Origin: Bradyrhizobium septentrionale
GTDB lineage: Bacteria > Pseudomonadota > Alphaproteobacteria > Rhizobiales > Xanthobacteraceae
Direction of reading: 5' to 3'
NCBI RefSeq assembly: GCF_011516645.4
Contig: NZ_CP088285.1
Coordinates: 3,366,501-3,430,500 of the forward strand
Length of the DNA stretch: 64,000 nt
Shown: positions 1 through 64,000 of the stretch, one piece after another
Position numbering within the stretch: position 1 is the stretch's first letter
How the letters are laid out: each line of letters starts with the position of its first letter
Notes under the pieces: generated by a model
Databases searched by the model: none
What the model was told of the DNA's origin: nothing
What the model saw: the letters and a program-made list of their open reading frames with translations, nothing else
Position numbers and translations under genes: made by a program

Positions 1-236
1 TGCTGGACGAGCCGACCGGCGGCATGAGCCTCGAGGAGCGCCGCGTCACCGGCGAGCTGCTGCAGCCGATCAAGCAGCATTGCTCGCTCGTCATTGTCGA
101 ACACGACCTCGATTTCATCCGCGACATCTGCGACCGCCTCACCGTGCTCGACCAGGGCAAGGTGCTGGCGTCGGGCACCGTCGCGGAAATCCAGGCCAAC
201 AAGAGTGTCCAGGAGATTTATCTTCGCCGTGCCTGA
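1..236 (+). CDS. ABC transporter ATP-binding protein, LivG/UrtD-like (5' truncated)
   Basis: The reading frame is open from the window edge (codons in phase with position 3) and ends at TGA 234-236. Only the C-terminal part is present. It starts inside Walker B (LDEPTGGM), followed by the switch-histidine segment VIVEHDLDFI and the ending VQEIYLRRA. Family knowledge: LivG- and UrtD-type ATPases energise uptake of branched-chain amino acids, amides or urea at the inner membrane, working with a LivF/UrtE partner. That partner follows directly and overlaps by 8 bp. The Walker A region and any permease genes lie outside the window, so the substrate cannot be assigned. Confidence 0.85.
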   Translation, partial: LDEPTGGMSLEERRVTGELLQPIKQHCSLVIVEHDLDFIRDICDRLTVLDQGKVLASGTVAEIQANKSVQEIYLRRA

Positions 237-930
237 CCAGTCCTTCCTCGATATCAGGCATCTCGATGCCGGTTATGGCCGCAGCCAGGTTCTGTTCGAT
301 GTCAACATCGGCATTCCCTGGCGCGGCGGCGTCGCGGTGCTCGGCCGCAACGGCGCCGGCAAGACCACGCTGATGAAGACCATCGTCGGCGAGCTCGCAA
401 GCTCGCAAGGCGAATTGTTCTTCGACGGCCGCGACATCACCCGGCGCCGCACCGAGGAGCGGGTGCGCTCCGGCATCGGCTATGTACCGCAGGAGCATTC
501 GGTGTTCGCCCGCCTTTCGGTGCGCGACAATCTCGCGGTCGGCTCGCTGTCCAATTCGGATGCCAGCGCGGTCGATCGCGTGCTGGCGATCTTCCCGAAG
601 CTCGGCCAGCGCCTCGACCAGCCGGCCGGCACGCTGTCCGGCGGCGAACGCAAGATGCTGGCGATCGGCCGCGCCATGCTCGGCAATCCAAGACTGCTGC
701 TGCTGGACGAGCCGACCGAAGGCGTCTGGATCGGCGTCATCGAGGAGATCACCGAGCGGCTGATCGAGCTCGCCAAGAGCATTTCGGTCGTGATCGTCGA
801 GCAGCATCTCGACCTCGCGCTGCGCGTCGCCGACTATGCCTATGTGCTGGACCGCGGCCGCGTCGCGCTGCAGGGCGGCGCGGGCGAGGTGCGCAACGAT
901 CCGGAACTGCTGCGGTATCTGGCGCCGTAG
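229..930 (+). CDS. ABC transporter ATP-binding protein, LivF/UrtE-like
   Basis: A 233-residue ATPase with Walker A GRNGAGKTT, Q-loop VPQEHSVF, signature LSGGERKM, Walker B LLLDEPTEG and switch His in VIVEQHLDLAL. This is the normal length for the short LivF/UrtE ATPases. I chose GTG 229 because AGGAG (211-215) precedes it and because the frame upstream only overlaps the previous gene. The start overlaps the stop of the LivG-like gene by 8 bp, which suggests translational coupling. The segment after EPTEG (VWIGVIEEI) differs from the usual proline-containing LivF version. It should form the heterodimeric ATPase with its neighbour; the substrate (amino acids, amides or urea) is not resolved. 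Confidence 0.9.
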   Translation: MPDQSFLDIRHLDAGYGRSQVLFDVNIGIPWRGGVAVLGRNGAGKTTLMKTIVGELASSQGELFFDGRDITRRRTEERVRSGIGYVPQEHSVFARLSVRDNLAVGSLSNSDASAVDRVLAIFPKLGQRLDQPAGTLSGGERKMLAIGRAMLGNPRLLLLDEPTEGVWIGVIEEITERLIELAKSISVVIVEQHLDLALRVADYAYVLDRGRVALQGGAGEVRNDPELLRYLAP

Positions 931-993
931 AATCCGTGGTTCCACAGGAACGAACGGCTCCGGCTGCCGTTGGGCAGCGGGAGGAGTTCATCC

Positions 994-1224
994 ATGCGTT
1001 ATCTTTCGATCGTAGCTCTTAGTGCTGTTGCCATGATGAGCAGCGGCGCCGCGCTGGCGCAGCATTCCGGCACCAAGGCGGAACAGAATGCGTGCTCGCG
1101 CGATGCACAGCGCTTCTGCCGAAAAGACCTCGGCAACGACGGCGCCGTGCAGAACTGTCTGCAGATGAAGCGGGCCAGCCTGAGCTCCAGCTGCAAGAAG
1201 GTCTTTGAAAGCCACGGCATGTAG
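994..1224 (+). CDS. Small exported cysteine-rich repeat protein
   Basis: A 76-residue protein beginning at ATG 994 after a GAGGAG ribosome-binding site (981-986). Residues 1-23 are a typical Sec signal peptide ending in ALAQ. The mature part has four cysteines in a pattern of CSRDAQRFC, then two more near the C-terminus, resembling the cysteine-rich (GLG1-type) repeat found in many short rhizobial periplasmic proteins. The cysteines probably form disulphides in the periplasm. No enzymatic motif is visible and the function is unknown. It is convergent with the NTF2-like gene downstream. Confidence 0.75.
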   Translation: MRYLSIVALSAVAMMSSGAALAQHSGTKAEQNACSRDAQRFCRKDLGNDGAVQNCLQMKRASLSSSCKKVFESHGM

Positions 1225-1263
1225 CCGTCACCGGCCAGCGCAGTCGCAAGTCTTCTTACGCGG

Positions 1264-1659
1264 TCAACGCGTCGGCGTTCCGCCGACGTGCTCGACAAGG
1301 TGTGCGCGCGACGGCGACGGCTCGAACCGGTCGGCGAAATACTGCGTTTCGTGCACCACCTGGCCGTCGCGGAATTCCATGATGCTCACCGTGTAGGACG
1401 GGATGCCGTCATAGGTCAGCACGAATTCGGTGACCCAGAGGTCGCCGCCACCGATCATGCGCTGGATCGTGAAGCGCTTCCTGTTCGGCTGCACCGTGCG
1501 GCTCTGTTGAATGTTGCGCCGGCCGCGGATTCGCTCGCCCGATTGCGGATAATCAAGCACAGCATCCGCGTGGTAGATCTCATGCTCGCGCGCGAAATCG
1601 CTCGCGTCCGACGCCTCCCAATGGCGCTGCAGCGCCGCCCGCACGGTTCGATCATCCAT
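1264..1659 (-). CDS. NTF2/SnoaL-like family protein
   Basis: A 131-residue protein starting at ATG (complement 1657-1659), with GGGAGG just upstream on the minus strand. An upstream extension of the open frame runs into a dispersed repeat and is unlikely to be translated. The sequence fits the SnoaL/NTF2-like cone fold: an N-terminal helix, YHADAVLDYPQSGERIRG, a central strand region, and ending FRDGQVVHETQYFADRF. Members are small enzymes or ligand-binding proteins. No catalytic set can be assigned here, so the substrate is unknown. Confidence 0.75.
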   Translation of the reverse strand: MDDRTVRAALQRHWEASDASDFAREHEIYHADAVLDYPQSGERIRGRRNIQQSRTVQPNRKRFTIQRMIGGGDLWVTEFVLTYDGIPSYTVSIMEFRDGQVVHETQYFADRFEPSPSRAHLVEHVGGTPTR

Positions 1660-1770
1660 CGCAACCTCCCGGCTGTGCCTCGTGTCGCATCTCACGATCG
1701 TCTGCGCGTGATTGGCAAGAGGAATGTGGTGGCGATGGGTGACGATGATGCGAGGCCGCCGCTGTTCCGC

Positions 1771-1875
1771 TGTCATTCCGGGGCTCGCGAAGCGAGAGCC
1801 CGGAATCCATTGGGCCGCAATGTTGGTGGATGAATGGATTCCGGGCTCAGCCCTGCGGGCTGCCCCGGAATGACA
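1771..1875. repeat. Dispersed palindromic repeat (TGTCATTCCGGGG family)
   Basis: A 105-bp element bounded by a perfect 13-bp inverted repeat (TGTCATTCCGGGG at the left, its complement at the right). Each half contains a further short palindrome (GGCTCGCGAAGCGAGAGCC; GGCTCAGCCCTGCGGGCTG, imperfect). It lies in the non-coding gap 1660-2566. Its architecture is that of a non-autonomous, REP/BIME-like intergenic element; no gene is encoded. Confidence 0.7.
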
Positions 1876-2011
1876 GTGAGGTGAGCGCGTGGCGTGGGCT
1901 CCCTCACGCGCGCGTGCCACTGAGTTGCCCGACGGCGCAAGCCCCCGCGACAAAAATATTTCGCTTTATCAGAAGTGCAACTCAGTGTATGAATCGTCCG
2001 TCTCACCCGAT

Positions 2012-2345
2012 CGAGGGGCGCTGCGCATCGTCACGGGTGTTGTGGTGAGATGCGGTGGACGCCGAGCGTGCAGTCGACGAATGTGCGTGAAGCGGACGGT
2101 GAAGTCGTGTGGTCCTGACGCCCTAGCGGCAGGTGTCTCGTCGCAACACGCGAAGGCGTGATGCGAGGGCGGTGACAAGCAAGCCCAGTCTCGCCGGGGA
2201 GAGCACGAAGTAAGCCGTAACCCATCGCGCAGGGAAAGCCGGGATGTTTCCGGTTACACCTGTGGTCCTACCCCCGTGCTTTCTACCTTTGCACGGGGCC
2301 CATGGGTGCGATCGGCACCCGGCTTTCCCTGCGCCCTCTGCTTTC
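2012..2345 (+). repeat. Long structured dispersed repeat, copy A
   Basis: About 335 bp that recur, in opposite orientation, at 39945-40285. Shared core blocks include GTGTGGTCCTGACGCCCTAG and GCCCAGTCTCGCCGGGGAGA. Three hairpins are visible: 2142-2165 (CACGC/GCGTG inner stem), a perfect 17-bp stem 2227-2243 with 2318-2334, and inside it an 8-bp stem 2272-2279 with 2291-2298. Where the two copies differ inside stems, the partner base changes too. Open frames across it in several directions look spurious. Confidence 0.8.
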
Positions 2346-2431
2346 AGAGCGGCGAAACGAAATGTAAGACTCGGGCAAATCATGTCGCGAGAATGCGGAT
2401 GTACGTCCCTCGATGCGGCAACAAATTCGAT

Positions 2432-2553
2432 GTCGTCCCGGCGCAAGCCAGGACCCATTACCCCAAATGGCCATTGTTGCGCGACGCTGCGGCCGCGATC
2501 CCGTTCATCACCGAATGCGGTGGTTATCGGTCCTGGCTTTCGCCAGGACGACG
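2432..2553. repeat. Dispersed palindromic repeat (GTCGTCCCGG family), copy 1
   Basis: A 122-bp element starting GTCGTCCCGGCGCAAGCCAG and ending in its near-complement. Related copies lie at 37284-37405 and 38826-38945. This copy is the most diverged: its hairpin stem reads CCAGG where the others have CCGGG, and both arms carry the change. It sits immediately downstream of the L,D-transpeptidase gene. Confidence 0.75.
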
Positions 2554-2566
2554 GGGGGCGCCGCGC

Positions 2567-4045
2567 CTACTTCACCGCCGAGAATCGGGTGTCGAACGAG
2601 TTCGACTGCACCACCGGCGCGGAGCCGGCGAGCTGGGTGCCGGTGGCCGCGGGGGCCGGTGCGGCTGCGGCGGTGTCGGTGACCGACGGTTTTGGCGCGG
2701 GCTTGGCGGCCTGCTCCGGCTCCGCCTTCGGTGCGACGCGAACCACCGATTGCGGCTTGGCCTCGGCGACCTTCGGCTTGGCCGGCGCGGCAGCGGCTGC
2801 AGCCGGCGGTTTGGGCGCGGCGGCCGCCGGGGTCGCGTCAGCGGCGCCACCGATCCCGACCTTGCGGGCAAAGCTGGAGAAGAAGCCTTCGGATTTGTCG
2901 GACGCGTTGGCCGAAGCAACACGGGTGGTGGGCGACGGCGTGGTCGACGACGTCGTCGCCACCACCGGCTGTTCCTGCTGGACCGCCAGATTGGGCCGCG
3001 GCGGATTGACCGTGCCGGGGATCGTGCCCGGCGCGCGCGCCAGCGACATCGACTGCAGCGCCTGGCTGTCGCCGCCTTCGGAGAGACCGGTGTTTCCTTC
3101 CGGAATCTTCGAGGCGAAGATCGCGTTCATGCCGCCGTCGATGCCGGTGTTGAGGCGCGCCACCGGCGTGCCCTTGGAGACGAGCTTGGAGGTCTCGGCG
3201 GCGTCCTGCTGCTCCTTCTCGCGCACGGCGCTCGCGATCTCGTCGGGGATCACATAGGCCGGGCACTTCGCGGAGGCATCGAACACCGGATCGCGCACAG
3301 CGTTCGGTGCCTTGACGGCGTCGAACACGTACTTCTTCTCGCAGAAGTCGACCTTCGGCTCCTGCTTCGTCACCTCGAAATGATCATAGCCTTCCTTGAT
3401 CATCTTCCAGAACGGCATGTTCGGATTGTTGCGGTGCTTGGCCATGTTCACCGGCGTCATCCGGAACGGATAGGCCTGCAGCTGGAACGCCTTCTGGCCG
3501 CCGAAGAACGACTCGCGGCCGAGCGAATAGATTTCCGCGATCTGCTCGTCGGTCATCGCGTAGCAGCCGCGCGACGAGCAGTCGCCATGCACCATCAGTT
3601 GCGAGCCGGTGCGGCCGAGCGCCTTGTCGAACGCGTTGGGATAGCCGGTGTTGAACGACAGGTAATAGGCCGACTGCGGGTTCATCTGGCTCGGGTTGAT
3701 CGAATAGAACCCCTCGGGCGCCTGGCGGTCGCCTTCGCGGACCTTCGGACCGAGGTCGCCCGACCAGCGGCAGATCGGATAGGTCTTCAACAGCGCCATG
3801 CGGCCGGAGCGGTCCTGCTTCCAGATCTCGAGCTCGGCCTCCTGCTTGAACAGGCGGACCAGCATCGGCGACTGCAGATCCATGTCCTTCTCGACCATGG
3901 CGGCGAGGAGTTTTGGCGTGACCGGCTGATTGGCCTTGGCGTTCTGCGCGAGCGAGATCTGGTCGCTGTCACAACCGGCGAGCAAGATGCCCGCGGCGAG
4001 CACCGCCGAGGTCAGAAGCGCGCGTACGAGCGTGCGATGAGTCAA
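2567..4045 (-). CDS. L,D-transpeptidase family lipoprotein (YafK-like)
   Basis: About 492 residues from TTG (complement 4043-4045), which has GGAG eight bases upstream; ATG at 4090 is the alternative. The TTG start gives a good lipoprotein signal (basic n-region, hydrophobic stretch, lipobox LLAGC). The catalytic signature HGDCSSRGCYAM is the YkuD/YafK-type active site with histidine and nucleophilic cysteine. The C-terminal ~200 residues are low-complexity, rich in Ala, Pro and Lys. The family cross-links peptidoglycan or attaches/cleaves lipoproteins in the periplasm. The Pro/Ala tail could span toward the peptidoglycan (inference). Monocistronic, divergent from nothing obvious. Confidence 0.85.
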   Translation of the reverse strand: MTHRTLVRALLTSAVLAAGILLAGCDSDQISLAQNAKANQPVTPKLLAAMVEKDMDLQSPMLVRLFKQEAELEIWKQDRSGRMALLKTYPICRWSGDLGPKVREGDRQAPEGFYSINPSQMNPQSAYYLSFNTGYPNAFDKALGRTGSQLMVHGDCSSRGCYAMTDEQIAEIYSLGRESFFGGQKAFQLQAYPFRMTPVNMAKHRNNPNMPFWKMIKEGYDHFEVTKQEPKVDFCEKKYVFDAVKAPNAVRDPVFDASAKCPAYVIPDEIASAVREKEQQDAAETSKLVSKGTPVARLNTGIDGGMNAIFASKIPEGNTGLSEGGDSQALQSMSLARAPGTIPGTVNPPRPNLAVQQEQPVVATTSSTTPSPTTRVASANASDKSEGFFSSFARKVGIGGAADATPAAAAPKPPAAAAAAPAKPKVAEAKPQSVVRVAPKAEPEQAAKPAPKPSVTDTAAAAPAPAATGTQLAGSAPVVQSNSFDTRFSAVK

Positions 4046-4275
4046 GTCCGAAGCTCCACACCCACCGGGCGTTATTCGCGACCCCAACACGGCGAATATG
4101 CCCTGAAGCCATTGTCTAAAATATTAGCCTTCGACACCCCCAGCTCGCAACCTGAACAGGGGCTGACGGCCCTCACGGTAGCAGGCATGGTTCAAGGAAC
4201 GTTAAAGACCCTGCTCAGGGCCCAATTACGGCAAAATCAGGCGATTTCGGCAAAAAATACGGCGGTTTGGGCGCC

Positions 4276-5238
4276 TCAGCCGAGCTTGCGGCCGATATCG
4301 AGGAACTTCTGGCGGCGCTGTTTGCGAATCGCGTCCGGATCAAGATTTCGTAGGTCGTTGAGCGCCTGGGCGATGGCGTCGCCCGTGGTGGTGATCATCG
4401 CGGCGGGGTCGCGATGAGCGCCGCCCGAGGGCTCCTTCAGGATCTGGTCGATCACGCCGAAGCGCAGCATGTCCTGCGCGGTGATCTTCATGCTGTTGGC
4501 GGCTTCCTGCGCCTTGGTGCCGTCGCGCCACAGGATCGAGGACGCCGCCTCCGGCGAGATCACGCTGTAGATCGCGTGCTCCATCATCAACACGCGGTTC
4601 GCCGTGGTGATGGCGATGGCGCCGCCCGACATGCCTTCGCCGGTGACGATCGCGACATTGGGCACGCCGAGCGACAGGCAGGCGTCGGTCGAGCGTGCGA
4701 TCGCCTCGGCCTGGCCGCGCTCCTCGGCGCCGATGCCGGGATAGGCGCCGGCGGAATCGACGATCGACAGCACCGGGATGCCGAAGCGGTCGGCCATCTC
4801 CATCAGGCGCACCGCCTTGCGGTAGCCTTCGGGGCGCGCCATGCCGAAATTGTGCTTGATGCGGCTGTCGGTGGTGGCGCCCTTCTCCTGGCCGACCACG
4901 CAGATGCTCTCGCCGCGGAAGCGGCCGAAGCCGCCGATCAGGGCCTCGTCGTCGGCGAATTTGCGGTCGCCGGCCATCGGCGTGAATTCGGTGATCAGGC
5001 CGCCAATGAAATCGGTGAAGTGCGGCCGCTGCGGATGCCGCGCCACCAGCGTCTTCTGCCACGGCGTCAGATTGGCATAGAGCTCGGTGAGCGCCTGCGC
5101 CGCCTTGTCCTCGATCCGTGCGACCTCGTCGCCGATGTCGCTGCCGCTTGCGGCAAGCGCACGCAACTCGTCGATCTTGGATTCAAGCTCGGCGACGGGT
5201 TTTTCGAAGTCGAGATAGCTGCGCATCGGGTCGGGCAT
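4276..5238 (-). CDS. accA: Acetyl-CoA carboxylase carboxyltransferase subunit alpha
   Basis: A 320-residue protein of standard AccA length. Start at ATG (complement 5236-5238), giving MPDPMRSYLDFEKPVAELE, the conserved N-terminus of rhizobial AccA; the frame is open further upstream but without conserved sequence. Diagnostic stretches include VVGQEKG, HNFGMARPEGYRKA, DSAGAYPGIGAEERGQ and SPEAASSILWRD. AccA pairs with AccD in the cytoplasm to transfer carboxyl groups from biotin-carrier protein to acetyl-CoA, making malonyl-CoA, the first committed step of fatty acid synthesis. It is followed at a distance by xerD on the same strand upstream. Confidence 0.97.
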   Translation of the reverse strand: MPDPMRSYLDFEKPVAELESKIDELRALAASGSDIGDEVARIEDKAAQALTELYANLTPWQKTLVARHPQRPHFTDFIGGLITEFTPMAGDRKFADDEALIGGFGRFRGESICVVGQEKGATTDSRIKHNFGMARPEGYRKAVRLMEMADRFGIPVLSIVDSAGAYPGIGAEERGQAEAIARSTDACLSLGVPNVAIVTGEGMSGGAIAITTANRVLMMEHAIYSVISPEAASSILWRDGTKAQEAANSMKITAQDMLRFGVIDQILKEPSGGAHRDPAAMITTTGDAIAQALNDLRNLDPDAIRKQRRQKFLDIGRKLG

Positions 5239-5450
5239 CAACTCAATATAGGGAGGAAGGGTGCGAGGGGCGAAGCGGTTTCGGCGTAGAGAAGAGAAGT
5301 TTTGTAACTTCAATCGGTTAACGCGCATCCGGGCAGAATGCACGCTTCGGGATCGCAGGCAGGTGACGCTGTTTCTGCGGAGATGCCGCCGAAGTCAAGA
5401 CGGATGAGGTGAAGGTATCGATGTCCCGAACCGTTCAACGCCCGCCGGAT

Positions 5451-6467
<1,017 letters not shown>

Positions 6468-6472
6468 AGCGC

Positions 6473-6619
6473 CTATTTCTTGAGGAACTTATCCGGCGGG
6501 ATGGTCAGGCTCATTTCCCGCGGCTTAGGGGTCACGAAATTCGCCAGCGCGAAAACGATGCCGTACCCGATCCCGAAAATCACGGCGACGACCGTCAGGA
6601 AGCGGAACAGGCTGGGCAT
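6473..6619 (-). CDS. Conserved small membrane protein, 48 residues
   Basis: ATG complement 6617-6619 to TAG complement 6473-6475. The product begins MPSLFRFLTVVAVIFGIGYG and continues through one hydrophobic segment (residues 4-27) to a charged tail containing PREMSLTIPPDKF. Codon use matches neighbouring genes and the stop is five bases before xerD. I recall similar short proteins upstream of xerD in other Rhizobiales, which supports it being real. The function is unknown; the topology suggests a single-pass inner-membrane protein with the C-terminus outside. Confidence 0.75.
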   Translation of the reverse strand: MPSLFRFLTVVAVIFGIGYGIVFALANFVTPKPREMSLTIPPDKFLKK

Positions 6620-6766
6620 GGAGGCGACTCAGGCGGCGAATTAACCAATGAAATCATCCAACATGTTCCCCGCGCCGTTGCACAAGAGTCGCTGGTAACG
6701 GTGTCGTCGGGGGTAGTATAGGTGGCTCGAATTCTGAACAATTCGTCCCAATATCCGAGCTTTTTG

Positions 6767-7399
6767 ATGTCCGACGCAGCCGTACCGGCGCCCACCCACC
6801 CGACCCTGGAGGCCGACATCGCGGCCGCGCTGGGGACGCGGTCGATCGTGCTGGTCGGCATGATGGGGGCCGGCAAATCGACCATCGGCCGGCGGGTGGC
6901 GGCGCGGCTCAAGCTGCCGTTCACCGATGCCGACACCGAGATCGAGGCGGCGGCCGGCATGACGATCCCGGAGATCTTCGAGACCCATGGCGAGCCTTAT
7001 TTTCGCGACGGCGAGGCGCGGGTGATCGCCCGCATCCTCGACAGCGGCCCGATCGTGCTGGCGACCGGCGGCGGCGCCTTCATGCGCGAGGAGACCCGCA
7101 ATCGGATCCGCGACCGCGCGATCTCGATCTGGCTCAAGGCCGACAGTGATATCATCATGCGCCGGGTCCGCCGCCGCGCCGATCGTCCGCTGCTGCACAC
7201 CGCCGACCCGGAGGCGACCGTCAACCGGTTGCTCAGCGAGCGCGAGCCGGTTTACCAGAACGCCGACCTGACGATCGCCTCGCGCGACGTGCCGCACGAC
7301 CGTATCGTCGACGAATGTCTCGAGGCCCTGCATGCGCATCTGTGCGGCGTGCGCCCGGCCGACGAGCCACCATCTGATGGATTGAACGCGACCTCATGA
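6767..7399 (+). CDS. aroK: Shikimate kinase
   Basis: A 210-residue kinase. Walker A GMMGAGKST lies at residues 31-39, and shikimate-binding elements DADTEIE, FRDGE and ATGGGAF and the lid RRRADRPLL follow. ATG 6767 (MSDAAVP) was chosen over GTG 6722 because related proteins begin with MSD and little conserved sequence lies before it. It phosphorylates the 3-hydroxyl of shikimate with ATP in the chorismate pathway. Its stop overlaps the start of aroB by four bases (ATGA), the usual aroKB coupling. Confidence 0.95.
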   Translation: MSDAAVPAPTHPTLEADIAAALGTRSIVLVGMMGAGKSTIGRRVAARLKLPFTDADTEIEAAAGMTIPEIFETHGEPYFRDGEARVIARILDSGPIVLATGGGAFMREETRNRIRDRAISIWLKADSDIIMRRVRRRADRPLLHTADPEATVNRLLSEREPVYQNADLTIASRDVPHDRIVDECLEALHAHLCGVRPADEPPSDGLNATS

Positions 7400-8538
7400 C
7401 TGCGCCCTTGAAACATTCCGCCTCCGTTACCGTCGACGTCGCGCTCGGCGACCGCGCCTATGACATCGTCATCGGCCGCGACGTGCTGCAGTCGCTGGGC
7501 GAGCGCGTCGCGGCGCTGCGGCCCGGCGTGCGGACCGCCATCGTCACCGACCGCACCGTCGCGAAACATTGGCTGGAGCCGGCCGAGGCGTCGCTCAAAG
7601 CTGCAGGCGTGCCGACCTCGCGGATCGTCGTCGAGGAGGGCGAGGGCTCGAAGAGCTATGCCACCTTGACGCAGGTCAGCGAAGCACTGGTCGCGGCCAA
7701 GATCGAGCGCAACGATCTGGTGATCGCGCTCGGCGGCGGCGTGGTCGGCGATCTCGCCGGCTTCGCGGCCGCGATCCTGCGCCGTGGCGTCGATTTCGTG
7801 CAGGTGCCGACCTCGCTGCTGGCGCAGGTCGATTCCTCCGTCGGCGGCAAGACTGGCATCAACTCGCCGCAGGGCAAGAACCTGATCGGCGCGTTCCACC
7901 AGCCGGTGCTTGTCATCGCCGATACGTCAGTGCTCGACACGCTGTCGCCGCGCCAGTTTCGCGCCGGCTACGCCGAGGTCGCGAAATACGGCATTCTCGG
8001 CGATGAGGCCCTCTTCGCCTGGCTCGAGAAGAACCACGCCGACATCTTCGCAGGCGGCGCCGGGCGCGAGCACGCGATCGCAACCTCCTGCCGTGCCAAG
8101 GCCGCGATCGTCTCCCGCGACGAGCGCGAGACCGGCGAGCGCGCGCTGCTCAATCTCGGCCACACCTTCGGCCACGCGCTGGAAGCTGCGACCGGCTTCT
8201 CCGACCGCCTGTTCCATGGCGAGGGCGTCTCGGTCGGCATGGTGCTATCAGCTGAATTCTCGGCGCAGCTCGGCATGATTTCGTCCGACGATGCTACCCG
8301 CATCGCGCGTCATCTATCCGCGGTAGGATTGCCAACGCGGCTGCAGGATATCGCGGGCTTCACGCAGGAAGGTCTTGCCGACGCCGACGCGCTGCTGGCG
8401 CTGATGGCGCAGGACAAGAAGGTCAAGCGCGGCAAGCTCACCTTCATCCTGCTGGAGGCCGTCGGCCGCGCCGTGATCGCCAACAATGTCGAGCCACAGC
8501 TGGTGCGTGATTTCCTGCAAGCCAAGCTGAAGGCCTAA
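7396..8538 (+). CDS. aroB: 3-dehydroquinate synthase
   Basis: A 380-residue protein. The NAD-binding glycine motif ALGGGVVGDLAGFAAAILRR is at about residues 114-133. Zinc and substrate-binding stretches follow: VDSSVGGKTGIN, GYAEVAKYG, NLGHTFGHALE and HGEGVSVGM. It converts DAHP to 3-dehydroquinate using NAD+ and a divalent metal, step two of the shikimate pathway. It overlaps aroK by four bases, and a CorC/HlyC-type gene follows after 16 bp, so the three probably form one operon. This gene order is common in alphaproteobacteria. Confidence 0.97.
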   Translation: MTAPLKHSASVTVDVALGDRAYDIVIGRDVLQSLGERVAALRPGVRTAIVTDRTVAKHWLEPAEASLKAAGVPTSRIVVEEGEGSKSYATLTQVSEALVAAKIERNDLVIALGGGVVGDLAGFAAAILRRGVDFVQVPTSLLAQVDSSVGGKTGINSPQGKNLIGAFHQPVLVIADTSVLDTLSPRQFRAGYAEVAKYGILGDEALFAWLEKNHADIFAGGAGREHAIATSCRAKAAIVSRDERETGERALLNLGHTFGHALEAATGFSDRLFHGEGVSVGMVLSAEFSAQLGMISSDDATRIARHLSAVGLPTRLQDIAGFTQEGLADADALLALMAQDKKVKRGKLTFILLEAVGRAVIANNVEPQLVRDFLQAKLKA

Positions 8539-8554
8539 ACCACGGATCAAGCCA

Positions 8555-9862
8555 GTGGGCTGGTTAACCTTCTCGATCGTGCTGGTCTGTCTCTTCATCT
8601 CCGCGTTCTTCGCGGCGAGCGAGACGGCGCTGACCGGCGCCTCGCGCGCCAGCATGCTGCGGCTGTCGAAACAGGGCAACAGCGATGCCGGCGTCGTCTC
8701 GAAGCTGATCAACATGCGCGAGCGCATGATCGGCGCGCTGCTGCTCGGCAACAACATCGCCAATATCGGCGCCTCGGCGCTGGCGACCGGCGTGTTCACC
8801 GCCTGGTTCGGCGATGTCGGCGTGCTCTACGCCACCGCGGTCATGACCGTGATGGTCGTGGTGTTCGCCGAGGTGCTGCCCAAGACCATCGCGATCAACG
8901 CGCCCGACCGCATCTCGCTGCTGGTGGCGCGGCCGATGCGGCTGACGATCTTCGTGCTGGGGCCGCTGCTCACCATCATCGAGACCATCGTGCTGGCGCT
9001 GATGAAGCTGCTCGGCATCAAGATCGGGACGCATCAGGCGGTGCTGTCGCCGACCGAACGCCTGCGTGGCGCGGTCGATCTGCTGCATCACGAGGGCAAG
9101 GTCGAGAAGCAGGACCGCGACATGCTCGGCGGCCTTTTGGACCTGAGCGAGCTGCAGGTCTCCGACGTGATGGTCCACCGCACCGAGATGACCATGGTCA
9201 ACGCCGACCTGCCGCCGGAGGAGCTGGTGCGCGAGGTGCTGGCCAGCGAATACACCCGCATCCCGCTGTGGCGCGAGAAGCCGGAGAACATCGTCGGCGT
9301 GCTGCACGCCAAGGATCTGCTGCGCGCAATCCGCGCCAATGAGGGCGACATGTCGGCGATCGACGCCTCCGCGATCGCGCTGCCGCCGTGGTTCGTGCCG
9401 GAGATGCGCCCGGTCTCCGAGCAGTTGAAGGCGTTCCGCCGCCGCAAGACCCACTTCGCCCTCGTGGTCGACGAGTATGGCGAGGTCGAGGGCATGGTCA
9501 CGCTGGAGGACATCCTGGAGGAGATCGTCGGCGACATCTCCGACGAGCACGACGTCGTCGTCGCCGGTGTGCGGGCGCAGCCGGACGGCTCGGTCGTGGT
9601 CGACGGCTCGGTGCCGATCCGCGATCTCAACCGCGCCATGGACTGGCGCCTGCCGGACGAGGAGGCGACCACAGTCGCCGGCCTCGTGATCCATGAGGCG
9701 CGCTCGATTCCCGATCGCGGCCAGAGCTTCACCTTCCACGGCTTCCGCTTCCGCGTGCTGCGCCGCGAGCGCAACCGCATCACCGCACTGCGCATCGTCG
9801 CGGTCCCGCGCGAGGCCGAGCACGACGAGAAGAAGCCGAAGCGGGCGGGGACGGCGTTTTAG
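8555..9862 (+). CDS. HlyC/CorC family transporter (CNNM + CBS + CorC domains)
   Basis: A 435-residue protein from GTG 8555. Four hydrophobic segments in residues 1-150 form the CNNM (DUF21) domain, opening with the typical FFAASETALTGASRASML. Two CBS domains follow (about 200-330, including EYTRIPLWR and FALVVDEYGEVEGMVTLEDI). A CorC/HlyC C-terminal domain (about 345-425) is last. Family members are linked to magnesium/cobalt efflux or ion homeostasis in the inner membrane; older names call them hemolysins without good support. The CBS pair suggests gating by adenine nucleotides (family knowledge). Confidence 0.92.
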   Translation: MGWLTFSIVLVCLFISAFFAASETALTGASRASMLRLSKQGNSDAGVVSKLINMRERMIGALLLGNNIANIGASALATGVFTAWFGDVGVLYATAVMTVMVVVFAEVLPKTIAINAPDRISLLVARPMRLTIFVLGPLLTIIETIVLALMKLLGIKIGTHQAVLSPTERLRGAVDLLHHEGKVEKQDRDMLGGLLDLSELQVSDVMVHRTEMTMVNADLPPEELVREVLASEYTRIPLWREKPENIVGVLHAKDLLRAIRANEGDMSAIDASAIALPPWFVPEMRPVSEQLKAFRRRKTHFALVVDEYGEVEGMVTLEDILEEIVGDISDEHDVVVAGVRAQPDGSVVVDGSVPIRDLNRAMDWRLPDEEATTVAGLVIHEARSIPDRGQSFTFHGFRFRVLRRERNRITALRIVAVPREAEHDEKKPKRAGTAF

Positions 9863-9889
9863 CCTCGGTGGCTGATACCGATCCATCAC

Positions 9890-9990
9890 CGTCACCCTGA
9901 GGAGCCGCGAAGCGGCGTCTCGAAGGGGCGACGGCCCGGCTGGTGGCCGTGCATCCTTCGAGACGCGCTACGCGCTCCTCAGGATGACGG
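9890..9990. repeat. Dispersed palindromic repeat (CCTGAGGA / TCCTCAGG family), copy 1
   Basis: About 100 bp running from CGTCACCCTGAGGAG to CTCCTCAGGATGACGG, so the ends are inverted repeats; an internal TCTCGAAGG pairs with CCTTCGAGA. Two more copies occur at 48179-48281 and 48628-48761. It occupies the gap between convergent genes and could act as a bidirectional hairpin, but no T-run follows. Confidence 0.8.
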
Positions 9991-10008
9991 GTCTGATAGG
10001 CGCGCCGG

Positions 10009-10458
10009 CTACTCGATATCGATCGAAATCCCCGACAGCTTCCACGCGCCGTCGGAGGCGATGAAGCCGAGCTGATACTTCACCTGCTTCGGCGTGGTGT
10101 CGAAATGGCCCTTCAGCCGCAGCACGCCCTTGTCGTCGATCTTGGCGTCCTCATCGAGCACGATCGGCCTGGCGACCACGGCGTCGAACACCGCGTGCTT
10201 GTCGACCAGGTCCTTGAAGATCGTCTTCAGCTTGTCGGGCGGAAACTGGTCGCGGAACGGTTTTGAGATCTTGGCGTGGAACACGGTGAAATTGTTCGCC
10301 GCCACCGCGTCGTTGAGCGACACCAGGATGCTCTTGATCAGCACCTCCTGGACGAACGGGCTCGGCATATCCAGCGCCGCGGCCGGGCGCATTGTGCAGA
10401 TCAGGAGCAGGCCGGCGGCGGTTGCGATCGCCCGGAGGCGTGGCCAGCAAGGGATCAT
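10009..10458 (-). CDS. Exported protein of unknown function
   Basis: A 149-residue protein from ATG complement 10456-10458 (GTG at 10470 is an in-frame alternative). The first ~30 residues form a signal peptide ending near RPAAALD. The mature part is a soluble alpha/beta-looking domain (LNDAVAANNFTVFHAKI, PPDKLKTIFKDL, then YQLGFIASDGAWKLSGISID). The C-terminal strand pattern resembles DUF4864/NTF2-like periplasmic domains, but I do not recognise a named family with confidence. Upstream is bolA on the same strand, separated by 126 bp. Confidence 0.75.
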   Translation of the reverse strand: MIPCWPRLRAIATAAGLLLICTMRPAAALDMPSPFVQEVLIKSILVSLNDAVAANNFTVFHAKISKPFRDQFPPDKLKTIFKDLVDKHAVFDAVVARPIVLDEDAKIDDKGVLRLKGHFDTTPKQVKYQLGFIASDGAWKLSGISIDIE

Positions 10459-10584
10459 CAACGGCCCCACATAGATCGGTGGCGATGCAATACGCTAACC
10501 TGCCCGCATATGGTGCAGGTCCGTCGCCGAAGTATCCGTCCTCAATAGAGGAAAACTGTGGCGGCGTCTTGAGGCACGCGCGAA

Positions 10585-10860
10585 CTAGCGCGGCTTTTCC
10601 CCGAGGGCGTGTGCATGGATCGCCAGCGCGTGCACGGAGCCGGCGAGTTCCTCCGCCAGCGTCGCATTTATCATGCGATGGCGTTCGATCCGGCTCTTCC
10701 CTTCGAAGGCCGGAGACACAATATATACCCTGAAATGCGTCTCGCCGCCTGGCCTGTGGCCGGCGTGGCCCTCATGCAGATGTGACTCATCGACCACGTC
10801 GAGGCTTTCCGGCAAGAAAGCTTCACGCAACTTGTTTATGATAGTGTCTTTGGTGCTCAT
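10585..10860 (-). CDS. BolA family protein
   Basis: A 91-residue protein from ATG complement 10858-10860. It has the class II KH-like BolA fold signature: HAGHRPGGETHFRVYIVS, then FEGKSRIERHRMINA and the conserved histidine pair region HALAIHAHAL. BolA proteins partner monothiol glutaredoxins in iron-sulphur cluster handling, and some bind DNA. The longer open frame upstream (to 11094) runs into the divergent J-domain gene and is not needed. It shares a 109-bp divergent promoter region with that gene. Confidence 0.92.
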   Translation of the reverse strand: MSTKDTIINKLREAFLPESLDVVDESHLHEGHAGHRPGGETHFRVYIVSPAFEGKSRIERHRMINATLAEELAGSVHALAIHAHALGEKPR

Positions 10861-10969
10861 GGCGGCGGAGTTAGGTCCGCGACGGCTTTTCGTCAATGGT
10901 GCAAGCGGGAAACGAGGTCTGCGCAATGTCAAGACTTGAAGAATTGTGCATTGCGTAGTCAAAGAGAAC

Positions 10970-11608
10970 ATGCCGATCGATTCATCAAAGTTCTTCGACT
11001 CCATTCGCATTAAGCCGACCAAGGTGAGTGCGAAGCGCACGGCGCAGGCCGGCGAGCAGGCTGTGGCCTGCGAGTGGTCGGGTTGCCAGAACAAGGGCGC
11101 GCACCGCGCCCCGAAGGGCCGTGAGAATTCGCGCGAGTATTGGCACTTCTGTCTCGATCACGTCCGCGAGTACAACCAGTCCTACAATTTCTTCCAGGGC
11201 ATGAATCCCGACGACGTCGCGCGCTACCAGAAGGACGCGCTGACCGGCCATCGTCCGACCTGGAAGATGGGCGCCAACAGCGGCAAGAAGGGCGACGACG
11301 GCCTCGACGCCGCTTCCGATCCGTTCCACGTGTTCTCCGAGCTCAACGGCCGCGGCCGCTGGCGCCCCGGACCGGGCGGCGCGGAGCCGAAGCCCGAGAC
11401 CCGCAAGGTCATGAATGCCGAGCGCAAGGCGCTTCTGGTGATGGGGCTCGGCGCCGGCGCGACGCTGGAAGACGTCAAGGCGAAGTACAAGGCGCTGGTC
11501 AAGCAGCACCATCCCGACGCCAATGGCGGCGACCGCTCCACCGAGGATCGCCTGATCGAGATCATCAAGGCGTATAATTACCTGAAGACCGTGGTGCGCG
11601 AGGCGTAA
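10970..11608 (+). CDS. J-domain (DnaJ-like) protein with C-terminal J domain
   Basis: A 212-residue protein starting at ATG 10970. The J domain is at the C-terminus (about residues 145-208) with the HPD motif in VKQHHPDANGG. The N-terminal part has a CEWSGC/HFCLDH cysteine-histidine cluster that could bind zinc. It should act as a co-chaperone stimulating a DnaK-type Hsp70 ATPase in the cytoplasm (family knowledge); the client is unknown. This arrangement divergent from bolA and near cobS is familiar from Bradyrhizobium, except that a citrate synthase pair and dedA intervene here. Confidence 0.9.
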   Translation: MPIDSSKFFDSIRIKPTKVSAKRTAQAGEQAVACEWSGCQNKGAHRAPKGRENSREYWHFCLDHVREYNQSYNFFQGMNPDDVARYQKDALTGHRPTWKMGANSGKKGDDGLDAASDPFHVFSELNGRGRWRPGPGGAEPKPETRKVMNAERKALLVMGLGAGATLEDVKAKYKALVKQHHPDANGGDRSTEDRLIEIIKAYNYLKTVVREA

Positions 11609-11643
11609 GCCGGTCGTCCAGCGACGAGGATGCGTTGTCTCTT

Positions 11644-11775
11644 ACCTCCCCTTGAAAAGGGGAGGTCGCTTTGCTCGCCAGAGCAAAGCGGGTGGGGATT
11701 TGCTCCCTCCACAAACAGTGTCGTATGCGGCTGACCCCCATCCCGACCTTCCCCCTTTCAGGGGGAAGGAGATAG
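11644..11775. repeat. Dispersed hairpin repeat (ACCTCCCC family)
   Basis: A 10-bp perfect hairpin with a 3-nt loop (ACCTCCCCTT/AAGGGGAGGT) at 11644-11666, then CTTTGCTC/GAGCAAAG, and at the right end TTCCCCCT/AGGGGGAA. It lies between the J-domain gene and the convergent citrate synthase gene and may terminate transcription in both directions. A related element lies at 58020-58215. Confidence 0.7.
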
Positions 11776-11788
11776 AGTTGCCGGCGCC

Positions 11789-12883
11789 TCAGCCCTTCGG
11801 CACTGCCCCGACATAGGACGAACTCGGCCGGATCAGCCGTCCGGTGCGCCGCTGCTCCAGCGCATGCGCGGTCCAGCCCGCGGCGCGGGCCACGGCGAAG
11901 ATCGGCGTGAACGCCTGCCGCGGGATTTTCAGCCCGTCGAGCAGGATCGCGGTGAAGAACTCGACATTGGTCTCGAGCGGCCGCTCCGGATTCTTCTTGC
12001 GCAATGCGCTGCGGATATAGGCCTCGACCTCGCCGGCAAACGGCAGGTCGGCGCCGTCGGCCTCCAGGCGTTCGATCGCGACCTTCAGCACGTCGGCCCG
12101 AGGGTCGCGCACCCGATAGACGCGATGGCCAAACCCCATCAGCCGCTCGCCGCGCGCCAGCGCGTCGTCGACCCAGGGCTTGATGCGCTCGCGGGTGCCG
12201 ATCGCATCCAGCATCTCCAGCACCGGCTCCGGCGCGCCGCCATGCAGCGGACCGGTGAGCGCGCAATAGCCGCCGGTGATGGCCGCGAACAGGTCGGCCT
12301 GGGTGGATGCGATCACCCTTGTGGTGAAGGTCGACGCGTTCATGCCGTGATCGCAGACGGTGACGAAGTAGGCGTCGAGCGCGGCGACCTCGCACGGCGC
12401 GGCCTTACGGCCCAGCAGCATCCGCAGCGTGTCGGCGGCGTGGCTGGCATTCGCCTCGGGCGCGATCGGATCGCTGCCCCTGGCGCGCTGGACCAGGGCG
12501 CCGGCGATCACCGGGAAGGCGCCGACAATGGTCGCCTCGTGCTCGAGCCCGTTCTCGCCGCGCAATCCTGCGATCGCGGCGCGGAAGCCGTCGACGATCG
12601 ACATGCCGCGCGTCGCCGGCAGCAGGTCCTCTAGCCGTGCAAAGGCGCGCTCGCGGGCGGCGCCGAGGCTGGCGCGGACATTGGCTTCGCTCAGCGACTT
12701 GCCGGTGGCGCCGTTCCACAGCCGCGCCGTGACGCCCTCGAAGCTCGACTTGCCCGCGAGGTTGGCGACGTGCTCGCCGGCGATGATCAATTCGCCGCGC
12801 TCGCCGTCGACATGGCTCAATACGGTCTCGGCGGCGGGAACGCCGTCCAGACCGATCTGACTCTTGGTGAGATGCACATTCAT
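11789..12883 (-). CDS. Citrate synthase/methylcitrate synthase family protein
   Basis: A 364-residue protein from ATG complement 12881-12883, preceded by AAGGAG on the minus strand. Substrate and active-site stretches are visible: HGMNASTFTTRVIAST, GPLHGGAPEPV, MGFGHRVYRVRDPRAD, NVEFFTAILLDGL and GWTAHALEQ. The second half fits type I/II short citrate synthases that condense oxaloacetate with acetyl- or propionyl-CoA. The position of the catalytic Asp reads Glu (NVEF), which I believe also occurs in CitA-type relatives. It is divergent from a helix-turn-helix-fused paralogue. It is probably not the main TCA enzyme. Confidence 0.9.
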   Translation of the reverse strand: MNVHLTKSQIGLDGVPAAETVLSHVDGERGELIIAGEHVANLAGKSSFEGVTARLWNGATGKSLSEANVRASLGAARERAFARLEDLLPATRGMSIVDGFRAAIAGLRGENGLEHEATIVGAFPVIAGALVQRARGSDPIAPEANASHAADTLRMLLGRKAAPCEVAALDAYFVTVCDHGMNASTFTTRVIASTQADLFAAITGGYCALTGPLHGGAPEPVLEMLDAIGTRERIKPWVDDALARGERLMGFGHRVYRVRDPRADVLKVAIERLEADGADLPFAGEVEAYIRSALRKKNPERPLETNVEFFTAILLDGLKIPRQAFTPIFAVARAAGWTAHALEQRRTGRLIRPSSSYVGAVPKG

Positions 12884-12931
12884 GGCCCGATCTCCTTGCT
12901 TCACGCCACAAAGGTCGGGTCTCTCGACGAG

Positions 12932-12958
12932 TTGATCAATCTTGATTATATAAATCAA
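12932..12958. promoter_or_regulatory. Candidate operator between divergent citrate synthase genes
   Basis: In the 76-bp divergent gap, the palindrome TTGATCAA (12932-12939) is followed by an inverted repeat TTGATT-ATATA-AATCAA (12942-12958) that ends one base before the start codon of the helix-turn-helix-fused gene. The DNA here is strikingly AT-rich for this genome. A binding site for the fused helix-turn-helix domain is a reasonable inference. Confidence 0.55.
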
Positions 12959-12959
12959 T

Positions 12960-14183
12960 ATGAAAAAATCCGCCGAGCTCTACCTGTCCGCCCGGGAAGC
13001 CGCCGCCGAGCTCGCGATCTCGCCGGCGACGCTCTACGCCTATGTCAGCCGCGGCCTGATCCGCTCCGAGCCATCGCCGGACTCGCGCAGCCACCGCTAC
13101 CGTGCCGAGGACATAAGGGGCTTGAAGGAGCGCCGCGTGCCGTCGCCGGAGCCGCGCGGGTTGCGCAATTTCGACGCCGACCTGCCGGTGATGGATTCGG
13201 CGATCGCAACCATCACCGAGCAGGGTCCGATCTATCGCGGCGTGAACTGCGTCGATCTCGCCGAGCGCGACACCCTGGAGCACACCGCGACGCTGCTCTG
13301 GGACGTCACCGGCGTCGATCCGTTCACCTCAGACAATTGTCCGCATGTTTCGGATGAAATGCGCGCGATCGCGGAGGCCGCGCGCCGTGCCCAGCCGATC
13401 GACCGCACGGTCGCCGTGCTGGCGCTGGCGGCTAGCGCCGATCCCGGCGCCTTCACCCGTGCGCCCGATGGCCGCGCGATGGTCGGCGCCCGCATTCTGC
13501 GGCTGCTGGTCGCAACCATGCTGAACGCGGCGCCATCGGCTGACCTGTTGCACGAGCAGGTGGCGCGGGTCTGGACATCGGACAACAAGCACGCGCCCGA
13601 TCTGATCCGCCGCGCGCTGGTGCTGCTCGCCGAGCATGAACTGAACGCCTCGACCTTCACCGCGCGCTGCGCGGCATCGACCGGGCTCAATCTGTACGAC
13701 GCGGTGATTGCGGGGCTCGTCGCGCTGAAGGGGCCGATGCATGGGGGCGCCGGCGTGCTCGCCTCGCGCCTGGTCAGGACAATGATCGATAACGACGTTG
13801 CGCCAGTGGTGCGCGAACGCGTCGCGCTGGGCGAGCGGTTCGCCGGCTTCGGGCACGGCGTCTACAAGAAGGGCGACCCGCGCGCGATCTCGCTGCTCGA
13901 GGCGCTGACGCGGGCCGGCGCACCGCGCAAATTCACCCGGGAGGTGCCGGAGCGGATCGCGGAGGCGACCGGCGAATTCGTCAACATCGATTACGCGCTG
14001 GCGGTGCTGGTGCATGCGCTGCGGATGCCGGCGGGCAGCGAGCTCGCGCTGTTTGCGATGGCCCGCAGCGTCGGCTGGATCGCGCATGCCAGCGAGCAGC
14101 TACAGCTCGGCAAGCTGATCAGGCCTCGCGCGCGCTATGTCGGCCCGGCACCCGGGCGGGCCGGCGCGACCAACAGTCTCTGA
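12960..14183 (+). CDS. Citrate synthase family protein with N-terminal helix-turn-helix
   Basis: A 407-residue protein. Residues 5-60 look like a MerR/excisionase-type helix-turn-helix (LSAREAAAELAISPATLYAY, then VSRGLIRSEPSPDSRSHRYR with the typical HRYR wing). The rest is a citrate-synthase fold: HELNASTFTARCAAST, KGPMHGGAG, GFGHGVYKKGDPRA, VNIDYALAVL and GWIAHASEQ. The usual HRVYK arginine is glycine, while the catalytic Asp (NIDY) is retained. It may be an enzyme that also binds DNA, or a regulator using the enzyme fold as a sensor. There is no visible ribosome-binding site, and a possible operator abuts the start. Confidence 0.88.
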   Translation: MKKSAELYLSAREAAAELAISPATLYAYVSRGLIRSEPSPDSRSHRYRAEDIRGLKERRVPSPEPRGLRNFDADLPVMDSAIATITEQGPIYRGVNCVDLAERDTLEHTATLLWDVTGVDPFTSDNCPHVSDEMRAIAEAARRAQPIDRTVAVLALAASADPGAFTRAPDGRAMVGARILRLLVATMLNAAPSADLLHEQVARVWTSDNKHAPDLIRRALVLLAEHELNASTFTARCAASTGLNLYDAVIAGLVALKGPMHGGAGVLASRLVRTMIDNDVAPVVRERVALGERFAGFGHGVYKKGDPRAISLLEALTRAGAPRKFTREVPERIAEATGEFVNIDYALAVLVHALRMPAGSELALFAMARSVGWIAHASEQLQLGKLIRPRARYVGPAPGRAGATNSL

Positions 14184-14186
14184 CAG

Positions 14187-14849
14187 CTACTTGGCCGGCC
14201 TGGCCGGTTCGATCAGGCTGCCGCCATGCCGCCGGCGGATGGTCCAGATCGCGAGCGCCAGGATGACGGCGCCGCCAGCCACCGCAAACATCCAGAGATG
14301 CTTGCCGACATGCCCGTGATGCGGCAGCCCGGCATAGTCATGCAGCGCGGTGACGGCGAGCACGCCGGGCAGCACATGCGCCGGCGCCCAGAGCAGGATC
14401 GCGGGGATGTTGACCGCGTAGAAGCGCGCCGGCGGCATGTCGAGCGCACCGGCCGTGATCGGCACGAAGGCGCGGATCGGCGGCACGAAGCGGGCAAAGA
14501 ACACCGCGAGCACGCCCCAGCGGTTGAAGAAGGCCTCGCTCTGCGCGACCACGCGCGGGTAGTTCGAGAGCGGCCACGCCGAGAGGATCTCGCGCTGGCT
14601 GCGGTGGCCGATCATATAGGCCGTGCCGTCGCCGAGCATCGCGCCGGCAGCCGCCGCGGCGAGCACCGGCCAGAGCTTCAATTCGCCGCCCGGCACCAGC
14701 GCGCTCAGCGCCAGGATGATGGTCGAGCCCGGCACCAGGGAGCCGACCACCGGCACCGCCTCCAGCAAGGCGGCCAGAAACAGGGTCAGATAGGCGAGCC
14801 AGGCATGGGCCGAAACGAACGCAATCAAGGGGTCAAGGAATGAAGTCAC
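14187..14849 (-). CDS. DedA family membrane protein
   Basis: A 220-residue protein from GTG complement 14847-14849; an in-phase ATG exists only if a longer, non-conserved N-terminus is accepted. It has several hydrophobic segments and the VTT/SNARE-associated core: ALLEAVPVVGSLVPGSTII near the N-terminus and FFARFVPPIRAFVPITAG in the middle. DedA proteins are inner-membrane lipid scramblase/flippase-like proteins needed for envelope and proton homeostasis. It is convergent with the citrate synthase fusion, three bases apart, so the intergenic space holds no terminator. Confidence 0.9.
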   Translation of the reverse strand: MTSFLDPLIAFVSAHAWLAYLTLFLAALLEAVPVVGSLVPGSTIILALSALVPGGELKLWPVLAAAAAGAMLGDGTAYMIGHRSQREILSAWPLSNYPRVVAQSEAFFNRWGVLAVFFARFVPPIRAFVPITAGALDMPPARFYAVNIPAILLWAPAHVLPGVLAVTALHDYAGLPHHGHVGKHLWMFAVAGGAVILALAIWTIRRRHGGSLIEPARPAK

Positions 14850-15141
14850 AAAATTCCCATGTGGCGGTGATATCGATCTGAGAGCTATCAACTCCCCGCC
14901 GGGCTGAAAAGTGCCCGGCCGGGCAGGCCGCATTGGCGCTGCGGCGAAAGTACGGCGGGATTTGCAGGGCAGCCTTCCAAAAACCGAGTTTCACTCCTAT
15001 CTTTATGATAGAACAGTGAAACTTTGATTTGCCCGCGGGCTTCTGCCAGCCGTTGCTCTCTGCTAGGCTTGTGCGAAGCACCCCATCCGCAGCCAAATGA
15101 CCTAATCTGGTTTCGGGAATGCCCGGGACCTCGGAGGATGA

Positions 15142-16140
15142 ATGACGACCGCCGTCCAGACCAAAGAGCAAGAACCCGTCGGAATGCCCGACATGAAGGT
15201 GTCGGTGCGGCAGGTCTTCGGGATCGATAGCGATCTGGAAGTTCCCGCCTATTCCGCAGTCGATCCGCACGTGCCGGAAGTCGACAGCGATTATCGCTTC
15301 GACCGCGCCACCACGCTTGCGATCCTCGCCGGCTTCGCCAAGAACCGCCGCGTGATGGTCACCGGCTATCACGGCACCGGCAAGTCGACCCACATCGAGC
15401 AGGTTGCGGCCCGCCTCAACTGGCCCTGCGTGCGCGTCAACCTCGACAGCCACATCAGCCGGATCGATCTCGTCGGCAAGGACGCCATCGTGGTCAAGGA
15501 CGGCAAGCAGGTCACCGAATTCCGCGACGGCATCCTGCCCTGGGCCCTGCAGCACAACATCGCGCTGGTGTTCGACGAATACGACGCCGGCCGCCCGGAC
15601 GTGATGTTCGTGATTCAGCGCGTGCTGGAAGTCTCCGGCCGCCTGACGCTGCTCGACCAGAACAAGGTGATCAAGCCGCATCCGGCGTTCCGCATGTTCT
15701 CGACCGCCAACACGGTCGGCCTCGGCGACACCTCGGGCCTCTATCACGGCACCCAGCAGATCAACCAGGGCCAGATGGACCGCTGGTCGATCGTCACCAC
15801 GCTGAACTACCTCGCCCATGACGAGGAAGTCGAGATCGTGCTGGCCAAGGCGCGCCACTACCGCACCCAGGAAGGCCGCGACATCGTCAACAAGATGGTG
15901 CGGCTTGCGGACCTCACCCGTAACGCGTTCGCCAATGGCGACCTGTCGACGGTGATGAGCCCGCGCACGGTGATCACCTGGGCGGAGAACGCCGACATCT
16001 TCAGCGATATCGGCTTCGCGTTCCGCGTCACCTTCCTCAACAAGTGTGACGAGCTGGAGCGGCCGCTGGTCGCCGAATTCTACCAGCGCTGCTTCAACGT
16101 CGAGCTGCCGGAATCCTCGGTCAACGTGGCGCTCAGCTAG
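15142..16140 (+). CDS. cobS: Cobaltochelatase subunit CobS
   Basis: A 332-residue MoxR-type AAA+ ATPase. Walker A reads [10 protein letters not shown], Walker [10 protein letters not shown] and sensor 1 [10 protein letters not shown]; the N-terminus VRQVFGID is typical of CobS. GGAGG (15133-15137) sets the start at ATG 15142. In aerobic cobalamin synthesis CobS and CobT form a chaperone-like ring that, with CobN, inserts cobalt into hydrogenobyrinic acid a,c-diamide. It heads a tight operon with a GNAT gene and cobT. CobN is not in the window. Confidence 0.96.
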
Positions 16141-16143
16141 CCC

Positions 16144-16554
16144 ATGCCGAAAATCTCCGTCGAGCGCACAGTTACACAGACGAAGAAGGCGGTGCTCGGC
16201 GGATTGCTCCGCTACAACAACGAGAAGATGGGGAAGCAGAAGTACAAGCGCTTCGCCATCTCGCTGCGGCAAGGCGACAAGATCGTCGGCGGCATCGTCG
16301 GCGAGGTCTGGACCGCGGTGTTGTTCATCCAGTTGTTCTGGATGGAGCAGAAGTTTCGCAACAAGGGCTTTGGCGCGAAGCTGATCAAGGCGATCGAGGA
16401 CGAGGCGCGGCGCTTCGGAGCGACGCACGCCTATGTGGATACGATGAGCTTCCAGGCGCCGGGTTTCTACCGCGCCAACGGATATAAAGAGTTCGGTTCG
16501 ATTGAGGGGTATCCCGGCGGCGTCACGCGCCACTGGCTTACGAAATCACTATGA
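16144..16554 (+). CDS. GNAT family N-acetyltransferase
   Basis: A 136-residue protein three bases after cobS; its stop overlaps the start of cobT (ATGA). The acetyl-CoA binding motif A is visible as [20 protein letters not shown], followed by [20 protein letters not shown] (the Tyr-containing motif B region). It should transfer an acetyl group to an amine in the cytoplasm. The substrate is unknown; translational coupling to cobT argues for co-expression with the chelatase rather than proving a role in it. Confidence 0.9.
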
Positions 16555-18449
16555 CAACCTCCAACATCAAATTCCGTCCCGGGTCGAAGGAAGCGCCGAC
16601 CGAGCCGTTCAAGCGCTCGGTATCGGCGTGCCTGAAGGCGATCGCCAAGAAGCCGGAGCTCGAGGTCAGCTTCGCCGCCGAACGTCCCGGCCTTGCGCCC
16701 GGCAAGGCGCGGCTGCCGGAGCCGGCGCGCAAGATGACCAAGCGCGATGCGGCAATCGTGCGCGGCCATGCCGATTCGATCGCGCTGAAGATCGCCTGTC
16801 ACGATCCCAAGGTGCATCGCAAGCTGATGCCGGGCAATCCGCAGGCGCGCGGCGTGTTCGAGGCGGTCGAGCAGGCGCGCGTCGAGGCGATCGGCTCGCG
16901 ACGGATGTCAGGTGTTGCCAAGAACCTGACCGCGATGCTCGACGATCATTTCCACCGCGGCAAGTATGACGAGATCACCGACCGTGCCGATGCGCCGCTG
17001 TCGGATGCGCTGGCGATGCTGGTGCGCGAGCGCCTGACCGGCATGGCGCCGCCTGCGGCCGCCAAGAAGATGGTCGATCTCTGGCGTCCGACGCTGGAGG
17101 ACAAGATCGGCTCGCGGCTGGACAAGCTCAGCCGTTTCGCCGAGGACCAGGCCAAGTTCGGCGACCTCGTCCATGATCTGCTGTCGGCGCTCGACCTCGG
17201 CGACGACCGCAACATGGATTCCGACGATGACGACGATCAGGACGAGAACCAGGACGGCGAGAGCGATCAGTCCGGCTCCGAGGGGTCGCCCGATTCCGAC
17301 GCCGCGCAGGAGATGAGCGCCGACCAGGCGCAGACCACGGCAGAAGAGATGAGCGAAAGCGCGATGGAGAGCGCGCAGGCCTCCACCAGCGATACGTTCG
17401 ACGACGGCGAGCTCGGCGACGACGAGACGCCGGGCGAGGCGACGCGGCCGAATTCGCGCGGCCAGAACGAGCCGCGCGGTCCGGAATATCATGCGTTTGC
17501 GCCGAAATTCGACGAGGTGATTGCGGCCGAGGATCTCTGCGATCATGACGAGCTGGAGCGGCTGCGCTCCTATCTCGACAAGCAGCTCGCGCACCTGCAG
17601 GGCATCGTGGCGCGGCTTGCCAACCGGCTGCAGCGCCGCCTGATGGCGCAGCAGAATCGCGCCTGGGAGTTCGATCTCGAAGAGGGCATCCTCGACCCGG
17701 CGCGGCTGTCGCGCGTCGTCACCGATCCCTATCATCCGCTGTCCTTCATGCATGAGAAGGAGGCGACCTTCCGCGACACCGTGGTGACGCTGCTGCTGGA
17801 TAATTCCGGCTCGATGCGCGGCCGTCCGATCACGGTCGCCGCGACCTGCGCCGACATCCTGGCGCGTACGCTGGAGCGTTGCGGCGTCAAGGTCGAGATC
17901 TTGGGCTTCACCACCCGCGCCTGGAAGGGCGGGCAGTCGCGCGAGGCGTGGCTTGCCGCCGGCAAGCCGGCCAATCCCGGCCGTCTCAACGATCTGCGCC
18001 ACATCATCTACAAGTCGGCCGACGCGCCGTGGCGTCGCGCGCGGAAAAATCTCGGCCTGATGATGCGCGAGGGTCTGCTCAAGGAGAACATCGACGGCGA
18101 GGCGCTCGACTGGGCGCACAAGCGCCTGCTGGCGCGTCCCGAGCAGCGCCGCATCCTGATGATGATCTCCGATGGTGCTCCGGTCGACGATTCCACGCTG
18201 TCGGTCAATCCGGGCAACTATCTGGAGCGGCACCTGCGTCACATCATCGACGAGATCGAGACCCGCTCGCCGGTCGAGCTGATCGCGATCGGCATCGGTC
18301 ACGACGTGACGCGCTACTATCGCCGCGCCGTCACCATCGTGGACGCCGAAGAACTCGGTGGCGCCATCACCGAAAAGCTCGCCGAACTGTTCAGCGAGAC
18401 CCATGGCTCGGCGCCCGCCCAAGGCACCCGGCGCCGCCTCCACTCGTGA
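16551..18449 (+). CDS. cobT: Cobaltochelatase subunit CobT
   Basis: A 632-residue protein. The N-terminal helical domain is followed by a strongly acidic linker (about residues 220-306, runs of Asp and Glu). The C-terminal von Willebrand A/integrin-I domain has the MIDAS motif [10 protein letters not shown] with Asp at about residue 417 and metal-site partner ISDGAP. It partners CobS in the ATP-dependent cobalt chelatase of aerobic B12 synthesis, in the same way that BchD partners BchI. Start at ATG 16551 overlaps the GNAT stop. Length and layout are normal for CobT. Confidence 0.96.
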
Positions 18450-18452
18450 GAC

Positions 18453-19550
18453 ATGCGCTCATACCTTAGCCGCCGCCGTTTCCTTCGAGATATGGCGGCG
18501 GGACTGTCGGCGGCCGCGCTGCCGCGTCTCGCCCAGGCACAGAGCGCCACCGAGCCGCCGCTGACGCCGGGACCGTCCGGCAGGCTGGGCCGTCACCGCG
18601 TGGACGAACCTGTCGCGGTCGAGGTCAATGCGCGGCCGCTGCCGTCGTTCGACATCCGCGATCGTGCGCGCACGCGGTTCGGCGCGCTGGAATATCGCAG
18701 CGGCCTGATCCTGACCTCGTCATTCTTCGGCTTCGGCGGCCTCTCCGCATTGCGGCTCGATCCCAAAGGCGAGCGCTTCATCGCGGTCAGCGACCAGGGC
18801 AGCTGGTTCACCGGCCGCATCGTCTATCGCGGCCGGGAGATGGTCGGGCTCGAGGATGTCGAGGCGGCGCCGCTGCTAGGGGCCGACGGCAGACCGATCA
18901 CCGCCACCCGCGGCTGGTATGATTCGGAATCGCTCGCGCTCGACGGCTCGTTCGCCTATGTCGGGCTCGAGCGGGTCAACCAGGTGCTGCGCTACGATTT
19001 TTCGAAGGGCTTTACCCGGTCGCGCGGCGAGGTGGTGCCGCTGCCGCCGGCGGCGCGCAAGCTGCCCACCAACAAGGGCCTGGAGGCGCTGGTCTTCGTG
19101 CCCAAGGTGATGCCCAACGGCCAGCCGCTGGCCGGCACGCTGATCGCGTTCTCGGAGCGCGGGCTCGATGCCAACGGCAATCTCATCGCCTTCCTGGTCG
19201 GCGGCAAGACCCCGGGCCAGTTCAGCGTGCGCCGCACCGAGAATTTCGACATCAGCGACGCGGTCCTGCTGCCGTCAGGCGCTCTGTTGATCCTGGAACG
19301 GAAGTTCTCCTGGCTCGGCGGCGTCGGCATCCGCATCCGCCGCCTAGCGCTGTCCGAGATCGCGCCCGGCGCGCTCGTCGATGGCCCGGCGATCTTCAAC
19401 GCCGATCTCGGCAACGAGATCGATAACATGGAAGGCATCGACGCCCATGTCACCGCGGAGGGCGAGACCGTGCTGACCATGATCTCGGACGACAATTTCT
19501 CGCTGATCCAGCGCAATCTGCTGCTGCAATTCACCCTGGTGGACGACTGA
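18453..19550 (+). CDS. Esterase-like activity of phytase family protein, Tat-exported
   Basis: A 365-residue protein starting three bases after cobT. The N-terminus SRRRFLRDMA is a twin-arginine motif followed by a hydrophobic stretch and cleavage near LAQAQS, so it is exported folded to the periplasm. The mature domain is a beta-propeller-like phytase family domain: LRLDPKGERFIAVSDQGSW, YDSESLALDGSFAYVGLERV, NKGLEALVFVP and EIDNMEGIDAH. Such proteins are annotated as phytase-like with possible esterase or phosphatase activity, mostly unproven. It may be read through from the cob operon, but a functional link is not evident. Confidence 0.88.
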   Translation: MRSYLSRRRFLRDMAAGLSAAALPRLAQAQSATEPPLTPGPSGRLGRHRVDEPVAVEVNARPLPSFDIRDRARTRFGALEYRSGLILTSSFFGFGGLSALRLDPKGERFIAVSDQGSWFTGRIVYRGREMVGLEDVEAAPLLGADGRPITATRGWYDSESLALDGSFAYVGLERVNQVLRYDFSKGFTRSRGEVVPLPPAARKLPTNKGLEALVFVPKVMPNGQPLAGTLIAFSERGLDANGNLIAFLVGGKTPGQFSVRRTENFDISDAVLLPSGALLILERKFSWLGGVGIRIRRLALSEIAPGALVDGPAIFNADLGNEIDNMEGIDAHVTAEGETVLTMISDDNFSLIQRNLLLQFTLVDD

Positions 19551-19689
19551 CACGCCGCGCCCAAGGGCCGCCGCTACCGCATTGCTGATCTGCGCCCGGG
19601 TCCGTTCGGGGATGCAGACGGTTGGTGATCGCGGCCGCCGCCGCCTCTATCTTAAGCGTGCCCTTTCCCCGATCCCGGATACCCTCCGC

Positions 19690-20802
19690 ATGAGCACCCT
19701 GTTTTCACCGATCGAACTGCGCGGCCTGAAACTCTCCAATCGCATCATGGTCGCGCCGATGTGCCAATATTCGGCGATCGACGGCTCCGCCAACGACTGG
19801 CACTTCACCCATATCAACATGCTGGCGCTGTCGGGCGCCGCAATGTTCTGCATTGAAGCGACCCATGTCGAGGATATCGGGCGGATCACGCCGGGCTGTC
19901 TCGGCCTTTACAGCGACGCTAACGAGGCGGCACTGAAGCCGATCCTGGCCTCGGTGCGCAAGCATTCGAAGGCGGCGGTCGCGATGCAGCTCGCCCATGC
20001 CGGCCGCAAGGCCTCGAGCCAGCGGCCTTGGGAAGGCGGGCAGTTGATCCCGATTGCCGAGGGTGGCTGGCAGACGATGGCGCCGTCGGCGGTGCCGCAC
20101 AAGGATGGCGAGGCCGCGCCGGTCGCGCTCGACGATGCCGGGCTGAAGCGGATCCGCGAGGCTTTCGTCGCCTCAGCAAAACGTGCCGACCGGCTCGGCA
20201 TCGACGCGATCGAGCTGCACAGCGCGCACGGCTATCTCTTGCACCAGTTCCTGTCGCCGCTCGCCAACAAGCGCACCGATCGCTACGGCGGCTCTCTCGA
20301 GAACCGGATGCGTTTCCCGCTGGAAGTGTTCGATGCGGTGCGCGCCGTGTTTCCCGATCGCAAGCCGGTCGGCGTCCGGGTCTCGGCGACTGATTGGGTC
20401 GAGGGCGGCTGGGACGTCGCGCAGACCATCGAGTTCACCAAGGAGCTGAAGAAGCGCGGGGTCGACTGGATGGACGTCTCCTCCGGCGGAGTCTCGGCGC
20501 TGCAGAAGATCCCGCTCGCACCCGGCTACCAGGTGCCGGCAGCGCAGGCGGTGCGGGAGGCGACCGGCGTCACCACGATGGCGGTCGGCCTGATCACGGA
20601 AGCGAAGCAGGCGGAAGAGATCGTCGCCTCAGGGAAGGCCGACATGGTCGCGCTCGCCCGCGGCATGCTCTACGACCCGCGCTGGGGCTGGCACGCCGCC
20701 GCCGAGCTCGGCGGCGAGGTGAACGCGCCGCCGCAATACTGGCGCTCGCAGCCCTCGACGCAGAAGGCACTGTTCGGCAAGACCACGTTCGGGGCGCGCT
20801 GA
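19690..20802 (+). CDS. NADH:flavin oxidoreductase, Old Yellow Enzyme family (YqjM-like)
   Basis: A 370-residue FMN TIM-barrel enzyme from ATG 19690. It begins LFSPIELRGLKLSNRIMVAP with the YqjM-type cysteine in APMCQYSA. The substrate-anion histidine pair region is ELHSAHGYLLHQFLSP, followed by NKRTDRYGGSLENR and the C-terminal FMN-binding SGKADMVALARGML. These enzymes reduce the C=C bond of enones and some nitro compounds with NAD(P)H. The physiological substrate is unknown. It is convergent with a FAD monooxygenase gene 20 bp away. Confidence 0.93.
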   Translation: MSTLFSPIELRGLKLSNRIMVAPMCQYSAIDGSANDWHFTHINMLALSGAAMFCIEATHVEDIGRITPGCLGLYSDANEAALKPILASVRKHSKAAVAMQLAHAGRKASSQRPWEGGQLIPIAEGGWQTMAPSAVPHKDGEAAPVALDDAGLKRIREAFVASAKRADRLGIDAIELHSAHGYLLHQFLSPLANKRTDRYGGSLENRMRFPLEVFDAVRAVFPDRKPVGVRVSATDWVEGGWDVAQTIEFTKELKKRGVDWMDVSSGGVSALQKIPLAPGYQVPAAQAVREATGVTTMAVGLITEAKQAEEIVASGKADMVALARGMLYDPRWGWHAAAELGGEVNAPPQYWRSQPSTQKALFGKTTFGAR

Positions 20803-20822
20803 CAGCGCGCCTCGCCTGGAGG

Positions 20823-22349
20823 TCAATGCGTGGCGGGCCCGAACCAGCGCACCAGTGCGGCGTCGAGGCCCGTCGTATCGGCGTCGTCGGCCGCCCAGGC
20901 GATGCAGGCATCCGGACGGATCAGCAGCGAAGGGCCGCTGCATCCTAACGCGTCACGTCTTGGCACGCATCGGACGAGGACATCCCAACGGGCTGCGATC
21001 GCCGACGCGGCGCCGCCCGTTGCGTCGATCAGCACGGCCCTGCCGTCCTCCATCTGATCGAACAGCGTCGTTTCGGCGCCGTCGTCGCCGAGCGCGAGAT
21101 TGCCGGCGAGCCGGCCGACCAGTGGATGATCGCTGCCGAGGTCGTAGCGGATCTTGATGCCGCTGATCATTTCGCCGAAGTAGCGGGTGCCCTCGTCGAG
21201 GCTCATCAGCTCCGCGACGATGTCGCGCAAGGCGTCGGTCATGACGTCCGGCCGCATCAAGGCGACCTGGGCGCGGGTGTTGGCGAGCACCTTCGCCGCG
21301 ATCGGATGCCGCTCCTCCGTGTAGCTGTCGAGCAGGCTGTCCGGCATGCGATCGCAGACAACCGCCGCAAGCTTCCAGCCGAGGTTGACTGCATCGAGCA
21401 GGCCGAGATTCAAGCCTTGCCCGCCGAACGGCGAGTGCACATGCGCGGCGTCGCCCACCAACAGGATACGTCCCTTACGATAGTCGGTGGCCTGCCGCGC
21501 ATTGTCGGTGAAGCGCGTGGCGGTCCTGACGGCGGTGACGCGGACGTCGGCGCCGCTGATCCGGCGCAGGGTGCTCTCGATCTCCTCGCGCGTCACGGGC
21601 GCGCTGCGATCGGCCGGCGGTCCGTCGAACTCGGCGAGGAACACCCGACCGGGAATCGGCCCATATGCCATCATGCCGACAGGCGTTCGCCGCCAGCCGA
21701 CCGGCAGCAGCCGATCCGGATGATCGAGGTCGACGATGGCCTGGTGCCCGGTGAGGGTTGGGTCGGTGCCGGGGAAGTCGAAGCCCGCGCGCTTGCGCAC
21801 CGCGCTGCGCCCGCCGTCGCAGCCGACGAGATAGGCCGCGTGCAGCGCGATCTCGCCGGAGGCGCCGCGCGTCCGCGCCATGACGCCGTCTCCGTGATCC
21901 CTGAAATCGATCAGCTCGCAGCCGCGCCTGATCTCGATCTCGAGTGCGCGGGCACGTTCGCTCAGCATCTTCTCCAGGGCTTGCTGGTTCACGCCGCGCA
22001 GCCGCCGGTCCGGCTCGTGCTGCCGTGTCTGGTCGATCAGGAAGATGCCGGAGAAGTGACCGCCGAATTTCTTGAACGGCAGTTCGGTCCGGGCGTCCGC
22101 GCCCTTCATGAGCGTCGACATACTCTCCGCCATCGCGCGCTCGACCGCATCCATTGCATCCGCAAGACCGCGGCGCTCCAGTGCTTCGCCTGCGAGGGCG
22201 CCGATCGCGCCGGCCTTGATGGTCTGGTCGGGCTCGGTCAGCCGCTCGATGACGACCACGTCGGCGCCGCCCAGGGTCAACTCGATCGCCAGCAGCAGTC
22301 CGGTCGGCCCGGCGCCGACCACCACCACATCCGTTCGTTCACGCGTCAC
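20823..22349 (-). CDS. FAD-dependent aromatic monooxygenase (PHBH/PheA class A)
   Basis: A 508-residue flavoprotein from GTG complement 22347-22349. FAD-binding Rossmann motif VVGAGPTGLLLAIEL is at the N-terminus, the DG motif is GCDGGRSAVRKRAG, and the GD motif is GDAAHVHSPFGGQGLNLGL. The C-terminal ~110 residues are a thioredoxin-like domain as in phenol and rifampicin monooxygenases. It hydroxylates an aromatic substrate with NAD(P)H and O2. It is divergent from a TetR gene, whose product probably represses it in the absence of the substrate (inference from layout). The substrate cannot be told from sequence. Confidence 0.92.
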   Translation of the reverse strand: MTRERTDVVVVGAGPTGLLLAIELTLGGADVVVIERLTEPDQTIKAGAIGALAGEALERRGLADAMDAVERAMAESMSTLMKGADARTELPFKKFGGHFSGIFLIDQTRQHEPDRRLRGVNQQALEKMLSERARALEIEIRRGCELIDFRDHGDGVMARTRGASGEIALHAAYLVGCDGGRSAVRKRAGFDFPGTDPTLTGHQAIVDLDHPDRLLPVGWRRTPVGMMAYGPIPGRVFLAEFDGPPADRSAPVTREEIESTLRRISGADVRVTAVRTATRFTDNARQATDYRKGRILLVGDAAHVHSPFGGQGLNLGLLDAVNLGWKLAAVVCDRMPDSLLDSYTEERHPIAAKVLANTRAQVALMRPDVMTDALRDIVAELMSLDEGTRYFGEMISGIKIRYDLGSDHPLVGRLAGNLALGDDGAETTLFDQMEDGRAVLIDATGGAASAIAARWDVLVRCVPRRDALGCSGPSLLIRPDACIAWAADDADTTGLDAALVRWFGPATH

Positions 22350-22404
22350 GCCGTCACCATATTTTTATACTGGGTATAATATTTAGTATGGTACAAATTT
22401 CCGC
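22350..22404. promoter_or_regulatory. Divergent promoter/operator region of the monooxygenase and tetR
   Basis: A 55-bp AT-rich gap. An inverted repeat TATAC-TGG-GTATA spans 22366-22378 and overlaps a good -10 box, TATAAT (22375-22380), reading toward the TetR gene. A further GTAT/GTAC-containing segment follows. The overlap of operator-like and promoter sequence supports autoregulation by the TetR protein. Confidence 0.5.
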
Positions 22405-23043
22405 ATGTCAAATCGGGACGGATTGCGGGAGCGGAAGAAGGAGGCGACGCGTCAGGCGATCTCGGACGTCGCCACCGAGCTGTTTTTGGAACGCGGCTTC
22501 GACAATGTTTCGGTGGCCGAAATTGCCGAGGCCGCCGAGGTCTCCCGGATGACGGTGTTCAATTACTTCCCGCGCAAGGAGGATCTGTTCTTCGACCGCG
22601 AAGAGGAAAGCCGCCAGATTCTGAAGGCCGCGTTTGCCGAGCGAGCGCCCGGCGAGGCGCCGCTCGTGACCCTGCGCAAGCTGGTGCAGAGCCTGGCGGA
22701 TCGCGCGCATCCGTTCGCGAAATTCACCGATGCAACGGCGAAATTCTGGCGCACCGTCGCAGAGAGCCCGGCGCTCGCGGCGCGGGCGCGCGAGATGCGT
22801 GACGAGTTCATCGATGATCTCGCAACCGTGCTGGCGGGCGCGATCAAGCGGCCGCTCGCCGACGCCGATGCCCGGCTCGCCGCTTCGATGGTGGTGACGG
22901 CAATCACCGTCGCCTATGCGGAAGGGCTGCGCGCGCAGAAGGCCCGCAGATCGGCCGCGTCGTCGCGCGAGGCCTTTCAGCGGATCATGGAGCGAAGCTT
23001 TTCGGGGATCGCGGCCATGCTGAAGGATACGCCCTACGCATAA
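22405..23043 (+). CDS. TetR/AcrR family transcriptional regulator
   Basis: A 212-residue regulator. Residues 10-56 are the TetR helix-turn-helix: KKEATRQAISDVATELFLER, GFDNVSVAEIAEAAEVSRMT, VFNYFPRKEDLFF. The remaining helical domain should bind a small ligand. No clear ribosome-binding site precedes ATG 22405, and the -10 box lies about 25 bases upstream, so the leader must be very short. It probably controls the divergent FAD monooxygenase and perhaps the LLM flavoenzyme 105 bp downstream. Confidence 0.92.
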   Translation: MSNRDGLRERKKEATRQAISDVATELFLERGFDNVSVAEIAEAAEVSRMTVFNYFPRKEDLFFDREEESRQILKAAFAERAPGEAPLVTLRKLVQSLADRAHPFAKFTDATAKFWRTVAESPALAARAREMRDEFIDDLATVLAGAIKRPLADADARLAASMVVTAITVAYAEGLRAQKARRSAASSREAFQRIMERSFSGIAAMLKDTPYA

Positions 23044-23148
23044 ATCCCGGCCCGGCTGCAAGCGATAAGGCCATTGTTCTGCCGCGGCCATGGCGGGTAC
23101 TCTTCCATCGCGTGCGGAAGACACGCATCAGACAAAGAGAGGAAGCCC

Positions 23149-24249
23149 ATGGAACTCGGATACTTCGCGATGCCGTCGCATCCGCCAGAGTGCGGATTGA
23201 AGGAGGGCCACGACTGGGACCTGCAAGTGCTGCGCTGGCTGGACGAGCTCGGCTACCAGGAGGCCTGGATCGGCGAGCATCACACCGCGCCCTGGGAGCG
23301 GCACCCGTCGCCTGATCTGCTGGTCGCGCAGGCGCTGCTGCAGACCAAGAATCTGCGGATCGGCCCTGGCGGTTTCCTCCTGCCGTATCATCACCCGGCC
23401 GAACTCGCGAACCGCGTTGCGATGCTCGATCACATCTCGAACGGGCGATTGAACTTCGGCGTCGCGGCTAGCGGTCTGCCGAGCGACTGGGCGATGTTCA
23501 ATGTCGACGGCATGTCCGGCCAGAACCGCGACATGACCCGCGAAGCGCTCGAGATCATCCTGAAAATGTGGACCGAGCCGGCGCCGTGGACCCACAAGGG
23601 CAAGTTCTGGACGGTGACCAAGCCGGACACGATGTTCGATTTCCTCAAACCCCACATCAAGCCGCAGCAAGCGCCGCATCCGCCGATCGGCGTTGCGGGC
23701 CTGTCGAAGAACTCGGACACGCTGAAGCTCGCCGGTGAGCGCGGCTTCATTCCGATGAGCCTCAATCTCAATCCTGCTTATGTCGGCAGCCATTGGGACT
23801 CAGTGGAAGCCGGTGCCGCCAAGACCGGCCGCAAGCCGAGCCGCAAGGACTGGCGCATGGTGCGTGAGGTGTTCGTCGCCGACACCGATGCGGAGGCGTG
23901 GCGGCTGTCGACCGGCGACATGATGGGCCGGATGATGGGTGAGTATTTTCTCCCCTTGCTCGGTCACTTCGGTTTCAAGGATTATTTGAAAGCCTCGCCC
24001 GACGTGCCTGACAGCGATGTCACCGTCGAATATTGCGCCCGCAACAACTGGATCGTCGGTTCGCCCGCGACCGTCACCGAGAAGATCGAGAAGATCTACC
24101 AGGAGGTCGGCGGCTTCGGCGTGCTGCTGGTGTTCGGCTTCGACTACAAGCACAAGCCCGAGGCCTGGCACAATTCGCTGCGGCTGTTGAAGCAGGAGGT
24201 GTTGCCGCGGCTGAAGCATCTCGACGCCTCGGTCGGCCGCGCGGCGTAG
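23149..24249 (+). CDS. LLM class flavin-dependent oxidoreductase (bacterial luciferase-like)
   Basis: A 366-residue enzyme from ATG 23149, preceded by AGAGAGG. Luciferase-like monooxygenase features are visible: WLDELGYQEAWIGEHH near the N-terminus, the PYHHPAELANRVAMLDHIS segment, GRLNFGVAASG and the C-terminal GSPATVTEKIEKIYQEVGG. Such two-component enzymes use reduced FMN and O2 to oxidise alkanes, sulphonates, ketones or terpenes. There is no flavin reductase gene next to it. Together with the upstream TetR and FAD monooxygenase it suggests a small degradation locus for an unknown organic compound. Confidence 0.92.
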   Translation: MELGYFAMPSHPPECGLKEGHDWDLQVLRWLDELGYQEAWIGEHHTAPWERHPSPDLLVAQALLQTKNLRIGPGGFLLPYHHPAELANRVAMLDHISNGRLNFGVAASGLPSDWAMFNVDGMSGQNRDMTREALEIILKMWTEPAPWTHKGKFWTVTKPDTMFDFLKPHIKPQQAPHPPIGVAGLSKNSDTLKLAGERGFIPMSLNLNPAYVGSHWDSVEAGAAKTGRKPSRKDWRMVREVFVADTDAEAWRLSTGDMMGRMMGEYFLPLLGHFGFKDYLKASPDVPDSDVTVEYCARNNWIVGSPATVTEKIEKIYQEVGGFGVLLVFGFDYKHKPEAWHNSLRLLKQEVLPRLKHLDASVGRAA

Positions 24250-24262
24250 GGAGTGAGGAAGA

Positions 24263-24294
24263 ACGCGGGGCAGCCGCGACGCTGCCCCGTGTTT
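24263..24294 (+). terminator. Candidate terminator hairpin after the LLM flavoenzyme
   Basis: GGGGCAGC (24267-24274) and its complement GCTGCCCC (24281-24288) form a GC-rich stem with a 6-nt loop, extended on both sides by CG/CG pairs and followed by GTGTTTC. The T-run is weak, so efficiency is uncertain. Confidence 0.55.
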
Positions 24295-24326
24295 CATGTC
24301 ATGACCCCCGATCGGAGATCAGGCAG

Positions 24327-26009
24327 TCAGGTCATGCCGAGCCAGAACCGCGTCTCGGTTTCCGCCCAGCCCTTGCCGATGCGGTTGCTCAGCCAGGCAT
24401 CGCTGCGCTTCAGCCCCTTGTCCTTCTGGCCCTCCGGCGTGTTGCGCCAGGCCTGCCACCGATACTGGCCGTAGATGCTGACGATGCGCGCGGCGTAAGT
24501 TAGCGCGAGCTGCGAATCGCCTCTGATGATGACGAGATTGTCGTCGTTCTTGGTGCTGGCGCGGTCAGAGAAATTGTGCGAGCCGGTCATGACCACCGGG
24601 TTCTTGCCGGCCGGATCCAGCACGATCACCTTGCTGTGCACGGCGATCATGAATTTTCCGGTGTCCTTGATCTCGTGCTCCCACCAGTCGGCGGTTTTGT
24701 CGATGCCGGCGGGCCGGATCACGTCGGCGATCTGCTTGCCCTTGAACACCTGCTGCTGGCCGTCGCCGGCGAGCAGCTGCAGCTGATCCTTCGGGCTGTC
24801 CTTGCCCTGTGCCGGGAAATTGTTGAGTCCGCCGCGGACATAGAGCTTCTTGTCCTGCGCCTTCTCCAGGATCGGGCCGAGCAGGCCCTTGTTGCCGGGA
24901 TTGAGCATCAGGCACACCGCGCCATGCTCGGTGTCCTCGATCATCTTGGTGGCTTCCTTGAGATCGCCGCTCTTGGTGGTCGGCGTGAACCAGACGCTGA
25001 CCTTCGATGGGCCGATCGTGAACGGCCATTCCTTATCGCCGGCCACCGCCAGCGCCTTCGGCGACTTGCTGCCGTCGGCGTAGATCAGCTTCCAATGGTC
25101 GTGATAGGCCGCGGCGATCTTGTCGTCGGTGATCTCCAGCCCGTTGTTGTTCTGGGTGCACAGTCCGGTGCGCGTCCAGTTGGTGCTGCCGGTCCAGACT
25201 GCCTTCGGTGTCTGCGCGCCGTCGCAGAACACCGCGAACTTGTTGTGCGCATAGCGGCTCGGCGCGATCTTGCGGCGAACGATGTCGACGCCGGCCTTCT
25301 TCAGCACGCCGGCGTTCTTCTCGGTGTCCTTTGCCGTGGCGTCGGACTTGCCGGTACTGTTGCCGAGCACGACATGGGCCTTGCCCTTCAGCGCGGTCAG
25401 CGCCGCGATCAGTTCGGGATCGTTGAGCTCGTAAAGCGCGAGATAGACGTCGCGCTTGTCCTTTTTGGCATCGGCCAACAGTGCGAGCAGGCGGGCGCCA
25501 AGCTGTCCCTTGAGGAAGTCGCGAATCTTGTTGCCCTTGGTCGAGATCGCCTTCTCCAGCGTCTGGGAGGCCTTGGGCGCGGTACCAATCGCGCGCGACA
25601 GCCATTGCGCCGATATCGTGCCGCGGTTGAACCATGGCTTCAGCGGACCTGACGGCGTGGCGGAGACGTAGTCGGTCCATGTCGATGGTCCATTGTACGC
25701 AGGCTTTACCTTGGTATCGCCGTCCTTGAGGACGGGCACCACGCCGTAGCGGACCGGTGCGTCGACGGGTGCCAGGAAATCGGTCCAGTTGGTCTTCTGC
25801 ACCGGCCATTCGGTGCTCGGCCGATGCTCGCCGGACTTGTGGCCCTGCACCTGATCCTCGAACCCGACCCAGGTGTCGACCACCGTCGCGGCCTTGCCCT
25901 GCTGCTGGCGATACAGCGCGAAGCCGAGGCAGCCCGGAATCATTGTCGCGACTTCCCAAACCACGAAGATACCGTCGGTGGTCGGAAACGCCTGAATTGT
26001 GGAAATCAT
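24327..26009 (-). CDS. Phospholipase D-like domain protein, two HKD motifs
   Basis: A 560-residue protein from ATG complement 26007-26009. Two HxKxxxxD motifs are intact: HNKFAVFCD at residue 255 and HSKVIVLD at residue 458, each followed by the expected GS-N segment (TGSTNWT; TGSHNFSD). That is the full catalytic set of a PLD-superfamily enzyme, which would hydrolyse a phosphodiester in lipid or nucleic acid. There is no signal peptide or membrane segment; the N-terminal ~150 residues are unassigned. A DUF2235 hydrolase gene lies 197 bp upstream on the same strand. The substrate is unknown. Confidence 0.88.
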   Translation of the reverse strand: MISTIQAFPTTDGIFVVWEVATMIPGCLGFALYRQQQGKAATVVDTWVGFEDQVQGHKSGEHRPSTEWPVQKTNWTDFLAPVDAPVRYGVVPVLKDGDTKVKPAYNGPSTWTDYVSATPSGPLKPWFNRGTISAQWLSRAIGTAPKASQTLEKAISTKGNKIRDFLKGQLGARLLALLADAKKDKRDVYLALYELNDPELIAALTALKGKAHVVLGNSTGKSDATAKDTEKNAGVLKKAGVDIVRRKIAPSRYAHNKFAVFCDGAQTPKAVWTGSTNWTRTGLCTQNNNGLEITDDKIAAAYHDHWKLIYADGSKSPKALAVAGDKEWPFTIGPSKVSVWFTPTTKSGDLKEATKMIEDTEHGAVCLMLNPGNKGLLGPILEKAQDKKLYVRGGLNNFPAQGKDSPKDQLQLLAGDGQQQVFKGKQIADVIRPAGIDKTADWWEHEIKDTGKFMIAVHSKVIVLDPAGKNPVVMTGSHNFSDRASTKNDDNLVIIRGDSQLALTYAARIVSIYGQYRWQAWRNTPEGQKDKGLKRSDAWLSNRIGKGWAETETRFWLGMT

Positions 26010-26206
26010 GGTGATGCCTCCAAATCGCTGGTGAGAAATATCCGCTCGATATGAAACTGGCGCGTCAGCACTCTCCCGGGATCCGTGGTGTCTAGCAAAG
26101 GGAGCATAGCAGCTGATCTACAACCCGCACTGTCGGCTGGATCACAGATGGATCACGCCGGGCGGCTCCGTGTCGGGTCGCGATCCTGTGGGCGCGGCTC
26201 GACCCC

Positions 26207-28474
26207 CTACAGCAACCGCACCGTGACCTTCGCCTTGCCCTTGTGATCGCCGTAGAACCATTTGTAGACCCAGGGCAGGCCGATGACGGCCTGGTTGACA
26301 TAGAGGAAGATCTCGCCGCTGCGATCGGCGGTGAACCGCGCCTTGTAGACCTGCGGGTCGGTATTGGGCGCCGGCGCCGGATCAAGAAAATACTCGTCGA
26401 CCCCGGTTTCTCCGACCCGTGCGATCAGCCTGAACCACGGCCGGAACAGGACGCGCCGCAGGAAGATCGTGGCGTAACCACGCCAGCGCTTTGCGGCCTC
26501 GATCGTCGACGTGCGGTATCCGACCGGTGTCACCGCCCGTCCGGCGTCCTCCCACGGCTCCGCCATGGTGATCGCGATCTCGTACTTGAACCCGGTGCGG
26601 ACCTTGAGGCCGGTCGGCGCACAGATCGCGCTGGTATCGAAGTCGGCTGCGTCCTGCGGGACGCCCTTGTCGACGGCGACGAGCTTGTCGGCCGCGGTGC
26701 CCGTGCAGAAAGCGCCCATCGAGTCGGCGGCATTGAACAGGAAATGGCTGAGCAGTGTCGCGCTGAACCAGACCAGCAAGGCCGTCAGCAGGAACGGAAC
26801 GGCGTGTCGCTTCCCGAAGTTGAGGATCCACTGATAGATGGCGCTGGTGCGGAATCGATAGATCGCATTGTGCACGATTCCGGAGAGCGGCGTCGGGTTC
26901 GCGCGGTCGCGCCAGATGATCCGCATCCTGTCCCTGATCGCGGCGCTGAGCGAGGTGCCGACGCCCATCAGCAGGAAAACGGCAATGACGCCGCCGGCGA
27001 ACCATTCCGGGTTGCCGGCATACCAATCCGTCCACCAGTGAAACGAATCGGGCAGGAACGATTGGACGAAGCGCACCAGCTCCGAAATCATCCTGAACCA
27101 GGAGCTGAATTCGTGCTCCTTGTGCTGGTTGTGGAACAGCCAGAACGCGGCCAGATGCAACGACGCCGCCAGCGTGGCGAAGTAGGCGATCCGGCGCATC
27201 CAGACATAATTCCACAGCTTCTCCTGCGCCGCATAACGCGCCGGTGCGCTCGTCGGCGTCTCGAACGTCGTCTCGCCCAGCGGCGTGATCTGGCCGCTGC
27301 GGGACACAATCACGTAGTTCGGCGGAAGTCCGATCGGGGCATAGGCATTGGCGCCGCTGTCGATCCGCTCGAACACGCTTTCGTGGATCTTCGGCGTCGG
27401 CACGCTGACACGGGCATAACGATCGTTGCAGAGCTCGGCGACCTTGCGAGGTCCATACCGGTAGTAGGAGCCGAGGCCCGCGCGCGAATCATAGAGGCGG
27501 CCGTCCTTGTCCTCGGACGATCTGATCGACTTGATCGCATCAGGATCGGCGGTCGGCGCGCTCTTGAACACCAGGCCACGCTTGACGGCTTCGTCGACCA
27601 GCCATGCCAGCGGCACGAACGCGACGGCATCGTCGGGATAACCGCCGCCGACATTGGCGTGCATGCCGACGAACCAGACCTGGACGAGGCGTTCGCCATC
27701 GATGGTCGCGGGCACGGCCGGGACCGGTTGTCCCGGCTCCTGCTCGGTCCAGAGCACCGGATGGAATGTTGTGCGCTCGTCGTCGAGGGCCAGCGCATGT
27801 CGCGCCCACTTGACCCGCGGGCTGAGAATCCGGTTCGGCAGCTCAAGCGGCCACACCCAGTTGGAGATGCCGCGGGTCATCTCGTCGATCGGCAGGCCAT
27901 AGGCTGCGACGGTGTCCCAGATGCCGATGAATTCGATCGCGGCGACCTGCTTCCGGGCGATCTCTGCATAAGACTTGTGGCCTCGGAGGCGATCCCACAC
28001 CGGCACAAGGATGTAATCGCGCAGCGCGCGGAACAGCACCTCGATGCGCCATATCGAATGGTAGCCCTCGGCGCGGTACGCCCGATAGGCCTTCACCGCG
28101 CCGTCGTGCAGCTCGGATTCGGTGTCCGCGACGATCAGGCCCTGATCGAGGATGAGTGCGGCAAGCGTGCGCACGGTGAATGCGCCGCGGCTGAATCCGA
28201 ACAGGTAGATCTTCGAATCGTTCTCGTGGTCGTAGTTTCGGCAGATGAACTTGTAGGCATCCAGGATATTGCGCTTGAGGCCGTAACCGAAGGCGCCGCC
28301 GAGCAGCGCAAGCGGAACGAACGACGACGTGCCGACGCCGTCGTCATACTTGGCGGCCTGGTTGTTGCCCTGCAGATCGAGCGACTGGAAGATCCGCCAG
28401 ACGTTGGTTCGCCAGACGCTGGAGGCGGCGTTGCCGGTGCCGTCGGACAGGATGATGATCTTGGGACTCGGCAT
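26207..28474 (-). CDS. DUF2235 alpha/beta-hydrolase with C-terminal membrane segments
   Basis: A 755-residue protein. The N-terminal ~400 residues are DUF2235: IIILSDGTGNAASS at the start, nucleophile elbow GFSRGAF (Ser 95), GIWDTVAAYG and VWFVGMHANVGGGYPDD carrying the likely Asp/His. About three hydrophobic segments follow at roughly residues 435-455, 495-520 and 555-580, then a soluble C-terminal ~170 residues of unknown fold. DUF2235 includes Tle1-type phospholipase effectors, but many members are chromosomal membrane-associated hydrolases. No type VI secretion genes are nearby. It is probably a lipase/esterase at the inner membrane. Confidence 0.88.
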   Translation of the reverse strand: MPSPKIIILSDGTGNAASSVWRTNVWRIFQSLDLQGNNQAAKYDDGVGTSSFVPLALLGGAFGYGLKRNILDAYKFICRNYDHENDSKIYLFGFSRGAFTVRTLAALILDQGLIVADTESELHDGAVKAYRAYRAEGYHSIWRIEVLFRALRDYILVPVWDRLRGHKSYAEIARKQVAAIEFIGIWDTVAAYGLPIDEMTRGISNWVWPLELPNRILSPRVKWARHALALDDERTTFHPVLWTEQEPGQPVPAVPATIDGERLVQVWFVGMHANVGGGYPDDAVAFVPLAWLVDEAVKRGLVFKSAPTADPDAIKSIRSSEDKDGRLYDSRAGLGSYYRYGPRKVAELCNDRYARVSVPTPKIHESVFERIDSGANAYAPIGLPPNYVIVSRSGQITPLGETTFETPTSAPARYAAQEKLWNYVWMRRIAYFATLAASLHLAAFWLFHNQHKEHEFSSWFRMISELVRFVQSFLPDSFHWWTDWYAGNPEWFAGGVIAVFLLMGVGTSLSAAIRDRMRIIWRDRANPTPLSGIVHNAIYRFRTSAIYQWILNFGKRHAVPFLLTALLVWFSATLLSHFLFNAADSMGAFCTGTAADKLVAVDKGVPQDAADFDTSAICAPTGLKVRTGFKYEIAITMAEPWEDAGRAVTPVGYRTSTIEAAKRWRGYATIFLRRVLFRPWFRLIARVGETGVDEYFLDPAPAPNTDPQVYKARFTADRSGEIFLYVNQAVIGLPWVYKWFYGDHKGKAKVTVRLL

Positions 28475-28695
28475 TGAAAGACGCTCGCTGAAAGGAATGA
28501 AGCGGATCGCGCAACGTAGTAGTAACGGATTCGATTGCTACTTTGGATCGATGTTTAGTCGCTCTGTGCCACGATAGGTGTGAACTGGCGCACAATAGCG
28601 TCGCGTGGTCGCAGCCATGTGAGAGGCGGCGGCTTTCGCGATGCTGCGAAAAGGCCTAGCCTGCCAGCGGTGCAATTCATTGATGAGGCACAGCC

Positions 28696-29115
28696 ATGCG
28701 CAGCCGCGTCAGAAAGTTTGCCCATGTCCTGGAGCGCTTTGGCCTTGCTTTGGCGGGAGCCGCGAGCGGTCTGTTCGTCGCCATCCATGTCGGCTCGAGC
28801 GTGTCGGCGCTGACCTCGCAGGCCTTCCTGCTGCTCATGATGCTGGGCGGCGCGATCGGCTTCTATGTCGGCATCGATACGCCGCCAAAGCTCTTCCATC
28901 CGAAGGACACGAACTCGACGCGCAAGATCGACGCGGCGGAGCTGCTCAGCGCGGTCGGCACATTCCTCGCGACGATGGTTGCGTTCTTCTCGGTCGGCGT
29001 CGTCGTGCTACGCAGCGAGCCGGACATCGCCTGGACCGCGACCATCATGGCGGGCTGGGTGCTCGGCGTTGCCATGCAGATCGTCGCCGGCACGATCGCG
29101 CGCACCCGGGTCTGA
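28696..29115 (+). CDS. Small integral membrane protein of unknown function
   Basis: A 139-residue protein from ATG 28696. Four hydrophobic segments are visible (GLALAGAASGLFVAIHVG; AFLLLMMLGGAIGFYVGI; LLSAVGTFLATMVAFFSVGV; IMAGWVLGVAMQIVAGTIA), with a short charged loop PKLFHPKDTNSTRKID between the second and third. I recognise no family. It is divergent from the DUF2235 gene with a 221-bp gap and convergent with an ABC binding protein gene. Confidence 0.7.
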   Translation: MRSRVRKFAHVLERFGLALAGAASGLFVAIHVGSSVSALTSQAFLLLMMLGGAIGFYVGIDTPPKLFHPKDTNSTRKIDAAELLSAVGTFLATMVAFFSVGVVVLRSEPDIAWTATIMAGWVLGVAMQIVAGTIARTRV

Positions 29116-29162
29116 GGCGTCGAAGCGACGCCGCGCCGGAAGAGTTGCCGCTCCGTCCTGCT

Positions 29163-30353
29163 TTACCTGTTCGCGACCTTGGTGGGATCCTTGATCGCCT
29201 GGAAGGTCTCCTGCTCGACGCTGTAGAGCTCGCCTCCAATCTTCTCGACCTTGCGAATGTAGATGTTGTGGACGACTTCGCGGGTCTTCGGATCGATCGA
29301 CATCGGGCCGCGCGGGCTTTCCCAGGCCATGCCCTTCATGGCCTCGACCAGCGCGTCGCCGTTGGTCCTGCCGCCGGTCGCGTGCAGCGCCTGGTAGATC
29401 AGATGCATGCCGTCATAGGCGCTGACGCTGATGAAGTTCGGACGCACATTCGCATTGGCCTTGCGGAACGCCGCGACATAGTCGCGGTTCAGGTCCGACG
29501 GATGATAGGCCGAGTAGAACCCTGCCGTGATCATGCCGATCATGGCATCGCTCATCCCCGGCAGGTCCTCGTCGTCGGCGATGTCGCCGGGGCCGATCAG
29601 CTTGATTCCGCTCTTGTCGAGCCCACGCTCGACAAACTGCTTGGCCAGGATGCCGGCCTGGCTTGTCGGAACGAAAATGAACAGGGTGTCGGGATTGCCG
29701 TCCCGCGCGCGCTGCAGGAACGGTGCGAAGTCGGGATTGGCCAGCGGCACTTTCAACGCCTCGACGATCGATCCGCCTGCCGCGATGAAGCTCGCCGCAA
29801 ACACGCCGGCGGCTTCATGCCCGGGTGTCCAGTCGGATGCGATGATGGTGGCCCGCTTCGATCCGCTTCTCGCCGCCCAGCCTGCCAGCACGCTGGCCTG
29901 CTGCGCATGCGTCCAGCTGGTGCGCACGAAGTAGGGCGACCGATCGGTCACGATCGATGTGCCGGAGACCATGACGACGGTTGCCGTCTTGCTCTCATTG
30001 ACCAGCGGCGCGAGCGCCAGCACGCTCGGCGTCAGCCCGCCACCGAGGATCGCGATTTTATCGTTGACGATCAGCTCCTGCGCAATGCGCTTGGCATTGT
30101 CGGGCACGCTGGCGTCGTCCCGGACGATCAATTCGATCTTGCGGCCGGCGACCGTGTCGCCGTGTTGCGCCATGTAGAGCCTCGCCCCGGCGACCGCCTG
30201 TTTGCCGACCGGCCCCAAAACGCCGGTCAACGGCATCACCAGGCCGACCTTCACGACGTCCTGCGTTTGGGCGTGTCCCGATTGCACCGCCGCGAGCGCC
30301 AGGACTCCCCCGATGACACCCCCGACCAACACGGCAAATGGCGTCCTCGACAT
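29163..30353 (-). CDS. ABC transporter substrate-binding protein (branched-chain amino acid type)
   Basis: A 396-residue periplasmic binding protein from ATG complement 30351-30353, preceded by GGGAGG; a TTG two codons earlier is less likely. It has a Sec signal peptide ending near SGHAQ, then VVKVGLVMPLTGVLGPVGKQ and the receptor-family domain through AYDGMHLIYQAL. Type I periplasmic binding proteins of this class deliver amino acids, amides or aromatic acids to Liv-type permeases. No permease or ATPase gene adjoins it, so it is an orphan receptor or works with a transporter elsewhere. Confidence 0.9.
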   Translation of the reverse strand: MSRTPFAVLVGGVIGGVLALAAVQSGHAQTQDVVKVGLVMPLTGVLGPVGKQAVAGARLYMAQHGDTVAGRKIELIVRDDASVPDNAKRIAQELIVNDKIAILGGGLTPSVLALAPLVNESKTATVVMVSGTSIVTDRSPYFVRTSWTHAQQASVLAGWAARSGSKRATIIASDWTPGHEAAGVFAASFIAAGGSIVEALKVPLANPDFAPFLQRARDGNPDTLFIFVPTSQAGILAKQFVERGLDKSGIKLIGPGDIADDEDLPGMSDAMIGMITAGFYSAYHPSDLNRDYVAAFRKANANVRPNFISVSAYDGMHLIYQALHATGGRTNGDALVEAMKGMAWESPRGPMSIDPKTREVVHNIYIRKVEKIGGELYSVEQETFQAIKDPTKVANR

Positions 30354-30504
30354 GGTCAACCTCCCGCGTGCCCGGAAATGATGCCGGGCCGGTCCGCCAC
30401 TATCGGCCGCGCCGCGGGGAAGTCCTGATGAAGAAGTGACAGAACGACGATTTTCCTGCTAAATTTCCCGGATTGGTGCCGTCTGTGTGCATGGAGTGAC
30501 CTCT

Positions 30505-31503
30505 ATGAACCCGGCGACTGATTCCGTATTGATATTTGATGCCTTTGAGCTGGACTTCGCCCGCGGCGTCGCGCGCGCGGATGGCGTCGAACTTGATCTC
30601 AGGCCGAAGTCGTTCGCGGTGCTCGGCTGTCTCGCCAGAAATGCCGGGCGGCTGGTCTCCAAGCAGGATCTGCACGAGGCAGTGTGGGGCCACGTCGCGG
30701 TTTCGGACGATTCGCTGGTCCAATGCATCCGCGAACTGCGCCTGAAACTGCGGGATGACGACCACCGCATCATCAAGACGGTATCGCGCCGGGGTTACCG
30801 GCTGGATGCCGAGCCGATTTCGCGATTGCACGAACACGCACCGCGGGATGCCGCGGGCGCGACATCCGCTCCGCGCGCCGTTGCAGGACGCTTGGCCGTG
30901 TTGCCCCGATGGTTGCTTGTCGCCGGCCTGTCGGCGATCGCCTTCGCCGCGCTCGCATTCGTGCCGCTGATTGCAAACGGGATGCGGCATCCCCTGGCGG
31001 AATTGGCGAACTGGTTCGCGCCGCAGGATCACGGCATTGTACCGAACCCTGATGTCGAGCGGATCACTGCGCTGGCGGTCGAGAAGCAGTTGCCGCTTCC
31101 GGCCTTTCGCGTTCACGCGCCGGCAAACGACGTGCCGGACAGTGTCCGCCGCTTTCTCGGCGTCTGGGTGAGCGACGAAGGATGGATCAACTCGCACCGC
31201 CAGTTCATGATGATCGTCACGAGCGTCGATCGGGATGGTGTCGCGACCGGCTATCTCGTGAATGGACCGGCCATGCCGCACAGCCGTACACCCGGACCTG
31301 GCTTTTCCGGCGGCTTCACCGGGCATGTCCTTGACGACACCTTGCGATACGACGGCAATGCGGGACTGCATTCGGCCTCCATCACCGCGGACGGACGGAT
31401 CGAGTTCAAGCTGATCTTCCGGGAGGGCGGCACCGGGGTGGTATTTCTTGAGCCGCTCTGGACCCTCGGCCGCTCGGGGCGCGTCGCACGCAACCAGACA
31501 TGA
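30505..31503 (+). CDS. Membrane-anchored winged-helix regulator (CadC/ToxR-like)
   Basis: A 332-residue protein from ATG 30505 with GGAG eight bases upstream. Residues 1-110 are an OmpR/PhoB-type winged helix (LRPKSFAVLGCLARNAGRLV, then IIKTVSRRGYRLDAE). A single transmembrane segment follows (about residues 133-157, LLVAGLSAIAFAALAFVPLI). The C-terminal ~170 residues lie outside and do not resemble the usual TPR domains of such regulators. The layout is that of one-component transmembrane transcription factors that sense a periplasmic signal. The target could be the divergent ABC binding protein gene, from which it is 151 bp away. Confidence 0.87.
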   Translation: MNPATDSVLIFDAFELDFARGVARADGVELDLRPKSFAVLGCLARNAGRLVSKQDLHEAVWGHVAVSDDSLVQCIRELRLKLRDDDHRIIKTVSRRGYRLDAEPISRLHEHAPRDAAGATSAPRAVAGRLAVLPRWLLVAGLSAIAFAALAFVPLIANGMRHPLAELANWFAPQDHGIVPNPDVERITALAVEKQLPLPAFRVHAPANDVPDSVRRFLGVWVSDEGWINSHRQFMMIVTSVDRDGVATGYLVNGPAMPHSRTPGPGFSGGFTGHVLDDTLRYDGNAGLHSASITADGRIEFKLIFREGGTGVVFLEPLWTLGRSGRVARNQT

Positions 31504-31534
31504 GCGCGGCACGATCGCGGGCACGCGAGCCTGA

Positions 31535-32155
31535 CTACGGCCTGCGGGTTACGCCCAATCCCGCGAGATGCGTGTCGACGAACTGCGCGAGCCGCTCGCG
31601 CAGCCGCTCCGGCGGCACCGCGACCATGCGCTCCTCGAGGCCCAGCGAGATGATGCCGTGGACCGCGGAGAACATCATCCGCGACAGCAGCGCGACATCA
31701 TCGGGGGCGCGATCGGGCAGCAGCCGCAGCAGCGGCGCGTGCATCAGCGCGAACGCGTCCATCACCATCGCCAGGATATCTTCCGGAAATGGCCGGTCGT
31801 CCTCCATCCGGTGCTCGAACAGCGAGCGCAGCAGATTGGTGTGCTCGGTCGCGAAGCCGAGATAGGCGTCGGCGAGCCCGTGCAGCTGGCGCAGGGGATC
31901 GTCGGCTGGAATTGCCTTCAGCCGTGTGGTCAGGGCCTCAACGGTCTCCCGGTTCACCGTCAGGATCAAGCCGTCGAAGTCGCCGAACTCATTATAGACG
32001 CTGCCGATGGAGCACCCGGCGGCCTCGGCGACGTCTCGAACCTTCAATGATCTCAATCCCTTAGTTGCGATCGATCGGCGCGCGATCTCGATCAGCAGGG
32101 TCCGCCGCTGAAGTTTTTTTCGGTCACGTCGCGATTCTTCTTGAACAATGGTCAT
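31535..32155 (-). CDS. TetR/AcrR family transcriptional regulator
   Basis: A 206-residue regulator from ATG complement 32153-32155. The helix-turn-helix spans about residues 12-60 (RRTLLIEIARRSIATKGLRS, then VRDVAEAAGCSIGSVYNEFG). The C-terminal domain is a helical ligand-binding domain containing a TetR_C segment (LADAYLGFATEHTNLLRSLF). It is divergent from a short gene and the large acyltransferase. A perfect inverted repeat sits 16 bases upstream of the start. It may respond to acyl-CoA or another lipid-related ligand (inference from neighbours only). Confidence 0.92.
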   Translation of the reverse strand: MTIVQEESRRDRKKLQRRTLLIEIARRSIATKGLRSLKVRDVAEAAGCSIGSVYNEFGDFDGLILTVNRETVEALTTRLKAIPADDPLRQLHGLADAYLGFATEHTNLLRSLFEHRMEDDRPFPEDILAMVMDAFALMHAPLLRLLPDRAPDDVALLSRMMFSAVHGIISLGLEERMVAVPPERLRERLAQFVDTHLAGLGVTRRP

Positions 32156-32170
32156 TTTCGTACTACTAAT

Positions 32171-32185
32171 TTGAGCGTTGCTCAA
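32171..32185. promoter_or_regulatory. Candidate TetR operator
   Basis: A perfect inverted repeat TTGAGC-GTT-GCTCAA lies between the divergent TetR gene and the ORF at 32208. Its size and placement are typical for a TetR-family autoregulatory operator that also controls the opposite transcript. Confidence 0.6.
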
Positions 32186-32207
32186 GTCTGCTTAGGAGGC
32201 CACTCAC

Positions 32208-32465
32208 ATGCAGACCCTAGCACTTCAATTGACCACCACCCTTGTCGATGACGCGATCGAGCTCGTGAAGGGCCTTGGCCGCGCCATCCTCTCCCCGGCG
32301 ATGGAGCCGATCGAGCGGATCGCCCGCGCCTGCGACGTCGCAGGTGTCCTGGAGCAGCGGCGCGCGGATCGGCGCGCGCCGCGCCCGGCGGCCTCGGGCG
32401 GCGGCGGGTGCAAGCCGCGCCACTGCCGTTGGTCGCCGTTCCGCGGGTTGAGTGAACTGACCTGA
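32208..32465 (+). CDS. Hypothetical 85-residue protein
   Basis: ATG 32208 is preceded by a strong AGGAGG (32194-32199) at eight bases, which is the main support. The N-terminal half is plausible helix (TLVDDAIELVKGLGRAILSP, then MEPIERIARACDVAGVLEQR), whereas the C-terminal half is Arg/Pro/Gly-rich and could be spurious read-through. No family recognised. It is divergent from the TetR gene, just after its candidate operator, and 287 bp before the acyltransferase gene; no other gene is seen in that 287 bp. Confidence 0.5.
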   Translation: MQTLALQLTTTLVDDAIELVKGLGRAILSPAMEPIERIARACDVAGVLEQRRADRRAPRPAASGGGGCKPRHCRWSPFRGLSELT

Positions 32466-32752
32466 ACCGTACCGGCGGCAATTGTCGCCGAAACCTCAAC
32501 AAAGCGCTCACCATGTCCTCCGCGAACTCGCCTCGGCGCCGAGCAACCCCAGGTCTGGATAAGGTCTCGTACATCTCTGGCGAGCAATGTCCCGGTATTC
32601 CGGCGCCAGCGGATGTGCGCCGGTTCGAACCGATACGTTGCGGAAAAGACTAAAGGCTGCGGCATCTCCGTCATTTCACCACGCTCACCATTCTCTGCCA
32701 CCCGAACTCGCAGACCTGCCAGCGCCTCGCGCGCTAACCCAAGGAAACGGTC

Positions 32753-35700
32753 ATGATCAAGGAATTGATGTCGTCCCGCCGCTTCGCGCCGCTGTTCTGG
32801 TCGCAGTTCTGCTCGGCGTTGAACGACAACGTGCTGAAGAACGCCCTGGTCATCATGCTGCTGTATGGCGTCGCCAACGAGCAGGGGCCGGCGCTGGTTC
32901 AGCTCGCGGGTGCGGTCTTCATCGCGCCGTTCTTTGTGCTGTCGGCGCTCGGCGGCGAACTCGCCGACCGCTACGTCAAGTCCGTCGTCGCCCGCCGGCT
33001 GAAGTTCTTCGAGATTTTCGCCGCGGCGTTCGCCGCAGCCGGCTTCTTCACCCATTCGATCCCGCTGCTGTTCATCGCGCTGGCGCTGTTCGGCATCGTC
33101 GCTGCGCTGTTCGGTCCGGTGAAGTATGCGGTGCTGCCCGACCAGCTCTCGGTCTCCGAGCTTGCAACCGGCAACGCGCTGGTCGAGGGCGCAACCTTCA
33201 TGGCGATCCTGATCGGCACCATTGCGGGCGGCATGTTCGTCGCCGGCGCCAGCCATATGGGCTGGATCTGCGCCGCCGTCGTCGGCCTTTCCGTTCTGTC
33301 CTGGGCGTTCGCATCCCGCATCCCCCTGACGCAGCCCTCCGCGCCCGATCTGTCGATCACCAAGAATCCCTGGACCTCGACCGTGCGCCTGCTGAAGTCG
33401 CTCTACGCCGAACCGCGGCTGTGGGACGGCATGGTGATCGTGTCCTGGTTCTGGATGGTCGGCGCGATCGTGCTGTCGCTGCTGCCCGCGCTGATCAAGG
33501 AAGGCGTCGGCGGCACCGAGGGCGTGGTCACGCTGTGCCTCGCCGTGTTCGCGATCGGCATTGCCGCCGGCTCGCTGTTCGCGGCGCAGCTGAGCCATGT
33601 CCGTCCGAATCTCGCGCTGGTGCCGATCGGCGCCATCGTGATGGGCGTGATCGGCCTCGACCTCGCCTGGGCGATCGCAACCACCTCGCTCGGCAAAGAG
33701 GTCACCGCGGCCGCATTTGCGAGCTCGTTCGGCGGCTTCCGGATGCTGGCCGACTTCTTCCTGTTCGCCTTCGGCGGCGGCCTGTTCGTGGTGCCGTCGT
33801 TTGCCGCCGTGCAGGCCTGGACCGCACCGTCCGAGCGCGCCCGCATCATCGCCGCCGGCAACATTTTGCAGGCTGGCTTCATGGTCGCCGGCGCGGTGTT
33901 CGTCGGCGCGCTGCAGGCCGCGGGGCTTGCGATCGCCTGGATCTTCTTCGGCCTCGCCATCGCGAGCTTCGGCACCGTCTGGTTCGTGCTGAGCAAGTGG
34001 GGCAAGGAGGGCGTGCGCGACTTCGGCGCGCTGCTGTTCCGTGCGTTGTTCCGCGTCGAGGTGCGCGGCATGGAGAACCTGCCGCCCGAGGGCACCCGCA
34101 TGCTGATCGCGCCCAACCATGTCAGCCTGGTCGACGGCCCGCTGCTGCACGCCACGCTGCCGATCGATGCGAGCTTCGCGGTCGACACCGGCATCTCCAA
34201 GGCGTGGTGGGCCAAGCCGTTCCTGAAGATGATCAAGCACTATACGATGGACCCGTCCAAGCCGCTGGCGGCGCGCGACCTGATCAAACTGGTTGCCGCC
34301 GGCGAGCCGGTCGTGATCTTCCCGGAAGGCCGCATCACGGTCTCCGGTTCGCTGATGAAGGTCTATGACGGCACCGCGATGATCGCCGACAAGGCCGATG
34401 CGGTCGTCGTCCCGGTCCGCATCGAGGGCGCGCAGCGTTCGCATCTCAGCTATCTGAAGAACGGCGAGATCAAGCGCTCCTGGTTCCCCAAGGTGACGAT
34501 CTCGATCCTGCCGCCGGTGAAGCTGCCGGTCGACCAGTCGCTGCGCGGCAAGGCGCGCCGCAACGCCGCCGGCGCCGCGCTGCAGGACGTCATGATCGAC
34601 GCCATGGTCAAGAATGCGATGCTCGACCAGACGCTGTTCGAGGGCCTCGGCCACGCCTATCGCGACCGCGACACCGGCAAGCCGATCATCGTCGAGGACG
34701 CGCTCGGCACCAAGCTGACCTATCGCAAGCTGATCCTCGGCGCGCAGGTGTTGAGCCGCAAGCTCGAGCAGGGCACCTCGGTCGGTGAGAATGTCGGCGT
34801 GCTGCTGCCGAACTCGGCCGGCGTTGCGGTCGTCTTCTTTGCGCTGCAGACCATCGGCCGTGTGCCGGCGATGCTCAACTTCTCGGCCGGCCCGGTCAAC
34901 GTGCTGGCCGCGATGAAGGCGGCGCAGGTCAAGACCGTGCTGACCTCGCAGGCCTTCATCGAGAAGGGCAAGCTCGACAAGCTGATCGCGGCGATCGCGG
35001 GCCAGGCGCGCGTCGTCTATCTCGAGGACGTCAGGGCCGGCATCGGCTTCGCCGACAAGATCGCGGGCTTCCGCGCCGGCATCGCGCCGCGCGTCGCCCG
35101 CAACGCCAACGATCCCGCGGTCATCCTGTTCACCTCGGGTTCGGAAGGCACGCCGAAGGGCGTCGTGCTGTCCCACCGCAATATCCTCGCCAATGCGGCG
35201 CAGGCGCTGGCGCGGGTCGATGCCAATGCCAACGACAAGGTGTTCAACGTCCTGCCGGTGTTCCACTCCTTTGGCCTGACCGGCGGCATGATGATGCCGC
35301 TGCTCGGCGGCATCCCGATCTTCATGTATCCGTCGCCGCTGCATTACCGGATCGTGCCCGAGCTGATCTACCAGACCGGCGCGACCATCCTGTTCGGCAC
35401 CGACACCTTCCTCACCGGCTACGCCCGCTCGGCGCATGCCTATGACTTCCGCACGCTGCGGCTCGTGATCGCCGGTGCGGAGGCGGTGAAGGAGCGCACG
35501 CGGCAGATCTATATGGAGCGTTACGGCATCCGTATCCTCGAAGGTTACGGCGTCACCGAGACCGCGCCGGTGCTCGCGATGAACACGCCGATGGCGAACC
35601 GCCAGGGCACCGTCGGCCGCATCTCGCCGCTGATGCAGTATCGCCTCGATCCGGTCCCCGGCATCGAGGAAGGCGGACGGCTCTCGGTGAAGGGCCCGAA

Positions 35701-36214
35701 CGTGATGATCGGCTACCTCCGTGCCGAAAATCCCGGCGTGCTCGAGCCGCTGCCCGAAGGCTGGCATGACACCGGCGACATCGTGACGGTCGACGCGCAA
35801 GGCTTCATCGCAATCAAGGGCCGCGCCAAGCGCTTCGCCAAGATCGCCGGCGAGATGGTGTCGCTGTCCGCGGTGGAGACGATGGCGACTGCGCTGTGGC
35901 CGCAGGCGATGTCGGTCGCGGTCACGCTTCCCGATCAGCGCAAGGGCGAACGCATCGTGCTGCTCACCACGCAGAAGGATGCCGACCGCGCCGCGATGCA
36001 GCGCCAGGCCAAGAGCGTCGGCGCCTCCGAGCTTGCGGTGCCCGCCGACATCCGCGTCGTCGACAAGGTGCCGCTGCTCGGCACCGGCAAGACCGACTAT
36101 GTCGGCGCCACCGCGCTGGCCAAGGAACTTGCTGCTGCGCCCGCGGCGCAGGCTGAGCCCGCCGGCGAGGAGGGCGAGGCCGCGCCGGAGCAGCTCGCGC
36201 AACACGTCGCATGA
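32753..36214 (+). CDS. Three-domain acyltransferase/acyl-[ACP] synthetase (MFS-PlsC-AMP ligase, Aas-like)
   Basis: A 1153-residue fusion. Residues 1-410 form a 12-segment MFS/LplT-like lysophospholipid transporter (FWSQFCSALNDNVLKNALVI at the start). About 430-620 is a PlsC acyltransferase with NHVSLVDG (HX4D) and FPEGRIT. About 650-1130 is an AMP-forming ligase with FTSGSEGTPKGVVLSH and GYGVTETAPVLAMN. This order fits bacterial Aas/LplT fusions that flip lysophospholipids inward, activate fatty acids and re-acylate the lipid at the inner membrane. RBS AAGGAAACG precedes ATG 32753. It is controlled, on layout, by the TetR protein encoded upstream. Confidence 0.93.
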   Translation: MIKELMSSRRFAPLFWSQFCSALNDNVLKNALVIMLLYGVANEQGPALVQLAGAVFIAPFFVLSALGGELADRYVKSVVARRLKFFEIFAAAFAAAGFFTHSIPLLFIALALFGIVAALFGPVKYAVLPDQLSVSELATGNALVEGATFMAILIGTIAGGMFVAGASHMGWICAAVVGLSVLSWAFASRIPLTQPSAPDLSITKNPWTSTVRLLKSLYAEPRLWDGMVIVSWFWMVGAIVLSLLPALIKEGVGGTEGVVTLCLAVFAIGIAAGSLFAAQLSHVRPNLALVPIGAIVMGVIGLDLAWAIATTSLGKEVTAAAFASSFGGFRMLADFFLFAFGGGLFVVPSFAAVQAWTAPSERARIIAAGNILQAGFMVAGAVFVGALQAAGLAIAWIFFGLAIASFGTVWFVLSKWGKEGVRDFGALLFRALFRVEVRGMENLPPEGTRMLIAPNHVSLVDGPLLHATLPIDASFAVDTGISKAWWAKPFLKMIKHYTMDPSKPLAARDLIKLVAAGEPVVIFPEGRITVSGSLMKVYDGTAMIADKADAVVVPVRIEGAQRSHLSYLKNGEIKRSWFPKVTISILPPVKLPVDQSLRGKARRNAAGAALQDVMIDAMVKNAMLDQTLFEGLGHAYRDRDTGKPIIVEDALGTKLTYRKLILGAQVLSRKLEQGTSVGENVGVLLPNSAGVAVVFFALQTIGRVPAMLNFSAGPVNVLAAMKAAQVKTVLTSQAFIEKGKLDKLIAAIAGQARVVYLEDVRAGIGFADKIAGFRAGIAPRVARNANDPAVILFTSGSEGTPKGVVLSHRNILANAAQALARVDANANDKVFNVLPVFHSFGLTGGMMMPLLGGIPIFMYPSPLHYRIVPELIYQTGATILFGTDTFLTGYARSAHAYDFRTLRLVIAGAEAVKERTRQIYMERYGIRILEGYGVTETAPVLAMNTPMANRQGTVGRISPLMQYRLDPVPGIEEGGRLSVKGPNVMIGYLRAENPGVLEPLPEGWHDTGDIVTVDAQGFIAIKGRAKRFAKIAGEMVSLSAVETMATALWPQAMSVAVTLPDQRKGERIVLLTTQKDADRAAMQRQAKSVGASELAVPADIRVVDKVPLLGTGKTDYVGATALAKELAAAPAAQAEPAGEEGEAAPEQLAQHVA

Positions 36215-36238
36215 TGGTTGGCATGATGGTTGTGCTTT

Positions 36239-36277
36239 TCGGGAGCATGTTGTCAGATAGACGGCAACTGCTCCCGA
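36239..36277 (+). terminator. Strong hairpin between the acyltransferase and esterase genes
   Basis: TCGGGAGCATGTTG (36239-36252) pairs with CAACTGCTCCCGA (36265-36277) with one bulged base. It begins 24 bases after the acyltransferase stop and ends 12 bases before the esterase ATG. There is no T-run, so it could attenuate, terminate weakly or protect the mRNA end. Confidence 0.45.
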
Positions 36278-36289
36278 GAAAGCACGATC

Positions 36290-37252
36290 ATGCCGCTTCC
36301 GCTCGATCCCGTCATTGAGAAGATCATTCCGCTGCTGCCGCTGCGCGACCCCACGACCATGACGCCGCAGAGCGCGCGCGATTCGCTGCGCGCGCTGGCC
36401 GAGGCGCGCAAGGCGGTGCCGCCGCCGCCGGTCGATGTCGCGCGGGATATCGAGGTGCAGGGCTCGGCCGGCAAGCTCGCCGCGCGGCTCTATCGGAGCG
36501 GCAGCGGGCGGGCGCCGACCGTGATCTTCTTCCACGGCGGCGGCTGGGTCGCCGGCGATCTCGAGACCCATGACCGCCAGGCCCGCAACCTCGTGATCGA
36601 GACCGGCGCTGTCGTGATCTCCGTCGACTACCGGCGCCCGCCGGAGACGCGCTTCCCCGGCGCGTTCGAGGATGCGTTCGCCGCGATCCGCGACGTGGTC
36701 GCGCGTATCGGCGAATTCGGCGGCGACCTCTCCCGCGTCGGCGTCGCCGGCGATTCCGCGGGCGGCAATCTTGCCGCGACCACCGCACTCGCCTGCCGCG
36801 ACGCCGGCATCAAGCTTGCCGGGCAGCTGCTGGTCTATCCCGTCGCCGATGTGGTCGGCGGTTTTGCCGATCCGGCCGAGAACGCCAGATTTCCGTCGCG
36901 CGCGGAGAATGCCGAGGGCTATTTCCTGACGCGTGCGACGATGCAGTGGTTCTGCGGGCACTATCTCGCCGACCCGGCGCAGGGTGCCGACTGGCGCGTC
37001 TCGCCGCTGCGCGCCAAGTCCCTCGCCGGTGTCGCGCCGGCCGTGGTGACGACCGCCTGGTTCGACCCGCTGCGCGACGAGGGCCATGCTTATGCGCGGG
37101 CGTTGCAGGCGGCCGGCGTGCCGGTGACGTATCATGCCGGCGAAGGTCTCATTCACGGCTATTTCGGTCTCGGCGATGCGTCGGAGACGGCGCGGGCCGA
37201 GGCGCAGCGCGCGCGGGCGGATTTTCGGGCGTTGCTGGAGAAGGGGATCTAA
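36290..37252 (+). CDS. Alpha/beta hydrolase, hormone-sensitive-lipase family esterase
   Basis: A 320-residue enzyme from ATG 36290. The HSL oxyanion motif HGGGW, the nucleophile elbow GDSAGG, the acid segment WFDPLRDEG and the His in EGLIHGYFGL are all present, giving a full Ser-Asp-His triad. These cytoplasmic carboxylesterases cleave short- to medium-chain acyl esters. It follows the acyltransferase by 75 bp with a hairpin between, so co-regulation with lipid turnover is possible but not shown. Confidence 0.92.
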   Translation: MPLPLDPVIEKIIPLLPLRDPTTMTPQSARDSLRALAEARKAVPPPPVDVARDIEVQGSAGKLAARLYRSGSGRAPTVIFFHGGGWVAGDLETHDRQARNLVIETGAVVISVDYRRPPETRFPGAFEDAFAAIRDVVARIGEFGGDLSRVGVAGDSAGGNLAATTALACRDAGIKLAGQLLVYPVADVVGGFADPAENARFPSRAENAEGYFLTRATMQWFCGHYLADPAQGADWRVSPLRAKSLAGVAPAVVTTAWFDPLRDEGHAYARALQAAGVPVTYHAGEGLIHGYFGLGDASETARAEAQRARADFRALLEKGI

Positions 37253-37283
37253 CCTCCCGTCGTCCCGGAAGTCTAACCTCCTC

Positions 37284-37405
37284 GTCGTCCCGGCGAAGGC
37301 CGGGACCCATAACCACCGCAGTCTGTTGTGGGAGCAGGCTGTGGCCCCAGCGTCCCGCCACTTGCACATTCGGGGTAATGGGTCCCGGCCTTCGCCGGGA
37401 CGACG
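37284..37405. repeat. Dispersed palindromic repeat (GTCGTCCCGG family), copy 2
   Basis: Begins GTCGTCCCGGCGAAGGCCGG and ends with its reverse complement; both ends also form their own internal hairpins (CCCGGC/GCCGGG). The central segment resembles that of the copy at 38826-38945, reverse-complemented. To the right, a short direct repeat CCGGGACGACGATGTGGAT appears twice (to about 37436). Confidence 0.8.
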
Positions 37406-37484
37406 ATGTGGATAGTTCCGGGACGACGATGTGGATGGGGTCGTCGCTCGACAACTTCTCCTCAACCCCCTCAATCACTCCCCC

Positions 37485-38702
37485 TCAATCATTCCCGATC
37501 GTATCCCCGAACAGCTGCCACGTTTCCCCGTTGAACTTCTGCAGCCGCATCGCTTCGACCGGGAAATAGTCGGTCGGCGAGGTCTTCACCTTGATGCCGG
37601 GCAGGAACATCGGCAGCGCGATGTCGAGGTTGGCGGCCTGCTTCATGATGTTTTCATGGGTGAGGTCGTCGCCGCATTGCTTCAACACCTGCACCGTCGC
37701 CTCCGCCACCACATAGCCGTAGACGATCAACTGGTCCTGCAGATTGCCGTCGGGGAAGTAATTCTTCATGAAGCCCTGCCAGGCGATCACGTCTTTATCG
37801 TCTTTCCACTGCGGATCGTTCGGATCCTTCAGCGAGTAGGACGAGATGATGTCCTTGGAGTACTCGAAGCCGGCCGGCTTCAGCACCGAGGACACCGAGG
37901 TCGAGGTCGCCGCGAGGAAGAACAGGTCCGGCTTCCAGCCGATCTCGCCGATCTTCTTGATCGCCTGCGCCGCCTGCTTGGGGATCGCGTGCATGAACAG
38001 CACGTTGGCGCCGGACGATTTCAGCTTCACGATCTGGCTGTCGACCGTCGGATCGGTCGATTCATAGGTCGTTTCCGCCACCACCATCTTCGCGGTGTTC
38101 TCCGCGCCCAGGCCCTTCTTGAAGCCGTTGCCGTAATCCTTGCCGGCGTCGTCGTTCTGGTAGAACAGCGCGATCTTGGCGTCCGGCTTGTTGGTCAGCA
38201 CATATTTCGCGTAGACCGCGGTCTCGGCCTGGTACGACGGCTGGAAGCCGATCGACCACGGGTAATGCGCATAGTCGCCCCACAGCGTGGCGCCTGCGCC
38301 GACGAACAGCTGCGGCACTTTCTTGTCGTTGAGATATTTGCGCACGGCAAGCCCAGTCGGCGTGCCCAGCGGATTGAGGATCGCGGCGACCTCCTCCTGC
38401 TCGACCAGCTTGCGGGTCTGCTCCACCGTCTTCGGCGGCGAGTAGCCGTCGTCGAGCGTGATCAGGGTGACCTTGCGCCCGTTCACGCCGCCCTGGTCGT
38501 TGATCATCTTGAAGTACGCCGCCTGCGCCTTCGCGATCACGCTGTAGGCCGACGCCGCGCCTGAAAATGGCGAGGTCTGCCCGAGCTTGATCTCGGTGTC
38601 GCTGGTACCCGCGCCATATTTCTTCTCGGCGGCGTGCGCCTGTGTCGCGAGCGCAAGCGCAGCCAGAGCCGTGATGGCCGTCCAAATGGCCTTCGATGTC
38701 AT
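37485..38702 (-). CDS. ABC transporter substrate-binding protein (branched-chain amino acid type)
   Basis: A 405-residue binding protein with a Sec signal peptide (residues 1-24, ending QAHAAE). The mature protein opens GTSDTEIKLGQTSPFSGAAS, a hallmark of the Bradyrhizobium-rich group of Liv-type receptors, and contains LDDGYSPPKTVEQTRKLVEQ and LFYQNDDAGKDYGNGFKKGL. It delivers an organic acid or amino acid to a Liv-type permease. As with the receptor at 29163-30353, no permease gene is adjacent. Dispersed repeats flank it on both sides. Confidence 0.92.
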   Translation of the reverse strand: MTSKAIWTAITALAALALATQAHAAEKKYGAGTSDTEIKLGQTSPFSGAASAYSVIAKAQAAYFKMINDQGGVNGRKVTLITLDDGYSPPKTVEQTRKLVEQEEVAAILNPLGTPTGLAVRKYLNDKKVPQLFVGAGATLWGDYAHYPWSIGFQPSYQAETAVYAKYVLTNKPDAKIALFYQNDDAGKDYGNGFKKGLGAENTAKMVVAETTYESTDPTVDSQIVKLKSSGANVLFMHAIPKQAAQAIKKIGEIGWKPDLFFLAATSTSVSSVLKPAGFEYSKDIISSYSLKDPNDPQWKDDKDVIAWQGFMKNYFPDGNLQDQLIVYGYVVAEATVQVLKQCGDDLTHENIMKQAANLDIALPMFLPGIKVKTSPTDYFPVEAMRLQKFNGETWQLFGDTIGND

Positions 38703-38825
38703 CGTGAGCCTCCCTGTGGCGTTCTTATTGTTCGCGGGGAGAGCTTACGTGAGGCTGTGGGGGTCGGGCTTGTGGCGAGACGCCGGGGCAGGGATGCGAA
38801 AATGCGGCGGCGTGGCAACTAATGC

Positions 38826-38945
38826 TGTCGTCCCGGCGAAGGCCGGGACCCACAACCACTAATGCTTGCCGTTACACGGAATGTTGCCCCAGCGTCGCAC
38901 CAAATAGACAGCCGGGGTAATGGGTCCCGGCCTTCGCCGGGACGA
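38826..38945. repeat. Dispersed palindromic repeat (GTCGTCCCGG family), copy 3
   Basis: A 120-bp element with ends GTCGTCCCGGCGAAGGCCGG and its reverse complement; it flanks the 5' side of the ABC binding protein gene, with copy 2 on the 3' side. Confidence 0.8.
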
Positions 38946-38967
38946 CAATGGTGAAATAGCGACGCCC

Positions 38968-39192
38968 TTAACGGTAGCTCACGCTGCCGGTCGTGATCGG
39001 ATCGGTCGGCAGCACGGTGGCGCCGGCGCGGCTGGCGGCGGCGGAGGTGATCATGCCGGGCTCGCCCTTCAGCACATTGCGGGGCGGGTGGAATTCGAGG
39101 ACGACGAGGGCGGCGGTGGCCAGCACCGCCACGGCGGCGGTTGCGAGTGCAGGCACCAGTCTTCCGCGCGTATCGACTGCGCGAACTTGCAT
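38968..39192 (-). CDS. Small membrane-anchored protein of unknown function
   Basis: A 74-residue protein from ATG complement 39190-39192, with AAGGA eight bases upstream. A single hydrophobic segment (ALATAAVAVLATAALVVLEF) is followed by a short periplasmic-type tail ending in PTDPITTGSVSYR. I recall similar short tails in rhizobial hypothetical proteins but no function. Confidence 0.6.
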   Translation of the reverse strand: MQVRAVDTRGRLVPALATAAVAVLATAALVVLEFHPPRNVLKGEPGMITSAAASRAGATVLPTDPITTGSVSYR

Positions 39193-39944
39193 TGATCAAT
39201 TCCTTGTACTGAAGTCGTTCTTTGGACGTGATGTAGTTACGGCCTGGCTTGTTCCCAAGAGTGCGGCGCACATGCCTCACGATCAGTTGTGCCGGCCGTG
39301 ATGTCCTTCACGGTTTTCGAAGCCGCGCGGCGTGGCCGCGTCGAATCGCAATCGTGTCGGACGGCTTGTTTGCACACTAACATCTGGAAGAGATCGTGGC
39401 GTTTTGCATGCGCCTCATGCGCTCGTGATGATGCGCAGTGATGTTGTGATTAACGTTCCGCCTTCGCCGAGGGCCTCGGCGCAACAAGCCGCTTTTTGCC
39501 GTGATTTATAGGCTTTCTTTGTCGGTTAACGTCGGCGCGTTAAGGCTTTCTTCACGCGCACTCCAAGCGTCAGAATGGATTCGCGTGATGACACCGCTGT
39601 CATTGGCAACAGCTGTCAGCGGACGTGTCGCAGCCATGGCAACGCCGTCACTGTGAGGCTTGTCGCGCCGTCTTGTCCGCCGAAGCCTTTGGCGACTTGT
39701 CCGCCGTAGCCTTGGCGAAGGCGGAAGGCGGAAGCTTTGGCGAGGCAGCGCAATCCATCTCTCCTCACGCGATGCGATGGATGATTTTACTCCATGCGTC
39801 ATCACACAAAGAAAAATCCACTCACGCGTTGCCACGCATGCGCGTTGCTCGGATCGATTCACCTGTCAGACAGCAGGAGAGGGTGAGCGCGCGCAGCCTC
39901 GCGGCCGGATCGGCCCGAGCTTTGCGGCAGTGTGACCCTCGCTT
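39193..39944. other. Gene-free stretch at the edge of the accessory region
   Basis: No convincing gene. It contains a short imperfect tandem motif at about 39666-39745 (CTTGTCCGCCGAAGCCTTTG and CTTGTCCGCCGTAGCCTTGG), similar to other scattered non-coding repeats. The short open frames here lack ribosome-binding sites and recognisable sequence. Confidence 0.5.
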
Positions 39945-40285
39945 CTTAAGCAGAGGGCGCGGGGAACGCCGGGTGCCAGCACGCACCCATGGGTCCCGAG
40001 CAACAAAAAGCTCGGGAGGTAGGACCACAGGTACGGCCGGGCGATCCCGGCGTTCCCCGCGCGGATGGGTTACGGCTTATACGTGCTCTCCCCGGCGAGA
40101 CTGGGCTTGCTTGTCACCGCCGTCGCAGAAACGCTTACGCGTTTCGCGAGGGGACACCGGCCGCTAGGGCGTCAGGACCACACGCTTTCACCGTCCGCAG
40201 ATAGGCGCGCTCGTCAAGCGCACCCACCGCGTCCACCGCATCCCGCACCCAACGTCCGTGACGATCGCGATACGCCCCTCTCAGA
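39945..40285 (-). repeat. Long structured dispersed repeat, copy B
   Basis: Reverse-oriented copy of the element at 2012-2345. Stems on the plus strand: 17-bp perfect 39957-39973 with 40046-40062; 7-bp 39995-40001 with 40010-40016; and an AAACGC/GCGTTT hairpin near 40127-40145. Unpaired core blocks match copy A almost exactly. The following 40286-40547 shows no gene. Confidence 0.8.
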
Positions 40286-40547
40286 GGAGGCGGGACGCGG
40301 GATTTGTAATGCTGAGTTGGGGTGTCGGGGAAGAGGAATATTTTCTTTGCGAGGACTGGACAGGGTGTGTCGCGTTGAAAATGCTAGAGAAATTCGAGTT
40401 TTGGCGCAAGGGTTCAAGTCTCAGATGAGGTCCGATTTTAGCTGCGCGTCGAGACCGCGTCTTGTTGCATTCGGCCGACGGGCAACATCAAGTTTCCTGC
40501 ACCGCCGGGCTGTCGTTTCGAGTAGGACGCACTGTGCGCCAACGCAA

Positions 40548-40775
40548 CTATGCTCGTAGCTTGATCGGCTGAGAAAGTGTTTGGTAGAGGGTCGTCAGAT
40601 TTTCGTGCCGGAGTTGAACAGTCAGAGCATAGCGTTGCTTCTCGATTGTCGCGGGGGCCCATCGCCGTGAGCACCATACCGCGACATAGTACGTATCGCC
40701 GTATTTGGTGATGTCTTGTTTCCCGCGATAAGTCCCAACCTGAAGCGTTCCACTCTCTCGCTGGTCAGATCCAAC
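40548..40775 (-). pseudogene. 3' fragment of ietS, cut off by the IS66 element
   Basis: On the minus strand the frame reads on from the target site into SDQRESGTLQVGTYRGK, then YGDTYYVAVW and ends IKLRA-stop at 40548. It encodes the last 73 residues of the S8 protease whose main part is at 43353-45503. The frame matches exactly when the IS and one 8-bp duplication are removed. It has no start of its own and lies downstream of the insertion element, so it is not expected to be translated. The frame also continues upstream into the IS end, but that part is not native. Confidence 0.85.
40768..40775. repeat. Target site duplication, left copy
   Basis: GATCCAAC immediately left of the element; the same eight bases occur at 43384-43391 immediately to the right. 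Eight bases is the duplication length known for the IS66 family. Confidence 0.85.
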
Positions 40776-40852
40776 GTACGCATACGACGAAGGCCGCCTG
40801 ATTGACGCATGCGCGTGGGCGTGGCGATCTGTAAGATAGCGTTGGGTGAAGG

Positions 40853-42517
40853 TCAGGCGGCCTGCTGATCGGTGGGGTTGTTGGCTTGCCGCAGGAGCTT
40901 CCATTCCCAGGGCAGCAGTTCGCGCAGACGCGAAGTGGGAAGATCGGCGATCCGGGCGAGGACGTCGGCGAGCCAGGCTTTGGGATCGACGTTGTTCAGG
41001 CGGCAGGTCGTGATCATCGTCAGCATGATGGCAGCGCGGTCGGCGCCGCGCAGGCTGCCGGCGAAGGTCCAGTTGCGCCTGCCCAACGCGATGCCGCGCA
41101 ACGCTCTTTCAGCGGCATTATTGCTGAGGCAGATCCTGCCATCATCGAGGAAGCGGGAGAAGTCGTCCCAGCGCCTGAGCATGTAGTTCATGGGCTTCAG
41201 GACCTCGGAGGAGCGCGACAGGGTTTCTCGCTCGCGGAGCAGCCAGTCGTGCAAGCCATCGAGAAGCGGCTTGCTTCTCTCCTGGCGTACGGCACGCCGC
41301 TCGTCGGCATTGCGGTCGTTGATGGCGCGCTCGATCTCGAACAGAGCGTCAAGACGCCTGACCGCCTCCAGCGCGATCGGGGAGACCGGTTTGCCCTTGC
41401 GGCCTTCCCTGGCCGTTTTCTCGATGTCGGCCAGCTCGAAGAATCCCCGCCGCGCATGGGCCAGGCAAAATGCGGGCGTGATCGGCATCGCTTTTCTTTT
41501 CGGATCGAACAACGGCTCGAAGCCGCTATAGCAATCCGCCTGCAAGATACCGGCGAAGGCGGCCAGATGCTTCTGGGGATGTTCGCCCCGTCGGTCGCTC
41601 GAGGCGTAATAGACCGCCGCCGGCGGCGCAGGCCCGGCGAACGGCTGGTCATCCCGCACATACGTCCAGATCCGCCCAGTCGTGCACTTGCCCTTCGCCA
41701 GGATGCGGATGGTGGTGTCGTCGCCATGTAGGCGCTCGGCCGCGAGCACATGGTGCTCGATCAGCTGGAACAGCGGCATAACGGCGAAGGTTCCGTGGCC
41801 GACCTGGTCGGCCAGCGTCGACAGCGGCAGATCGATCCTCTCGGCCTTAAAGCGCACGCTCTGACGGTTGAGCGGGATATGCATGCCGAACTTGTCGAAC
41901 AGGATTGTCGCCAGCAGTTGCGGACCGATGAAGCCACGCGGTGTGGCATGGAACGGCGCGGGCGGCTGGCTGATCTTCTCACAATCGCGGCAGGTGAACT
42001 TTTCCCGCACCGTCTCGATCAGCTTGAACCGGCGCGGGATCTCCTCCAACGTCTCGGTCACATCCTCGCCCAGCTTCGCCAGGCGCGATCCGCCGCAGCA
42101 GGCGCAGCTCGTTGGCGCCTCAATGACGACCCGCTCGCGTTCGATGTCGTCCGGCCAAGGCTTGCGCACCGGCCGCTTGCGCGTGAAGGCCCGAACGTTC
42201 TGTACCTTTGCAGCCGCGGCACGCGCGGCGAGCTCATCCTCACTCGCCATGGTGATGAGTTCTTCGAGCTCCAATTCCAATTGCTCGATCAGCCGCGCCG
42301 TGCGCTCGGACCGCGGCCCGTACAGTTCGCGTTTGAGCTTCTCGATCCGCAGTTCGAGATGTGCGATCAACGCTTCGTTGTCCGACAGCTCCGCCCGCGC
42401 GCTGGCGGCATCCGCGACTGCGATATCGCGCTCAACTTGCAACGCCTTGCGCTCGGCCAGCAGCGCCATGTAGGCGCTCGCAAGATCCGCAGGAAGATCG
42501 TCTGGCTTCGAGCTCAT
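40853..42517 (-). CDS. tnpC: IS66 family transposase TnpC
   Basis: A 554-residue DDE transposase. The N-terminal coiled-coil (IAHLELRIEKLKRELYGPRS) and leucine-zipper-like region precede a zinc-finger-type CACCGG and a C-terminal catalytic core including HGDDTTIRIL, ADCYSGFEPLFD and the IS66 C-terminal element with NNVDPKAWLADVLARI. Length is normal for the family. It catalyses strand transfer; TnpA and TnpB are accessory proteins needed for efficient transposition. Confidence 0.95.
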   Translation of the reverse strand: MSSKPDDLPADLASAYMALLAERKALQVERDIAVADAASARAELSDNEALIAHLELRIEKLKRELYGPRSERTARLIEQLELELEELITMASEDELAARAAAAKVQNVRAFTRKRPVRKPWPDDIERERVVIEAPTSCACCGGSRLAKLGEDVTETLEEIPRRFKLIETVREKFTCRDCEKISQPPAPFHATPRGFIGPQLLATILFDKFGMHIPLNRQSVRFKAERIDLPLSTLADQVGHGTFAVMPLFQLIEHHVLAAERLHGDDTTIRILAKGKCTTGRIWTYVRDDQPFAGPAPPAAVYYASSDRRGEHPQKHLAAFAGILQADCYSGFEPLFDPKRKAMPITPAFCLAHARRGFFELADIEKTAREGRKGKPVSPIALEAVRRLDALFEIERAINDRNADERRAVRQERSKPLLDGLHDWLLRERETLSRSSEVLKPMNYMLRRWDDFSRFLDDGRICLSNNAAERALRGIALGRRNWTFAGSLRGADRAAIMLTMITTCRLNNVDPKAWLADVLARIADLPTSRLRELLPWEWKLLRQANNPTDQQAA

Positions 42518-42562
42518 GAAGCCATTGAATCAGATCGAGCAGCAGATTCAAACCCAAAACGG

Positions 42563-42910
42563 TTATCCGACCCGCGTCGGACGCTGGGTTTCTTGCGGGG
42601 TGCGCCAATCGATTCCGGACAACAGATAACTCAACTGCGCCGGCGAGATCGTTACCGTTTCACCGCCAACCGATGGCCAGATGAACCTTCCTCGCTCGAG
42701 TCTTTTGGTAAAAAGGCATGCTCCTTGGCCGTCGTGCCAGATCAGCTTCACAAGATCGCTGCGGCGACCGCGGAAGACAAACAAATGACCGCTGAGCGGG
42801 TCTTTGTGCAGCACCTCCTGCACTTGGAGCGCCAACGACGGAAAGCCTCGGCGCATGTCCGTGTAGCCTGTCGCGAGCCACACTCGCGCGCCCGTCGGAA
42901 CCGGGATCAT
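42563..42910 (-). CDS. tnpB: IS66 family accessory protein TnpB (IS66 Orf2-like)
   Basis: A 115-residue protein with the family hallmarks [40 protein letters not shown] and [16 protein letters not shown]. Its start overlaps the tnpA stop by four bases (ATGA), the standard coupling in IS66 elements. Its exact biochemical role in transposition is not settled. Confidence 0.95.
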
Positions 42911-43305
42911 CGGCGGACCAAAGCATCGAGAACGCGACGTAGCGCATCTCCATCAACGTCGCCATCGACCCGGATGCGGTGCCCGCTACCAAGATCAATC
43001 TCGATGATGCCCTGGCTCTTGCGTCGACGCGCCGTTGGCGTCAACGGCGCTTCGGCCACCTCCCGCGGTAGCGCAGACGGCCCAATCTCGACCGGAACAA
43101 ACGGCGCTATGCTCGCTTCGCCGTGCCTGCAAAGCTCCTTACGCCACCTGAACAGCTGGCTCACATGAAGCCCGGCCACGCGAGCCACCTCGGAAACATT
43201 GGCGCCGGGCTCGAGCGACGCTGCGACGAGCCGTTCCTTCTCATCCTGCGACCACCGGCGCCGCCGCTCGACCGTTGTGATCACCTCCGCCCTCGAAATC
43301 GTCAT
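42907..43305 (-). CDS. tnpA: IS66 family accessory protein TnpA (helix-turn-helix)
   Basis: A 132-residue protein from ATG complement 43303-43305, preceded by AGGAG. The helix-turn-helix is [20 protein letters not shown], then [20 protein letters not shown], as in IS3/IS66 OrfA-type proteins. The basic C-terminal domain ends [14 protein letters not shown]. It overlaps tnpB by four bases. Confidence 0.93.
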
Positions 43306-43352
43306 AGCGCTTCTCCTAGGATTACCCCTAGGACCTGCAGCGCTCGCGCCCA

Positions 43353-45503
43353 TCAAACAAGGCGGCCCTTAGCGGAGGGATACGATCCAACGTCCGTCGG
43401 GCAGACTAGGCGTTGCGGGAATTCTGGAGGCTTTCCCTCCTCCTTCGTCCATTTCCGGTACCGATCAAAGACAGCAGCTTCATCTGTTCCTCTTACGAGA
43501 CGCCACCCCATCGTAACTCCAAGGTAATCAGCTCGTGTATGGCGCGCAGGCGGATCAAAAGCGAGCGATACCCTGATCTCACGAGTTCCCTTGGTGTTCT
43601 GAAACTCAGTTGGAATAGGTACCTCGAAGACTGCGAAATGGTCGAGCAACAGTTCATCTTCGGCGAGCAAGATAACTCGACCATCGTCAGAGCTTACGGC
43701 GTACTCCGCGTTCGGGATTCCGTATCCGCAAACCATCGGGGCCGTTTTCTCATTCAGGCCACGTGCGCGCAGAGTAACTGCCTTCGGGATATTTGCTGAC
43801 AGTGCAAGAAGCGAGCGTAGCAGGTTGGCTGATGCGTCTGGAATCTGGGAAAGCAGAAGAGCCGCTTTGTACGCAACGTTGGGTGCTGCAAACGAGGTAC
43901 CAGACCTCGATCTGAAGAGTTTCTCGATGGGCTTGTGATGCATTGCCCAAATGCCGGCGGCTTCCTTTTGATTACCATTAACAAGCCCACCCGTGGGGCC
44001 GTCCCAAACGGCGTTTCCTCCGAAGTCAACCAAATCTGGCTTGATCATTCCCCGGACTCCTGGTCCGGACCTTGTGAACGGCGATGGCTCCTCGAATCCG
44101 CATATTGGACGTATGCCAGCAAGCTCTTCGTCCGCGTCTTCAAGTCCGTTGCCGTGAGCGACTGATCCGACGGTAAGAGCGATAGCAGCGGTCGCGGGAT
44201 CAATGATCCTCGACGCATCGGACAGTAAGTATTGGGGATAAGCTGATACTATGCCGTCTCGATAGGAATTCGTGAGATCGTCTCGATTGCCCGCAGAAAC
44301 GATGATCAAGATGTCGAGTTCTCGCGCTAGTGCGTCGAGAGTTGCTGCCCAAGCCTCTGGCTTTGCTCCTCGGTAGGGCTTCTTTGGATTTCCAAGCGAT
44401 ACGTTGAATATCCGACAGGCATAGTCGCGGGATAATTGCCTAATCGCCGTTTCCATCAAGTCGGGGACCGGCTGGTTTTTCGGAAAGTAACCCCTGTCGT
44501 CGACAACCCTTGCGCTAGCAATTCGAAACTGCGCATCAAAATTCTTAGCAGAAACACGAGCGCTGATGTCACCGAACGCCGCGATCGATGCTACTGACGT
44601 TCCATGTCCCGCGGTGTCCGAAGCACTCCACGTAGGGTCCATTGCAATTGCACCAGCCTCAGTGGTTGCAAGCAGGGGGTGACCAAAATTTACGCCACTA
44701 TCGATTATGCCAAGGACCACAGCATCGTCGAGCGGTGGCATGCCTGCAGGCAAATCCCCTACGTCTATTTCGGTGAAGTCCTCTGGTTGTATGTCGGGTT
44801 GAGGAGGAATATCGGCAACCGCTACCTCGGGAAGGTTCAGGGCGACACGGACTGCCGCACCGGTGCACTCGACACGAGCAATCAACATCTGAAATCCAGA
44901 GTAGGTGCTCAGTACCGTTCCAGCAGGCGCTATGGCTTGCCGCAGCCGATAGAGAAATAACTCAATGTCATCCTTGTCAGGTGGGTAATAGAGCTCAAAA
45001 TCGAGCAGGTAGGCATCGGTCTCAACGAAATCTTCAGGTGCGGTGATGCCTTCAAGATTGAGGCCGCGGCCAATGCGATCTGATGCCGATAGCAAACTGA
45101 CGGATTCTATTGCGGAGACGAGACCCGCGTATTGGGGAGACTTTCGTCCGTCGGGAATCTCGCCTTGATAAGCTTCCACCTTGTTTCGGAAATCCTGCAG
45201 TGACTTATCGTCGGCAAAGAGGACTACCGACCTGTCACCATCAACCGATAGAACAGTTAGACCGAGTTTACGCCATTCGTCCTCGTCAACATTTCCGGCC
45301 ACCGATATCTTGAGGATTAATGATGGATCGACTCCCTCGACGGCTGGCAGTTCGTTGTAAGAAGCAACGACTTCTTCAATCTCAGTTTGGATGCGGGCGC
45401 CGTGCGCTTTAGCTTCACGAGGAGGTGGGCTGCCGAAACCGTGTGTTCGTCGTTCGAGAGTCCCCTCAAGCCGCCGAAGCGGCAAGTGGTCATATGTCGC
45501 CAT
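43353..45503 (-). CDS. ietS: S8 (subtilisin-like) peptidase of an IetAS-type defence pair, truncated by IS66
   Basis: From ATG complement 45501-45503 the frame runs 716 codons. The first 706 residues are native; the last 10 (SYPSAKGRLV) come from the IS end. The catalytic triad is intact: Asp 268 in GIIDSGVN, His 300 in GHGTSVAS, Ser 537 in SGTSFAAP, with oxyanion Asn 406 in SAGNRDD. The lost C-terminus is 73 residues. Family knowledge: IetS proteases act with the AAA ATPase IetA in anti-phage immunity. No signal peptide is present, as expected for a cytoplasmic effector. Activity of the truncated form is doubtful. GC content is visibly lower than in flanking core genes. Confidence 0.85.
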   Translation of the reverse strand: MATYDHLPLRRLEGTLERRTHGFGSPPPREAKAHGARIQTEIEEVVASYNELPAVEGVDPSLILKISVAGNVDEDEWRKLGLTVLSVDGDRSVVLFADDKSLQDFRNKVEAYQGEIPDGRKSPQYAGLVSAIESVSLLSASDRIGRGLNLEGITAPEDFVETDAYLLDFELYYPPDKDDIELFLYRLRQAIAPAGTVLSTYSGFQMLIARVECTGAAVRVALNLPEVAVADIPPQPDIQPEDFTEIDVGDLPAGMPPLDDAVVLGIIDSGVNFGHPLLATTEAGAIAMDPTWSASDTAGHGTSVASIAAFGDISARVSAKNFDAQFRIASARVVDDRGYFPKNQPVPDLMETAIRQLSRDYACRIFNVSLGNPKKPYRGAKPEAWAATLDALARELDILIIVSAGNRDDLTNSYRDGIVSAYPQYLLSDASRIIDPATAAIALTVGSVAHGNGLEDADEELAGIRPICGFEEPSPFTRSGPGVRGMIKPDLVDFGGNAVWDGPTGGLVNGNQKEAAGIWAMHHKPIEKLFRSRSGTSFAAPNVAYKAALLLSQIPDASANLLRSLLALSANIPKAVTLRARGLNEKTAPMVCGYGIPNAEYAVSSDDGRVILLAEDELLLDHFAVFEVPIPTEFQNTKGTREIRVSLAFDPPARHTRADYLGVTMGWRLVRGTDEAAVFDRYRKWTKEEGKPPEFPQRLVCPTDVGSYPSAKGRLV

Positions 45504-45520
45504 CGCTGCCCCAACCAACC

Positions 45521-46477
45521 TTAGGTATTTTGTCTAATTTTTTCCTTGATCGAGATGCGCCGCCTTTCAGATCGGATCGCGCCCTCAAATACCTTGGCTG
45601 TGACTGCCGAACTCCTTGCAAGGACGGAAGCTCGTATTGCGCTGAGGCAGACGCGCTCAATCTCGGCAAAGGACATGCCTTCAAACCGCTCAGCGTAGCT
45701 GGAAACATCGAATTGGACTGGAAAATTGCGCGTCTTTAGCTTCAGCGTCGCTTTAACTTGGCTGAGCGTTGGCTGATCGAAGAACATTACTTCGTCAAAC
45801 CGCCGCCACGCGGCTCGATCTATTGAGCCCTCAAGGTTCGTGGCGGCGATAAGCAGGCCTTTTCCAGCGAAGCGATCGATCAGCATGAGCAAGCTGTTAA
45901 CGACACGTCGTATTTCGTTATGCTCCGCTGTATCGGTTCGCGCGCGAGCGAGAGCATCGAATTCGTCCAGAAACAATACTGTAGGCAGTTGAACAGCTGC
46001 GTCGAACGCCTTTCTTAAATTGCTCGCAGTCGCTCCGAGATAGGTCGTGATTACCTCGTCGAGCCGCGCTACCAACAGAGGTAGCTTAAGCTCACGTGCT
46101 AGCACTTCGGCGCAGAGTGTTTTTCCGCAACCTGGCGGGCCGCAAAATAGCAGCTTGGATCGTGGCGAAAGGCCGTGCCGCCGCAGTTCCTCGCCGCGGC
46201 GAACTTCGGTAACGATCTCAGCCAGCGCTTGGTAATTGTCGGTGCTAACGATGAGGTCGCTTGGCCCGCGCTGCGGCTCAATAAGCTCAAGCAAACCCGA
46301 TGCTGTCAGTTGACTTCTAGCTAAGGCGGGCAACCGAGGCTGCGCCGTATGGGGTCTTCGAAGACCCTTTCCTTTCAGGGCCGGCCCTGCGGGCTCGCTA
46401 CCGAGCGCTTGAATTGCGGGACTTTCGTCATCCGATGAGCGGGTCGCAAATGAGAATCCGCGAAGCTTAGTGTTCAT
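45521..46477 (-). CDS. ietA: AAA family ATPase of an IetAS-type defence pair
   Basis: A 318-residue AAA+ protein. Walker A GPPGCGKT (residues 113-120), Walker B VLFLDEFD (167-174), sensor 1 LLIAATN (Asn 214) and arginines after it (DRAAWRRFDE) are all present. The N-terminal ~60 residues are variable and probably disordered. Its stop lies 17 bases before the S8 protease start, so the two are co-transcribed. The paired AAA ATPase and subtilase is the layout of the ietAS anti-phage system; the assignment rests on family recognition and pairing. The gene itself looks intact. Confidence 0.85.
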   Translation of the reverse strand: MNTKLRGFSFATRSSDDESPAIQALGSEPAGPALKGKGLRRPHTAQPRLPALARSQLTASGLLELIEPQRGPSDLIVSTDNYQALAEIVTEVRRGEELRRHGLSPRSKLLFCGPPGCGKTLCAEVLARELKLPLLVARLDEVITTYLGATASNLRKAFDAAVQLPTVLFLDEFDALARARTDTAEHNEIRRVVNSLLMLIDRFAGKGLLIAATNLEGSIDRAAWRRFDEVMFFDQPTLSQVKATLKLKTRNFPVQFDVSSYAERFEGMSFAEIERVCLSAIRASVLARSSAVTAKVFEGAIRSERRRISIKEKIRQNT

Positions 46478-46571
46478 GCGTACCAGCCGCTAGTGCACGA
46501 GGCCCGCCGTTGCCTCATCATGTAGAGTGCGCTTGAGCCTCGCCCTTGGCAAGGAGACGCCCAACGTCACC
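46478..46571. other. Gap upstream of ietA
   Basis: About 90 bp that should contain the ietA promoter. It reads away from the rpmB terminator on the same strand; I cannot point to a clear -35/-10 pair. Confidence 0.3.
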
Positions 46572-46610
46572 CCCAAAACAAAACGGCCAGATCACGAGAT
46601 CCGGCCGTTA
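46572..46610 (-). terminator. Rho-independent terminator of rpmB
   Basis: On the minus strand AACGGCCGGATC and GATCTGGCCGTT form a long stem with a short loop (46582-46609), followed by a T-rich run (TTGTTTTG). It lies 32 bases after the rpmB stop and insulates ietA from rpmB transcription. Confidence 0.8.
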
Positions 46611-46641
46611 ATTCGAGGCGAAAAAGAGAGTCTACGCTAGC

Positions 46642-46950
46642 TCAGCTCGCCTTCTTCACGAACACCGGCTTGCCGACCTTCTTCTCGATCGCACGCTTGA
46701 GGTCGAGCGCGCGGGGCGACAGCACCTCGGCCTTGGCCTTGATCAGATAGGCATCGAGGCCGCCATTGTGGTCGACGCTCTTGAGCGCATTGGTCGAGAC
46801 GCGCAGGCGCACGTTGCGGCCGAGCGCATCCGAGATGAAGGTCACGTTGGCCAGGTTCGGCAGGAAGCGCCGCTTGGTCTTGATGTTGGAGTGGCTCACC
46901 TTGTGGCCCGTCTGGGGGCCCTTGGCCGTCAGTTCGCAGCGCCGGGACAT
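46642..46950 (-). CDS. rpmB: 50S ribosomal protein L28
   Basis: A 102-residue protein starting [20 protein letters not shown], the conserved alphaproteobacterial L28 N-terminus, followed by [12 protein letters not shown] and [19 protein letters not shown]. It is a structural protein of the large ribosomal subunit. AAGGA lies nine bases before the start. It is transcribed on its own and ends at a clear terminator. Confidence 0.98.
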
Positions 46951-47296
46951 CTTACAAAATCCTTATTGCATCCCCGCCACTGGCGGCACGTGCGATCACG
47001 CGGCCCGCGCAGGGGTTTTGAATTCGCGTCCATTTTCCAGGAACCGCGGGTGTATAGGGGCAGATCGCCCAAGCGTCAAGATTATATCGCCGCATGGCGG
47101 TACCGGGAAACGGCGGTTCATAAGCCGTTCCAGCCACTTAACGCCGGATATAGCAACCATATAAAGGGCGTATTCGGCTGCAAGTCTTGGTTCCATAAGA
47201 GATGCGCGTGTTGTCCGGCCGATGTGACATCCCGATGTGACTTGGCGAAATTGGACAACGAACCGAGCGCCGATAGCAGGACCGTCAGGTACGTAA
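46951..47296. other. Divergent gap between rpmB and the DUF3108 gene
   Basis: A 346-bp gap that must hold the two divergent promoters. I see no convincing gene, RNA or repeat in it; short open frames lack ribosome-binding sites and recognisable sequence. Confidence 0.4.
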
Positions 47297-48148
47297 GTGA
47301 CCACCACGATTGCCCTTTTGCCCCCGCTCGGCCGGCTCATCGGCCTGTGCGCTGGTGCCCTCCTGCTGTTTTGCGCCGAGCGCGCCAGCGCGCAGGGGCG
47401 TGTCGACGCCCAGTATGAGGCGACCCTGGCCGGTATCCCGGTCGGCAAGGGCAGCTGGACCATCGAAATCGGCGACGACTCTTTCTCAGCCACCGCCCAG
47501 GGCGGCACCGCGGGGCTCTTGAAGGCATTTTCCGGCGGCAGCGGCTCGGGCGCCTCGCAGGGCCGCGTCGTCAATGGATCGCTGGTCGGTGCCTCCTACA
47601 CCGCGACCACCAAGACCTCGAAGAAATCGGAGACGATCCGGATGGTGCTCGCCAACGGCGCCATCAAGGAATCCACCATCGAGCCGGAGCCGCCTGTCGA
47701 TGCCGACCGCCTGCCTGTGTCGGATGCGCAGAAGAAGGGCGTGTTCGATCCGATGACCGGCTCGTTCCTGCGCGCGCCCGGCAATGCCGAACTGATGAGC
47801 CCGGATGTCTGCCGCACCGGCGCCGGCGTGTTCGACGGCCGCATGCGCTACGACCTCAAGCTCGATTTCAAACGGGTCGAGATCGTCAAGGCCGAGCGCG
47901 GCTATCACGGCCCGGCGCTGGTCTGCGCGCTCTATTTCGTGCCGGTCTCGGGCTACATCCCGGATCGCCCCGTCATCAAATACCTCGCCGCCCAGCGCAA
48001 CATCGAGATCGCCTTCGTGCCGATCGCGGGCACCCGCCTGCTGGTGCCGTTCCGCATGACGATCCCGACCCCGCTCGGCCAGGCCATGCTGGAAGCCACC
48101 ACGTTCGTCACCACAGCCGCGCCGCCGCGCGTGGCGAAGACGCAGTAG
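47297..48148 (+). CDS. DUF3108 domain exported protein
   Basis: A 283-residue protein from GTG 47297. It has an N-terminal signal segment (LIGLCAGALLLFCAERASAQ). The mature part is a DUF3108-type beta-rich domain: DAQYEATLAGIPVGKGSWTI early, and YHGPALVCALYFVPVSGYIP with YLAAQRNIEIAFVPIAGTRL later. It is probably periplasmic. The function of the family is unknown. It lies next to rpmB, as I recall in other Rhizobiales. Confidence 0.85.
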   Translation: MTTTIALLPPLGRLIGLCAGALLLFCAERASAQGRVDAQYEATLAGIPVGKGSWTIEIGDDSFSATAQGGTAGLLKAFSGGSGSGASQGRVVNGSLVGASYTATTKTSKKSETIRMVLANGAIKESTIEPEPPVDADRLPVSDAQKKGVFDPMTGSFLRAPGNAELMSPDVCRTGAGVFDGRMRYDLKLDFKRVEIVKAERGYHGPALVCALYFVPVSGYIPDRPVIKYLAAQRNIEIAFVPIAGTRLLVPFRMTIPTPLGQAMLEATTFVTTAAPPRVAKTQ

Positions 48149-48178
48149 GGGATCTGATCGCGGCCACGCTGCCCGACC

Positions 48179-48281
48179 GTCATCCTGAGGAGCGCGCTTT
48201 TGCGCGCGTCTCGAAGGATCGACGGCCACCGGCCGGGCCGTGCATCCTTCGAGACGCGCTTCGCGCTCCTCAGGATGACGG
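48179..48281. repeat. Dispersed palindromic repeat (CCTGAGGA family), copy 2
   Basis: Runs from CGTCATCCTGAGGAGCGCG to CGCGCTCCTCAGGATGACGG, so its ends are nearly perfect inverted repeats, with inner TCTCGAAGGAT/ATCCTTCGAGA arms. Confidence 0.8.
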
Positions 48282-48627
48282 GTCAGGGAGAGGTGACCGC
48301 GGTCCAGGGAATGCAACAGACGTCACCGGAATCCAGTTGACTCTTGCCTGCTTCTGATTCGACTCAGGCCCTCTGGAATTTAAGGAATTCAGTCCGCATA
48401 TCCTGTGCTTGTGGAGCCCTCTCAAACTTGATCTAGTGCCGCCGCCATCAGGTCCACCCGAGATGTTGCGGTGAACGTTTCAGGCCTGGAATGGAGTCAC
48501 CGATTCGGGCGCGATTCGTTCTAGACTCGTTCCGAAGCTTAAGCCGGGCGCAGAAAGCGTCGCATTGTGAGACAGATTTTGCGAAAGGACGCGTGAAGGA
48601 GTGAAGACGAAAGCGTCAATCCCTCAC
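48282..48627. other. Non-coding spacer between two repeats
   Basis: No gene, RNA or strong hairpin seen. The spacer contains AT-richer DNA than its surroundings (for example around 48350-48430). Confidence 0.4.
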
Positions 48628-48761
48628 CGTCACCCTGAGGAGGCCGCGGAGCGGCCGTCTCGAAGGGCGACGGCCCCGCTGTCTCATCAAGACCGCCGCA
48701 AACGGATCAATCTCGGCCGTGCATCCTTCGAGACGCGCTGACGCGCTCCTCAGGATGACGG
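48628..48761. repeat. Dispersed palindromic repeat (CCTGAGGA family), copy 3
   Basis: Same ends as copy 1 (CGTCACCCTGAGGAG to CTCCTCAGGATGACGG) but with about 30 extra bases in the centre (48685-48714). It ends 41 bases before the helicase start codon, so it lies in or next to the helicase promoter or leader. Confidence 0.8.
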
Positions 48762-48802
48762 AACGGAGATCGTGCCAACAATTCAAGAAACACCTGCAAA
48801 AT

Positions 48803-51800
48803 ATGGCTTTCTCAACTTCGTTCGGAAATGATCGCGTGCCCGGTGCAGGCGTCACCGCGGTGCTTGGCCCGACCAACACCGGCAAGACGCATCTGGCGAT
48901 CGAGCGCATGCTTGCGCATTCCTCTGGCTTGATCGGGCTGCCGCTGCGGCTGCTCGCGCGCGAGGTCTACAACAAGATCGCGGATCGCGCCGGCGTCGAC
49001 AACGTCGCGCTGATCACCGGCGAGGAGAAGATCAAGCCGAAGGCGCCGCGGTTCTGGGTCTCGACCGTGGAAGCGATGCCGCGCGATCTCGATGTGTCGT
49101 TCCTTGCGGTCGACGAGATCCAGATCGCGGCCGATCTGGAGCGCGGCCACGTCTTCACTGATCGCATGCTCAACCGCCGCGGCCGCGACGAGACGCTGCT
49201 GCTTGGCGCCGCGACGATGCGCCCGATCATCGAGCGGCTGTTGCCGGGTGCTTCGATCATCACAAGACCAAGGCTGTCGCAGCTCGAATTCGCCGGCGAC
49301 CGCAAGATCACGCGGCAGCCGCGGCGGACCGCGATCGTCGCGTTCTCCGCCGACGAAGTCTACGCAATCGCCGAACTGATCCGCCGCCAGCATGGCGGCG
49401 CGGCTGTGGTGCTGGGCTCGCTCAGCCCACGCACGCGCAATGCGCAGGTCGAGATGTTCCAGAACGGCGACGTCGATTATCTCGTCGCCACCGACGCGGT
49501 CGGCATGGGGCTCAATCTCGACGTCGATCACGTCGCCTTCGCCTCCGACCGCAAATATGACGGCTATCAGTTCCGCCGGCTGACGCCGGCCGAATTCGCC
49601 CAGATCGCAGGCCGCGCCGGGCGCGCCACGCGCAACGGCACCTTTGGTACGACGGGACGCTGCGCGCCGTTCGAGCCGGAGCTCGTCAACGCGCTGCAGA
49701 ACCACACCTTCGACAGCGTCAAGATGTTGCAATGGCGCAACGCGAAGCTCGATTTCGCCTCGCTCGGCGCGTTGCAGGTGTCGCTGGCGATGGCGCCCAA
49801 TCATGAGGCACTGACGCGGGCCCCGATCGCCGAGGACCAGCGCGTGCTCGACCATGTCGCGCGCGACGCCGAGGTGCGCGAATTCGCGCATGGGGCTAAG
49901 GCGGTGGAGCGGCTATGGGAGGCCTGCCAGGTTCCGGACTATCGGAAGCTATCGCCGGCCGCCCATGCCGAACTCGTGACCACCCTGTATGGCTTCCTGA
50001 TGCAAAAGGGTCGTATCCCTGACGCATGGTTTGGCGCCCAGGTCGACCAGGCCAACCGGACCGACGGCGATATCGACACGCTATCGGGCCGGATCGCGCA
50101 GATCCGGACCTGGACCTTTGTGGCCAACCGGCCTGACTGGCTGTATGACCCGGAGCACTGGCAGGGGATCACGCGCGATCTCGAAAATAAATTATCCGAT
50201 GCGCTGCATGAACGGCTCACGGAGCGTTTCGTTGACAGGCGGACCAGTGTATTGATGCGCCGCCTGCGGGAGAACTCAGTTTTGAATACGGAAATTGGCA
50301 AGACCGGTGAAGTGATCGTGGAAGGCCATGTGATCGGCCGGCTCGATGGTTTCACCTTTGCACCTGATGCGGCCGAGGCCGGCAGCGACGCCAAGGCGCT
50401 GCAAGCCGCCGCCCAGCAGGTGCTGGCGCGCGAGATCGACGCGCGCGCCGAGAAACTGGGCGCCGCGCCCGACGAGCAGTTCGTGCTGACCTCCGACGGC
50501 ACCATTCGCTGGACCGGCGATGCGGTGGCGAAGCTCGTGGCCGCCGAGGACGCGCTGCATCCGCGGCTACGCATCATTTCCGACGAGCGGCTGACCGGCG
50601 CCTCGCGCGAAGCGGTGCAGACCAGGCTCGACCTCTGGCTCAAAACGCATATCGAAAAACTGCTCGGGCCGCTGTTCGAACTCTCCAAGGCCGAGGATAT
50701 CCAGGGCATCGCCCGCGGCATCGCGTTCCAACTGGTCGAGGCGCTCGGCGTGCTCGAGCGCAGCAAGATCGCGGCCGAGATGAAGGATCTCGATCAGCCC
50801 TCGCGTGCCGCGCTGCGCAAATACGGCGTGCGGTTCGGCGCCTACCACATCTATTTCCCGCAGCTCTTGAAGCCCGCGGCGCGCTCGCTGGCTTCGCTGC
50901 TGTGGGCCGAGAAGCAGAACAATGTCGACATGAGCGCGCTGTCGAACGTGCAGCATCTGGCGTCGAGCGGCCGCACCTCGTTCCCGGTCGACAAGCAGCT
51001 CGCTCGCGATGCCTATCGCGTGCTCGGCTATCGCCAGTGCGGCGAACGCGCGGTGCGCGTCGACATCCTCGAGCGGCTTGCCGATCTGATCCGTCCGGCG
51101 CTGGCCTGGCGCGAGACCTCGCCGGGCGAAAAGCCCACAGGCGCCTTCGACGGCCGCGGCTTTGTCGTGACGCAGGCGATGACCTCGCTGACCGGCTCGG
51201 CTGGCGAGGACTTTGCCTCGATCCTGCGCGCGCTCGGCTATCGCATGGACCGTCGTCCGCCGCTGCCGCCGAAGGCGGTTGAGGTGGCACCGGTCGAGAC
51301 CACCGAGACGGCCGCTGCCGAGACGCCGCCGGTCGAGGCTGGTGCTGACGCTGCCGCGGATGTGCCGGTCGATGCCGCCGCTGATGCGCCGGCCGACGCC
51401 GCCGCAGAGGTCACGGCCGATGCAGTGGAGGCTACCGCTGCGCCCGAGGCCGAAGCGCCTGAGGCCGAAGCTGCTGTCGATCAGCCGGTGTCCGGCGATC
51501 CCGCACCGTCGGCTGCGCTGCTGCCCGATGTCGGCTTTGCCGAGGTGGTTGCCAGCGAGGCGACGCCTGTGGTCATCGAGACCCACCAGGATGCCGCAGC
51601 GGAGCGCGTCGCTCCCGTCGACGCGCCCGCCGCCGCCGAAGAACCCGCTCCTGAAGCGCCCGCCGCTGAAGCCGCAGCCGAGCCCGCGCCCGCCGTGGAA
51701 GCCGCTGCGGGGACGCCTGAGGCTGCCACTGAGGCGCCCGCGGAGACTGCGAGCGCTGAGGCTGCACCCGCCGAGGCTGCTCCCGCAGCCGCAGAGACGC

Positions 51801-52420
51801 CGGCCGAACCGCAACTGGTCGAGGTCTGGCGTCCCGGCGGCCGCTCCGATGGAGAACGCCGGCCGCATCATCGCGGTCACGATCGCAACCGCGGCCGTCA
51901 TCAGAACAAGCCCGCCGAAGGCGCCCAGGCCGCCGAAGGCGGCGAGGGGGGAGGCGAGAAGCGCGAGCAGCATCGCCGTCCGCGCCGTCATCACGATTTC
52001 CGCGCGCCGCGTCCGGGCGCAGCACCCGCTGACGGCGCTGCGGCAGCCTCCGCCGCGCCGGCCGATGGCGCGCAGGCCCGCGACAACCGCCAAGATAATC
52101 GCCAGGGCAATCGTGACGACAAGGGCCAGCGCCGCGAGCGGTTCGAGGGCAAGGGCTTCGAGGGGAAGGGCCGCGATCGCGACAATGAGCGGCGCGGCGA
52201 GAAATTCGGCGGCGGCCGCAAGGGCGGCGATCGTGATCGCGGCGGCCGCGATTTCGGCCGCGACAAGGGCGGGCGCGACAAGCGCGAGGGCGGCCCGTCG
52301 CATCGGCCCTATGCCTCGAGCGCGAGCACGCCGCGCGAGCGCGACCGGCCGATCGATCCGAACTCGCCCTTCGCCAAGCTGGCTGCACTGAAGGAGCAGC
52401 TCGCCGGCCGGAAGGAATAG
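48803..52420 (+). CDS. SUV3-like superfamily 2 RNA helicase with disordered C-terminus
   Basis: A 1205-residue protein from ATG 48803. Walker A GPTNTGKTHLA (residues 22-32), motif II LAVDEIQ, and C-terminal helicase motifs ATDAVGMGLNLDVDHV and QIAGRAGRATRNGTFGTTG define a SUV3-type DEAD/H helicase. The SUV3 C-terminal helical region follows. From about residue 830 it is low complexity: an Ala/Glu/Pro-rich stretch, then an Arg/Gly/Asp-rich basic tail (RRGEKFGGGRKGGDRDRGGR) likely to bind RNA. The mitochondrial relatives unwind RNA for degradosomes. Downstream S4-domain, ferredoxin and carD genes follow in the same direction. Confidence 0.93.
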   Translation: MAFSTSFGNDRVPGAGVTAVLGPTNTGKTHLAIERMLAHSSGLIGLPLRLLAREVYNKIADRAGVDNVALITGEEKIKPKAPRFWVSTVEAMPRDLDVSFLAVDEIQIAADLERGHVFTDRMLNRRGRDETLLLGAATMRPIIERLLPGASIITRPRLSQLEFAGDRKITRQPRRTAIVAFSADEVYAIAELIRRQHGGAAVVLGSLSPRTRNAQVEMFQNGDVDYLVATDAVGMGLNLDVDHVAFASDRKYDGYQFRRLTPAEFAQIAGRAGRATRNGTFGTTGRCAPFEPELVNALQNHTFDSVKMLQWRNAKLDFASLGALQVSLAMAPNHEALTRAPIAEDQRVLDHVARDAEVREFAHGAKAVERLWEACQVPDYRKLSPAAHAELVTTLYGFLMQKGRIPDAWFGAQVDQANRTDGDIDTLSGRIAQIRTWTFVANRPDWLYDPEHWQGITRDLENKLSDALHERLTERFVDRRTSVLMRRLRENSVLNTEIGKTGEVIVEGHVIGRLDGFTFAPDAAEAGSDAKALQAAAQQVLAREIDARAEKLGAAPDEQFVLTSDGTIRWTGDAVAKLVAAEDALHPRLRIISDERLTGASREAVQTRLDLWLKTHIEKLLGPLFELSKAEDIQGIARGIAFQLVEALGVLERSKIAAEMKDLDQPSRAALRKYGVRFGAYHIYFPQLLKPAARSLASLLWAEKQNNVDMSALSNVQHLASSGRTSFPVDKQLARDAYRVLGYRQCGERAVRVDILERLADLIRPALAWRETSPGEKPTGAFDGRGFVVTQAMTSLTGSAGEDFASILRALGYRMDRRPPLPPKAVEVAPVETTETAAAETPPVEAGADAAADVPVDAAADAPADAAAEVTADAVEATAAPEAEAPEAEAAVDQPVSGDPAPSAALLPDVGFAEVVASEATPVVIETHQDAAAERVAPVDAPAAAEEPAPEAPAAEAAAEPAPAVEAAAGTPEAATEAPAETASAEAAPAEAAPAAAETPAEPQLVEVWRPGGRSDGERRPHHRGHDRNRGRHQNKPAEGAQAAEGGEGGGEKREQHRRPRRHHDFRAPRPGAAPADGAAAASAAPADGAQARDNRQDNRQGNRDDKGQRRERFEGKGFEGKGRDRDNERRGEKFGGGRKGGDRDRGGRDFGRDKGGRDKREGGPSHRPYASSASTPRERDRPIDPNSPFAKLAALKEQLAGRKE

Positions 52421-52440
52421 TCCAACCTTTGGTCTAATTC

Positions 52441-52710
52441 TTGGATCGACAGCGCCTCGACAAATGGCTGTGGCACGCGCGGGTGGTGAAGGCCCGCACC
52501 AGCGCGGCTGAACTCGTCGCCTCAGGGCATGTCCGCATCAACGGCACGCGCGAGAAATCGCCGGGCCATGCCGTGAAGCTAGGTGACGTCGTCACCGTCG
52601 CGCTCGACAACAGCGTCCGTGTGCTGAAAGTGATCGGCTTTGCCGAGCGGCGCGGCGACGCCGCGTCCGCGCGCCTGCTTTGCGAGGATTTGCAAGGAGG
52701 CAAGGAATAG
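52441..52710 (+). CDS. S4 domain RNA-binding protein (Hsp15-like)
   Basis: An 89-residue protein from TTG 52441; no ATG or GTG is available upstream in frame without entering the helicase gene. RLDKWLWHARVVKARTSA and VASGHVRINGTREKSPGHAV form the S4 fold, with VKLGDVVTVAL after it. Hsp15-type proteins bind stalled 50S subunits carrying peptidyl-tRNA. It begins 20 bases after the helicase stop and is probably co-transcribed with it, giving a two-gene RNA-metabolism unit. Confidence 0.9.
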   Translation: MDRQRLDKWLWHARVVKARTSAAELVASGHVRINGTREKSPGHAVKLGDVVTVALDNSVRVLKVIGFAERRGDAASARLLCEDLQGGKE

Positions 52711-52794
52711 CTATTTAGGGCCAGCAATTCCTTGCGGCTCCGGTATTCCTGCGCTACGCAACCCCGGAAAAAGTGGATCGTTTCGGAGTTTTGG

Positions 52795-53133
52795 ATGACC
52801 TACGTCGTCACTGAAGCCTGCATCAAGTGCAAATATACCGACTGCGTCGAGGTCTGCCCCGTCGATTGCTTCTACGAGGGCGAGAACATGCTGGTCATCC
52901 ACCCGGACGAATGCATCGATTGCGGCGTGTGCGAGCCGGAATGCCCGGCTGACGCCATCAAACCGGACACCGAGCCGGGCCTGGAAAAGTGGCTCGAGGT
53001 CAACCGCGACTACGCCAAGAGCTGGCCGAACATCACCCAGAAGAAGGACTCGCCCGAGGACGCCAAGGAGTGGGAAGGCAAGGAAGGCAAGTTCGAGAAA
53101 TATTTTTCTGCGAATCCGGGCAGCGGCGACTGA
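52795..53133 (+). CDS. fdxA: Ferredoxin FdxA, 7Fe-type
   Basis: A 112-residue ferredoxin from ATG 52795. [17 protein letters not shown] and [15 protein letters not shown] hold the ligands of one [3Fe-4S] and one [4Fe-4S] cluster as in FdxA of rhizobia. The acidic C-terminal helix region ([18 protein letters not shown]) is typical. It carries low-potential electrons in the cytoplasm; partners in this organism are not known. It is 84 bp downstream of the S4 gene. Confidence 0.95.
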
Positions 53134-53274
53134 GTTCGCCTGTCACCCTCGGGACTACCCCGATAAGGGCGGGCTTGGGCCGCCGCGGCCCTCCGTCCGG
53201 GCCGCCGATTTAACCCTAATGACGGACATATGACCCGAGGGTCCCCTGTTATGCCCGGAATCGGGCGTAAACCA

Positions 53275-53302
53275 TTGATTTTTGCGGAAAATGTGCTATA
53301 TT
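53275..53302 (+). promoter_or_regulatory. Candidate sigma-70-type promoter of carD
   Basis: TTGATT (53275-53280) and TATATT (53297-53302) are 16 bases apart, close to the consensus, in an AT-rich stretch about 100 bases before the candidate GTG start of carD. Confidence 0.55.
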
Positions 53303-53402
53303 GGGCACATTACAGGCCAAGAACCCCCTGCCATGCGTACCTTGTGGCTTCGAGGTTCCCGCAAACATCGAACAGGGGCGTGGCAGTTTCCGCGCGCAGG
53401 CT

Positions 53403-54347
53403 GTGTCACAGAAAACGCGTAAAAAGAGTGCTTCAAAGACGACGAAAAAAGCCGCTGTCGTTGCCCGCAGCGCAACCAAGGGCCGTGCCAAGGCGCCCGT
53501 GAAGGGGGCCAAGAAGGCGGCGGCTGCAAAGTCCTCAAAGAACAAAAGAAGCGTGATGCCAGAAAAGACTGCCAAGACTGCCGCGAAAGCGGCAGCTGCG
53601 AAGCCCGCTGCTGCGAAGGTCGCCCCCAAGACTGCTGCTGCCGCGCCGAAGCCGGCTGCCCCGAAGGCTGCCGTCCCCGCCGCTGCTCCGAAGGTTGCCG
53701 CCAAGCCGGCCGCTGCGCCGCCCCCGGCAGAGAAGAAGGTCGTGACCCAGCGTCAGGGCTTCAAGGCCAATGAATTCGTGGTCTATCCCGCTCACGGCGT
53801 CGGCCAGATCCTGGCGATCGAGGAGCAGGAGATCGCGGGCGCCAAGCTTGAGCTGTTCGTGATCAATTTCATGAAGGACAAGATGACGCTGCGCGTTCCG
53901 ACCGCGAAGGTCGCCAATGTCGGCATGCGCAAGCTGTCGGAGCCGGCGCTGGTCAAGAAGGCACTGGAGACGCTGAAGGGCCGCGCCCGCGTCAAGCGCA
54001 CCATGTGGTCGCGCCGCGCCCAGGAATACGAAGCGAAGATCAACTCGGGCGACATCGTTGCGATCGCCGAGGTGGTCCGCGATCTCTATCGTTCGGAATC
54101 GCAGCCTGAGCAGTCGTACAGCGAACGCCAGCTCTACGAAGCGGCGCTCGACCGTCTGTCGCGCGAGATCGCGGTCGTGCAGCACTCGACCGAGACCGAG
54201 GCGATCAAGGAGATCGAAGGCCAGCTCGCCAAGAGCCCGCGCCGCGGCGCCAAGGCGGAAGCCGAGGGTGAAGGCGAGGGCGATGCCGACGGTGAGGATC
54301 TCGACAGCGATGGCGACGATACCAGCGTCGCCGACGAAGCCGCCTAA
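53403..54347 (+). CDS. carD: CarD family transcriptional regulator with basic N-terminal extension
   Basis: The C-terminal ~190 residues are CarD/CdnL: FKANEFVVYPAHGVGQILAI, FMKDKMTLRVPTAKVANVGM and the helical SEPALVKKALETLKGRA. CarD binds RNA polymerase beta and stabilises open promoter complexes, notably at rRNA promoters. The N-terminal ~125 residues are Lys/Ala/Pro-rich and histone-H1-like (TRKKSASKTTKKAAVVARSA). GTG 53403 includes it all; ATG 53556 gives a 263-residue protein without its first 51 residues. The C-terminus is acidic. A strong terminator follows 23 bases after the stop. Confidence 0.9.
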   Translation: MSQKTRKKSASKTTKKAAVVARSATKGRAKAPVKGAKKAAAAKSSKNKRSVMPEKTAKTAAKAAAAKPAAAKVAPKTAAAAPKPAAPKAAVPAAAPKVAAKPAAAPPPAEKKVVTQRQGFKANEFVVYPAHGVGQILAIEEQEIAGAKLELFVINFMKDKMTLRVPTAKVANVGMRKLSEPALVKKALETLKGRARVKRTMWSRRAQEYEAKINSGDIVAIAEVVRDLYRSESQPEQSYSERQLYEAALDRLSREIAVVQHSTETEAIKEIEGQLAKSPRRGAKAEAEGEGEGDADGEDLDSDGDDTSVADEAA

Positions 54348-54370
54348 GCGGCGCTGCAAGGTTTCAGATG

Positions 54371-54402
54371 AAAAGCCCGGTCGGAAGACCGGGCTTTTTG
54401 TT
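54371..54402 (+). terminator. Rho-independent terminator of carD
   Basis: AAAAGCCCGGTC, loop GGAA and GACCGGGCTTTTT make a near-perfect 12-bp stem with a T-run: a textbook intrinsic terminator just after carD. Confidence 0.92.
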
Positions 54403-54510
54403 TGCGCGGCGCGCGTTGCAACGCCACCGAAATGGCAACGCTGCGTCCACGCGGCTCTCTATTCGTAGTCCGGATGAAGCGAAGCGAAATCCGGGGCCGG
54501 TCGATCCGCA

Positions 54511-54654
54511 GATACTTCACCGCTGCTTCTCGAGCTTGCGCGCGAGCGTACGGCGGTGCATGCCGAAGCGGCGATGTCGGAGTGCTGCAATCGGTCTCGA
54601 TCAGGATCCGGTGGATGCGTTCCATTTCAGCCCCCGATCGAGGTGAGGCGCGCG
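54511..54654 (-). pseudogene. Decayed partial copy of the regR 3' end
   Basis: The plus-strand text TTCACCGCTGCTTCTCGAGC followed by TTGCGCGCGAGCGTACGGCG parallels 55303-55342, the C-terminal codons of regR, with scattered base changes and several indels. The match continues through the ATCGGTCTCGATCAGG segment to CGATCGAGGTGAGGCGCGCG, that is, about 140 bp. It is out of frame and has no stop at the expected place, so it is non-functional. It must come from a partial duplication of this locus or an exchange with a relative. Confidence 0.75.
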
Positions 54655-54829
54655 AAACCTCCGGATGCCGAACGGCTCGAAAGCCACGTAAACGATCCTG
54701 ACCAGAATCGTCTTGAGTTGTTTCACGGATGACGACGGCAATCGGTGCCCGGCATGCTATGCTGGCCGCCCTGCCGTTATTGGATCGACGTTACGATGAC
54801 CGATCAATTTTGCAGCGAGGAGAAATCCG

Positions 54830-55228
54830 ATGGCATCCAATGTTGAGGCAACCAGGAAGGGCTATGAAGCCTTTCAACGAGGTGACATTCCAGCGCTCAT
54901 CAGGGATCTGATCGATGATGACTGCACGTGGATAACCCCGGGTCCCCAGGACAAATTGCCTTGGGCTGGGACCTTTAGGGGAAAGCAGCAGATTGCAAAC
55001 TTCTTCGTCCAGGTCGGCGAGAATCTGGAATTCAGCGAGTTTGCTCCGCGTGAGATGATCGAGCAGGGCGACACTGTCGTGGTCTTGGGTACACTCACGG
55101 CGCGGGCAAAGAAAACAGGCAAGACCGTAACGAACGAATGGGCCCACGTTTTCAAGTACCGCGACGGAAAGGCGGTCCGTTTTCAGGAGTACATCGACAC
55201 TGCGGCGGATGTTGCCGCGATGTCGTGA
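54830..55228 (+). CDS. Nuclear transport factor 2 (SnoaL-like) family protein
   Basis: A 132-residue protein from ATG 54830 with GAGGAG just upstream. Its SnoaL-like signature includes TRKGYEAFQRGDIPALIRDL, DDDCTWITPGPQDKLPWAGT and YRDGKAVRFQEYIDTA. Members are often small isomerases/hydrolases or ligand carriers; the substrate is unknown. It sits between regR and its decayed fragment, on the opposite strand, so it may have been part of the event that made the fragment. Confidence 0.85.
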   Translation: MASNVEATRKGYEAFQRGDIPALIRDLIDDDCTWITPGPQDKLPWAGTFRGKQQIANFFVQVGENLEFSEFAPREMIEQGDTVVVLGTLTARAKKTGKTVTNEWAHVFKYRDGKAVRFQEYIDTAADVAAMS

Positions 55229-55299
55229 CGGAGCGAGGGGCGGCCGGCTGAATCAGGCGCGCATTCGCGTGTCTCGTTGGCGTCGTCGGCCTCTGTCGC

Positions 55300-55836
55300 C
55301 TACTTCACCCGCTGCTTCTCGAGCTTGCGCGCCAGCGTCCGGCGGTGCATGCCGAGGCGGCGGGCGGCTTCGGAGATGTTGAAATCGGTCTCGATCAGGG
55401 TCTGGTGGATGCGTTCCCATTCCAGCGTCTTGATCGAGGTCGGCCGCGCGCCGACCTCGATGGCGGCATTGCCTTGCGCTTTAAGGAATGCGGCCTCGAT
55501 GTCGTCGGTGTTGGAGGGCTTGGCCAGATAGTGGCAGGCGCCGAGCTTGATCGCCTCGACCGCAGTCGCGATGCTGGCGAACCCGGTCAGCACGACGATC
55601 AGCATGTCAGGATCATGCGCGTGCAGCGCTTCGACGCAGGCGAGACCGGAGGCGCCACCGGCGAGCTTCAGGTCGACCACGGCATAGCCGGGCGATTGTA
55701 CTTCCAGGAGATCGCGGACCTCGTCGAGCGAGGCCGACACCGCGACACCATAGCCGCGGCGCTCGAACGAGCGCTTCAGCGTGCGGGCAAAGCCTGAATC
55801 GTCCTCGACGATCAGGAGCTGGCGTTCATCCGTCAA
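55300..55836 (-). CDS. regR: Response regulator RegR/ActR/PrrA
   Basis: A 178-residue regulator. The receiver domain has LLIVEDDSG, phospho-acceptor Asp in YAVVDLKL, LTGFASI and the Lys in YLAKPSN. The C-terminal Fis-type helix-turn-helix is FNISEAARRLGMHRRTLARK, the signature of the RegA/RegR/ActR group. It controls redox-dependent genes for respiration, nitrogen fixation and carbon metabolism. Its start overlaps the end of regS by 11 bases, so the pair is coupled. Confidence 0.95.
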   Translation of the reverse strand: MTDERQLLIVEDDSGFARTLKRSFERRGYGVAVSASLDEVRDLLEVQSPGYAVVDLKLAGGASGLACVEALHAHDPDMLIVVLTGFASIATAVEAIKLGACHYLAKPSNTDDIEAAFLKAQGNAAIEVGARPTSIKTLEWERIHQTLIETDFNISEAARRLGMHRRTLARKLEKQRVK

Positions 55837-57211
55837 GATGGTCTCCGATCGCGAGCGTCGAGAGCGGCAGCTCGAGCCTGACCGCGGCGCCGATGTCCGG
55901 CCGGTTGCGCGCCGTCACCACGCCGCCCAGCTTGCGCACCACGTTGCCGACCAGGAACAGGCCGAGGCCGCTGCCGGGGCTGCCCTTGGTCGATTGATAC
56001 GGCTTGCCGACATGCGCCAGCATCTCGCGCGAGAAGCCCGGGCCGCGATCGATCACCGACAGCACCAGCCTGTCGCGATCGCGCTCCGCCGTCAGCTCGA
56101 TCCAGTCGCGCGAGACCTCGGCGGCATTGTCGAGCACGTTGAAGATCGCCTGCTTGAGCGCGATGTCGGAGACGATCGGCAGGTCGGCCCCGAAGGCGTT
56201 GCGGAAATACAGCGTGGCCGACGGCCGCGACGTCCGCCATTCCTCGACCAGCGCCGACAGGAACGCGGCGACCGTGGTCGGCGAGGACCCTTCGCCGCGG
56301 GCCTCGCCGGCCGACAGCAGGATGCCGGTGACGATCGTCTTGCAGCGCTGCACCGAGATCTCCATCTCGCCGAGGTCTTGCGCCAGCTCGGGATCGGAGG
56401 CGAGCGCCGGCATCCGGCGCCAGTCGCCCAGGATGACCGAGAGCGAGGAAAGCGGCGTGCCGAGCTCGTGCGCGGCACCGGAGGCCAGCAGCCCCATCCG
56501 GACGATGTGGTCCTGTTCGGCCGCGTCCTGGCGCAGCGCCGCGAGGCGGAGGTCGCGGTCGCGCAGGTTGCGGTTGATCCGCGTCATGAACACCACGAGC
56601 AGCACGGCGTCGAGCACGAGGCCGATGAAGGTGCCGACGATATGGAGGTTGAACGCATCGGCAAAGCCTTGCTGCGGCAGCTCCAGCGGCCGGTAGTAGC
56701 TGGTCAGCCAGGCGAAGTTCATGCACACCAGCGCCACCAGCGACCAGGTCGAGGGGGCGTCGAGCAGCACCGCGCCAAGCGTGACCTGCAGCAGATAGAG
56801 CGATGTGAAAGGATTGGTGGCGCCGCCGCTGAGATAGAGCAGGACGGTGAGCGCAGCAACGTCGAGCGTCAGCGCGATCAGGAGCTCGCGGTTGTTGATG
56901 TCGGCGCGGTAGCGCAGCCACAGCAGGCTGACGAGATTGAGCGCCACCAGCCCCGAGATCACGGCCGCCATCGGCATCAGCGGCAGCGCGACGCCCATCC
57001 AGAACTGCACGAAGCCGATGGTCGCGATCTGGCCGATCACCGCGATCCAGCGCAGCTGGACCAGCAGGGCCATGTTCTTGCGGTTGGTGGCGACGTCGGC
57101 CGGGGCTGCGAGATCGAACGGCATGCCGGCGGCTCCGCTCACGGCGTGCGGCATCACGGCCGAGCCGGTCGCGGCCTTTTCGTCATGCGGATCCGATGTG
57201 CGCTCGAGCAT
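55826..57211 (-). CDS. regS: Redox-sensing histidine kinase RegS/RegB/ActS
   Basis: A 461-residue kinase. Six hydrophobic segments lie in the first ~210 residues, with the quinone-linked motif GGATNPF between two of them. The H-box is AHELGTPLSSLS. QRCKTIV holds the cysteine that matches the redox-active Cys of RegB, and the ATP site has DNAAEVSRD and GSGLGLFLV. It senses the redox state of the ubiquinone pool and phosphorylates RegR. It overlaps surf1 by 29 bases, and surf1 follows the cyo genes, so transcription may run through from the oxidase operon. Confidence 0.95.
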   Translation of the reverse strand: MLERTSDPHDEKAATGSAVMPHAVSGAAGMPFDLAAPADVATNRKNMALLVQLRWIAVIGQIATIGFVQFWMGVALPLMPMAAVISGLVALNLVSLLWLRYRADINNRELLIALTLDVAALTVLLYLSGGATNPFTSLYLLQVTLGAVLLDAPSTWSLVALVCMNFAWLTSYYRPLELPQQGFADAFNLHIVGTFIGLVLDAVLLVVFMTRINRNLRDRDLRLAALRQDAAEQDHIVRMGLLASGAAHELGTPLSSLSVILGDWRRMPALASDPELAQDLGEMEISVQRCKTIVTGILLSAGEARGEGSSPTTVAAFLSALVEEWRTSRPSATLYFRNAFGADLPIVSDIALKQAIFNVLDNAAEVSRDWIELTAERDRDRLVLSVIDRGPGFSREMLAHVGKPYQSTKGSPGSGLGLFLVGNVVRKLGGVVTARNRPDIGAAVRLELPLSTLAIGDHLDG

Positions 57212-57968
57212 CTGGGCCTGTGTCGCGAGACAGATTGCGGGCTGCGCCGATCAGGCGGCGCACGGCGGCGCGTCGTGAGTCCCACCTTGGATCGGCGCCG
57301 GCGCGACCCCCGCCGCTGATGATGCGCAGGAGCGCGCCCGCCAGCATAAAGGCCAGCGCGAACCATGTCAGCGCGTAAATCAGGTGGTTGTTCGGAAACC
57401 GCACCATCGTGAGCCCGCCGACCGGGGTGCCGCCCGGATTGGGCGTCGCATCGGCGTCGATGAAGAAGGGGGCTACTTTCGACAATCCGTGGCTGGCTGC
57501 GATCGCAGTGACGTCGCGCGAATACCAGCGGCCCGATGCGGGGTCGTTGTTGCGCAGGAAGCCGCCCTTCGGCTCCGAGATTCGCAAGAGGCCGGTGACG
57601 CTGACGGTGCCCTGCGGCTCGCCGTCGCGCCGTGTCGCGGGATCGCGCCGCTCAGGCGGCACAAAGCCGCGATTGACCAGCACCGTGGTTCCGTCGGCCG
57701 TTTGCAGCGGGGTCAGCACCCAGAAGCCCGGGCCGTCCGTTGTCACGGCCTGCACCAGCGTCTCGTCGGCATTGAGGAAAGTGCCGCGCACGGTGACGCG
57801 GCGGTACTCGTCGCTCGCGGCGGTGACCGCCAGCCATGACGAAGGCGGCGGTGGCGCTATCGGCGCCGCATGCATACGCTGCTCGACCCGCTCGATCAGC
57901 GCCAGCTTCCAGGTCCTGCGTTCGACCTGCCAGACTCCGAGCGCGGTCAGCAGCACCACGCCCAGCAT
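57183..57968 (-). CDS. SURF1 family cytochrome oxidase assembly protein
   Basis: A SURF1 protein: an N-terminal TM segment (GVVLLTALGVWQVERRTWK), YRRVTVRGTFLN, VLTPLQTADGTTVLVNRGFV and a second TM near the end (LIYALTWFALAFMLAGALL). Start shown at ATG complement 57966-57968. The frame stays open to 58304 through a dispersed repeat; the next upstream ATG is 58119-58121, whose first ~40 codons are repeat sequence. SURF1 helps assemble haem a oxidases; a Surf1q protein is encoded with the qox operon in Paracoccus, fitting this spot beside cyoABCD. Confidence 0.85.
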   Translation of the reverse strand: MLGVVLLTALGVWQVERRTWKLALIERVEQRMHAAPIAPPPPSSWLAVTAASDEYRRVTVRGTFLNADETLVQAVTTDGPGFWVLTPLQTADGTTVLVNRGFVPPERRDPATRRDGEPQGTVSVTGLLRISEPKGGFLRNNDPASGRWYSRDVTAIAASHGLSKVAPFFIDADATPNPGGTPVGGLTMVRFPNNHLIYALTWFALAFMLAGALLRIISGGGRAGADPRWDSRRAAVRRLIGAARNLSRDTGPDARAHIGSA

Positions 57969-58019
57969 GCCGAGCGTGAGCAGCGTGTAACGGCGGAGCG
58001 CAGAATTGCGGCCGCGTCG

Positions 58020-58215
58020 GGACTGCGCCCCCTCTCCCGCCTGCGGGGGAGGGTTGGGGTGGGGGTGTCGCCGCGAGTCGGAAGGTTCATTGAGTGGAGA
58101 AAGCCCCCACCCGGATCGCATCTTACGATGCGACGTAGCCGAAGCTTTGCTTCGGCGTTCTTCAGAGACGGCCGCCGACGGCGGCCTACGCTCCCCCGCA
58201 AGCGGGAGAGGTGAA
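58020..58215. repeat. Dispersed hairpin repeat overlapping the open frame of surf1
   Basis: Contains CCCTCTCCCGCCTGCGGGGG at the left and CTCCCCCGCAAGCGGGAGAG at the right, so the ends form hairpins, with a CCCCCACCC box inside. It resembles the 11644-11775 element. It fills the gap between cyoD and the surf1 core, and its open frame runs into surf1. Confidence 0.7.
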
Positions 58216-58240
58216 GAAGGGCCTGCAGCGCCCCGCATCG

Positions 58241-58633
58241 TCACGGCATCTGGCTCATGTCGTGCAGGGGCATCATATTGACGTTGAGATGATGCATGAC
58301 CCACAGCGAGCCGGTCAGCGCGATCACCACCATGATCACGGTGAAGATCAGCGCCATCATGGTCCAGCCGTTCTCGGACCGCGTGTTCATGTGCAGGAAG
58401 TACACCATGTGCACGACGATCTGCGCCGCGGCGAGCACCAGCACGATCAGCGCGGTGACCGCCTTGTCGGCGATCGCGCCGATCATCACCAGCCAGAACG
58501 GCACCGCGGTGAGGATCACCGAGAGGCCGAAGCCGATCAGATAGGTCTTCAGTGAGCCATGGGCGGCGCCATCGTGGGCGTGGTGGCCGTGATCGCCGGC
58601 GGCGGAGTGCAGGGCGTGAGAGTCTGTTGTCAT
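58241..58633 (-). CDS. cyoD: Cytochrome o ubiquinol oxidase subunit IV
   Basis: A 130-residue membrane protein from ATG complement 58631-58633, with a His-rich N-terminus (HGHHAHDGAAHGSLKTY) and three TM segments (LIGFGLSVILTAVPFWLVM; ALIVLVLAAAQIVVHMVYFL; MMALIFTVIMVVIALTGSLW). It fits CyoD, which stabilises the CuB site during assembly. Overlaps cyoC by four bases. Confidence 0.93.
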   Translation of the reverse strand: MTTDSHALHSAAGDHGHHAHDGAAHGSLKTYLIGFGLSVILTAVPFWLVMIGAIADKAVTALIVLVLAAAQIVVHMVYFLHMNTRSENGWTMMALIFTVIMVVIALTGSLWVMHHLNVNMMPLHDMSQMP

Positions 58634-59259
58634 CGCAGCATTCCCAGGAGGTAGACGAAGGTGAAGACGCCGATCCACACCACGTCGAGGAAGTGCCAGA
58701 ACATCGAGAGGCACATCAGCCGGCGCCGGTTGGCTTCGGTCAGGCCGAAACGCGCGGTCTGCACCATCAGCGTCACCAGCCAGACCAGGCCGAAGGTGAC
58801 GTGCAGGCCGTGGGTGCCGACCAGGGTGAAGAACGACGACAGGAAGGCGCTGCGCTGCGGCGTTGCGCCCTCATGGATCATGTGCGCGAACTCGGTGAGC
58901 TCGATGCCGAGGAAGGCGAGGCCGAACAGTCCGGTGATCGCAAGCCAGATCTGAGTCGCGCCGATCCGCGACTTCTCCATCGTCAGCATGGCAAAGCCGT
59001 AGGTGATCGAGGAGAGCAGCAGCATCGTGGTGTTGAGCGCGACCAGCTTGAGGTCGAACAGGTCCTTTGGCGCCGGGCCGGCGGCATAATTGCCGCCGAG
59101 CACGCCATAGGTCGCAAACAGCATCGCGAAGATGAGGCAGTCGCTCATCAGGTAGATCCAGAAGCCCAGCATGGTGCTGGCGCCTTCCGGATGCGCATGC
59201 TCGTCGATGACGTGAAAGACCGGTTCGGAGCCTTGGGTGGAGACGGTAGCAACGGTCAT
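58630..59259 (-). CDS. cyoC: Cytochrome o ubiquinol oxidase subunit III
   Basis: A 209-residue membrane protein with five TM segments, including [20 protein letters not shown], and the conserved [18 protein letters not shown]. It matches haem-copper oxidase subunit III of the quinol type. It overlaps cyoB and cyoD by four bases each, so all three are translationally coupled. Confidence 0.95.
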
Positions 59260-61259
59260 GGCTGGGCTCCCGCGGCGAGAACGCGCGTCCGCGCGTCTTC
59301 GGCCCGCACCACCTCATCCGCCGGGATGTGGAAGTCGCGGTGATAGTTGAAGGTGTGGCCGATCGCGACCGCGAGCAGCGCTATGAAGCTGACGGCGGCG
59401 AGCCACCAGATGTACCAGATCAGGCCGAACCCCATCACCGTCGCCAGTCCGGCGAGGATGACGCCGGTGCCGGTGTTGGACGGCATATGGATCGGCTTGA
59501 AGCCGGTGAGCGGGCGCCGGTAGCCGCGGCGCTTCATGTCCCACCAGGCGTCGTTGTCGTAGACCACGGGCGTGAAGGCGAAATTGTAGTCCGGCGGCGG
59601 CGACGATGTCGCCCATTCCAGCGTGCGCGCGTCCCAGGGATCGCCGGTGGTGTCCTTGAGCTGTTCGCGTCTGAGAATGCTGACCGCGAACTGCACCAGC
59701 ATCGCGCCGATGCCGAGCAGGATCAGGAACGCGCCGAAAGCCGCGATGACGAACCAGATCTGCAAGGACGGATCGTCGAACACGCGGAGCCGTCTGGTCA
59801 CGCCCATCAGGCCGAGCACGTAGAGCGGCATGAAGGCGAAGTAGAAGCCCGAGACCCAGAACCAGAACGACAGCTTGCCCCAGAACGGATCGAGCCTGAA
59901 GCCGAACGCCTTCGGGAACCAGTAGTTGATGCCGGCAAACAGGCCGAACAGCACGCCGCCGATGATCACGTTGTGGAAATGCGCGATCAGGAACAGGCTG
60001 TTATGCAGCACGAAATCGGCCGGCGGCACCGCGAGCAGCACGCCGGTCATGCCGCCGATCACGAAGGTCAGCATGAACGCCACCGTCCACATCATCGGCA
60101 GCTCGAAGCGGATCCGGCCGCGATACATCGTGAACAGCCAGTTGAACATCTTCGCGCCCGTCGGGATCGAGATGATCATGGTGGTGATGCCGAAGAACGA
60201 GTTCACGCTGGCGCCGGAGCCCATCGTGAAGAAGTGGTGCAGCCAGACCAGGTAGGACAGGATGGTGATGACGACCGTGGCGTAGACCATCGAGGTGTAG
60301 CCGAACAGCCGCTTGCCGGAGAACGTCGCGGTCACCTCGGAGAAGATGCCGAACGCCGGCAGCACCAGGATGTAGACCTCGGGGTGGCCCCAGATCCAGA
60401 TCAGGTTCACGTACATCATCGGGTTGCCGCCGAAGTCGTTCGTGAAGAAATTGGTGCCGACGTAGCGGTCGAGCGACAGCAGCGCCAGCACCGCGGTCAG
60501 CACCGGGAAGGAGGCGACGATCAGGACGTTGGTGCAGAGCGAGGTCCAGGTGAACACCGGCATCTTCATCATCGTCATGCCCGGCGCGCGCAGCTTGACG
60601 ATGGTGCAGACCAGGTTGATGCCCGAGAGCGTCGTGCCGACGCCGGCGACCTGTAGCCCCCATATGTAATAGTCGACGCCGACGTCAGGACTGTAGCCGA
60701 TGTTCGACAGCGGCGGGTAGGCGAGCCAGCCGGTGCGGGCGAATTCGCCGACGAACAGCGACATCATCACCAGCACGGCGCCGCCGACCGTCATCCAGAA
60801 GCTGAAGTTGTTCAGAAAAGGGAAGGAAACGTCGCGGGCGCCGATCTGCAGCGGCACCACATAGTTCATCAGGCCGGTCACCAGCGGCATCGCCACGAAG
60901 AAGATCATGATCACGCCATGCGCGGTGAAGACCTGGTCGTAGTGATGGGCCGGGAGATAGCCGTCGGAGCCGTTGAAGGCGATCGCCTGCTGCAGGCGCA
61001 TCATCAGTGCGTCCGCGAAGCCGCGCAGCAGCATCACGATGCCGAGGATCATGTACATGATGCCGATGCGCTTGTGGTCGACGGTGGTGAACCACTCGCG
61101 CCACAGATAGCCCCAGAGCCGGAAGTAGGTGACCAGCGCAAACAGCGCGAGGCCGCCGGTCGCGACCACCGCGAAAGTGCCGACCAGGATCGGCTCATGG
61201 AACGGCAGCGCTTCCAGATTGAGGCGGCCGAAGATCATCTTGATGAGATCGGGATTCAT
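59256..61259 (-). CDS. cyoB: Cytochrome o ubiquinol oxidase subunit I
   Basis: A 667-residue catalytic subunit with about 15 TM segments. Active-site elements are intact: [15 protein letters not shown] (cross-linked His-Tyr and CuB ligand), [10 protein letters not shown] (CuB His pair) and the haem-ligand region HFHNVIIGG. Length, N-terminal [20 protein letters not shown] and C-terminal extension match CyoB of bo3-type oxidases. It reduces O2 to water with electrons from ubiquinol while pumping protons across the inner membrane. Confidence 0.97.
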
Positions 61260-61269
61260 GCGGCGCTCC

Positions 61270-62436
61270 TCAGGAGTCTGATTTCGGGCGCTGGCCGAGC
61301 AGCAAAGACGTCGATGACGGATGGGCGGGCGAGAACGGCGGCGGCTTCAGCCCGACGCCGCGCAGCGGCGTCAGATCGAGCGGGGCGAGAACGTCGCGCG
61401 ACGGCGCATCCTTGATCTCGTCCATCGAGCAGATGCCGGCGACAAAGGTCGGCTCGGTGCCGAGCGGCGCGCCGCGGCGGGCGTATTTGTCGTAAGTGAG
61501 CGGCAGGGTGTTGTTGAGGCCTTCGCGGCCGAGGCCGCCCTTGGCGTCGATCGCCATCATCTCGCTCATGCACATCTTGCCGGGCTCGACGCACATGTTG
61601 AGGATCGCCTTGTAGAGATCGCGATCGACGGTGCCGTAGAGCCGCACCGGATCGTTCTGGCTCGGACGCTCGAGCTGCAGATAGTCGGTGCGGCCGAGCA
61701 TGTTGGTGCTGGCCTTGGCGTTGGCGACCCACTTGTCGAAGCCTTGGGACGACAGGCTCTTGAAGTCGAAATGCATGCCGGAGAAGCCGGCACCGCTGTA
61801 ATTGGCGGAGAAGCCGCGGAAGGTGCCCTCCTGGTTGGCGACGGCGTGCAGCTTGGTCTCCATGCCGGGCATCGCGTAGATCTGGCCGGCGAGGGCGGGG
61901 ATGTAGAACGAGTTCATCACGGAGGAGGCCGTGATGCGGAAGCGGATCGGGCGGTCGATCGGAGCGGCGAGCTCGTTGACGGCGGCGACGCCGTAATCCG
62001 GGTAGATGAACAGCCACTTCCAGTCGAGCGCGACCACCTCGACATTGAGCGGGGCATCCTTGCTCTCGATCGGCTTGTCGGCGGCGATGCGGCCGAGCGA
62101 GCGGTAGGGATCGAGCAGATGCGTGCCCATCCAGGTCAGCGCACCCAGGCAAATGATGATCAGCAGCGGCGCCGACCAGATCACCAGCTCGAGCTGGGTC
62201 GAGTGATCCCACTCCGGCTCGTAGGGTGCTTCGGTATTGGATTGGCGGTAGCGCCAGGCGAAGAAGATGGTCAGCGCCATCACCGGAAGCACGATCACCA
62301 GCATCAGGATGGTGGAGATCACGACGAGGTCGCGCTGCTGGGCGGCGATGTCGCCGGCGGGCGCCAGGACGACGAAATCGCACCCGCCAAGGAACGCCGC
62401 GAACGGCAATAAGGCCAATAGTTTCAAGGCGCGCAC
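61270..62436 (-). CDS. cyoA: Cytochrome o ubiquinol oxidase subunit II
   Basis: A 388-residue protein from GTG complement 62434-62436. A lipoprotein-type signal ends in FLGGC. Two TM segments ([40 protein letters not shown]) precede the cupredoxin domain and the C-terminal CyoA domain. The cytochrome c oxidase CuA motif (C-x3-C) is absent; the nearest cysteines are CVEPGKMC, spaced by six residues. This fits a quinol oxidase, not a cytochrome c oxidase. First gene of cyoABCD, divergent from an MFS gene. Confidence 0.95.
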
Positions 62437-62497
62437 GGCTCACCCCGCTAGAATTTCATGAGTTCCGCCAACGGGTAGCTGCGATGCAGCAAAGTTG

Positions 62498-62520
62498 ACA
62501 TTGGACAATTTGTCCAATGT
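62498..62520. promoter_or_regulatory. Perfect inverted repeat upstream of the cyo operon
   Basis: Arms ACATTGGACAA and its exact complement TTGTCCAATGT flank a single T: 11-bp arms, 23 bp in all, about 60 bp from the cyoA start. It has no T-run, so it is more likely a protein-binding site for the cyo or MFS promoter than a terminator. Confidence 0.6.
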
Positions 62521-62595
62521 TGCACTGCGGGATGGGAGGTCAGAAGGTGAGGTGGACCGCGCGGCAAATTCTGCCCGTGGCCTCATCTCTAATTT

Positions 62596-62644
62596 GAGCA
62601 TGGTCTGTTCGGAAAACCGGTTTCCACTTTTCCGGATCATGCTC
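62596..62644. repeat. Palindromic repeat in front of the MFS gene
   Basis: GAGCATGGTCTGTTCGGAAA on the left is nearly the complement of TTTTCCGGATCATGCTC on the right, separated by ACCGGTTTCCAC. This GAGCATGATC...GATCATGCTC pattern resembles small intergenic palindromes common in rhizobia (RIME-like). It ends 19 bases before the MFS start codon. Confidence 0.65.
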
Positions 62645-62663
62645 GAAAGGACGGTCTCCGGCG

Positions 62664-63974
62664 ATGGCACAGGCCCCAGCAATGGCTCACGGCTCCCCGA
62701 CGGCATCAGGTCACGGGCAGGCGAAACCCGGCGAAATCGCCATCGGCGTCATCATCGGACGCACCTCGGAATTCTTCGACTTCTTCGTCTATGCGATCGC
62801 CTCGGTGATCGTGTTCCCGAAGCTGGTCTTCCCGTTCGTCAATGAACTGACCGGCACGCTCTATTCGTTCGGGATCTTCGCGCTGGCTTTCGCCGCGCGG
62901 CCGCTCGGCACCGTGATCTTCATGGCGGTCGACCGCCGCCACGGCAAGGGCGCCAAGCTCGTCATCGCGCTGGTCCTGCTCGGCACCTCCACGGTCGCGA
63001 TCGCCTTCCTGCCCGGCTACGACACGATCGGCGTGGCGGCGATCTGGCTGTTGGCCGCCGCGCGGCTCGCGCAGGGCATCGCCTGGGGCGGCGCGTGGGA
63101 CGGTCTCGCCTCGCTGCTTGCGATGAATTCGCCGCCGAACCGCCGCGGCTGGTATGCGATGGTGCCGCAGCTCGGCGCGCCGCTCGGGCTGATCGTGGCG
63201 AGCGCGCTGTTCGCGTTCTTCGCCGGCAACCTCTCGGCGGATGATTTCTTCGATTGGGGCTGGCGCTATCCGTTCTTCGTCGCCTTCGCCATCAACGTGG
63301 TGGCGCTGTTCGCGCGGCTGCGCATGGTGGCGACCGATGAATATTCCGAGCTGTTCGAAAGCCGCGATCTGGAGCCGGCGCGCGTCGGCGAGACCATCAA
63401 GCAGGAGGGCCGCCACATCCTGCTCGGCGCCTTCGCGCCGCTGGCGAGCTTTGCCCTGTTCCACATGGTCACGGTGTTTCCGCTGTCCTGGGTGTTCCTG
63501 TTCACCAGGGAAAGCCCGGTGCGCTTCCTGATCATCGAGATGATCGGCGCCGCGGTCGGCGTCGTCGCGATCATCGCCTCCGGCATGATCGCCGACCGCG
63601 TCGGGCGCAAGCCGCTGCTGCTGGGGTCCGCGGTCGCGATCGCGGTGTATAGCGGCTTCGCCCCGCAGCTGCTCGATGCCGGTGCGGTCGGCGAGACCGT
63701 CTACATGGTGCTCGGCTTCGTGCTGCTCGGGCTGTCGTTCGGCCAGTCGTCGGGCGCGATCGCCTCGAGCTTCGCGCGGACCTATCGCTACACGGCCTCG
63801 GCGCTGACCTCGGATTTCGCCTGGCTGTTCGGCGCCGGCTTTGCGCCGCTCGCAGCGCTGCTGCTGGCGACCCATTTCGGCCTGATCTCGGCCGGCGCCT
63901 ATCTCCTGTCGGGCGCGGTGTGGACGCTGCTGGCGCTGTGGCTCAGCGGCCTGCGCGAAGCGGAAGTCAATTAG
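62664..63974 (+). CDS. MFS transporter, metabolite:H+ symporter-like
   Basis: A 436-residue transporter from ATG 62664 with 12 TM segments. It shows the MFS metabolite/proton symporter pattern: a cytoplasmic N-terminus (GEIAIGVIIGRTSEFFDFFV), ALAFAARPLGTVIFMAVDRR in loop 2-3 and a second-half motif GMIADRVGRKPLLLGSAVAI. This sub-group carries organic acids, such as dicarboxylates, shikimate or osmolytes, across the inner membrane. The precise substrate is not resolved. It is divergent from cyoA and shares a 227-bp regulatory region with it. Confidence 0.92.
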   Translation: MAQAPAMAHGSPTASGHGQAKPGEIAIGVIIGRTSEFFDFFVYAIASVIVFPKLVFPFVNELTGTLYSFGIFALAFAARPLGTVIFMAVDRRHGKGAKLVIALVLLGTSTVAIAFLPGYDTIGVAAIWLLAAARLAQGIAWGGAWDGLASLLAMNSPPNRRGWYAMVPQLGAPLGLIVASALFAFFAGNLSADDFFDWGWRYPFFVAFAINVVALFARLRMVATDEYSELFESRDLEPARVGETIKQEGRHILLGAFAPLASFALFHMVTVFPLSWVFLFTRESPVRFLIIEMIGAAVGVVAIIASGMIADRVGRKPLLLGSAVAIAVYSGFAPQLLDAGAVGETVYMVLGFVLLGLSFGQSSGAIASSFARTYRYTASALTSDFAWLFGAGFAPLAALLLATHFGLISAGAYLLSGAVWTLLALWLSGLREAEVN

Positions 63975-64000
63975 TCACGCAGCCCGGTCTTCTCCTTCCC

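What the first reader, a model, noticed from the sequence alone, without database searches (positions are those of the whole stretch)
40548..45503. A defence protease gene (ietS) split by an IS66 element, with an exact in-frame reconstruction
GATCCAAC (8 bp) flanks the IS at 40768-40775 and 43384-43391, and the IS ends at 40776 and 43383 are inverted repeats starting GTA. Deleting 40776-43391 joins ...CPTDVG to SDQRESGTLQVG with no frame break and yields a 780-codon gene ending at 40548. The split happens in the last 10% of the protein, leaving the catalytic triad intact but removing 73 residues. This tells the reader that two apparently separate genes are one, that the defence system is probably inactive or altered, and that the insertion is recent.
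Basis: partly seen in the sequence, partly recalled or inferred. Interest (0 to 1): 0.85.

Follow-up and report, generated by a model that had tools for sequence, protein, structure and literature searches.

The report
Bacterial self-toxin gene cut by IS66
In a soil Bradyrhizobium, a jumping gene has landed in the end of a protease toxin gene and left its antitoxin partner whole; a sister strain seems to have lost the same gene to a second jumping gene, so this is an ordinary kind of event with a telling pattern.

Summary
A complete 2,608-bp IS66-type element (40776-43383) flanked by an exact 8-bp repeat interrupts ietS on the minus strand. Searched apart, not joined, the 704-residue front and 75-residue tail match adjacent stretches of one intact homologue without a gap. 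Three more identical IS copies sit in the genome. A protein record from a presumed sister strain reads straight through the site, so the empty allele exists and the insertion is recent. The window allele ends after 716 codons (last nine from the IS) and lacks the last three strands of a C-terminal beta domain; the catalytic triad stays.

Among 95 distinct ietAS loci that could be judged, 10 have ietS broken beside whole ietA and none the reverse (length-only null 0.03, suggestive). This fits the published roles: IetS toxin, IetA antitoxin. Most likely the insertion disarms IetS, which cells tolerate. A second ietAS with open frames lies near repC on another contig. The event is of a known kind.

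The parts
45521..46477 (-). ietA, AAA ATPase, 318 aa, whole; antitoxin partner
   Evidence: PADLOC IetA PDLC02196 E 2.9e-74, Pfam AAA; identical protein record P0132
43392..45503 (-). ietS front piece, 704 codons, S8 protease with D268, H300, S537; ATG 17 bp after the ietA stop
   Evidence: PADLOC IetS PDLC02198 E 1.8e-112, Pfam Peptidase_S8, motifs, spacing
43384..43391 (.). 8-bp target repeat GATCCAAC, ietA-side copy
40776..43383 (-). IS66-type insertion sequence, 2,608 bp, complete
   Evidence: 99.8% identical to an IS in a Bradyrhizobium septentrionale plasmid
42907..43356 (-). tnpA of the IS (149 aa)
   Evidence: HTH_Tnp_1
42563..42910 (-). tnpB of the IS (115 aa)
   Evidence: TnpB_IS66
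40853..42517 (-). tnpC of the IS (554 aa)
   Evidence: DDE_Tnp_IS66
40768..40775 (.). 8-bp target repeat GATCCAAC, tail-side copy
40548..40775 (-). ietS tail, 75 codons and stop, cut off from the gene
   Evidence: PDLC02198 positions 710-783 of 795, E 3.1e-06; 75 of 75 identical in P0024

Best explanation
A recent transposition of a resident IS66-type element put the element, in the direction of the operon, into codons 705-707 of a 779-codon ietS. Shown: the insertion, its target repeat, the contiguity of front and tail in relatives, the empty allele in a presumed sister strain, the whole ietA. Inferred: the protein now ends after 716 residues (nine from the IS), loses three of the seven main strands of its C-terminal beta domain, is probably unstable or inactive, and the IetAS pair is thereby disarmed without harm because IetA, the antitoxin, stays intact. 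Toxin-gene loss is tolerated and antitoxin-gene loss is not, which would explain why independent lesions, including a probable second IS66-type insertion in the sister strain, fall in ietS.
Against: No assay: a 716-residue IetS with all catalytic residues might still act. The asymmetry is weak by itself: with ietS 71% of the pair's length, 10 of 10 has a chance of 0.03, and for IS insertions alone (4 of 4 with ietA in view) 0.25; several frameshifts come from drafts and may be sequencing errors. P0024's front half was not found as a protein record, so its insertion rests on nine residues.
Confidence: 0.85

Rival explanations
1. The truncated IetS is still active or altered: the protease core is complete, and the C-terminal domain only tunes specificity or IetA control, so the insertion changes rather than kills the system.
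For: Catalytic D268, H300 and S537 are retained; the front frame is open without a stop. Two records, P0014 (702 aa) and P0099 (726 aa), end close to this point.
Against: The lost tail holds conserved residues and three strands of the beta domain. An active toxin freed from control should be selected against (inference). The DNA of P0014 and P0099 was not seen, so they may be lesions or contig effects.
Confidence: 0.15
2. The concentration of lesions in ietS is only its greater length and needs no toxin-antitoxin reasoning; ietS is a dispensable defence gene decaying neutrally.
For: ietS is 71% of the pair; the chance of 10 of 10 is 0.03 and of 4 of 4 IS hits 0.25.
Against: 0 of 95 loci with ietA damage beside whole ietS, although the 80-locus list kept the best ietS matches and so gave many chances to see it. 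Knock-out data in print agree with the toxin roles.
Confidence: 0.25
3. P0024 is not from a strain with a second insertion but from a rearranged or misassembled copy, so only the empty site is real.
For: Its front half was not found; its sources are not shown.
Against: Eight of its first nine residues match the in-frame end of an IS66 variant that this genome carries.
Confidence: 0.2

Closest known systems
IetAS (pTiC58 toxin-antitoxin pair; listed in PADLOC among defence systems)
   Same: AAA ATPase gene followed by S8 protease gene, matched by the PADLOC IetA and IetS models; a second pair in this genome lies near repC
   Different: This copy is on the 9.8-Mb contig and its ietS is interrupted in the last tenth
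sgiAT of Salmonella Genomic Island 1 (PMC5006074, passages read)
   Same: AAA antitoxin and S8 toxin genes in the same order
   Different: Intact and shown functional there; interrupted here
Mycoplasma MMCAP2_0132/0133 and JCVI-syn 0132/0133 (PMC8562856, PMC6755753, passages read)
   Same: AAA antitoxin and S8 toxin on the chromosome; toxin dispensable
   Different: Distant host; no natural IS insertion in the passages seen
IS66 family
   Same: tnpA, tnpB, tnpC, 8-bp target repeat, ends starting GTA (the 8 bp and GTA rule recalled)
   Different: nothing of note

Membership tests
IetAS | AAA ATPase gene of the IetA type beside ietS | tested here: met
   PDLC02196 E 2.9e-74; 17 bp between the genes
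IetAS | S8 protease of the IetS type with D, H, S triad | tested here: met
   PDLC02198 E 1.8e-112; D268, H300, S537
IetAS | full-length IetS including the C-terminal domain | tested here: not met
   tail cut off by the IS; a member by descent, not an intact system
IetAS | toxicity neutralised by IetA, or phage defence | not testable with these tools
   needs expression and phage assays
IS66 family | tnpA, tnpB and tnpC with DDE_Tnp_IS66 | tested here: met
IS66 family | 8-bp target duplication | tested here: met
   exact in the window copy and in 2 of the 3 other identical copies; 6 of 8 in the remaining one
IS66 family | terminal inverted repeats | tested here: met
   start GTA, imperfect, 16 of 24 positions

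The most novel reading that the evidence does not exclude
Within one Bradyrhizobium species ietS is being disarmed repeatedly by independent IS66-type insertions while ietA is kept unchanged, so the cells are left with a lone antitoxin that may still pay its way, for example by blunting incoming or plasmid-borne IetS toxins such as the one near repC in this strain's own genome.
Probability: 0.2. Interest if true: 0.55.

Novelty: new member of a known kind. Interest (0 to 1): 0.35.

Why it matters
It corrects annotation: the front piece alone matches the PADLOC IetS model strongly, so a defence-finding tool is likely to report a whole system here although the protein is truncated. It also offers natural genetics for IetAS: lesions fall in the protease and spare the ATPase, which agrees with the toxin and antitoxin roles, and two apparently independent insertions in sister strains make selection against IetS a testable idea.

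Tried and rejected
Rejected: that homologues naturally end at the insertion point (the closest full-length ones are mostly 778-783 aa; of 131 records, 21 were not full length, among them P0014 and P0099, which end near the point and remain unexplained); that the repeat is chance; a special clustering of lesions in the tail (window, G113, L108, L122 and perhaps others; C-terminal lesions score best in the searches, so no claim is made); a link between a broken ietS and a second intact pair in the same genome (this genome has one, but G113, G038, G033, G118, G076 and G193 gave no second whole pair at the E-value limits).

Led nowhere: a genome-contig scan with the front piece (no locus confirmed); finding the sister's front half. 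Papers on an IetS disrupted by an IS: none seen in the listings. Papers on a defence hotspot beside rpmB in Bradyrhizobium: none seen in the listings. All are title-and-abstract listings of an open-licence library. The structure lists are filled by the protease core; only a few rows (1wmd, 5fax, 3afg, and by range 8jmw and 8h7o) reach into the C-terminal domain, and I did not fold that domain alone.

Dropped or corrected rows: the automatic table called the window and G113 'whole' (85% coverage rule), called G135's ietA and the ietS of L085, L086, L089 and L092 'broken' because of stops outside the gene (re-read), and merged G174's intact pair with its broken one; I corrected these. Sixteen of the 80 GTDB loci were set aside because they share an exact 200-base stretch of ietS with a locus already counted; one of them, L122, has an altered C-terminus (match ends at 740, frame 749 aa) beside whole ietA and was thus not counted. 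Of the 64 left, L128, L134 and L146 have no ietA in view. L139, L140, L151, L156 and L157 were counted whole although their matches cover only part of the query, as their frames are full length. G159 and G448 were set aside as cut by contig ends. Weaker matches than E 1e-30 (ietS) and 1e-50 (ietA) were not examined.

Full report
What was checked. The window lies in a 10.4-Mb genome of four contigs. The closest named relatives of its IetS and IetA are Bradyrhizobium proteins, so I take the host to be a Bradyrhizobium. The octamer GATCCAAC flanks 40776-43383 exactly and occurs only there in the window. The insert carries the three IS66 genes. Three other copies in the genome are 100% identical over 2,608 bp; two of them have exact 8-bp repeats, one has 6 of 8. 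The nearest copies among plasmid records are 99.8% and 99.7% identical, on Bradyrhizobium plasmids.

One gene, not two. Front (704 codons) and tail (75 codons) were searched apart. The PADLOC IetS model is matched by the front at positions 1-695 and by the tail at 710-783 of 795. G019 keeps ietAS beside the same neighbours on the ietA side, so it is an uninterrupted counterpart at the same locus.

The empty allele and a probable second hit. P0024, 496 residues, from a contig of 9,880,762 bp with no sources shown, is identical to the window's IetS from S293 up to the IS66 site and identical to the whole tail after it. Its first nine residues, MTRSSSYAY, are not IetS. The end of an 88%-identical IS66 variant of this genome translates, in frame, as ITRSSSYAY (seen in L005-L008 and L063; L062 and L064 end RRPPSYAY); the window's own IS ends RRPSSYAY. 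The simplest reading is that the sister strain's ietS was cut after codon 292 by such a variant, in the same orientation. Its front half was not found as a record, so this is probable, not proven; that the two strains are of one species is inferred from the identity. The ietA protein is 100% identical to a record on four contigs, the longest again 9,880,762 bp.

Which partner breaks. In all 265 genomes held of the genus I found 29 loci of this subfamily (E limits 1e-30 and 1e-50, read): 17 with both genes whole, 7 with ietS broken and ietA whole (the window, G113, G038, G033, G118, G076, G193), 4 with both damaged or one gone (G174 second locus, G105, G107, G075), 1 cut by a contig end (G159). 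In 397 genomes of the order seven further loci: 5 whole, 1 with ietS broken and ietA whole (G343), 1 without ietA in view (G448). From genome contigs the best 80 of 175 loci were kept: 72 with both genes in a single frame, 4 with ietS broken and ietA whole, 4 without ietA in view; 64 remained after removing copies, of which 59 are whole (55 and 4 re-read), 2 (L108, L154) have ietS broken and ietA whole, and 3 lack ietA in view. In sum 95 distinct loci can be judged: 81 whole, 10 ietS only, 0 ietA only, 4 both damaged or one gone. With ietS 71% of the pair's length (window lengths) the chance of 10 of 10 is 0.032; the drafts may hold false frameshifts and relatedness is not modelled, so this is suggestive only. 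Two cases known from protein records are not counted: the sister strain, and Bradyrhizobium sp. RDM12 with a 265-residue IetS piece and a 320-residue IetA on contigs of the same length. Insertion sequences of other kinds hit ietS in G113 (DDE_3, IS630-like, in the tail), G193 (Transposase_mut, IS256-like; the rest of ietS not found in the 18-kb stretch), G343 (IS4/5-like) and probably G448 (HTH_Tnp_1, at a contig end); the IS family names are mine, from the Pfam domains.

Known roles. In passages read, PMC5006074 calls the S8 protease of SGI1 the toxin and the AAA ATPase the antitoxin and cites the pTiC58 pair; PMC6755753 reports that loss of the AAA gene alone is lethal and loss of the S8 gene alone has no noticeable effect on growth in a minimal mycoplasma; PMC8562856 reports such pairs as functional in several mycoplasmas. 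The original pTiC58 paper was not read. The asymmetry seen here is what these roles predict.

Setting. ietA and the ietS front have 55% and 54% G+C in a 64.5% window. Between rpmB (46645-46950) and a livK-like gene (37485-38702, name mine), relatives hold other cargo: G192 a type II restriction-like helicase and methyltransferase, G174 a gap of only 1.4 kb; beside rpmB G078 has LmuA and LmuB (Lamassu). A second ietAS, both frames open, lies on contig C1 (456,902 bp), about 8 kb from a repC.

Verdict. A well-read IS66 insertion into a known toxin-antitoxin or defence gene; ordinary in kind. What lifts it a little is the probable second, independent IS66-type hit in a sister strain with ietA unchanged.

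Noticed in passing
window 40400-46950; L072 1690-5505; L161 1436-6204; L158 3588-5256; L159 4528-5592: The place beside rpmB looks like a chromosomal defence hotspot in Bradyrhizobium: IetAS in the window and G019, restriction-like helicase plus methyltransferase in G192, LmuA/LmuB in G078, a weak PDC-S50 match (E 1e-6) in G198, only a 1.4-kb gap in G174; L160 (G213) gave no PADLOC match for the one protein tried.
   Followed up: partly
G000:C1:310065-313014: Second ietAS pair with open frames on a 457-kb contig bearing repC about 8 kb away; 44% (IetS) and 49% (IetA) identical to the window's.
   Followed up: partly
L003 (G000:C2:2889020-2891627): Identical IS66 copy whose flanking octamers differ (GCCGTTTC and GCAGCTTC), the left one equal to the repeat of copy L001; recombination or a mutated repeat.
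   Followed up: no
G000, whole genome: Heavy load of this IS66 group: 45 matches (40 of 248 first-look candidates scored), among them 4 at 100%, 9 at 88% over the full length and many at 85% that match only bases 1-2140 of the query.
   Followed up: no
L044 6835-8190 (G113): IS630-like element inserted in the tail of another ietS with CTAG at both junctions, ietA whole.
   Followed up: yes
P0014 (702 aa), P0099 (726 aa): Two homologue records that end near the window's insertion point; their DNA was not seen.
   Followed up: no
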